Shown here one piece after another: positions 1-32,107 of a stretch of 32,107 nt of DNA; the stretch's first letter is position 1, and each line of letters begins with the position of its first letter. Under the pieces are notes generated by a model. The model saw only the letters and a list, made by a program, of their open reading frames with translations, made no database searches and had not been told where the DNA came from. The stretch is from the NCBI GenBank assembly GCA_035570235.1, contig DATMML010000135.1:1-32107 (forward strand), given 5' to 3'. A program made the translations under genes and the position numbers. Origin of the DNA: Vicinamibacteria bacterium. Lineage in GTDB: Bacteria > Acidobacteriota > Vicinamibacteria > Fen-336.

Positions 1-467
1 GGGAACAGGTGCAGCCGGGGCTCGATCAAGCGAAGATGCTCGCGCAGACCGGGGGGGGCCACCAGACCGCGGGAGAGCATGGCCTCGATGTCCGCCATGT
101 CCTGCACGTGGCCGCGTGCGATCTTGGCCAGGGCCTGGGCGCAGAGGTCGTAGTGGTGGCAGGCCAACCGCCCCTCGCGGGCCACGAGCGGGCTGCGGTC
201 CTCCCAGCCCTCGAGCTCGGGCAGGTAGTCGCCGGGACATGTCCGCTCCACGTTGATCCCCACCCTCGCCGCGATGACGGGGAGGGCGCGGAGGAGCCGT
301 TCATCCTCGGGAACGAGCTTGACGTCCAGGTCGATGGTGTAGGGGCGCCAGCCATAGAGCACGGCGGTGGCGCCGCCGGTGAGGTAGAGCCGCGCCTCCC
401 TCTCCGCCTCTTCAGAGAGCGCGCGCAGGAACTCCCGGATCCGATCTCCGTCCGCTAGTTGGCCCAT
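1..467 (-). CDS. Nucleotidyltransferase-like protein (DUF6036-like), 3' end cut by window edge
   Basis: An ATG at 467 opens a frame that stays open to the window edge (155 codons visible). The N-terminal half has the pattern LTGGATAVLYGW followed about six residues later by DLDVKL. That is the glycine-rich loop and acidic pair of the nucleotidyltransferase fold seen in DUF6036 and AbiEii-type proteins. Later comes a stretch rich in His, Asp and Ala (CHHYDLCAQALAKIARG) and a conserved-looking ARGHVQDMADIEAML segment, which fits the substrate-handling part of such proteins. Its start lies 13 bases inside the end of argH, so it is translated from the arginine operon transcript. The family includes toxin-like enzymes that transfer nucleotides to RNA or protein, but the role here is unknown. 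The most likely partner is the extra C-terminal domain of ArgH directly upstream. The fold call is from motif reading only, and the C-terminus is not visible. Confidence 0.72.
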   Translation of the reverse strand, partial: MGQLADGDRIREFLRALSEEAEREARLYLTGGATAVLYGWRPYTIDLDVKLVPEDERLLRALPVIAARVGINVERTCPGDYLPELEGWEDRSPLVAREGRLACHHYDLCAQALAKIARGHVQDMADIEAMLSRGLVAPPGLREHLRLIEPRLHLF

Positions 468-2125
468 GCGGCCGCCCGCTCGAAGCTGACGAGCGTCCCC
501 AGGAGGTCGTTGTACCGCGTGTGCGCCCCCTCGGAGTCCAGTTTCCGTAGCCGCTCGTAGAGGCGGAACTCGGGGGTGGGAAAGGGGGAGGGCACGTCGA
601 GGCCGAGCCGGCGCAGGCGCGGGGCGCCGATGGAGACCACGAGGGCGGGTACCGACTCGACACCCCGCTTCAAATCCTCGAGGCCTTCCTGAATGAGGTC
701 GCTCCCGGGAAGGCCCGCGCCCGGTCCCGCGCCGCCCCCGCCCAGGACAGGGGCGGCCCCGACCCGGGCTCGCGCCGCGTCCAGAGCGGCCCGGACGGCG
801 TCGGGGGCGGTCCCCCCCGGTGCGGCTTTCGTGCGCACGACCTGCTCGGGATCGAAGAGGGCGGGAAGGCGCGCCGCCACCGCCGGGGCCTGGGCGGGGA
901 GGGCGCGGGCGGCTGCCTCCCGGAGCGTGGTCCCCGCTCTCTGCGCCTCCGCCACCAGCGAGCCCACGAGGGCATGGGCGCGGCGAAACGGCATGCCCTC
1001 CCGGGCCAGGGCGACGGCCAGGCCCGCGGCCATCATCTCCTCGCTCTGGGCCGCCCTCCGCATGGCTTCCGCGACGAGGCCCAGGCCGGAGACAACGCCC
1101 TTCATCACTGCGAGCGAGGCGGCGGCGGTGTCGGCGGCGTCGAAGACCGCCTCTTTGTCCTCCTGGAGGTCCTTCTGGTAGCCGGCGGGGAGCCCCTTCA
1201 TCAAGGTGAGCAGCCGCAGCAGGTCGCCGTCCACGCGGGCGGCCTTGCCGCGCACGAGCTCCAAGGCGTCGGGGTTCTTCTTCTGGGGCATGAGGCTGGA
1301 GCCGGTGGTGAAGGCCTCGGGCAGGGTGAGGAAGCCGTACCCGGGCCCGGAGAAGGCGATCAGGTCCTCGGCCAGCCGCGCCAGGTGGGTTTGGAGCTGG
1401 GCACAAGCGAAAACAAACTCCGCCGCGAAATCGCGGTCCATGACCGCGTCGAGGGCGTTGGCGGAGACGGCGGCAAAGCCGAGATCGCGGGCCAGGGCCT
1501 CCCGGTCGAGGGGAAGGGCCGTGCCGGCGAGGGCCCCCGAGCCCAGGGGGAGCACATCCACGCGCCCGCGCGCGTCGCGCAGGCGCTCGTGGTCCCGCAC
1601 CAGGGCCCAGGCATGGGCGGCGGCCAGGTGGCCGAAGGTGATCGGCTCCGCGGCCCGGGTGTGGGTGTAGCCTGGCATGACCGTCTCGGCCCCCGCACGT
1701 CCCTTCTCCACCAGAGCGGTCACCAGGGCCGAGGTCCCCCCGAGGAGGCGGTCGATCGCGGTGCGGGTCCAGAGGCGGAGGGCGGTGACCGCCTGCTCGT
1801 TCCGGCTGCGGCCGAGGTGGGCCTGGCCGGCCAGGTCGCCCACGATCTCGGAGAGCCTGGTTTCCACGAAGCTATGCACGTCCTCGGCATCGATTTCCGA
1901 GTAGGCCGGGTCGGCAAGCGCCTTTTGGAGGACCTGCTGAAGCCCCGCCTCCAGGGCCCGCGCGGAGTCGGGGGGGAGGGCCCCGCATCGCTCCAAGGCG
2001 CGAACGTAGGCCTGAGAGGCGGCGATCTCCTCCGCGAGCAGGCGCCGGTCGAAGGGGAAGGAGCGGTTGAACTCCCAGAAGACAGCGTCGGGATCGCCCG
2101 CGTAATTGCCGCCCCAGAGCTTCAC
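455..2125 (-). CDS. argH: Argininosuccinate lyase with extra C-terminal domain
   Basis: This enzyme splits argininosuccinate into arginine and fumarate, the last step of arginine synthesis. Residues 1 to about 460 align by eye with the whole of ArgH: HLGRSRNEQ near 103, GYTHTR at 152-157 with the likely catalytic His, and the fumarase/lyase signature GSSLMPQKKNP at 275-285. The normal C-terminus is recognisable as VVRTKAAPGGTAPDAV. The protein then runs through a Gly/Ala/Pro linker into 82 more residues, giving 556 residues where the family usually has about 460-470. The start is GTG, 33 bases after the argJ stop, with no clear Shine-Dalgarno sequence. It is the last biosynthetic gene of the operon. 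The lyase call is certain; the tail is described separately. Confidence 0.96.
   Translation of the reverse strand: MKLWGGNYAGDPDAVFWEFNRSFPFDRRLLAEEIAASQAYVRALERCGALPPDSARALEAGLQQVLQKALADPAYSEIDAEDVHSFVETRLSEIVGDLAGQAHLGRSRNEQAVTALRLWTRTAIDRLLGGTSALVTALVEKGRAGAETVMPGYTHTRAAEPITFGHLAAAHAWALVRDHERLRDARGRVDVLPLGSGALAGTALPLDREALARDLGFAAVSANALDAVMDRDFAAEFVFACAQLQTHLARLAEDLIAFSGPGYGFLTLPEAFTTGSSLMPQKKNPDALELVRGKAARVDGDLLRLLTLMKGLPAGYQKDLQEDKEAVFDAADTAAASLAVMKGVVSGLGLVAEAMRRAAQSEEMMAAGLAVALAREGMPFRRAHALVGSLVAEAQRAGTTLREAAARALPAQAPAVAARLPALFDPEQVVRTKAAPGGTAPDAVRAALDAARARVGAAPVLGGGGAGPGAGLPGSDLIQEGLEDLKRGVESVPALVVSIGAPRLRRLGLDVPSPFPTPEFRLYERLRKLDSEGAHTRYNDLLGTLVSFERAAAWAN
458..703 (-). other. Extra C-terminal domain fused to ArgH (residues 475-556)
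   Basis: This is an 82-residue extension beyond the end of the normal lyase. It begins SDLIQEGLEDL, has a central APRLRRLGLDVP segment, then PEFRLYERL and HTRYNDLLGTLVSFERA, and ends just as the next gene begins. It is not a GNAT domain, so it is not the ArgH-ArgA fusion known from some marine bacteria. The shape (short, charged, alpha-helical, translationally joined to a nucleotidyltransferase gene) looks like a separate small protein, perhaps the partner of that enzyme, that has become fused in frame to argH. The codon before the first Ser is GGG, where a stand-alone gene would have a start. No in-frame ATG is present near the junction. Confidence 0.6.
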
Positions 2126-2158
2126 GAGGGGAGCCCGGCCCCAGCGGCGAGCGCCGTC

Positions 2159-3349
2159 CTAGCTGCGATAGTGCGCATTGATGTCCACGTAGCCATGGGA
2201 GAGGTCGCAGGTCCAGATCCAGCCCACCGCCCGTCCCGCGTGCAGGCCCACGCGGATGCGGACGGGGTCTTCGGAGAAGGCCCGCCGGGCCGCCTCCTCA
2301 TCATAGGGGCGGGCCCGCCCGCCCTCCGCCACCCACACATCGCCGAGCCAGAGGTCCACTCGCCCCATGTCGACATCCACCCCCGCGCGCCCCACCGCGG
2401 CCAGGACGCGGCCCCAATTGGGATCACCGCCGTTTAGGGCGGTCTTCACGAGCGGTGACTCCGCCACCGTGCGGGCAATGCGGTCGGCTTCCGCCTCCAG
2501 CCGGGCCCCCTCCACCCGCACCTCCGCCACGCGGGTGGCCCCCTCGCCGTCGCGCACGATCAGGCGCGCGACCCGGCGCGCGGCCTCGACGAGAGCGCCC
2601 CGGAAGAAATCGTAGTCCGGGCCCTCCTCGAGGATGGCTCGGGCGGGCAAGGCGCCGCTGGCCAGGACGAGCGCCATGTCGTTGGTGGAGGTGTCGCCGT
2701 CCACCGTGATCCGGTTCAGGCTCTCTCCCACCGCCTCCCGCAAGGCCCCGCGCAGGAGCGGAGGGGCCACCTCGGCGTCGGTGGTGAAGAAGGCGAGGAG
2801 GGTGGCCAGGTTGGGGGCGATCATTCCCGAGCCCTTGGCCATGGCCCCGATGCGCGCGGTCGCCCCCCCCAGGGGGAACTCCACCACCACCTCCTTGGGG
2901 TGGGTGTCGGTGGTGAGGATGGCTCGGGCCGCGGCCGCCCCCCCTTCCCGCGAGAGCTCGGGAACCGCGCTCGCGATCCCCGCCCGCACCTTTTGCATGG
3001 GCAGGTTCACCCCGATCACGCCCGTGGAGGCGACCACCACTTCCTCGGGCCGGCCCCCGATCTCGCGGGCGAGAAGAGCGGCCGTCTCGCGCGCATCGCG
3101 AAGCCCCTGCTCGCCCGTGCCCGCGTTGGCGCCGCCTGCGTTCACCACCACCCCCCGCGCCTGCCCGGAGGCGAGGTGCTCGCGGGAGACGATGACGGGC
3201 GCGGCCTGGGCCAGGTTCTGGGTGAACACGGCCGCGGCCGCGCATCCCCGGTCGGCCACAATCAGGGCCAGGTCCAGGCCCTGGGGCTTGATGCCGGCGG
3301 CGATGGCCGCGGCTCGGAAGCCCAGGGGGGCGGTGACGCCGGTGGTCAT
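2159..3349 (-). CDS. argJ: Glutamate N-acetyltransferase / amino-acid acetyltransferase ArgJ
   Basis: ArgJ moves the acetyl group from N-acetylornithine to glutamate, closing the acetyl cycle of arginine synthesis; some members also use acetyl-CoA. The 396-residue protein has the self-cleavage region KGSGMIAPNLATLLAFF, where Thr183 should become the N-terminal nucleophile of the beta chain. It also has VDGDTSTNDMAL and ALNGGDPNWGR, all family landmarks. The ATG at 3349 overlaps the argG stop in an ATGA, which implies translational coupling and fixes the start. A dedicated acetylglutamate synthase (argA type) lies in the same operon and no argE deacetylase is visible, so ArgJ probably recycles acetyl groups while ArgA primes the cycle. 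Confidence 0.95.
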   Translation of the reverse strand: MTTGVTAPLGFRAAAIAAGIKPQGLDLALIVADRGCAAAAVFTQNLAQAAPVIVSREHLASGQARGVVVNAGGANAGTGEQGLRDARETAALLAREIGGRPEEVVVASTGVIGVNLPMQKVRAGIASAVPELSREGGAAAARAILTTDTHPKEVVVEFPLGGATARIGAMAKGSGMIAPNLATLLAFFTTDAEVAPPLLRGALREAVGESLNRITVDGDTSTNDMALVLASGALPARAILEEGPDYDFFRGALVEAARRVARLIVRDGEGATRVAEVRVEGARLEAEADRIARTVAESPLVKTALNGGDPNWGRVLAAVGRAGVDVDMGRVDLWLGDVWVAEGGRARPYDEEAARRAFSEDPVRIRVGLHAGRAVGWIWTCDLSHGYVDINAHYRS

Positions 3350-4620
3350 CGCTTGGCTTCTACCGCGGACCGGGGAAGGCGCTCCCTGAGGGCTTCCGTC
3401 TTCGCGTCGCCGGCAGCGCGCTCGCGGGTCAGGGCCCGCACCCGCTCGGGCAGGCCGAAGAGGCGGATGAAACCCTCCGCATCCTTGTGGTCGTAGGCCA
3501 TGCCGGTCCCGAAAGTGGCCAGATCCTGGCGGTAGAGACTGCGGGGAGAACGGCGGCCGATGGCCTCCGCCCGCCCCTTGAAGAGGCGCACCCTCACCTC
3601 CCCCGTCACTTCCACCTCCGTCTCGTCCACGAAGGCGGCCAGGGCCTCCCGGAGGGTCGAGAACCAGAGCCCGTCGTAGATGAGCTGCGCGTAGCGCACG
3701 GAGACGGACTGCTTGAAGTGGAGGGTGTCGCGGTCGAGGACCAGGCGCTCCAGCTCCCGATGGGCGAGGTGGAGCACGGTGCCGGCGGGGGTCTCGTAGA
3801 CGCCCCGAGACTTGATCCCCACCAGCCGGTTCTCCACCAGGTCCAACCGGCCCACCCCGTGGGCCCCGGCCAGGCGGTTCAGGGCCTCCACGAGCGCGAC
3901 CGGTCCCAGCCGCTGGCCGTCCAGGCCCACGGGCACCCCCTGCTCGAAGGCGAGGGTCACGACCTGGGGACGGTCGGGGGCGTCCTCCGGATCCACCGTC
4001 AGCTTGAACATTTCCTTGCGGGGGGCGTCCCAGGTGTCCTCCAAGTTGCCGCCCTCGTGGGAGAGATGCCAGAGGTTGCCGTCCCGACTGAAGAGGTCCT
4101 TGGGGGTCTGGTCGACGGGTACCCCGTGGGTGGCCGCGTAGGCGAGGGCGTCCTCGCGGGAGCGGATCGTCCATTCCCGCCAGGGAGCGATGACCTTGAG
4201 GTGGGGAGCGAAGGCGCCGTAGGTCACTTCGAATCGAACCTGGTCGTTGCCTTTGCCGGTGGCGCCGTGGGCGAGGGCGTCCGCCCCGGTGGCGAGCGCG
4301 GTCTGCACCTGGCGGTAGGCCAGGAGGGGCCGGGCAAGGGCGGTGCCGAGCAGGTAGTTGTCCTCGTAGACGGCGCCCGCGGCCAGGGCCTTGAAGGCGA
4401 AGTCCCGCACAAACTCCTCGCGCAGGTCTTCGACCACGCACCTTGAAGCTCCCGTGGCCAGGGCCTTGCGCTCCACCGCCTCGAGGTCGTCCCCCTGGCC
4501 GACATCCCCGCAGTAGGCGATGATCTCCGCGCCTCCGTAGGTCTCTTTGATCCAGGGGATGATGATGGAGGTGTCCAGACCCCCCGAGTACGCCAGCACC
4601 ACCTTCTTGACCGTGCTCAT
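3346..4620 (-). CDS. argG: Argininosuccinate synthase
   Basis: This enzyme joins citrulline and aspartate with ATP to form argininosuccinate. The 424-residue protein opens with the PP-loop AYSGGLDTS at about residues 10-18. It carries GHGATGKGNDQVRFE-type nucleotide and citrulline binding sequence near the middle (here AHGATGKGNDQVRFE) and the family segment SHEGGNLEDTWDAP. The ATG at 4620 overlaps the stop of the upstream acetyltransferase gene as ATGA, and its own TGA overlaps the argJ ATG the same way, so the start is well supported. The substrate citrulline would come from ornithine carbamoyltransferase, whose gene (argF) is not in this operon and must lie elsewhere. Confidence 0.96.
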   Translation of the reverse strand: MSTVKKVVLAYSGGLDTSIIIPWIKETYGGAEIIAYCGDVGQGDDLEAVERKALATGASRCVVEDLREEFVRDFAFKALAAGAVYEDNYLLGTALARPLLAYRQVQTALATGADALAHGATGKGNDQVRFEVTYGAFAPHLKVIAPWREWTIRSREDALAYAATHGVPVDQTPKDLFSRDGNLWHLSHEGGNLEDTWDAPRKEMFKLTVDPEDAPDRPQVVTLAFEQGVPVGLDGQRLGPVALVEALNRLAGAHGVGRLDLVENRLVGIKSRGVYETPAGTVLHLAHRELERLVLDRDTLHFKQSVSVRYAQLIYDGLWFSTLREALAAFVDETEVEVTGEVRVRLFKGRAEAIGRRSPRSLYRQDLATFGTGMAYDHKDAEGFIRLFGLPERVRALTRERAAGDAKTEALRERLPRSAVEAKR

Positions 4621-5156
4621 TTCCGGGGCGCTCCTTCCGCGAGGCCGATTGGGGCTTCTCTCTTTTGATCGACGCTCAGCACCGGTTGAGCGTCCTTGGT
4701 CACGGCCCGCACCATGGCCGTCTCGTCGCAGCAGAGGTTCAGGGGGCAGGCCTTGCAATCGGTGACCAGCTTGTCCAGGAACTGCTCGCGGCGCGTGACT
4801 TGGAAGCCCAGGTTCAGGAAGAAGGGAACCCGCCTGGTCAGGGCCAGGACTTGCAAGAAGCCGCGCTCGCTCGCCCAGGCGAACAACCGCTCGGCGATGG
4901 CGTGGCCGATCCCGCGCCCGACCTGGTCCTCGCGCACGGCCAGCGAGCGCAGCTCGCCCAGTCCGGGGCCGAGCTCGGTGAGGGCGCCGCAGCCCGCCAC
5001 CCCCCCGTCCACCTCCGCCACCAGGAAGTCACCCAGGCGTGCCCGCAGCGATTCCTCGCTGCGGCGCAGAAGGAGCCCCCGGTCCGCATAGCCGTTGATG
5101 AGGTCCAGCAGGACCGCCACGTCCCTCTCCTCCGCCCTACGCAGCCGCACCTGCAC
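4617..5156 (-). CDS. argA: Short-form N-acetylglutamate synthase (GNAT family)
   Basis: This 179-residue GNAT acetyltransferase most likely makes N-acetylglutamate from glutamate and acetyl-CoA. The acetyl-CoA loop region reads SLAVREDQVGRGIGHAI (Q/R-x-x-G-x-G/A type). The substrate part includes LALTRRVPFFLNLGF, and the C-terminus has a cysteine cluster, DCKACPLNLCCDETAMV. A Cys-rich tail ending in a DE-x-AM motif is, to my knowledge, a trait of the short stand-alone ArgA proteins. The start is a GTG lying 20 bases inside the end of argD, and the stop overlaps the argG ATG. Its place within an arginine operon supports the substrate; a general GNAT enzyme is the alternative. Confidence 0.85.
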   Translation of the reverse strand: MQVRLRRAEERDVAVLLDLINGYADRGLLLRRSEESLRARLGDFLVAEVDGGVAGCGALTELGPGLGELRSLAVREDQVGRGIGHAIAERLFAWASERGFLQVLALTRRVPFFLNLGFQVTRREQFLDKLVTDCKACPLNLCCDETAMVRAVTKDAQPVLSVDQKREAPIGLAEGAPRK

Positions 5157-6300
5157 CTCCCTCGAGAACCGCCTCCAGGGCGGTCAGGAACACCCGAATA
5201 TCCCCGCCCCCGATCGCGAGCGGAGGCAGGAGTCGCAGCACGTTGTCCCCGGCCTTGGTCGCGAGCACGCCCCGCTCACGGAGCCCCTTCAGGACCGGCC
5301 GGACCTCGCCCTTGAACTCCACCCCCAGCATGAGGCCGAGGCCGCGCACCTCGGCCACAACCGGGAAGCGGCGGGCCAGCCGTTTGAGGCCCCGGCGAAG
5401 GGCGGCGCCTTTCTTCTCCACCTTCTCCAGGAACCCGGGGGTGGTGATGCGGTCGAGCACGGCCAGGGCGGCCGCCGCCACCACGGGGTTGCCGCCAAAG
5501 GTGCTGCCGTGATCGCCCACTTGAATGGCGCCCGCGAGGTCCTGGCGCAGGAGAACCGCGCCTATGGGCAGGCCGCCCCCCAGGGGCTTGGCCAGGGTGA
5601 GGATGTCGGGGGTGATTCCGGCGTGCTGGTAGGCGAAGAGCCGCCCCGTCCGGCCGAGTCCGCACTGCACCTCGTCCGCCACCAGGAGGGCCCCCCGCTC
5701 GCGGCAGAGGTCGGCCAGGCCGCGCAGGAACTCCGGGGGGGCGGCCCGCACCCCGCCCTCGCCCTGCACGGGCTCGATCATGACGGCCGCCGTCTTCCCT
5801 CCGATCGCGGCCGCGGCCGCGGCCAGATCGTTCCAGGGGCAGAAGCGGACGCCGGGGAGGAGGGGCTCGAACGGCTCGCGGTACTTGGCGGTCCAGGTGA
5901 CGGAGAGCGAGCCCAGGGTCCGGCCATGGAACCCGCGCTCGAAGGCCACCAGCTCGCTGCGCCCCGTGGGCTTCCCGATGCGCCGGGCGAACTTGATGGC
6001 CCCCTCCGCCGCCTCCGTCCCCGAGTTGCAGAAGAAGGCGCGGGCGGGGAAGGCCAGCGAGACCAGGCGCTCGGCGAGGGCCGCGCCGGGCTCGGTGTGG
6101 AAGAGGTTGCTGGCGTGGATGAGCCGGCCTGCCTGCTGGCGGATGGCGGCCACCACCCGCCGGTCGCCGTAGCCGAGCCCGTTCACGCCGATGCCGGCGG
6201 CAAAGTCCAGGTAGCTCCGCCCCTCCTTGTCGAAGAGCCGGGCGCCCTTGCCGGAGACGAGGACGAGGTCGCGCTCGTAGACGGGAAGCAGCGCGCTCAC
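5137..6300 (-). CDS. argD: Acetylornithine aminotransferase
   Basis: A pyridoxal-phosphate class-III aminotransferase that converts N-acetylglutamate semialdehyde and glutamate to N-acetylornithine. The 387 residues include FCNSGTEAAEGAIK (phosphate-binding segment), FHGRTLGSLSVT, DEVQCGLGRTG with the Asp that contacts the PLP ring nitrogen, and LTLAKPLGGGLPIGA with Lys238 as the Schiff-base lysine. I place the start at GTG 6300 because it overlaps the argB stop as GTGA and because the family begins a few residues before the LLPVYERD segment seen here. The frame upstream of that GTG is only antisense-like GC-rich read-through. The order argB-argD-argA fits the pathway. Confidence 0.95.
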   Translation of the reverse strand: MSALLPVYERDLVLVSGKGARLFDKEGRSYLDFAAGIGVNGLGYGDRRVVAAIRQQAGRLIHASNLFHTEPGAALAERLVSLAFPARAFFCNSGTEAAEGAIKFARRIGKPTGRSELVAFERGFHGRTLGSLSVTWTAKYREPFEPLLPGVRFCPWNDLAAAAAAIGGKTAAVMIEPVQGEGGVRAAPPEFLRGLADLCRERGALLVADEVQCGLGRTGRLFAYQHAGITPDILTLAKPLGGGLPIGAVLLRQDLAGAIQVGDHGSTFGGNPVVAAAALAVLDRITTPGFLEKVEKKGAALRRGLKRLARRFPVVAEVRGLGLMLGVEFKGEVRPVLKGLRERGVLATKAGDNVLRLLPPLAIGGGDIRVFLTALEAVLEGGAGAAA

Positions 6301-7055
6301 GCCTGCCCTCCTGGGCCGGCCGTGATGCGGGTGCCCGGGAAGCCCCCCGTGAGCCGGGCCCGGCCGGCGACCACGACCTCCGGGATCCCGGCCTGAACGG
6401 CCTCGAGCGCCACGCTCACCTTTAGAGCCATCCCTCCCCCAATCGTACCCTCCTCGATCCGGCGCCGGGCCTCCCCCGCGGTAAGGGACGCCACCGGGGC
6501 GTCCCCCAGGAGGACCCCGTCCACATCCGAGAGGTAGACGAGGATGCTCGCGCCGAGGGCGAGGGCGAGGCCGAGCGCGGCCTCGTCCGCGTTGACGTTG
6601 ACCGACTCCCCCAAGGGACCGGAAGATACGGGGGAAACCACGGGCAGGAACCCGGCCCGCCAGAGGGCGAGCACGGGCCCGGGGTTCACGCACTCCGGTG
6701 TTCCGACCCGCCCCAGCCCCGGCTCCAGCCGCGCCCGAATGAGCCCGCCATCCCGCCCGGAGAGCCCGACCGCGGCCACCCCCGCCCCCATCAAGCCTGA
6801 AGCCAAGGCCTTGTTCACGACCCCGGACAGCACCATCTCCACTACCTCCATGGCCGCGGGCGAGGTCTCCCGGCGGCCCCCCACGAAGCGTGACTCGATC
6901 GAGAGCGCCCGCAGCAGCCGGTCCACGTGGCGACCGCCCCCGTGCACCACGAGGGCGTCTCCGCCCCCGTTCTTGAGCTCGGCGGCCAGGGGCTTCATGA
7001 GACCCGGGTCCTCGAGCGCGGGCCCTCCCACCTTGTAGACCCGGGCGCCCGTCAA
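6297..7055 (-). CDS. argB: Acetylglutamate kinase
   Basis: Phosphorylates N-acetylglutamate in the second step of the cycle. The 252-residue amino-acid kinase has VVHGGGRHVDRLL (glycine-rich substrate loop), a central AVGLSGRDGGLI, SVNVNADEAALGLA and the nucleotide-side YLSDVDGVL. It is at the short end for ArgB and lacks the N-terminal helix that arginine-inhibited hexameric forms carry, so allosteric inhibition by arginine is less likely. The family segment usually written GGMIPK is GGGMALKV here, keeping the Lys. The start is TTG overlapping the argC stop as TTGA; no better in-frame start exists close by. The LysZ/LysW-dependent aminoadipate kinase is a relative, but the operon decides for ArgB. 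Confidence 0.93.
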   Translation of the reverse strand: MTGARVYKVGGPALEDPGLMKPLAAELKNGGGDALVVHGGGRHVDRLLRALSIESRFVGGRRETSPAAMEVVEMVLSGVVNKALASGLMGAGVAAVGLSGRDGGLIRARLEPGLGRVGTPECVNPGPVLALWRAGFLPVVSPVSSGPLGESVNVNADEAALGLALALGASILVYLSDVDGVLLGDAPVASLTAGEARRRIEEGTIGGGMALKVSVALEAVQAGIPEVVVAGRARLTGGFPGTRITAGPGGQA

Positions 7056-8023
7056 GGGCCCTCTCCCCCCGGCAGGCCCGCCCCCTCCGGCCAGCCCAGG
7101 GCCAGGTTCAGGTTCTGGATGGCCTGGCCGGCGGCTCCCTTGACCAGGTTGTCGAGGGCGGAGAAAACCACCGCCCGCCCGGGGGCGCCCGCATGCACGG
7201 AGATCCGACAGTCGTTCGTCCCCACCACCTCCGACAGCCGGGGCGGCCCCCCCTCCATCACGCGCACGAAGGGCGAGCCCGCGTAGAAGGCGCGCAGGGC
7301 GCCCGCGAGCTCGCCGGGAGCAGCCCCCGTCTTCACATAGATCGCGGAGAGGATGCCCCGCTTCACGGGCAGGAGGTGCGGGCAGAACGTCAGGGGAACC
7401 GCCCGCCCCACCCGGTCCTCGAGCACCGCCTCCATCTCCCCCACATGGCGGTGGGTCCGGCCGGGGGCGTAGGCGGAGAGGTTGTCCGCCAGCTCACAAA
7501 AGAGAAGGTCCTCGCGCAGCGTGCGGCCCGCGCCGGTGGCCCCGCTCTTGGCGTCCACCACCACATCGTCCTCCACCAGCCTCTCGCGCAGGAGGGGTAG
7601 GAGGGGCAGGAGGACGGAGGTCGCGTAGCAGCCGGGGTTGGAGATGAGGCGGGCGCCGCGGATGCGGTCACGGTAGATCTCGGGGAGCCCGTAGGGCGCC
7701 CTCCCGAGAAGGTCGGGGGCGGGATGTTCGTGGCCGTACCAGGCTCGGTAGGCGGCGGCCGTGGGCAGGCGCAGAGCGCCGGAGAGATCCACGACCACGG
7801 CCGCGGGCCGGGCCCTCTGGAGCCGGGCCGCGAAGCTCGCGGCCACCTCGTGGGGGAGGGCGAGAAAGTAGGCGCCCGCTTCGCGTTCCAGGCCCGCCTC
7901 GTGGGCAAGATGGCCGTGGCCGGAGCCGGTCGTGAAGCGGACCTTGGCTTCAGGATGCGCGGCCAGGAGGCGCACGAGCTCCCGCCCGCTGTAGCCCGTG
8001 GCCCCGAAAACGCCTACGTCCAT
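7052..8023 (-). CDS. argC: N-acetyl-gamma-glutamyl-phosphate reductase
   Basis: Reduces N-acetylglutamyl phosphate with NADPH to the semialdehyde; it is the first gene of the arginine operon. The 323-residue protein starts with the Rossmann loop VGVFGATGYSGRELVRLL. The catalytic Cys132 sits in SNPGCYATS, and HRHVGEME plus HLLPVKRGI follow as expected for ArgC. I chose ATG 8023 because the Rossmann strand begins directly after it and a GGAG lies about eight bases upstream. A TTG further upstream (8050) would only add a Gly-rich stretch. The gene follows a promoter, a leader ORF and a terminator, described separately. Confidence 0.95.
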   Translation of the reverse strand: MDVGVFGATGYSGRELVRLLAAHPEAKVRFTTGSGHGHLAHEAGLEREAGAYFLALPHEVAASFAARLQRARPAAVVVDLSGALRLPTAAAYRAWYGHEHPAPDLLGRAPYGLPEIYRDRIRGARLISNPGCYATSVLLPLLPLLRERLVEDDVVVDAKSGATGAGRTLREDLLFCELADNLSAYAPGRTHRHVGEMEAVLEDRVGRAVPLTFCPHLLPVKRGILSAIYVKTGAAPGELAGALRAFYAGSPFVRVMEGGPPRLSEVVGTNDCRISVHAGAPGRAVVFSALDNLVKGAAGQAIQNLNLALGWPEGAGLPGGEGP

Positions 8024-8081
8024 CCCCACTCCTACCCCCCGTCCCCCCAAACCCTACCCATCGCGGCGCCTCGCCTCCCGC

Positions 8082-8119
8082 AAAAGAAAAAACCCACTGG
8101 AGCAGCGGCTCCAGCGGGT
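8082..8119 (-). terminator. Intrinsic terminator in the arg operon leader (attenuator)
   Basis: Read on the minus strand, a 12-base-pair stem with one A-C mismatch (arms at 8108-8119 and 8092-8103, four-base loop) is followed at once by TTTTTTCTTTT. That is a textbook Rho-independent terminator. It lies between the arg promoter and argC, with no complete gene upstream for it to end other than the 25-codon leader ORF. It must therefore act inside the operon's own transcript, as an attenuator. Confidence 0.88.
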
Positions 8120-8171
8120 CTCAAGGTCGGTTCGTCGTTTCGAGCGAACTAGACCGCGGCCACCCGCCGGA
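8110..8171 (-). promoter_or_regulatory. Candidate antiterminator pairing in arg leader
   Basis: The minus-strand sequence TCCGGCGGGT (8162-8171), which spans the second Arg-Arg codon pair of the leader ORF, can form ten pairs (one G-U) with ACCCGCTGGA (8110-8119), the first arm of the terminator. The two structures exclude each other. Between them lies a smaller hairpin (8125-8155, arms GGTC..GTTCG and CGAAC..GACC) holding the leader stop codon. A ribosome stalled at the first Arg-Arg pair would leave the antiterminator arm free; one that reaches the stop codon would cover it and let the terminator form. Confidence 0.65.
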
Positions 8172-8226
8172 CACACGGGGCTCGCCTCACGCGGGCCGCG
8201 GGTCGCTCGGCAGGGGGCAGCAACAT
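8149..8226 (-). CDS. Arginine-rich leader peptide of the arg operon
   Basis: A 25-codon ORF, ATG to TAG, starts within about ten bases of the predicted transcription start and ends 30 bases before the terminator stem. It begins MLLPPAERP and holds six Arg residues, at positions 8, 12, 14, 15, 20 and 21, including two Arg-Arg pairs. The first pair is AGG-CGA, codons that look uncommon in the neighbouring genes, where CGC and CGG dominate. Position, size, Arg content and the terminator behind it match a leader peptide that senses charged arginyl-tRNA. It would be translated from a nearly leaderless start, since no Shine-Dalgarno sequence fits. High GC raises the chance level of Arg codons, so this rests on the whole arrangement rather than on composition alone. 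Confidence 0.7.
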   Translation of the reverse strand: MLLPPAERPAARVRRAPCVRRVAAV

Positions 8227-8237
8227 CACAATAAGGA

Positions 8238-8265
8238 ATGATACGCGCCCCAGGGCCCGTGTCAA
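8238..8265 (-). promoter_or_regulatory. Sigma-70-type promoter of the arg operon
   Basis: On the minus strand, TTGACA (8260-8265) and TATCAT (8238-8243) are separated by 16 bases. The -35 box is a perfect consensus match and the -10 box matches five of six. Transcription should begin near 8230, just upstream of the leader ORF. It is the strongest promoter visible in the window and diverges from the acyl-CoA dehydrogenase gene. Confidence 0.85.
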
Positions 8266-8336
8266 GATGCGTTTTCCGGCTTTTCCGTGGTGCGGCCCGC
8301 GGGGGTAGCATAGAGCTCCGGCTACGAGGTGATTTC

Positions 8337-9512
8337 ATGTCTGAGACCGTGACCGCTCCCCGCGGCCTTCCCCTCACCGACCTCTCCGAAGACGAGGCGA
8401 TGTTCCGGGACCAGGTCCGCCAGTTTGCGGAGGAGAAGGTCCGACCCCTGGTTTCCCGGATGGACCGGGAGGCGCAGATCCCCCGCGAGCTCATCGACGC
8501 CTGCTTCGACCTCGGGATCATGGGAATCGAGGTCCCCGAGCCCCACGGGGGCGCGGGGGCGACCTTCTTCATGTCCATCCTGGTCGTGGAGGAGCTGGCC
8601 CGGGTCGACGCCTCCCTAGCCGTGCTCGTGGACGTCCAGAACACCCTCGTGAACAACGCCCTCCTGCGCTGGGGGACGGAGGACCAGAAGGCCCGCTATT
8701 TCCCGCACCTGGCCTCGAAGTGGGTGGGGGCCTACGCCCTCTCCGAGGCTGGCTCTGGCTCCGATGCCTTCGGCCTCGCCTGTCGGGCTTGGGACAAGGG
8801 CGACCACTACGAGCTGACCGGGCGCAAGCTCTGGATCACCAACGCCGCGGAGGCGGAGTTGTTCATCGTGATGGCCACCCTGGACCCCGCCCAGGGCTAC
8901 AAGGGGATCACCAGCTTCCTGGTGGAACGTTCCTTCCCCGGCTTCGCGGTGGGCAAGAAGGAGGACAAGCTCGGCATCCGCGCCTCCTCCACCTGCGAGT
9001 TGATCCTGGAGGGCTGCCGGGTCCCGAAGCAGAACCTGCTGGGGGAGCCGGGCAAGGGCTACCGGATCGCGATCGAGACCTTGAACGAGGGCCGAATCGG
9101 CATCGGGGCCCAGATGGTGGGGGTGGCCCAGGGCTCCTTCGAGCACGGGCTGAAGTACGCCCAGGAGCGCCGGCAGTTCGGCAAGCCCATCGCCGAGTTC
9201 CAGGCCGTGCAGTTCCAGCTCGCCGACCTCGCCACCCAGATCGAGGCCGCCCGCCTCCTCACCTACAACGCGGCCCGGCTGCGCGACCGGGGCGCCCCCT
9301 TCGTGAAGGAGGCCGCCATGGCCAAGCTCTTCGCCTCTCGCGCCGCCGAGGAGGTCACCTCCAAGGTCATCGAGGTCTACGGCGGCTACGGATTTACGCG
9401 CGAGTACCCGGTGGAGAAGTATTTCCGCGACCAGAAGGTGGGCCAGATCTACGAGGGGACCACCAACATGCAGCTGATGGTGATCGCCAAGCAGATCCTG
9501 GGAAGGATGTAA
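8337..9512 (+). CDS. Acyl-CoA dehydrogenase, short/branched-chain type
   Basis: A flavoenzyme that makes the alpha-beta double bond in acyl-CoA thioesters and passes electrons to electron-transfer flavoprotein. The 391-residue protein has the usual three parts: helical N-domain (1-130), beta domain with AYALSEAGSGSDAF at 133-145 and KLWITNA (FAD and substrate contacts), and helical C-domain. Glu373 in QIYEGTTNMQL is the expected catalytic base. ERRQFGKPI and VYGGYGFTREYPVEK are family signatures. The overall look is closest to butyryl-CoA or short/branched-chain dehydrogenases; the chain length cannot be settled by eye. The ATG at 8337 has GAGGTGAT seven bases upstream. It stands alone, divergent from the arg operon and convergent with the DUF4845-like gene. 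Its own promoter is not clear; TAGCAT at 8306-8311 is a weak -10 candidate. Confidence 0.93.
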   Translation: MSETVTAPRGLPLTDLSEDEAMFRDQVRQFAEEKVRPLVSRMDREAQIPRELIDACFDLGIMGIEVPEPHGGAGATFFMSILVVEELARVDASLAVLVDVQNTLVNNALLRWGTEDQKARYFPHLASKWVGAYALSEAGSGSDAFGLACRAWDKGDHYELTGRKLWITNAAEAELFIVMATLDPAQGYKGITSFLVERSFPGFAVGKKEDKLGIRASSTCELILEGCRVPKQNLLGEPGKGYRIAIETLNEGRIGIGAQMVGVAQGSFEHGLKYAQERRQFGKPIAEFQAVQFQLADLATQIEAARLLTYNAARLRDRGAPFVKEAAMAKLFASRAAEEVTSKVIEVYGGYGFTREYPVEKYFRDQKVGQIYEGTTNMQLMVIAKQILGRM

Positions 9513-9614
9513 CTCGGACGTATCGCCCGCCCCGTCCGTCGAGGTCCCCGGGGCTCGGCCCAAAGTCGATCCCCTTTGTCTCCTGCAGGGGGAGCCGGCG
9601 AGACTTCGAAGTGC

Positions 9615-9647
9615 GGGCGGCGGCGGGAGCCTTCCCGCCCGCCGCCC
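9615..9647. terminator. Strong GC hairpin between convergent genes
   Basis: A 14-base-pair stem with a single bulged C and a four-base loop (arms 9615-9628 and 9633-9647) sits in the 147-base space between two genes that point at each other. There is no T-run on either side, so it is not a classical intrinsic terminator. Its place suggests it ends or protects both transcripts. The rest of the gap (9513-9614) shows nothing recognisable. Confidence 0.5.
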
Positions 9648-9659
9648 CGCCCGCTCGAA

Positions 9660-10034
9660 TCAGACCAGGGGCTGGTCGGCCGTGAACGTGAACCGGAAGG
9701 TGTGTTTCCAGCCCGGGAGCACCTCCACCGTCCGGTCGTACGTGACCGTGATCTGGCGGCTCGTATCCGTGGTGCTGATCTTGAAGTTCTGCTGCCGGAT
9801 GTAGTCGTAGAGCCGCCGCTCGCGCACCTCCTTCATGAGGAGGTCCATGATCCTCTCGTCGGTGGGGGCCTTGTAGCGGGGGGTGCGCGCGATCTCGTTG
9901 ACCTTGTCCGTGAACCCGTAGTGGTCGATGTAAGCGGGGCCGACGTTCCAGGCGGCGTAGGCGAAGGCCACGAGGGCGGCCAGGGTGAGAAGGGTCCCCA
10001 ACCTGCCCTCGCCTCTTTCGTTCCTCATCTTCAT
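9660..10034 (-). CDS. DUF4845-like single-pass membrane protein
   Basis: A 124-residue protein with a basic N-terminus (MKMRNERGEGR), one hydrophobic segment (about residues 12-32, LGTLLTLAALVAFAYAAWNV) and a soluble C-terminal part of about 90 residues ending in a beta-rich stretch (ITVTYDRTVEVLPGW). This layout, and its place right after the signal peptidase gene, match the DUF4845 family, whose function is not established. The ATG at 10034 has GAGAGG seven bases upstream; a GTG at 10052 in the same frame would add six residues. It is the last gene of the operon starting with the ROK kinase, 28 bases after lepB. The soluble part probably faces the periplasm. Confidence 0.72.
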   Translation of the reverse strand: MKMRNERGEGRLGTLLTLAALVAFAYAAWNVGPAYIDHYGFTDKVNEIARTPRYKAPTDERIMDLLMKEVRERRLYDYIRQQNFKISTTDTSRQITVTYDRTVEVLPGWKHTFRFTFTADQPLV

Positions 10035-10062
10035 GTCAGTCCTCTCGGCCACGACGCGGCCG

Positions 10063-10767
10063 TTAGCGGATCAGATGGAAGAAGCGGTTGCCGCGCGTCT
10101 TCCAGATCGCAAGCAGGGTGTCGCTCACCCATTCCCACAGCCCGGTGCGATGAAATTCCTCGCGGGAGGCTTCGTAGGACCAGTAGACGAGCAAGGCCCG
10201 GCCCTTGAGCTGATCCCGGGGGAGGAATCCCCAGAAGCGGCTGTCCCGGCTGTTGTCGCGGTTGTCCCCCATCACGAAGAGCTCGCCGGGGGGGACCACT
10301 CTCGGACCGTAGTTGTCGCGGCCGTCTTCCCCCCTTAGCCCGTACTCGGGGTCGTCGCGGCGGAGGGGGGGCTGCAGGAAGTGCACGTAGGCCTCGTCCA
10401 GGGGTCGGTCGTTGATGTAGACCTTCTTGTCCCGGATCTCGACCTTCTCCCCGGGCAGGCCGATCACGCGCTTGATGAAGTCGCGGGTCGGATCCTCGGG
10501 GAACTTGAAGACCACCACGTGGCCCCGCTGGATTTCCTTCTTGCCCAGGAGGAGAGACTCCCAGCGCCCCCAGGAGGGAGAGTAGACGAGCTTGTTGACG
10601 AGCAGGTGGTCCCCGATCAAGAGGTTTTTTTCCATGGAGCCGGTGGGGATCTTGAAGGCCTGCACGGCAAAGGTGCGGATGAAAAGGGCCAGGATGACGG
10701 CCACCACCACCGACTCCAGGTACTCGCGGGGCACCGATTTCTTGGCGGACCCTTCCTTCTCGGCCAT
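10063..10767 (-). CDS. lepB: Signal peptidase I
   Basis: Membrane-bound serine protease that removes signal peptides from exported proteins. The 234-residue protein has one N-terminal membrane segment (about 17-32). The catalytic Ser44 sits in IPTGSMEKNL, the general-base Lys99 in DFIKRVIGLPGE, and box E is GDNRDNSRDSRFWG. All the catalytic boxes of the family are present and the length is normal for a short Gram-negative form. The ATG at 10767 lies 26 bases after lepA, so the classical lepA-lepB pair is kept. Confidence 0.96.
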   Translation of the reverse strand: MAEKEGSAKKSVPREYLESVVVAVILALFIRTFAVQAFKIPTGSMEKNLLIGDHLLVNKLVYSPSWGRWESLLLGKKEIQRGHVVVFKFPEDPTRDFIKRVIGLPGEKVEIRDKKVYINDRPLDEAYVHFLQPPLRRDDPEYGLRGEDGRDNYGPRVVPPGELFVMGDNRDNSRDSRFWGFLPRDQLKGRALLVYWSYEASREEFHRTGLWEWVSDTLLAIWKTRGNRFFHLIR

Positions 10768-10793
10768 TGCCTGGATATTCTAGCCGAAACCGC

Positions 10794-12593
10794 TCAATCG
10801 ACGCGCAACACGGCCAGGAAGGCCTCCTGGGGAATGTCCACCCGACCCACACGCTTCATGCGCTTCTTGCCCTCCTTCTGCTTCTCCAGGAGCTTGCGCT
10901 TGCGGGTGATGTCCCCCCCGTAGCACTTGGCGAGAACGTTCTTGCGCAAGGCCTTGACCGTCTCCCGCGCGATGACCCGGGAGCCAATGGCGGCCTGGAT
11001 GGCCACCTCGAACATCTGGCGGGGGATCATGGCCCGCATCTTGTCCACCAGGCTCTTGCCCCGCGCGTAGGCCATGTCCTTGTGGACGATCAGGGAAAGG
11101 GCGTCCACCGGCTCCGCGTTGACGAGCACGTCCAGCTTGACGAGGGGCGAGGTCCAGTAACCGGTCAACTGGTAGTCGAGGGAGGCGTAGCCCCGGGAAG
11201 CGGATTTCAAGCGGTCGTAGAAGTCGAGGAGGATCTCGTTGAAGGGGAGCTCGTAAGTGATCATGACCCGGGTGGTTGTGATGTATTGGAGCCCCTTCTG
11301 CACCCCCCGTTTCTCCTCGCAGAGCTTCAGGATGGGCCCCACGAACTCGTCCCCGGTGAGGATGATGGCGGTAATGATGGGCTCCTCGATGGCCTCGATG
11401 GAGCTGGGGTTGGGCAGCTTGGCCGGGGAGTCGATCTCCAGGACCTCCCCGTTCGAGCAGAGCACGCGGTAGCGCACGGAAGGGGCCGTGACCAGGAGCT
11501 CGAGGTTGAACTCGCGCTCCAGCCTCTCCTGCACGATCTCCATGTGGAGCAAGCCCAGGAAACCGCAGCGGAAGCCGAAGCCGAGGGCGGTGGAGGTCTC
11601 GGGCTCGTAGAAAAAGGAGGAATCGTTGAGGCGCAGCTTCTCGAGGGCGTCCCTGAGCTCCGCGTACTGGTCGGCGTCCACCGGGTAGAGGCCGGCAAAG
11701 ACCATCGGCTTCACCTCCGAGAAGCCCGGCAGCGGCTCCGCCGCCGGCCGCTTCTCCTCGGTTAGGGTGTCGCCGATTTTGGTGTCGGATATCTTCTTGA
11801 TCCCCGCCACCACGAAGCCCACCTCGCCTGCGGCCAAGCCGTCCACCCTCAGCGGCTTGGGCGTGAACACGCCCAGCTGCTCCACGTCGTAGGTGCCGCC
11901 CGAGGCCATGAGCCGGACCTTCATTCCGGGAGCCAGGCGCCCGTCCACGACGTAGACCAGGATCACCACCCCCCGGTACTGGTCGAACCAGGAGTCGAAC
12001 ACAAGGGCCCGCAAGGGCTCCTCGAGCCTGCCTTTCGGGGAGGGGACCCGGCTGACGATGGCCTCCAGGATCTCGTCGATCCCGACCCCTTGCTTGGCGG
12101 AGGCCAGGATGGCGTGGGAAGCGTCGATGCCGATGATGTTCTCGATCTGCTCCCGGGCCCGCTCCGGCTCCGCCCCCGGCAGGTCGATCTTGTTGAGCAC
12201 GGGGATGATCTCGAGGCCGGCGTCCACGGCCAGATGTGCGTTGGCCAGGGTCTGGGCCTCGACCCCCTGGCTCGCGTCCACCACCAGGAGCGCGCCCTGG
12301 CAGGCGGCCAGGCTGCGGCTCACCTCGTAGGAGAAGTCCACGTGCCCGGGGGTGTCCACCAGGTTCAGGACGTAGTCGTTCCCGTCCCGGGCCTTGTACT
12401 CGAGACGCACCGAGTGCTGCTTGATGGTGATGCCCCGCTCGCGCTCCAGGTCCATGGAGTCCAGGAACTGCTCCGTCATCTCCCGCGAGGTCAAGGCCCC
12501 GGTCCGCTCCATCAGGCGGTCGGAGAGGGTGGTCTTGCCGTGGTCGATGTGGGCGATGATGGAGAAATTCCGGATGCGGGCCAGATCGGTCAT
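10794..12593 (-). CDS. lepA: Elongation factor 4 (LepA GTPase)
   Basis: A translational GTPase that acts on ribosomes during initiation or stalled elongation. The protein is 599 residues, exactly the usual length. Switch and nucleotide motifs are complete: [14 protein letters not shown] (P-loop), [15 protein letters not shown] and NKIDLPGA. The C-terminal LepA-specific region is intact, with [22 protein letters not shown] chose ATG 12593 because [19 protein letters not shown] is the normal LepA N-terminus; the 19 extra codons upstream read through the end of the previous gene. It lies seven bases after that gene and ahead of lepB. Confidence 0.97.
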
Positions 12594-12600
12594 TGGCGCC

Positions 12601-13086
12601 TCAGCCCTCCGCCCGGCCCACCACGACCAGGTCCAGCTTGACGCCGCCAAAGAAGAAGCCCCGGCCCTTCTCGTCCAGGCGCCAGGTGGCGTTGTAGCGA
12701 ACGAGGCGGTCGGCCAGGGCCTTGATGAGCTTCCGGGCCCCCTCCTGCAGGGGCTCCGCCTCGGGGCAGGCCACCACCAGAACGATGCGGCCGTTCATGA
12801 AAGCCAGGAAGAACTCGTCGTCTCCCACCCCTTCGCGCGGGGTCCAGGCCGCGAAGAGGTCCTCCATGGGCTCCCCGGAGGCCAGGGAGGTGGGGATGCG
12901 GAAGAGAGCCGCGCTCCGCTGCTCCAGGAAGCGGCGAAGCACCCAGGGCCCGGCGTCGGGATCCGCGCTCTCGAAGACGATCCCTTTGGGCTCTAGCAAG
13001 CAGGCGTAGGGACCGTCCGCCAAGCGGCGGATCGACTGGAGTAGGCCTCCGATCTCGGAGGCCAGGCGCTCCTTTGACTCGAACAC
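12601..13086 (-). CDS. Uncharacterised 161-residue protein between ROK kinase and LepA
   Basis: I do not recognise this protein. It starts at a GTG that shares one base with the stop of the kinase gene (TAGTG) and stops seven bases before lepA, so it belongs to the operon. Codon use and lack of internal stops support it as a real gene. It has an N-terminal helix ([21 protein letters not shown]), then short strands such as [15 protein letters not shown] and [20 protein letters not shown], and a C-terminal helix-strand part ending in [15 protein letters not shown]. The alternation of amphipathic helices and strands is reminiscent of Roadblock/LC7 or profilin-like small proteins, but this is a guess from shape. 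No signal peptide, membrane segment or catalytic motif is seen. Confidence 0.7.
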
Positions 13087-14024
13087 TAGAGTCCCAGCCC
13101 GTTCAGGCCGACCATGGCCACGCGGGCCGCCCCCACCACCCCCGCGTCGCCGGCCAGGTCCGCGAGCCGGAAGGAGCAGTCTGCGAAGACCTTGGGCCAG
13201 CAGCGCCCGCGGGTCTGCTCCACGACCCGGTCGAGCAGGAAGGGCCCCGCGGCCGCGACCCCGCCCCCCACGACCACGCGCTCTACGTTGAGGAGGTTGA
13301 GGGCGCCGCCCAGGGCTTGGCCGAGGGCCCGGGCCGTCTCCTCCACGACCTCGAGGGCGACGGCGTCCCCCGCCCGCGCGGCTTCCACGATGGCGGCGGG
13401 CTCCAGGGCCTTCCCGGCCAGGGTGGAGGTCGAGGAGCGCAGCTTCTCCTCCGCCCGGCGGGCCCAGCCCCGGCGGCCGGCGATGGTCTCGAGGCACCCC
13501 CGCGAGCCGCAGCCGCAGGGGACCCCCCCGGGATCGAGCTGCATGTGGCCGATCTCGCCCGAGTAGCCGCTGTGGCCGGTCCAGAGGCGGCCCCGGAGGA
13601 TCACCGCTCCCCCCACCCCCGTGCCCAGGGTCACGAAGAGCACGCTCTCCGCGTCCCGCCCCGCCCCCAACCAGGCCTCGGCCAGGCCGGCGGCGTTGGC
13701 GTCGTTCTCGAGAAAGGCCGGCCGACCCATCCGCTTCGTCAACTCCTCTCCGAGCGGCATCCCCTCGAGCTGGGAGAGGGCGGGAAGGTTGGGAACCCCC
13801 CGCACCCGCGAGGTGGCATGGTCAACGATCCCGGGCAGGCCCACCCCCACCGCGCGCAGGGGGGCCCCCCCTCCCAGCCGCTCCACTGCCTTCGCCATCT
13901 GCTCGAGTAGCTTGTCCGCGGAGTCGTGGGCGATGGGCTCGTGGATCCGTGCCTCCACCCGGCCCGCCCCATCGATCCGGGCCCCCTTGAGGAACGTTCC
14001 CCCCACGTCCAGCCCGACATACAT
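13086..14024 (-). CDS. ROK-family sugar kinase, probable glucokinase
   Basis: Phosphorylates glucose or a related sugar with ATP. The N-terminus YVGLDVGGTFLKGARID is the ATP phosphate loop of the ROK family. ENDANAAGLAEAWLGAG carries the catalytic Asp, GTGVGGAVI follows, and the zinc motif is HMQLDPGGVPCGCGSRGCLE (one His and three Cys). The length of about 312 residues is typical for ROK glucokinases rather than for NagC-type regulators, as no helix-turn-helix precedes the kinase. I chose ATG 14024 because the phosphate loop starts directly after it. A GTG at 14042 would add six residues and has a GAAGGA, but only two bases away and close to the predicted transcription start. Glucose versus N-acetylmannosamine or fructose cannot be told apart by eye. 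Confidence 0.88.
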   Translation of the reverse strand: MYVGLDVGGTFLKGARIDGAGRVEARIHEPIAHDSADKLLEQMAKAVERLGGGAPLRAVGVGLPGIVDHATSRVRGVPNLPALSQLEGMPLGEELTKRMGRPAFLENDANAAGLAEAWLGAGRDAESVLFVTLGTGVGGAVILRGRLWTGHSGYSGEIGHMQLDPGGVPCGCGSRGCLETIAGRRGWARRAEEKLRSSTSTLAGKALEPAAIVEAARAGDAVALEVVEETARALGQALGGALNLLNVERVVVGGGVAAAGPFLLDRVVEQTRGRCWPKVFADCSFRLADLAGDAGVVGAARVAMVGLNGLGL

Positions 14025-14053
14025 GTGTTCGATCGGGGCCACAGTCCTTCGGC

Positions 14054-14082
14054 ACTATATCGCGAAGCGCCCAAAGGGTAAA
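14054..14082 (-). promoter_or_regulatory. Promoter of the ROK kinase-lepA-lepB operon
   Basis: On the minus strand, TTTACC (14077-14082, four of six matches) and TATAGT (14054-14059, five of six) are separated by exactly 17 bases. The predicted start near 14047 leaves a short untranslated region before the kinase gene. It is back to back with the promoter of the chemosensory operon. Confidence 0.7.
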
Positions 14083-14099
14083 CGCTCGCTCCCCTGTAG

Positions 14100-14128
14100 T
14101 TGAACGCCGGAGGCTTCGGTGGTAGAAA
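14100..14128 (+). promoter_or_regulatory. Promoter of the chemosensory operon
   Basis: TTGAAC (14100-14105) and TAGAAA (14123-14128) are 17 bases apart, each matching four of six consensus positions. The spacing is ideal and the site is 55 bases upstream of the first gene of the operon. The GGTAGAA string here recurs ahead of two later genes in the cluster. Confidence 0.55.
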
Positions 14129-14183
14129 CCGTGTACCGGTGCAGCCGGCGCCCCGGATTGGTGGGGCGCGGGAGGAGTGGACG

Positions 14184-14558
14184 ATGCTCAGGAAAATCCT
14201 GGCGGTCGACGACTCCGCGCTCATCCACCAGATGTACAAGCTCTTCCTCTCCCGTTACAAGAACTGCCGGCTCGTCAGCGCCATGAATGGGCTCGAGGCC
14301 CTCGACAAGCTGGCCCAGGAGGAGGGGATCGACCTCATTCTCCTGGACATCAACATGCCGGTCATGAACGGCCTCGAGTTCCTGCAGCGCGTCCAGAAGG
14401 AGCCCGCCTACCAGGCGATCCCGATCATCATCATCTCGACCGAAGGCAAGGAAGAGGACACCATCCGCGGCCTCAAGATGGGGGCCAAGGGCTACGTCAA
14501 GAAACCCTTCCAGGCTTCAGAGCTGCACGGCCTCATCGAGAAGATCACGGCGGAGTAG
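14184..14558 (+). CDS. CheY-like single-domain response regulator
   Basis: A 124-residue receiver domain with no output domain. The acidic pair is Asp9-Asp10 (LAVDDSALIH), the phosphorylated residue should be Asp55 (LILLDINMPVMNG), the switch Ser/Thr is at 85-86 (IIISTEG) and the conserved Lys is 107 (YVKKPF). All functional residues are present, so it should be phosphorylated by the CheA eight bases downstream. GGGAGGAG stands ahead of the ATG at 14184. It could be the diffusible output of the system, a phosphate sink, or a regulator of a motility motor; the window gives no target. Confidence 0.93.
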   Translation: MLRKILAVDDSALIHQMYKLFLSRYKNCRLVSAMNGLEALDKLAQEEGIDLILLDINMPVMNGLEFLQRVQKEPAYQAIPIIIISTEGKEEDTIRGLKMGAKGYVKKPFQASELHGLIEKITAE

Positions 14559-14566
14559 GAGGCTCT

Positions 14567-16243
14567 GTGGGGGACTTCCAGGTCTCCGCCGAGCTTCTGA
14601 ACATCTTCCTCGAAGATGCGCGCGGGCATCTGGAGGCCCTCGACCGCGGCCTCCTCGGCCTGGAGCGGGAGGGGCTGGACCCGGAGACCATGACGGGCCT
14701 GCTCGGCCCTCTGCACACCCTGAAGGGCAACAGCGGAATGCTGGGCTTCTCGGGGATCAAGGACTACGTGCACCGCCTGGAGGATGTCCTGGGGCGGATG
14801 CGCGACGGGCAGCTCGACCTCTCCCCCGTCCTCTTCGACCGGCTCTTCGCGGGGGCGAGCGCGCTCCGCGACGCGGTGGAGAAGGCCTGCCAGCAGTCGC
14901 GGGAGGTGCGCGACCTCTCCCCGGAGCAGGCCGCCCTCGACGCCCTGCTGAAAGCGGGCCCCACCGCCCCCGCCGCCGCTCCCGTGGCCCGCCGGGCCGC
15001 GGTGGACACCCAGCACGTGGCCGCGCGCTCCAACATGGTGAGGGTGGACTTTGCCCAGCTCGACCACTTGCTGAACCTGGTCGGGGAGCTGGTGGTGTAC
15101 CGCACCAAGCTCCAGGAGGTGGGCAAGGAGGCGGCCTCCCTCCTGCCCGGCCAGGAAGTGGGCCGGAGCCTCCTGGACACCGTCCACCAGATCACGGGGG
15201 TGAGCTCCCAGCTCCAGGAGACGATCATGGACATCCGGATGCTGCCCATGCGCCACGTCTTCGAGCGCTTCCCCCGCCTGGTCCGGGACCTGGCCCGCCA
15301 GCAGGGAAAGGAGATCGAGCTGATCCTGGAAGGCGAGGAGACCCGGGTGGACAAGGCCATCATTGACGAGGTCGGGGAGCCCCTGGTCCACATGATCCGG
15401 AACAGCGTGGACCACGGGATCGAGACCCCGGCCCGGCGGGTGGCCAAGGGCAAGACCGCCACCGGAACCATCCTGCTCTCCGCCGCCCAGGAGTCCAACC
15501 AGGTCGTCATAACCATCATGGACGACGGGGCGGGCATCGATGCCGCCCAGGTCCGGGGCAAGGCGGTGGCGCGCGGCCTGATCAAAGCCGACGAGAACCT
15601 GTCCGACCGGGAAGTGGTGCAGCTCATCTTCGCGGAGGGCCTCTCCACCGCGGAGGCGGTGACCGATCTCTCCGGACGGGGGGTGGGGCTGGACGTGGTG
15701 GTCAAGTCCATCGAGCGCCTGAACGGCCTGGTGGAGGCGGAGACCGTCCCCGGCGTGGGGACCAAGTTCATCATCCAGCTCCCCTTGACCCTGGCCATCA
15801 TCTCCGCCCTCATGGTCGAGGTGGGCGGGCGCACCTACGCCATCCCCTTGGGCTCGGTGGTGGAGAGCCTCAAGTTCCGGCCCGAGGACGTCACGCGCAT
15901 GAACGGCCGCGACACCCTGCGGCTGCGGGAGAGGATCATCCCCCTCTCCCACCTGGCCGAGCTCTTCGGCCAGACGGGGGGGGCGGGTCGGGAGGGCGGC
16001 TACGCGGTGATCCTGGGCCGCGGTGAGAAGCGGCTGGGCCTGGCCGTGGACCGGCTCCAGGGGCAGCAGGAGGTGGTCATCAAGGCCCTGGACCCCACGG
16101 TCACGAGCGTCACCTTCGCGGTGGCGGGCGCCACTATCCTCGGGGACGGTCGCGTGGTTCTCATCCTGGACGTGGCCGCCCTCTTCGAGGGCAAGCGCAA
16201 GATGGCCCTCGGCGGCGCCGCCGCCCTGGCCGGGGGCTCCTGA
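14567..16243 (+). CDS. cheA: Chemotaxis histidine kinase CheA, lacking the P2 domain
   Basis: The sensory kinase of the array: it phosphorylates itself on a His in P1 and passes phosphate to CheY and CheB. In the 558 residues: P1/HPt (1-115) with His50 in LHTLKGNSGMLGF; a short Ala/Pro linker (about 130-150); P3 dimerisation (about 155-225); the P4 ATPase with NSVDHGIE (N box, 279-286), DDGAGID (G1) and GRGVGLDVV (G2); and a P5 CheW-like domain (about 405-550). There is no P2 CheY-binding domain, so phosphotransfer would depend on direct contact with P1. The start is GTG 14567 with AGGAGG five bases upstream. The next gene starts one base after its stop. Confidence 0.96.
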   Translation: MGDFQVSAELLNIFLEDARGHLEALDRGLLGLEREGLDPETMTGLLGPLHTLKGNSGMLGFSGIKDYVHRLEDVLGRMRDGQLDLSPVLFDRLFAGASALRDAVEKACQQSREVRDLSPEQAALDALLKAGPTAPAAAPVARRAAVDTQHVAARSNMVRVDFAQLDHLLNLVGELVVYRTKLQEVGKEAASLLPGQEVGRSLLDTVHQITGVSSQLQETIMDIRMLPMRHVFERFPRLVRDLARQQGKEIELILEGEETRVDKAIIDEVGEPLVHMIRNSVDHGIETPARRVAKGKTATGTILLSAAQESNQVVITIMDDGAGIDAAQVRGKAVARGLIKADENLSDREVVQLIFAEGLSTAEAVTDLSGRGVGLDVVVKSIERLNGLVEAETVPGVGTKFIIQLPLTLAIISALMVEVGGRTYAIPLGSVVESLKFRPEDVTRMNGRDTLRLRERIIPLSHLAELFGQTGGAGREGGYAVILGRGEKRLGLAVDRLQGQQEVVIKALDPTVTSVTFAVAGATILGDGRVVLILDVAALFEGKRKMALGGAAALAGGS

Positions 16244-16244
16244 G

Positions 16245-17063
16245 ATGTACGAGGCTTACTACGGGCTGCGCGAGAAGCCCTTCCGCAAGACCCCCGACCC
16301 CCGCTACCTTTTCCTCAACGAGGTCTACGAGGAGGCGCTGGAGCAGCTGCTCTTTGCGGTGGAAGAGATGGAGCTGGCCCTGCTCACGGGCGAGGTGGGA
16401 GCGGGCAAGACGCTCCTCTCGCGGGCCCTCGTGGACCGGGTGGGGGAGCGCTACGAGGTGGGGATGATCCTCAACCCCCGGCTCACGCCCCGCCAGTTCC
16501 TGCGCACGGTGGCGGGGGAGCTGGGGGTGGCCTCCCCCCGCTTCTATGCCAGCGATCTCCTGGAGCAGATCCACGAGCGCCTCCTGACCCTGGAGCGGGA
16601 GGGCCGGGCCGCCCTCCTGATCCTGGACGAGGCCCACCTCATCCCCGGCAAGCCCACCTTCGAGGAGATCCGGCTCCTCACCAACTTCCAGCTCGACGAC
16701 CGGAACCTGATCGCGGTGGTGCTGGTGGGCCAGACCGAGCTGCGCGACCGCTTGCGGCATCCCGCCTATCGGGCCCTGACCCAGAGGATCGGGGCCCAGT
16801 TCCACCTCACGCCCCTCTCCGCCGGGGATAGCCTCGCCTACCTAAAGCACCGCCTGGGGGTGGCGGGGGCGACGCGGCCCCTCTTCACCGACCACGCCCT
16901 CAACCGGCTTCACGAGGCCGCGGGGGGGATCCCGCGGGTCCTGAACCACCTGGCCACCCAGGCCCTGCTGGAGGGGATGGGACGGGGCGCGAGCCTCATC
17001 GACGAAGAGGTCGTGGCCGCAGTGACGGCGAACCAGGATTTCCTCGTGGCGGTGGGACGGTAA
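16245..17063 (+). CDS. ExeA/GspA-like AAA ATPase inside the chemosensory operon
   Basis: A 272-residue ATPase beginning MYEAYYGLREKPFRKTPDP, the hallmark N-terminus of the ExeA/GspA/MshM group. It has Walker A GEVGAGKT (49-56) and Walker B LLILDEAH (Asp128-Glu129). RALTQRIGAQFHLTPL with its arginine and GGIPRVLNHLATQAL follow, as in the AAA core of this group. It has no C-terminal membrane or peptidoglycan-binding part, so it is a cytosolic ATPase. Relatives help assemble type II secretion or type IV pili (ExeA, MshM), and transposition proteins such as TniB are more distant. It lies one base after cheA and overlaps cheW by the TAATG, so it is clearly part of the system. A role in assembling or placing the array, or in driving pili, is inference. 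Confidence 0.85.
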   Translation: MYEAYYGLREKPFRKTPDPRYLFLNEVYEEALEQLLFAVEEMELALLTGEVGAGKTLLSRALVDRVGERYEVGMILNPRLTPRQFLRTVAGELGVASPRFYASDLLEQIHERLLTLEREGRAALLILDEAHLIPGKPTFEEIRLLTNFQLDDRNLIAVVLVGQTELRDRLRHPAYRALTQRIGAQFHLTPLSAGDSLAYLKHRLGVAGATRPLFTDHALNRLHEAAGGIPRVLNHLATQALLEGMGRGASLIDEEVVAAVTANQDFLVAVGR

Positions 17064-17869
17064 TGGGCCGCATGTCCGAGGCTCGGAAGCGGGCGCGCCG
17101 CGCGGACGGCACGGGCCCCACGCCCCCCCCGGATGCGCAGGAGCCGGCCGGCGCCGCCCCCCCCGAACATTCCCCCGCTCCCCCCCCGGAGGAGATGGTC
17201 TTCCCCTCCGAGGCTCCCCCCGCCCCCTCCCATGCGCGGATCGAGCTGCCTCCCTCCGGGCTGGCCGCGGACATCCTGGCCCGGGAGGACGCGGCCGCGG
17301 TGGCCGTGGAGTCGGAGCCCTCGTCCCCCGAGCCCGCCCCCGCCGGGGCGGCCCGGGCCCACAGCGTCTCATTCTTCGCCGCCCCCGTCCGCGAGGAGCG
17401 GGCCGCGGCCGAGGCCACCGAGCACCTCGCGACTTTTTTCCTGGATCGTGAGGAATACGGGGTCGACGTCCGACTGGTGCAGGAGATCCGGCGGGTCACG
17501 GAGATCACCTCTATGCCCCGGGCGCCGGAGTTCATCAAGGGCGTGATCAACCTCCGAGGGCGCATCATTCCCGTGGTGGACCTCAAGAAGAAGCTGGGCC
17601 TGGGCGAGGTCGACCTCGCCCCCGCCTCCCGGATCGTGGTGGTAAAGATCCGCGAGCGCCTGCTCGGCCTGCTCGTGGATGGCGCCTCCCAGGTTCTCAA
17701 GATCCCGCTCTCCAGTATCGACTCTCCCCCCGAGGAGGTGGTGGAGAAAGGCGGGGACTACATCCGGGGGGTGGCCAAGCTCGAGAGGCGGCTGATCATC
17801 CTCGTGGACCTGCTCAAGATCCTGGCCCTCGAGCTCCAGGCCGCGGGCTCGCCGGCCGGAGAGGCCTGA
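17063..17869 (+). CDS. cheW: CheW coupling protein with long Pro/Ala-rich N-terminal extension
   Basis: Links CheA to the receptors. The CheW fold occupies about residues 120-260 of 268. Its marks are ATFFLDREEYGVDV, PRAPEFIKGVINLRGRIIPVVDL and the C-terminal half with LGLLVDGASQVLKI and YIRGVAKLERRLIILVDL. The first 110 residues are basic at the very start and then low-complexity Pro, Ala and Glu. CheW is normally about 150-170 residues without such a tail. The start ATG overlaps the previous stop (TAATG); an internal ATG at 17072 would change little. The tail may be a flexible tether, but I see no motif in it. Confidence 0.93.
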   Translation: MGRMSEARKRARRADGTGPTPPPDAQEPAGAAPPEHSPAPPPEEMVFPSEAPPAPSHARIELPPSGLAADILAREDAAAVAVESEPSSPEPAPAGAARAHSVSFFAAPVREERAAAEATEHLATFFLDREEYGVDVRLVQEIRRVTEITSMPRAPEFIKGVINLRGRIIPVVDLKKKLGLGEVDLAPASRIVVVKIRERLLGLLVDGASQVLKIPLSSIDSPPEEVVEKGGDYIRGVAKLERRLIILVDLLKILALELQAAGSPAGEA

Positions 17870-17925
17870 GGGGTTAGGATGGTAGAAGCCGCCCCGGCGG
17901 GACAACCGACTTCACAAGGAGATCC

Positions 17926-18840
17926 ATGACGATGCCGCGACTCGCGGTGGCTCTGGCCGTGGCCTCCCTACTGTCATCCCCTCTGGGGGCGGCGGAGGTG
18001 GCGGTCCTCAAGAGCACGGAGACGCCCGCCTGGCGTCCCGCCCTGGACGCCATGCGCCGGGTCGCGGTCGGCCACAATGTGACCGAGTACGACCTGCGCG
18101 GCGACCGGACGGAGGCCGAGAAGGTGCTGGCCACCTTCAAGGGCAAGCCCCTCATCATCGTCGCCATGGGTCCCCTCGCCGCCCAGCTCGTGAAGGATCT
18201 GGCCCCCGAGAGCTCGATGGTGTACTGCATGGTCCAGGACCCGGCCAAGGCCGGCCTTCTCACCCTCCCCAACGCGGCGGGGGTGGCCTACGCCATTCCC
18301 GTCAAGAATCAGCTCGCCGCTTTCCGGATGGTCTACCCCCGGGGCGTGCGCATCGGCGTGATCTACAGCGAGGAGGGGTCCGGTCGCCTGGTGCAGGAGG
18401 CCCAAAAGGCCGCCCTGGTGGTCCGCTTGGTGATCGTGACGCGCCCGGTGACGTCGGAGAAGGAGGTCCCCCAGGCGCTGCGCGTCTTGCTCAAGGGCGA
18501 CGACGCCGCGGACGCGCTCTGGATGCCTCCCGACCCCCTCCTCCTGACCACGGAGACCCGGCGCTTCCTGTTGGCCGAGACCCTGAAGGCGGGCAAGCCC
18601 GTGCTCAGCTTCTCCCCCGCCCTGGTGGTGGAGGGGGCTCTCGCCAGCAGCGGCGCCGACGTGGCTTCTATCGGCGAGCAGGTGGGGGAGCTCGTGGCCC
18701 GGCTCGCGGCGGGAGAGAAAGGCATACGCGGCACCCTCCTGGTGCCGCGGGCGGAGCTCATGATCAACAAGAAGATCGCGGAGAAGCTGCGCATCGAGAT
18801 CCCGGCCGACGCCCTTCGGGCCGCGGCGCGCGTTTTCTAG
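17926..18840 (+). CDS. Secreted substrate-binding protein (ABC_sub_bind/TrpX-like)
   Basis: A 304-residue protein with a classical signal peptide (hydrophobic 5-21, cleavage likely after LGA at about 22) and no lipobox Cys, so a soluble periplasmic protein. The mature part has two alpha-beta lobes. Its landmarks are [14 protein letters not shown] at the start, [40 protein letters not shown] and [18 protein letters not shown]. This matches the ABC_sub_bind family, which includes aromatic amino acid binders such as TrpX. The normal partners, permease and ATPase, are absent. Instead it lies between cheW and a receptor gene, with AAGGAGATCC before the ATG, so it probably presents a ligand to that receptor. 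The ligand cannot be read from sequence. Confidence 0.85.
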
Positions 18841-18848
18841 GAGGGGGC

Positions 18849-21140
18849 ATGCGTCTGAGAGTGCGATCCGTGGGCACCAAGTTGACCCTCCTCGGCGCCA
18901 GCTTCGCCATCGTGGTGGGGGCGGTGTCGGTGGTCTACGACTACATCGCCAGCCAGCGCCTCATGCGTCAGGAGATGCTCAAGCGCGGGCGCTACATCGT
19001 AGGCAACCTGGCCTACAACAGCAAATACGGGGTGCTCACCGAGGACAAGCCCCTCCTGGCCCAATTCCTGGAGGGGGCGCTCTCCGGGGGGGGAAGAGAG
19101 GCGTCGGACGTGGTGGCGGCCATGATTCGGGACCAGAAGGGCGTCATCCTCGCCCAGAAGGGCCCACCCCTTGCCGACCTGCCCCCCACCCCCGCCGCGA
19201 CCTTCGAGGAGAGGGAGACCGCCACCGTCGCCGGCGAGCCCGTCATCCTCTTCCGGGCTCCGGTCACCACCGACGTCGCCAGCGGGGGAGGCGACATGGC
19301 GGCCGAGCTCGGCGTGGCCGCCACCCCCAGCGGCCCCTCCCTCAAGGGGGGGGTCGAGGTTGCCATCAGCAAGGCGGTGATGGTCGCTCAGCAGCGACGC
19401 CAGGCCCTGGAGACTCTGGGCGTGGGCAGCCTGCTCATGGCCCTGGGCCTGGGCGGGGGCTGGTACCTCCTCGGGCGCTGGTTCCGTCCCCTGAAGCACA
19501 TGGCCGAGGTATCCGAGGCGGTGGCCAAAGGGGATCTCATGGAGAGCCTGACCATCCAGACCGATGACGAGATCGGTACTCTGGCCCGCGGCCTGAACGA
19601 GATGGTGGCCAACCTGCGCCGGATCGTCGACAACATCCAGGAGGCGTCGGTTCAGGTAGCCTCTTCGGCGGGAGAGATCTCGGCCAACGCCAAGCTCATC
19701 ATCCAGGGGGCGCAGGGGCAGGCGCAGGCCGCGGAGGAGACGTCCACGTCCATGGAGGAGATGGCGGCCTCCATCCAGACCGTGGCCAGCAACGCCCAGA
19801 GCCTCGCCAACTACGTGGAGGAGACCAGCAGCTCCGTCACCGAGATGGGGGCCTCCATCGAGCAGGTGGCCCGCTCCAGCGCCACCCTCGCGGGCACGGT
19901 GACGGAGGCCTCGGCCACCATCGAGCAGATGACGGTCTCCATCGATCAGATGGCCAAGAATCTGGAGAGCCTGGCCGGCACCGTCAACGAGACCACCGCC
20001 ACCATGGAGGACATGACAAGCTTCATCGCCTCCGTGGCCCGCAACGCCGAGGCCTTGAGCAACGCCGCCCAGCGCACGAGCCACACCGTCTCCGAGATGG
20101 CGGGGGCGGTGAACGACGTGGCCAAGATGACCATCGAGGCGGACCGGATCAGCGGCAAGGCCTCGGAGGACGCCCGCACGGGAGGGGAGGCCGTGGCCCG
20201 GACCATCGAGGGGATGAAGAGCATCTCCGACACCATGGAGAACACGGCCCGCGTGATCACGGGCCTGGGCCGGCGCTCCCAGGAGATCGGCCGCATCCTG
20301 GAGGTGATCGAGGAGATCGCGGACCAGACCAACCTCCTCGCCTTGAACGCGGCCATCGAGGCGGCCCGAGCGGGGGAGGCGGGCCGTGGCTTCGCGGTGG
20401 TGGCGGATGAGGTGCGCAAGCTCGCGGAGCGGTCGGTGGAGGCGGCCAAGGAGATAGGGGACGTGGTGCGTCAGGTCCAGCAGGAGACGGGGGACGCGGT
20501 GGAAGTCGCCAAGGCAGGAGCGGCGGAGACCAAGCAGGGGATCTTGCTCGCGGACAAGGCGGGGCTGGCCCTGCGCAGCATCATCGACTCCGTGTCCCGC
20601 TCCAGCCAGCTCATGGCCGAGATCGCGGCCGCCACCTCCAAGCAGTCCCAGGCCTCGTCGGAAGTGCTGCAGACCGTCACCCACATGACCGCCGCCACTA
20701 CCCAGGTCACGAGCGCGGTGCGGGAGCAGGCGGAGGGGTCCAAGCAGATCCGCCAGGCCATGGAGAACATCAAGAGAATCATGACCCAGGCCGCGGACTC
20801 GACCAAGGAACAGGCGGCCGGCGGCCGCCAGGTGCGCCTGTCCGTGGAGAACATGAACAAGATCGCCTCCCAGGTCGGGATCGCCACCCAGGAGCAGGCG
20901 GAGGGAAGCCGCCAGATCGTCCACGCGGTGGAGAAGATGAATTCCATGACCCAGCAGGTCTCCCATGCCACCGCCGAGCAGAAGAAGGGGGGGGAGCTGG
21001 TGGTGAGGGCCATCGAGAACATCTCGGAGATCGCCCGCGACAACCTGTCCACGGTGGAGGAGATGTCCAAGGCCACCGTCAATCTGGCCCAGCAGGCGGA
21101 GAACCTGGCCAAGTTGGTCTCGGTCTTCCGCGTGCAGTGA
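18849..21140 (+). CDS. Methyl-accepting chemotaxis protein (transmembrane)
   Basis: The receptor of the cluster, 763 residues. Membrane segment 1 is about 13-33 and segment 2 about 188-208. The sensor between them (about 150 residues, with [18 protein letters not shown]) looks CHASE8- or Cache-like but I cannot assign it firmly. HAMP spans about 209-262 ([18 protein letters not shown]). The long cytoplasmic coiled-coil hairpin has its tip at [20 protein letters not shown]. Both arms are built of five 28-residue units (annotated separately), so the rod is longer than in enteric receptors. The C-terminus ends FRVQ with no CheR-tethering pentapeptide. The gene starts eight bases after the binding-protein gene with GAGGGGG upstream, which suggests the two work together. 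Confidence 0.95.
19698..20117 (+). repeat. Five 28-residue coiled-coil units, descending arm of the receptor
   Basis: Five successive 84-base units encode residues 284-423 of the receptor. Each unit has four heptads; a Thr- or Ser-rich core such as [31 protein letters not shown] or [12 protein letters not shown] recurs at the same place with no insertion or deletion. The protein repeat is clearer than the DNA repeat, which points to old duplication or coiled-coil constraint rather than recent expansion. Confidence 0.8.
20640..21059 (+). repeat. Five 28-residue coiled-coil units, ascending arm of the receptor
   Basis: Five 84-base units encode residues 598-737. Units two to four begin [18 protein letters not shown] and EQAEGSRQI, and the fifth begins EQKKGGEL, at exact 28-residue spacing. 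The number of units equals that on the opposite arm, as expected if the two helices pair as an antiparallel hairpin. EQAEG-type motifs are typical near methylation regions. Confidence 0.82.
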
Positions 21141-21144
21141 GAAG

Positions 21145-21177
21145 GGGGCAGGCCGCCCTCCGGCCCTAGGGTGCCCC
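21145..21177 (+). terminator. Two-part hairpin after the receptor gene
   Basis: The 47-base gap can fold with an outer stem GGGGCA/TGCCCC and an inner stem GGCCG/CGGCC with a five-base loop, followed only by GAGTTT. The lack of a T-run makes full termination unlikely. It could stabilise the upstream message or reduce read-through into the HEAT gene. Confidence 0.35.
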
Positions 21178-21187
21178 GAGTTTAAGG

Positions 21188-23548
21188 ATGGACATACAGG
21201 CTGCCCTGGAGGCGCTCCGCACCGGAGAGGAGGCGGTCCGCCGCAAGGCCGTGGACGAGCTCGGGGGCTCCGGCCGTCCCGAGGCCATCCCCCCGCTCCT
21301 TCTGGCGGTGGCGGACGAGAGCTGGCCCGTGCGGCAAGCGGCCGCCGACCACCTGGCCGCGCTCTCTCTGAAGACGCTCCTGCCCGCCCTGGAAGCCGCC
21401 CTCCGCGACGACGAGAACGCGGCCTTGCGCAACGCCGCCATCGAGACCTACGTCCGGCTGGGCCCGGCGGCGGTTCCCCCCCTCCTGACCCTCCTCGGGG
21501 ACGCCGACGAAGAGGTTCGCAACTTCGCGGGCGTGATGCTGGGCTCGCTGCGTGACCGGCGCGCGGTGCCGCCGCTCATCGCCGCCCTTGGCGATCCGGA
21601 CGTGAACGTCCGCCACGCGGCTGCGGCCAGCCTCGGCCAAATCGGGGACCCGGAGGCGGTGCCGCCCCTGATCGAAGCCCTGAAGTCCGAGCCCTGGCTG
21701 CAGTACCCGGCGATCCATGCCCTGGGCGAGATCGCGGACCCGCGGGCGGCCCCCGCCCTTCTCGGGCTCCTGAGCGACGACTTCTTCCGGGGGCCCGCCT
21801 TGGAGGCGTTGGGGCGGCTCGCGGATCGGGAGGCCCTGCCGCGCCTCATCCCCTACCTCTACGACCCCGAGCCCGCCCTCCGCAACATGGCCATCCGGGC
21901 GGTGGTGGACATTGAGCAGCGGGCCACCGCGGAGGGGGAGAGCCTGGATCCGGAGGTTGAGGCCGCGCTCCGGCGCGAGGACCTCGTGGACCACCTGCTC
22001 TTTACCCTCGGCGACGACGATCCCTTGAACCGGCGGACCGCGGCCATCACCCTCGGCTGGCTCAAAGAGCCGCGGGCGGAGCGCCTGCTCGTGGACCTGC
22101 TCGGCCAAGCCGGTATGCAGGAGTACGTCACCCACGCCCTCGTCTCCATCGGCTTCCAGGACCGCTCCGCCTACGTCCACGGCCTGGCCCATCCCGAGGA
22201 CACGGTCCGCCAGGGGACGGTGAGATGCCTGGCTTTCATCGCGCCCGCGGGGGGGATCGACCTCGTCGCGCCCCTCATCCACGATCCCTCCGCGGAGGTG
22301 CGGGCAGAAGCGGTGGTGGCCATCGGCCGCCTGGGGGACGAGGACGCGGCCATGCTGCTCTTCGAGCTCCTGGGCGACGAGAGCGAGCTGATCCAGGAGA
22401 GCGCCATGGACGCCCTGGCCCGCATGTCCCCCGGGCGGGTGGTCCCCCTCCTCCTGCAGGCCCTCTCGAGCCCGGAGGCGGCGGTGCGCATTCGTTCCGC
22501 AGAGACCTTGGGCCTCGTCCGCGATCCCTCCACCGCCCCCGCCCTCATCGCGGTTTGTCAGGATCCCCGGGAGACCGTGCGCGCGGCCGCCATCAAAGCC
22601 CTGGGGGAGGTCGAGGCCGCGGGCGTCCTCGAGCACCTGCGCCTGGCTCTCGGGGACGAGAGCAGCCTGGTCCGGCAGCAGGCCGTGCTCTCCCTGGGCA
22701 AGCTCCAGGAGGCGGAGACCGCGGGCGACCTCATCCCCCTGCTCGCGGACCCGGATCCGCGGATGCGCTTCGTGACCCTGCGCGCCCTGGGCCAGATCCG
22801 GAACGCGGAAGCCGTTCCCCAGATGCTGCCTTTCCTGTCCGACCTCCGGAAGGAGCTGCGGTTCGCGGCCGTAGAGGCGCTGGGGACGATCCGGGCCCCG
22901 GCCGCGGTGCGGCCCCTCCTCGAGATCTTGCGCGATCCGGACCGCAACCTGCGGCGGACGGCGGCGGAGAGCCTGGGCATGATCGCGGACCCCCAGGCCG
23001 CGCCCCCCCTGCTCCTGGCCCTGGAGGACGAGCACTGGAGCGTCCGCTGCGGGGCCGCCACCGCGCTCGGGCGCATCCGGAGCGCCAAGGCCACCCCCGC
23101 CCTCCTCGGCCGCCTGGGGGACGAGGACCCGACCGTACGGCGCGCGGTGGCGGCCGCCCTGGGGGAGATCGGCGATCCCCGGGCCGCCGGCCGCCTCGTC
23201 GAGGCCATCGCCGATCCCGGACTCCAGCTCACCGCCCTCGAGGCCCTGCGCCGCCTGGGCGGAGCCGCCCTCCCCGAGATGGAGCGGGCCTTCTCCAGCT
23301 CGGGCCCGGATGCGCGGCGCCTGCTCGTGGACTTGGTGGGCAAGCTCGAGGAGCCCAACGCCCGCCGGCTCTTGCTCGCCGCCCTCGCCGACGACAGCGC
23401 CCAGGTCCGCGCGGAGGCCGCGCATGCCCTGGGCGACGGCGGTTTCCGCGAGGCCTTGCGTCCCCTGATGGACCTGAAGGCGTCGGATCCCTCCCCCGCG
23501 GTCCGCCAGGCCGCGGCCCAGGCCCTCAAGAAGCTCGCTCCCCGGTGA
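21188..23548 (+). CDS. Giant HEAT-repeat protein (PBS-lyase-type repeats)
   Basis: A 786-residue protein made almost wholly of 31-residue HEAT repeats of the phycocyanobilin-lyase type. The recurring pattern is AVPPLIAALGDPDVNVRHAA followed by AASLGQIGDPE. I judge roughly two dozen repeats from residue 5 to the end. There is no signal peptide, membrane segment or catalytic domain, so it is a cytosolic scaffold with an extended superhelical surface. It lies between the receptor gene and cheR, in the same direction. Myxococcus xanthus has a HEAT-like lyase homologue (Cpc7) in its Che7 chemosensory cluster, so such pairing has precedent. It probably binds one or more Che proteins, but the partner is unknown. 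AAGG precedes the ATG. Confidence 0.9.
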   Translation: MDIQAALEALRTGEEAVRRKAVDELGGSGRPEAIPPLLLAVADESWPVRQAAADHLAALSLKTLLPALEAALRDDENAALRNAAIETYVRLGPAAVPPLLTLLGDADEEVRNFAGVMLGSLRDRRAVPPLIAALGDPDVNVRHAAAASLGQIGDPEAVPPLIEALKSEPWLQYPAIHALGEIADPRAAPALLGLLSDDFFRGPALEALGRLADREALPRLIPYLYDPEPALRNMAIRAVVDIEQRATAEGESLDPEVEAALRREDLVDHLLFTLGDDDPLNRRTAAITLGWLKEPRAERLLVDLLGQAGMQEYVTHALVSIGFQDRSAYVHGLAHPEDTVRQGTVRCLAFIAPAGGIDLVAPLIHDPSAEVRAEAVVAIGRLGDEDAAMLLFELLGDESELIQESAMDALARMSPGRVVPLLLQALSSPEAAVRIRSAETLGLVRDPSTAPALIAVCQDPRETVRAAAIKALGEVEAAGVLEHLRLALGDESSLVRQQAVLSLGKLQEAETAGDLIPLLADPDPRMRFVTLRALGQIRNAEAVPQMLPFLSDLRKELRFAAVEALGTIRAPAAVRPLLEILRDPDRNLRRTAAESLGMIADPQAAPPLLLALEDEHWSVRCGAATALGRIRSAKATPALLGRLGDEDPTVRRAVAAALGEIGDPRAAGRLVEAIADPGLQLTALEALRRLGGAALPEMERAFSSSGPDARRLLVDLVGKLEEPNARRLLLAALADDSAQVRAEAAHALGDGGFREALRPLMDLKASDPSPAVRQAAAQALKKLAPR

Positions 23549-23592
23549 CACCACGTTGAGGACAGCACCGGATCCGCGGGGCCGTGGACCAA

Positions 23593-23604
23593 GGGGAGCT
23601 CCCC
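23593..23604. repeat. 12-base palindrome in the HEAT-cheR gap
   Basis: The 108-base gap before cheR contains the perfect palindrome GGGGAGCTCCCC. No Shine-Dalgarno sequence is visible before the cheR ATG. The palindrome could be a protein site or a short hairpin, or chance in GC-rich DNA. Confidence 0.25.
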
Positions 23605-23656
23605 CGAAGCCAGCGAGGGTTCGAGGGGGGGTGCGGCCTCCCCTCTCTGCTCACTG

Positions 23657-24523
23657 ATGTTCCGCACCTCCGACCTCGACGCCGACCTCTCCGAGGAGGA
23701 GTTCCGCCTCCTCCGCGACTTCATCCACGAGCAGTTCGGGCTCTACTTCGACGATGGGCAGCGGCTTTCGCTCCGCGCCCGCCTGGCCGGCCGGCTTTCC
23801 TTCCTGGGCCTCCTCTCCTTCGAGGACTACTATCGCTACCTACGCTTCGGGCCCCAGCGCGCGGAGGAGCGGGAGCGCATGGTCAGCCACCTCACCAACA
23901 ACGAGACCTATTTTTACCGCGAGCAGGCCCAGCTGAAGGTCTTCTCGGAGAGCGTGCTCCGGAGCATCAAGGAGCGAAAAGCCCGCACCGATGACCGCCG
24001 TCTGCGCATTCTCTCCGCCGGCTGCTCCACCGGCGAAGAGGTCATGACCCTGGCCATGATCGTCTACGACAGCGGTCAGTTCTTCTGGAACTGGGATGTG
24101 CAGGTCGTGGGCCTGGACGTGGACCGGGAGGCGCTGGAGAAGGCGCGGCGGGGCCTCTACCACCAGAACTCCTTCCGGGCCACGAGCCCTGCTCTCGTGG
24201 AGCGTCACTTCGTGAAGGAGGGGGCCGGGATCCGGATCAAGGAGCCCATCCGCCGGCTGGTGAACCTGCGCCCCGGCAACATTCTCGAGCCGGCCAGCTA
24301 CCTCGACCTCATGCCCATCGACGCCCTCTTCTGCCGGAACGTGCTCATCTACTTCTCGGACGCCACCACCCTGCGGGCGGTCCGTCTGTTCCACCAGGCG
24401 CTGGCCCCCGGCGGCTACTTGTTCCTGGGTCACGCGGAGTCCCTCTCGCGGATCACGGACATGTTCACCCCCGTCCGCTTCCAGGGGGCCATGGCCTACC
24501 AGAGGCCGGAGGGGCCGCGGTGA
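23657..24523 (+). CDS. cheR: Chemotaxis protein methyltransferase CheR
   Basis: Adds methyl groups from S-adenosylmethionine to receptor glutamates during adaptation. The 288 residues comprise the N-terminal helical domain (1-75, EEEFRLLRDFIHEQFGLYF) and the methyltransferase domain. The latter has TNNETYFYRE, the SAM loop ILSAGCSTGEEVMTLAM, VVGLDVDREAL, and FCRNVLIYF followed by LAPGGYLFLGHAESL. There is no TPR or other extra domain. The ATG at 23657 starts at the usual CheR N-terminus but has no visible ribosome binding site. Its stop overlaps the start of cheB (GTGA), the classic adaptation pair. Confidence 0.96.
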   Translation: MFRTSDLDADLSEEEFRLLRDFIHEQFGLYFDDGQRLSLRARLAGRLSFLGLLSFEDYYRYLRFGPQRAEERERMVSHLTNNETYFYREQAQLKVFSESVLRSIKERKARTDDRRLRILSAGCSTGEEVMTLAMIVYDSGQFFWNWDVQVVGLDVDREALEKARRGLYHQNSFRATSPALVERHFVKEGAGIRIKEPIRRLVNLRPGNILEPASYLDLMPIDALFCRNVLIYFSDATTLRAVRLFHQALAPGGYLFLGHAESLSRITDMFTPVRFQGAMAYQRPEGPR

Positions 24524-25560
24524 CCGCGGAGCGGATCCGGGTGCTGGTGGTGGATGACTCGGCCTTCGTGCGCCAGGCCCTCTCGCGCATACTCTCCACC
24601 GCTCCCGACATCGAGGTGGTGGGTTTGGCCGCGGACGGGCCGGAGGGGATCGAGAAGACCAAGGCTCTCGATCCGGACGTGGTGACCCTCGACGTCAAGA
24701 TGCCGCGCATGGGAGGGCTCGAGGCCCTCAAGCAGATCATGGAGGAGTGCCCGGTTCCGGTGCTCCTCCTCTCGTCCCTCACCCAGGAGGGCGCCGAGAT
24801 AACCCTGCGGGGGCTCGAGCTGGGGGCCTTGGACTTCGTGGACAAGTCGAGCGTGCAGGGCCACATGAACCTGGCGGGCCTGGCCGGAGAGCTCCTAACG
24901 AAGATCAGGGCCTTGGCCGGCTCGCCCCGGGCCCACGGTGCCCCCCTCCCTGCCGTCACTTGGGCCCCCGGGGCCCGCCCCCCGGAGGCGCACCGCGCGC
25001 AGGTTGTGGCCATCGGAGCCTCCACGGGCGGGCCTCCCGCCCTCCAAGCCATCATCCCCCTCCTGCCCAAGGACCTCCAGGCCGTGGTCCTGGTGGTTCA
25101 GCACATCCCCGTCGGCTTCACCCGCTCACTGGCCAACCGCCTGGACCAGCGCAGCCCCCTGCCCGTGCGGGAAGCCCGGGACGGCGAGCCGGTGATGCCG
25201 GGGCTGGTGCTCATTGCTCCCGCCGGCCTGCACATGAAGCTGCGGAGGCGGGGGTCGACGGTCAAGATCGTGCTGGATGAAGAGCCGCGCTCCAGCCTCC
25301 ACCGTCCCTCCGTGGACGTGCTCATGACTTCCGTGGCCAAGGCATACGGCCCCCGGGCCCTGGGCGTGGTCCTGACCGGCATGGGCGCTGACGGGACCAT
25401 CGGCCTGGGCGCCATCCGGCAGGCGGGGGGGCAGACGCTCGCGGAGAGCGAGGAGAGCTGCGTCATCTACGGGATGCCCAAGGCGGCGGTGGACGCCGGG
25501 GTCGTGGACCGGTCTGTTCCCCTGTCCGGCATGGCCGCGGAGATCCTCGCTGCGGTGTAG
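24520..25560 (+). CDS. cheB: Protein-glutamate methylesterase CheB
   Basis: Removes receptor methyl groups when phosphorylated by CheA. The 346-residue protein has a receiver domain (4-125, VLVVDDSAFVR, phosphorylation at Asp58 in VVTLDVKMPRMGG), an Ala/Pro linker (about 133-158) and the esterase domain. The catalytic triad can be read as Ser168 (IGASTGG), His195 (VVQHIPVGF) and Asp291 (TGMGADG). The start is GTG 24520, overlapping the cheR stop by four bases. Confidence 0.96.
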   Translation: MTAERIRVLVVDDSAFVRQALSRILSTAPDIEVVGLAADGPEGIEKTKALDPDVVTLDVKMPRMGGLEALKQIMEECPVPVLLLSSLTQEGAEITLRGLELGALDFVDKSSVQGHMNLAGLAGELLTKIRALAGSPRAHGAPLPAVTWAPGARPPEAHRAQVVAIGASTGGPPALQAIIPLLPKDLQAVVLVVQHIPVGFTRSLANRLDQRSPLPVREARDGEPVMPGLVLIAPAGLHMKLRRRGSTVKIVLDEEPRSSLHRPSVDVLMTSVAKAYGPRALGVVLTGMGADGTIGLGAIRQAGGQTLAESEESCVIYGMPKAAVDAGVVDRSVPLSGMAAEILAAV

Positions 25561-25611
25561 AATCTGCGGGACGGGCGGCGTTCGGCTCTCCGCGTCGAGC
25601 CCGGGCGGGAG

Positions 25612-25649
25612 GCGGATCCGGGAGGCGAGGCAACCCATGCCCTATCCGC
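25612..25649 (+). other. Possible structured leader before the PATAN gene
   Basis: The 133-base gap after cheB can form an outer stem GCGGAT (25612-25617) with ATCCGC (25644-25649), and inside it GGCA/TGCC around the loop ACCCA. A TAGAAT at 25558-25563 overlaps the cheB stop and is a possible -10 box without a good -35. It does not match any riboswitch class I know. It may be chance in GC-rich DNA. Confidence 0.25.
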
Positions 25650-25693
25650 GAGGCGATCGGCGAAGTGAAGGCTGAGGCCCGCGGGGTCGCGGC

Positions 25694-27502
25694 TTGAGCC
25701 TGACCGGCAACCTCGAGGATCTACCCCTCCTCGACATCCTGCAGATCGTCTCTTTCAGCAAGAAGACCGGCAACCTCTCCATCCGGACCGGCGAAGGAGA
25801 GGGGGGGATCGTCTTTCGGGAGGGTTACGTGGTCGCCGCCTTCAACTGGGACAGCGTGCCCCTCGATCCCCGGTTCGGCGCGCTCCCCGAAGCCCAAAGG
25901 TCCAGCGTAATCCGCAGCCGCATCGAGATCGCCCTCGAGCAGCTCGTCCGCCTGCGGGAAGGGCAGTTTAGCTTCAGCCTGAACGATGCCCCTCCCCGGG
26001 CGCTGGGAGGAAGAGAACTCAACCTCGAGACGCTGGTCATGGGCATCAACCCCCAGGAGCTGCTGCTGGACCTGGCCCGCGGCATCGATGAGGACCGGAG
26101 GAACTCCACGGCCTTGGTGGAGGCGTCCTTTGCCCAACCCGACGAGACCTCGGGGGACCCGGGAGCGGATCGGGAAGCGGAGGCGGTGGCCGCCTTCGTT
26201 CGCAACATGGGGACGCCGGCGGCTCCGGAGACCCCGGGAGGCCGGACCCTCCCCCCCTCCGCGAGTCCGGCCGCCCCCCCGCCGGCCATACCGTCCCGGC
26301 CCTCATCCCCGCCCGCGGCTCCGCCGGCGGTCCCGCCCGGGCCCTCGTCCCCCCCCAAGGCGGCCCCCGCCCCTGCGGCCGCACCCTCGCCCGCACCCGC
26401 CCGCGCGCCTGCGTCGCCGGCGGCCAGCCCCGAGCCCGCGGCCGGCCCCGAGGCCCGCACCCTGCTGCTCGTGGACGACGAGTCGGAGGTGCGCCGGGTA
26501 CTAGCCGACTGGTTCAAGGAGGGCGGCTACGAGGTGGTCGAGGCGGAGGACCCCGAAACCGCGGTTAAGAAGGGGGGAAAGCTGGGCAGGGAGGGCGTGC
26601 CCTTCCTGCTCGTCACCGACCTCGGCATGCCCACCTCCGGCGGCTCCTCCTTCCACGGCGGCTTCGAGGTCGTCAAGCGGCTCTGGAAGATGAACCTCCG
26701 CCCTCCCGTGCTCATGATGACGGAGAGCCTGAACCCCTCGCTTCAGCTCCGGGCCCAGCAGATGGGCATCAAGAGCTTCGTCTTCAAGCCCGGGCTCTCC
26801 AAGCTGAACCCCCGGCAGTTCGAGGCCGACCTGCTCGCCTTCGCCAACAAGATCCTGGTGGACATCCTGCCCCGCATGGGGCGCGGCACCGGCCCCGTCC
26901 CCGCGGCCAAGGCCGCGAAGCCGGGAACCGCCCCCGCGGGCCAACCCGATCATTCCCCCCCCACCCACGAGGAGCTCTCGCGCCAGTTCACGATCCTCCA
27001 GCGTCGGCTGCTCGACCTACGGGAGCCCGCCGACGCCAACCAGATCGCGATCCTGGTCATGAAGGTGGCCCGGGAGTTCTTCGAGCGGGCCATCCTCTTC
27101 CTGGTCAAAAACGATGAGGCGCGCGGCCTGGGTGGCTTCGGGGCCGCGCCCAAGGGGGAGAACATCAACCTGCTCGTGCGCGAGGTGGTGATCCCCCTGG
27201 GCGAGCCCTCGCTCTTCCACGACGCTGTCCAGGCGGGCCAGCCGCTTCTGGTGCCCCTCCCCAAGGGGAGGTGGAGCGCGTACTTGATGGGGAAGATCGG
27301 CCGCTTCCAGTCGGGGACGGTGGCCCTCCTTCCCCTCATCACCCATCGGGAGACGATCGCCCTCCTCTTCGGGGACAACCCGGAGACCGGTCGGGAGTTC
27401 GGCCGTCTGGAGGCGCTCGAGGTCTTCATCAACCAGGCGGGGGTGGCCCTGGAGAACGCCTTTCTCCAGCGCAAGCTCCAGACGCTACAGAACCGGACTT
27501 GA
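25694..27502 (+). CDS. PATAN (DUF4388)-receiver-GAF protein
   Basis: A 602-residue multidomain protein. Residues 1-125 (SLTGNLEDLPLLDILQIVS at the start) form a PATAN/DUF4388 domain. A Pro/Ala linker of about 75 residues follows (176-252). Then comes a receiver domain (255-385) with Asp261-Asp262, the likely phospho-Asp309 in VTDLGMP, Thr343 and Lys365, so it should still accept phosphate. A nine-residue insert (about 314-322, rich in Gly and Ser) sits right after the phosphorylation site. A second linker leads to a GAF-like domain (about 425-595). The start is TTG 25694: an in-frame stop lies 19 bases upstream and the DUF4388 consensus begins exactly here. PATAN-receiver proteins are known to regulate type IV pilus motility in cyanobacteria, so this is a candidate output protein of the cluster. 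Confidence 0.88.
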   Translation: MSLTGNLEDLPLLDILQIVSFSKKTGNLSIRTGEGEGGIVFREGYVVAAFNWDSVPLDPRFGALPEAQRSSVIRSRIEIALEQLVRLREGQFSFSLNDAPPRALGGRELNLETLVMGINPQELLLDLARGIDEDRRNSTALVEASFAQPDETSGDPGADREAEAVAAFVRNMGTPAAPETPGGRTLPPSASPAAPPPAIPSRPSSPPAAPPAVPPGPSSPPKAAPAPAAAPSPAPARAPASPAASPEPAAGPEARTLLLVDDESEVRRVLADWFKEGGYEVVEAEDPETAVKKGGKLGREGVPFLLVTDLGMPTSGGSSFHGGFEVVKRLWKMNLRPPVLMMTESLNPSLQLRAQQMGIKSFVFKPGLSKLNPRQFEADLLAFANKILVDILPRMGRGTGPVPAAKAAKPGTAPAGQPDHSPPTHEELSRQFTILQRRLLDLREPADANQIAILVMKVAREFFERAILFLVKNDEARGLGGFGAAPKGENINLLVREVVIPLGEPSLFHDAVQAGQPLLVPLPKGRWSAYLMGKIGRFQSGTVALLPLITHRETIALLFGDNPETGREFGRLEALEVFINQAGVALENAFLQRKLQTLQNRT

Positions 27503-27550
27503 GCCGGGGCGGCCCCGCCTCTGGTAGAATCGGGGAATCGAGGTGGCGTG

Positions 27551-28366
27551 ATGCCCAGCGAGGACCCTTTCAAGAAGGGCCAGGACTTTCTTCAAATCGT
27601 GACCAAGGCCAAGGAGTTCACGGAGGAGCTCCTGAAGGAGAACGAGCGCCTCCGCTTCAAGCTGGCCTCGGTCAAGACCTCCGACGCCCCCTCCGGCGCT
27701 GAAGACCGGGTGCGGGAGCTCTCTCAGCGAACGCGGGAGCTGGAGGAGCGCCTGGCCGAGATGGAGGCGCGCCACAAGAAGGTGGAGGAAGAGAACAAGG
27801 AGTTTGCCGACCGCTACATCGAGATCGAGGAGCAGAACAACAACCTGGCCAACCTCTACGTGGCCTCCTACCAGCTCCACTCCACCCTCGATTACAAAGA
27901 GGTCGTGCGCATCGTCCAGGAGATCGTCATCAACCTCATCGGGGCCGAGGTCTTTCACCTCTTCATGGTGAGCGAGAAGACAGGGCACCTCGAGCTAGAG
28001 ACCTCGGAAGGGGAGACCGCCCCCCTGACCTCCATCCCCCTGGGCCAAGGGCTGATCGGACAGTCCGCGCAGACGGGCGAGAACCACTTCGCGGAGAGCG
28101 TGGCCCGGCGCGACCCCACCCCCTTCGATAAGCCCCTGGCCGTGATCCCCTTGAAGATCAAGGACACCGTGATCGGCGTGATCTCCATCAACAAGCTGCT
28201 GGTTCAGAAGACGGCCTTCACCACCATGGACTACGAGCTCTTCACCCTTCTCGCCGGCCACGCCGCCACCGCCCTCTTCTCCTCCAAGCTCTACTCGGCC
28301 TCGGCGCGGAAGCTCACCACCCTCCAGGGCTTTCTGGACATGATCAAGACCCAGCCCGCGAAATAG
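27551..28366 (+). CDS. Coiled-coil GAF-domain protein
   Basis: A 271-residue cytosolic protein. Residues 15-105 are a long coiled coil rich in Glu, Lys and Arg (ELEERLAEMEARHKKVEEEN). Residues 115-260 are a GAF domain (LHSTLDYKEVVRIVQEIV opening; VIPLKIKDTVIGVISINK near its end). No kinase, cyclase or phosphodiesterase domain follows, so it is a sensor or adaptor that must act through a partner; the preceding protein also ends in a GAF domain and may dimerise with it. The ATG at 27551 is preferred to the GTG directly before it because GAGGTGG is then well spaced. A TAGAAT at 27525-27530 within a GGTAGAAT string and a short CGGGG/CCCCG hairpin lie in the 48-base gap upstream. Confidence 0.88.
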   Translation: MPSEDPFKKGQDFLQIVTKAKEFTEELLKENERLRFKLASVKTSDAPSGAEDRVRELSQRTRELEERLAEMEARHKKVEEENKEFADRYIEIEEQNNNLANLYVASYQLHSTLDYKEVVRIVQEIVINLIGAEVFHLFMVSEKTGHLELETSEGETAPLTSIPLGQGLIGQSAQTGENHFAESVARRDPTPFDKPLAVIPLKIKDTVIGVISINKLLVQKTAFTTMDYELFTLLAGHAATALFSSKLYSASARKLTTLQGFLDMIKTQPAK

Positions 28367-28406
28367 CCCTCCCCCCCTGAGAACGGTCGCCCGGCCTTGG
28401 TCCTTA

Positions 28407-28412
28407 TATAAT
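28407..28412 (+). promoter_or_regulatory. Consensus -10 box before the MoxR-like gene
   Basis: A perfect TATAAT stands 20 bases before the ATG in an AT-rich island, which is striking in this GC-rich region. No -35 box at 16-18 bases and no TGn extension is visible, so an activator or another sigma factor would be needed. It suggests that the ATPase-VWA genes can be transcribed separately from the chemosensory genes. Confidence 0.4.
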
Positions 28413-28431
28413 TGCTATCGGAGGAGCCCTC

Positions 28432-29901
28432 ATGTCTGAACCGCGGACCCTCGGCGAGCTGAAGCGGAGCCACCCGGGCACGAAGATCAGCGTCAAGGAG
28501 GAGATGCGCCGCAACCTGCTGCGGAAACTCGCCACCGGGGAGGGCCTGTTCCCGGGCGTTCTCGGCTACGACGACTCCGTGGTGCCCCAGCTCGTGAACG
28601 CGGTCCTCTCCAAGCACAACATGATCCTGCTCGGCCTTCGGGGCCAGGCCAAGAGCCGCCTCCTGCGCAGCCTGACCACCCTCCTCGACCCCCGGCTGCC
28701 CGTGGTCGCCGGCTGCGAGATCCACGACGACCCCTTCCGTCCCCTTTGCAAGCGGTGCCGCGATCTCGCCTCCGAGCGGGGGGACGAGACGCCGGTGGTC
28801 TTCCTGGCCCCCGAAGAGCGCTACATGGAGAAGCTCGCCACCCCCGACGTGACCATCGCCGACATCATCGGGGACGTGGATCCCATCCGCGCCGCCCGCG
28901 GCGGCCACGACCTGGCCAGCGAGCTGACCATGCACTACGGGCTCTTGCCCCGCGCCCACCGCGGCATCTTCGCCCTGAACGAGCTGCCTGACCTCGCGGG
29001 ACGGATCCAGGTGGGCCTCTTCAACATCCTTCAAGAGGGGGATGTCCAGATCAAGGGCTACCCGGTGCGGCTGTCCCTGGACGTCTGCATGGTCTTCACC
29101 GCCAACCCCGAGGACTACACCGCGCGCGGCAAGATCATCACCCCCCTGAAGGACCGCATCGGCAGCGAGATCCGGACCCACTACCCGAACACCCTCGAGC
29201 AGGGAGTGGCCATCACCCAGCAGGAGGCCTGGACCGCCCGCGGCGACGGCGTGCGCATCCCGCGCTATCTGCGCGAGGTGGTGGAAGGCATCGCCTTCGC
29301 CGCCCGCCGTGACAAGAAGGTCGACCGGCGGAGCGGGGTCAGCCAGCGCTTGCCCATCAGCGCCCTCGAGAACGTCGTCTCCAACGCGGAGCGGCGCGCG
29401 CTCCTCCAGAAGGAATCGCCGGTGGTGCCCCGGATCTCCGACGTCTATGCCGCGCTGCCCTCCCTGACCGGCAAGTTCGAGCTGGAGTACGAGGGTGAAT
29501 TGATGGGGGCCGAGCACGTGGGGCGGGAGCTGATCCGGGAGGCGGTGGGGGAGGCCTTCTCCGTCTACCTGGGCTCGGTCAACTTCCGACCCGTGATTGC
29601 GTTCTTCGAAGGCGGCGGCAGCCTGAAGATCCGGGACGATTCCCCCGCGGGGGAGGTGGTGGGGCAGCTGGAGCGCGTGCCCGGGATCCAGGAACACCTC
29701 TCCCTCCTGGGCGTGGAGCCGGGCGACCCCGCCCCCCTCCTGGCCTCGGCTGGGGAGTTCATTCTGGAGGGCCTTTATGCCCAGAAGAAGATCGGGCGCA
29801 GTGACGACCGTGGCTTCATGGCCCCGGAGCGGCGGAGCGACGTGGACGTGGATCTAGACCGGCTGGAGCGCCTGCGCAAGATGAAGAAGCAAGTCAACTG
29901 A
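28432..29901 (+). CDS. MoxR/ChlI-like AAA+ ATPase (magnesium-chelatase type)
   Basis: A 489-residue ATPase. Walker A is GLRGQAKS (68-75). The segment where Walker B is expected reads GIFALNELPDL, with Asn183-Glu184 in place of Asp-Glu. A metal-ligand-like set Cys95, Cys106, Cys109 (GCEIHDDPFRPLCKRC) sits between them. IQVGLFNILQEGDVQIKG and VFTANPEDYTARGKII (sensor region) are well preserved. It belongs to the magnesium chelatase/MoxR clade but is not a chlorophyll enzyme, as no BchH-like subunit is present. Such ATPases work with a VWA protein to remodel targets, and that partner follows two bases downstream. GGAGGAG precedes the ATG. The target is unknown. Confidence 0.88.
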   Translation: MSEPRTLGELKRSHPGTKISVKEEMRRNLLRKLATGEGLFPGVLGYDDSVVPQLVNAVLSKHNMILLGLRGQAKSRLLRSLTTLLDPRLPVVAGCEIHDDPFRPLCKRCRDLASERGDETPVVFLAPEERYMEKLATPDVTIADIIGDVDPIRAARGGHDLASELTMHYGLLPRAHRGIFALNELPDLAGRIQVGLFNILQEGDVQIKGYPVRLSLDVCMVFTANPEDYTARGKIITPLKDRIGSEIRTHYPNTLEQGVAITQQEAWTARGDGVRIPRYLREVVEGIAFAARRDKKVDRRSGVSQRLPISALENVVSNAERRALLQKESPVVPRISDVYAALPSLTGKFELEYEGELMGAEHVGRELIREAVGEAFSVYLGSVNFRPVIAFFEGGGSLKIRDDSPAGEVVGQLERVPGIQEHLSLLGVEPGDPAPLLASAGEFILEGLYAQKKIGRSDDRGFMAPERRSDVDVDLDRLERLRKMKKQVN

Positions 29902-29903
29902 CC

Positions 29904-31124
29904 ATGGCCATCATCCGCTACCACCGGTACCAGGGCGAGCTGTGGGACGACCTCGACCTCGAGGATCTGGTGGGGGAGCTCTCCGACTTCCTGCTCCAGA
30001 GCGGCTTCGGCTACGAGCCCGGGGAGTGGGACGGGGACGACCTCCAGGCCCTGCACGACGCCATTCTCGAGGCCCTCATGCGTCGGGGGCTCCTCTCCGA
30101 CGAGGACCTCCAGAACCTCATGGACGACCAGGACGCCCTCGAGCAGTTCCTGCAGAAGACGGTGGAGCGGCTGGTCCGGGAGGGCTACCTCTCCGCCCGC
30201 GAGGGGCAGCCCTTCCACGACCCCACGGGGGGAGGCGGCTTCGGCCCCGGCAGCCCCCCCGTTAAGTTCGAGTTGACCGAGAAGGCGGTGGACTTCCTGG
30301 GCTACAAGACACTGCGCGACCTCCTGGGCTCCCTCGGCAAGTCCTCCTTCGGCCGCCACGACACGCGTGACCTGGCCACCGGTATCGAGGCCTCGGGGCC
30401 GTCCAAGACCTACGAGTTTGGGGACACCTTGAACCTGGACGTGAGCGGGACCCTCCTCTCCGCGCTGGCGCGCGAGGGGCTCAAGGTCCCGATCGACGTG
30501 GATTACAAGGACCTGCTCGTACACCAGGCCGAGTACCAGTCCTCCTGCGCCACCGTCGTCATGCTGGACTGCTCGCACAGCATGATCCTCTACGGGGAGG
30601 ATCGCTTCACCCCCGCCAAGAAGGTGGCTCTCGCCCTCTCCCACCTGATCCGGAGCCAGTATCCGGGGGACAGCCTGCAGCTCGTGCTCTTCCACGACTC
30701 CGCGGAGGAGGTGCCGCTCTCCCAGCTCGCCAAGGTGCGGGTCGGGCCTTACTACACGAACACCCGGGAGGGCCTGCGTCTGGCCCAGCGCATCCTGGCC
30801 CGCCAGCGCAAGGACATGAAGCAGATCGTGATGATCACGGACGGGAAGCCCTCCGCCCTCACGGAAGGAGACGGCCGAATCTACCGCAACCCCTTCGGCC
30901 TCGACCCGCGGGTGGTGGCCCTGACCCTGAAGGAGGTGGCGAACTGCCGACGGCAGGGGGTCCTGGTCAACACCTTCATGCTCGCCCGCGACCGCGATCT
31001 GGTGGCTTTCGTCAAGAAGGTGACCGAGATGTGCCGGGGCAAGGCCTACTTCACTACCCCCTACAGCCTCGGCCAGTTCGTCCTCATGGACTATCTGAAC
31101 AAGAAGGTCCGTACGGTGCACTGA
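29904..31124 (+). CDS. VWA-domain partner of the MoxR-like ATPase
   Basis: A 406-residue protein. The N-terminal half is acidic and helical ([19 protein letters not shown]) and of unknown fold. A Gly-rich hinge lies at about 105-118. The VWA domain covers about 213-400, with a complete MIDAS: Asp222, Ser224 and Ser226 in MLDCSHSM, Thr286 in YTNTREG, and Asp313 in MITDGKP. There is no signal peptide or membrane segment, so it is cytosolic. It starts two bases after the ATPase gene, the arrangement typical of MoxR-VWA pairs that act as metal-dependent chaperones. Its position after the GAF genes may mean the pair acts on part of the chemosensory machinery; that is inference. Confidence 0.9.
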
Positions 31125-31126
31125 GA

Positions 31127-31360
31127 GTGCGCCTCCTGCACGAGGAGTACGAACACCCCACCCAGGTCGGGCGCGTGGGTCTGAGCGTGTTCGAGCAGCC
31201 CGGGGAGGGCTTCCTGGTCACGGAGGAGCGGGGAGGGACCACCACCGTGGTCAAGACCCTCGGGCTCTTCGAGCGCCGCGAGCAGGCCCGGGAGCGCGTC
31301 CGCGCGCGGGAAGCGGAACTCCAAGCCCAGCGCTACGCGAAGGTGGCCTCCGCGGCCTGA
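31127..31360 (+). CDS. Small 77-residue protein, WGR-like features
   Basis: A GTG two bases after the VWA stop opens a 77-residue frame. It begins RLLHEEYEHPTQVGRVGLSV and continues with EGFLVTEERGGTTTVVKTLG and a charged helix (EQARERVRAREAELQAQRY). The beta-rich start with a VGRVG turn and the helix ending in a Tyr recall the WGR domain, but the similarity is weak and the Trp is missing. Tight spacing makes it the third member of the ATPase-VWA unit. I give no function. Confidence 0.62.
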   Translation: MRLLHEEYEHPTQVGRVGLSVFEQPGEGFLVTEERGGTTTVVKTLGLFERREQARERVRAREAELQAQRYAKVASAA

Positions 31361-31395
31361 CCGCCGTACCGCGGAGCAGGGCCGCAAGAAAACCC

Positions 31396-31430
31396 TTGAC
31401 TTGCTTAGTTCGCGAGCTAAGTCTCATACA
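31396..31430 (+). promoter_or_regulatory. Promoter and palindromic operator of the ArsR-type gene
   Basis: An AT-rich patch holds TTGACT (31396-31401), then the 18-base inverted repeat CTTAGTTCGCGAGCTAAG (31404-31421, 16 of 18 positions symmetric), then CATACA (31425-31430). The -10 box is uncertain: TTGACT is too far from CATACA, while an overlapping TTGCTT (31401-31406) is 18 bases from it. The palindrome sits where a bound repressor would block RNA polymerase, which fits autoregulation by the ArsR-type protein encoded just downstream. Confidence 0.68.
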
Positions 31431-31441
31431 TGATAGGATGA

Positions 31442-31864
31442 GTGCACGTGCCCAGAACAAAGAAAGCGCCCAAGAAGAGAAGTCGCACCGCCCATGAGGA
31501 CCTGCGGATCCTCAACCTCGTCTTCGAGGCCCTGGCCCATCCCACCCGCCGCCAGATCCTGCTCATCCTGAAGCTTCGGGGTGGACACATGACGGCGGGA
31601 CAGATCGCGAGCCGCTTCTCCTGCACCTGGCCCACCATTACCCGTCACTTGAACGCCCTGCAGAGAGCGGGACTCGTCCACGTCCAGCAGCGCGGCCGGG
31701 TGCGCACCTACAGCCTGGAGCAGAAGACGATGCTCATCATGCTCCGGGGGTGGCTGCAGTGGTTCGAGCGCACGGAGGCGCTCCCCCCCGGACCGCGGCT
31801 CCTGCTCAAGAAGGCGCTGGGCGGAGTCACGGAGAGCGTGAGCGTCCTCCGGCCGCGTCGTTGA
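31442..31864 (+). CDS. ArsR-family transcriptional regulator
   Basis: A 140-residue winged-helix protein. A basic N-terminal tail (PRTKKAPKKRSR) precedes the domain. FEALAHPTRRQILLIL is the typical ArsR opening, GQIASRFSCTWPTITRHLNAL is the recognition helix-turn-helix, and AGLVHVQQRGRVRTYSLE is the wing. The metal-binding ELCVCDL motif of arsenic or cadmium sensors is absent, so the signal is probably not a thiol-bound metal. The start is uncertain: GTG 31442 or GTG 31448, both close to the promoter, so the message may be nearly leaderless. It ends 54 bases before the kinase gene and may control it. The gap between them contains GCGCGGCCGCGC, a self-complementary 12-mer. Confidence 0.88.
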   Translation: MHVPRTKKAPKKRSRTAHEDLRILNLVFEALAHPTRRQILLILKLRGGHMTAGQIASRFSCTWPTITRHLNALQRAGLVHVQQRGRVRTYSLEQKTMLIMLRGWLQWFERTEALPPGPRLLLKKALGGVTESVSVLRPRR

Positions 31865-31918
31865 GGGCGCGGCCGCGCGGGTGTTTGACGGCCCCGCCCT
31901 AGGAGGAGGCTTCCCGCT

Positions 31919-32107
31919 TTGGCCTTGCGCGAGAACTCTCACTTCGGCCCCTACCTCATCACGGGCACCCTCGGGAAGGGAGGAATGGCCTCCGTCTACA
32001 GGGCCTACGAGACCGACCTGGATCGGTACGTGGCCCTCAAGGTCCTGCCCGCCGGGTTCCTGCACGACGACAGCTTTTCGGAGCGCTTCCGTCGCGAAGC
32101 CAAGGTC
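31919..32107 (+). CDS. Ser/Thr protein kinase (Hanks type), N-terminal part only
   Basis: Sixty-three codons are visible up to the window edge. FGPYLITGTLGKGGMASVYRA is the glycine-rich ATP loop and YVALKVL holds the invariant Lys; SERFRREAK begins the C helix with its Glu. This is a bacterial PknB-type kinase domain at the N-terminus. The start is TTG 31919, supported by AGGAGGAGG nine bases upstream and by the short run before the kinase fold. What follows the kinase domain is outside the window. Confidence 0.92.
   Translation, partial: MALRENSHFGPYLITGTLGKGGMASVYRAYETDLDRYVALKVLPAGFLHDDSFSERFRREAKV

Follow-up and report, generated by a model that had tools for sequence, protein, structure and literature searches.

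A conserved arginine-codon leader upstream of the arginine biosynthesis operon in a family of Vicinamibacteria: a probable ribosome-mediated transcription attenuator

Introduction

Arginine synthesis in bacteria is classically controlled by the ArgR/AhrC repressor. This DNA-binding protein and its ARG boxes serve the same operon and the same task in the other families of the class Vicinamibacteria as the element described here, and are absent from the order in which that element, hereafter the Arg leader, is found. Attenuators of the trp/his type share with the Arg leader a leader ORF containing codons for the product of the pathway, the alternative 2:3 and 3:4 pairing of RNA strands, and an intrinsic terminator in front of the first structural gene; the 1:2 pairing of such attenuators has a weakly supported counterpart in the Arg leader. 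The Arg leader differs from them in having arginine as the signal, in its near-leaderless ORF and in its occurrence in Acidobacteriota, a phylum for which almost none of the predicted attenuators have associated functions (Naville and Gautheret 2010; PMC2965389).

Among the arginine systems described in the literature searched, the closest is Salmonella speF orf34 (DUF2618), whose downstream gene is activated by ribosome pausing at AGG CGG when arginine is low (PMC6386406). Like the Arg leader, orf34 senses low arginine through two consecutive Arg codons; unlike it, orf34 acts on an ornithine decarboxylase gene via Rho, RNase G and mRNA folding rather than through an intrinsic terminator preceding arginine biosynthesis genes, and encodes a different peptide motif. 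Leaderless short poly-Cys ORFs of mycobacteria are reported to be amino-acid-responsive attenuators (Canestrari 2020, as cited in PMC9094748); these resemble the Arg leader in being short and leaderless, and differ from it in responding to cysteine and in belonging to Actinobacteria. Arginine T-boxes have also been mentioned (PMC1262725). They too represent tRNA-Arg-responsive control at the RNA level, but bind uncharged tRNA directly and have no leader peptide, and the T-box covariance model of Rfam gave no match in the leader. In a survey of Actinobacteria, arginine operons were found without an RNA element upstream (PMC1262725), and a whole-cell model of E. coli led to the suggestion that tandem CGG codons in argA are an arginine sensor (PMC10325894). 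The literature searched (most subscription journals were outside its scope) yielded no case of an arginine biosynthesis operon attenuated through a leader peptide, and control of arginine biosynthesis by an Arg leader appears not to have been described previously for bacteria in that literature.

Here we analyse an element which is very probably a ribosome-mediated transcription attenuator of an arginine operon, sensing arginyl-tRNA; no expression or footprint data are available for it.

Results and Discussion

Organization of the leader region

The window, i.e. the whole stretch of 32,107 nt that was analysed, carries on its minus strand an operon of the order argC-argB-argD-acetyltransferase-argG-argJ-argH. 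Its first structural gene, argC (7052-8023), encodes N-acetyl-gamma-glutamyl-phosphate reductase (TIGR01850, E 8.9e-99), and argB, argD, an argA-like N-acetyltransferase gene, argG, argJ and argH make up the rest (455-7055). Two acetyltransferases are encoded in the operon on the minus strand, an argJ-type bifunctional one (2159-3349) and an argA-like GNAT (4617-5156).

A sequence-only reading of the region upstream of argC had proposed five elements on the minus strand, and all five were recovered at the coordinates it had assigned. The promoter, described there as near-perfect, is of the sigma70 type and extends over positions 8238-8265 (TTGACA at 8265-8260, a spacer of 16 nt, TATCAT at 8243-8238); with 11 of 12 matches, it is the sole such site across 4 kb (0.0 in shuffles). 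The Arg-rich ORF, MLLPPAERPAARVRRAPCVRRVAAV (8149-8226), consists of 25 codons followed by TAG (8151-8149), and six of its codons, including two Arg-Arg pairs, specify arginine. Since its ATG (8226) lies 11 bases past the -10 box, the ORF probably has little or no untranslated 5' leader, with no room for a Shine-Dalgarno sequence. The putative control codons, Arg14-Arg15 (AGG CGA; 8182-8187), are both rare among the genes of the window. The hairpin containing the stop codon (8125-8155, from folding) holds that codon in its 5' arm and is present in most folds of the leaders assigned below to subtype A. Between the leader ORF and the first structural gene is the intrinsic terminator, a stem-loop of 15 pairs (8089-8122) formed by strands 3 and 4 (its 5' and 3' arms), with a T-rich tail (8082-8092). 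Finally, the ten-pair antiterminator is formed by strand 2, TCCGGCGGGT (8162-8171), which spans codons 19-22 and covers the Arg20-Arg21 codons, and strand 3, ACCCGCTGGA (8110-8119); one of the ten pairs is G-U. The antiterminator shares the 5' arm of the terminator, and the two structures are mutually exclusive.

In addition to these elements, we identified a fourth arm that had not been noticed previously. Codons 5-7 (strand 1, CCTGCCG; 8208-8214) can pair with strand 2 and would act as an anti-antiterminator. The arm CCGGCGGG thus has three options: it may pair with the upstream arm (1:2), pair with the 5' arm of the terminator (2:3), or lie beneath a ribosome that has reached the stop codon.

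The element as a whole does not correspond to a known RNA family, as no Rfam match was obtained at the gathering score and those below it were at chance level. A second ORF within the leader, starting from a GTG that follows an AGGAGG- or AGGCGAGG-like Shine-Dalgarno sequence, was also rejected on inspection, the GTG being missing in four of the related loci (G010, G003, G012 and G004).

Conservation of the element within the family

The ArgC sequence of the window was used as a query to locate the operon in 100 relatives, the upstream regions of which were then read. Ten genomes of the family share the promoter, the ORF and the terminator before argC, and a covariance model built from these ten loci, with the window's own genome included, also picked up G001 and G004, which belong to the same family. 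The TTGACA box is found in all ten family loci upstream of argC and also before the leaders of G001 and G004. The element is accordingly observed before the arg operon in 12 of the 14 genomes of this family (Vicinamibacteria, Acidobacteriota), with bit scores of 57-136 and no extra copies within the same genome, and nothing else scored above 39.3 bits among the 193 class and 396 phylum genomes searched. The two family genomes without a match are incomplete at the locus: argB starts at the contig edge in G002, and G007 is 63% complete and yielded no argB match.

In G004, for which no argC was found in the genome, the leader directly precedes argB; in G001, where a divergent homologue (39% identity) takes the place of argC, it is located between this homologue and argB, directly before the latter. 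In G003, argC begins at the T tract of the terminator, so that no promoter fits between the two and read-through is the only evident route of transcription. These arrangements bear on the possibility that the leader ORF and terminator constitute an independent small-protein or small-RNA gene and that argC has a promoter of its own. The peptide is indeed conserved, and a strong terminator could simply end a short transcript. However, a promoter could hardly, if at all, be accommodated between the terminator and the gene (in G003 not at all), the element stays with the operon where argB comes first, and such a gene would give no role to the conserved alternative pairing with strand 3. We consider an independent gene very improbable and attenuation of the operon the preferred interpretation. 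As a separate observation, the apparent start codon of argC in G003 (locus L005) overlaps the end of the T tract, and the hairpin may also affect argC translation.

The arginine content of the ORF was dropped as stand-alone evidence, being too common in such GC-rich sequence: an Arg content of 24% or more is reached by 16% of the 20-40-codon ORFs of the window, and 4% combine it with two or more RR pairs. At the level of sequence, it is conservation and not Arg composition that lifts the predicted leader beyond chance. Retention of the terminator alone among relatives had been named as an outcome that would refute attenuation. The relatives retain the ORF, its frame, the Arg-Arg pair, the stop codon and both alternative stems, which lends support to the predicted attenuation.

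Leader peptide and control codons

The 12 leader peptides are 23-34 residues long, and Arg14-Arg15 (numbering of the window) are their sole invariant positions. The frame of the ORF is kept in all 12 genomes, with indels inside it preserving the frame. Arg14 is encoded by AGG throughout (12/12), and Arg15 by CGA in eight genomes, AGG in three and CGC in one; the codons at the pair thus differ synonymously, with arginine kept. Rare codons are favoured in this part of the leader: in the segment through the Arg pair, CGA and AGG make up 33 of the 47 Arg codons (the sequences are related and not independent), and CGA, AGG and AGA together account for 8.4% of the Arg codons in the genes of the window, the reference being its 15 gene frames. 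In the leader of the window alone, three of four Arg codons are rare (probability about 0.002).

It could be argued that the Arg codons merely result from the conservation of GC-rich RNA arms and that the ORF is incidental to a riboswitch or a protein-binding attenuator. Arg20-Arg21 are compatible with this, as they fall within strand 2 and are dispensable as arginines: G008 has Gln-Arg at these positions, and in G001 the RNA arm is retained but read in a different frame, so that both preserve the RNA and lose Arg there. Arg14-Arg15, on the other hand, lie outside strands 1 to 4 and are invariant as amino acids in spite of synonymous variation. Furthermore, Arg frequency is 22.5% in the ORF frame versus 16.2 and 15.6% in the other two forward frames, and the absence of an Rfam match also speaks against a purely RNA-based element. 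An incidental ORF is thus scarcely plausible, and a translated leader remains the favoured interpretation.

The peptide itself might be what matters. Both the fungal arginine attenuator peptide and SpeFL are known to cause metabolite-dependent arrest, and by analogy free arginine or ornithine, and not a low level of charged tRNA, could stall the ribosome on the nascent Arg-leader peptide. Some residues beyond the Arg pair, such as P in RRxP, are conserved, and the terminator would also be favoured if arginine made the ribosome stall close to the stop codon. Outside the pair, however, the peptide varies, its C-terminus and length included, and the pair occupies the position expected for tRNA sensing and has rare codons. 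The HIRR..HIMM motif of orf34 (PMC6386406) is missing from the aligned peptides, and the genes downstream of the leader in the window are the arg operon and not speF. We consequently regard an arrest peptide as unlikely, and sensing of arginyl-tRNA by the translating ribosome as the preferred interpretation.

Alternative RNA structures

Each of the three pairings was assessed across the 12 genomes. The terminator stem (3:4) is paired in 94% of cells and displays seven doubly changed cells versus 2.3 in shuffles, a number exceeding that in all 500 shuffles; compensatory changes have evidently occurred in this stem. The antiterminator (2:3) is paired in 99% of cells and is nearly invariant, with 409 of 500 shuffles reaching the observed score; as it hardly varies, covariation cannot confirm it. 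Covariation of both stems had been suggested as a check on the attenuation reading; the terminator passes it, and the antiterminator, for all its pairing, is too invariant to show covariation. The 1:2 pairing (89% of cells, one double change) is weakly supported. Its double change is in G008, where strand 2 has CAG instead of CGG and strand 1 has GCT instead of GCC, so that the pair is regained. When the partners were shifted by 1-3 columns, pairing fell to 26-64% for 1:2, 2:3 and 3:4.

Spacing is likewise conserved. The distance from the first codon of the Arg pair to strand 2 is observed to be 17 nt in 10 of the 12 leaders, and 14 and 18 nt in the others, a spacing at which a ribosome paused on the pair would leave strand 2 free. 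Modelling a ribosome at the Arg pair gave the 2:3 pairing in each of the 11 leaders computed (12 are known), and in 11 of 12 folds made before strand 3 is transcribed the 1:2 pairing forms. Ribosome footprint sizes in these models are textbook values and were not measured. Strand 1 would lie just upstream of, not under, a ribosome at codons 14-15, and the block on 1:2 pairing is therefore inferred to be steric. Ribosome-free equilibrium folds up to strand 3 give 2:3 in several leaders, and for these the off state relies on 1:2 forming first.

The leaders fall into two subtypes with respect to the stop codon. For a ribosome whose A site holds the stop codon, the footprint extends over 4-7 of the 8 strand 2 bases in subtype A and in G004. 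Subtype B has a distant stop: in genus g6, as well as in G001, the stop is further off, and the 1:2 pairing can be restored behind the ribosome.

Absence of ArgR and ARG boxes

The expectation of the sequence-only reading, that arg operons are usually under ArgR/AhrC, is borne out by the rest of the class. ArgR is present in 80 of the 83 other class genomes sampled, and no ArgR domain (PF02863 or PF01316) was detected in any of the 17 genomes of the order. In many genomes of the class argR is, by coordinates, close to argC on the opposite strand. Upstream of argC outside the order, ARG-box-like sites scoring at least 11 of 14 are found in 15 of 17 loci, with a score of 10 in the other two; in the 13 argC regions of the order no ARG boxes were observed, the score never reaching 11 of 14. 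Outside the order, G032, G040 and G088 also have neither ArgR domain, which may reflect assembly gaps or independent losses.

The best reading of this distribution is that the leader stands in for the lost ArgR in this lineage, an inference drawn from sequence comparison alone. In our view, the lineage is likely to have replaced ArgR with ribosome-mediated attenuation specific for arginine and based on a leaderless leader ORF, and to control its arginine synthesis mainly in this way. The sister family f2 has neither ArgR nor an Arg leader, so that the loss of the repressor is not exactly matched by the occurrence of the leader. Three f2 loci (L012, L013 and L014) have a near-identical sequence, ACGAGGTCATAAGACACAGGAATTGG, just upstream of argC, and L013 and L014 have a terminator-like hairpin, GACCCGC..GCGGGTC, before argC.

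Probable histidine leaders in other Acidobacteriota

A scan for Arg leaders upstream of argC in 21 other loci produced no convincing case; a match repeated in three of them we take to be the C-terminus of ribosomal protein S9. The remaining covariance model matches in the class and phylum, at about 30-39 bits, were rejected, those inspected being unrelated terminators or coding sequence and two histidine leaders. The latter two come from another family of Acidobacteriota and are likely histidine leader-peptide attenuators with terminators: MQSLRHHERHHHGIPCRRTAMA at L146 (G199:C26:20611-20750, minus strand) and MLRRLHHGHRHHHKTCVPADCHGLI at L147 (G500:C9:55115-55252, minus strand). Past the terminator of L146 there is what we take, from sequence recognition, to be a HisI-like ORF followed by a HisG-like one, and the ORF downstream of L147 is presumably HisG-like on the same grounds. 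The two leaders amount to an unplanned positive control, and suggest that Acidobacteriota possess more than one instance of a leader attenuator whose codons match the pathway.

A model for the attenuator

In the model that we propose, transcription is inferred to start a few bases before the leader ATG, and the ribosome would probably load at the very 5' end; translation of the ORF is likewise an inference. When charged tRNA-Arg, the inferred signal, is scarce, the ribosome would stall at the rare Arg14-Arg15 codons. The stalled ribosome would separate strands 1 and 2, and strand 2, left free, would capture strand 3 in the antiterminator, allowing RNA polymerase to read into argC and turning the operon on. 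When arginine is plentiful, the ribosome is predicted to reach the stop codon, covering strand 2 in subtype A leaders; in subtype B and in G001 a ribosome at the stop would let 1:2 re-form behind it. With strand 2 unavailable, strand 3 would pair with strand 4 and transcription would stop. If no translation takes place, 1:2 is expected to form and the operon would be off too. Both the stalling and the direction of the response are inferred.

Implications

If true, the proposed mechanism would extend classical attenuation to arginine, which is not usually among the amino acids listed as controlled in this way. The Arg leader may serve as a system for asking how attenuation works with a leader ORF at or near the 5' end and without a Shine-Dalgarno site, and its conserved rare Arg codons make the theory of control-codon choice testable. 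For the family itself, it would mean that the whole arg operon is under an Arg-codon leader, in a phylum whose attenuators hardly have assigned functions. The class with ArgR and ARG boxes, set against the order without them, would provide a natural comparison for the replacement of a repressor by an RNA switch.
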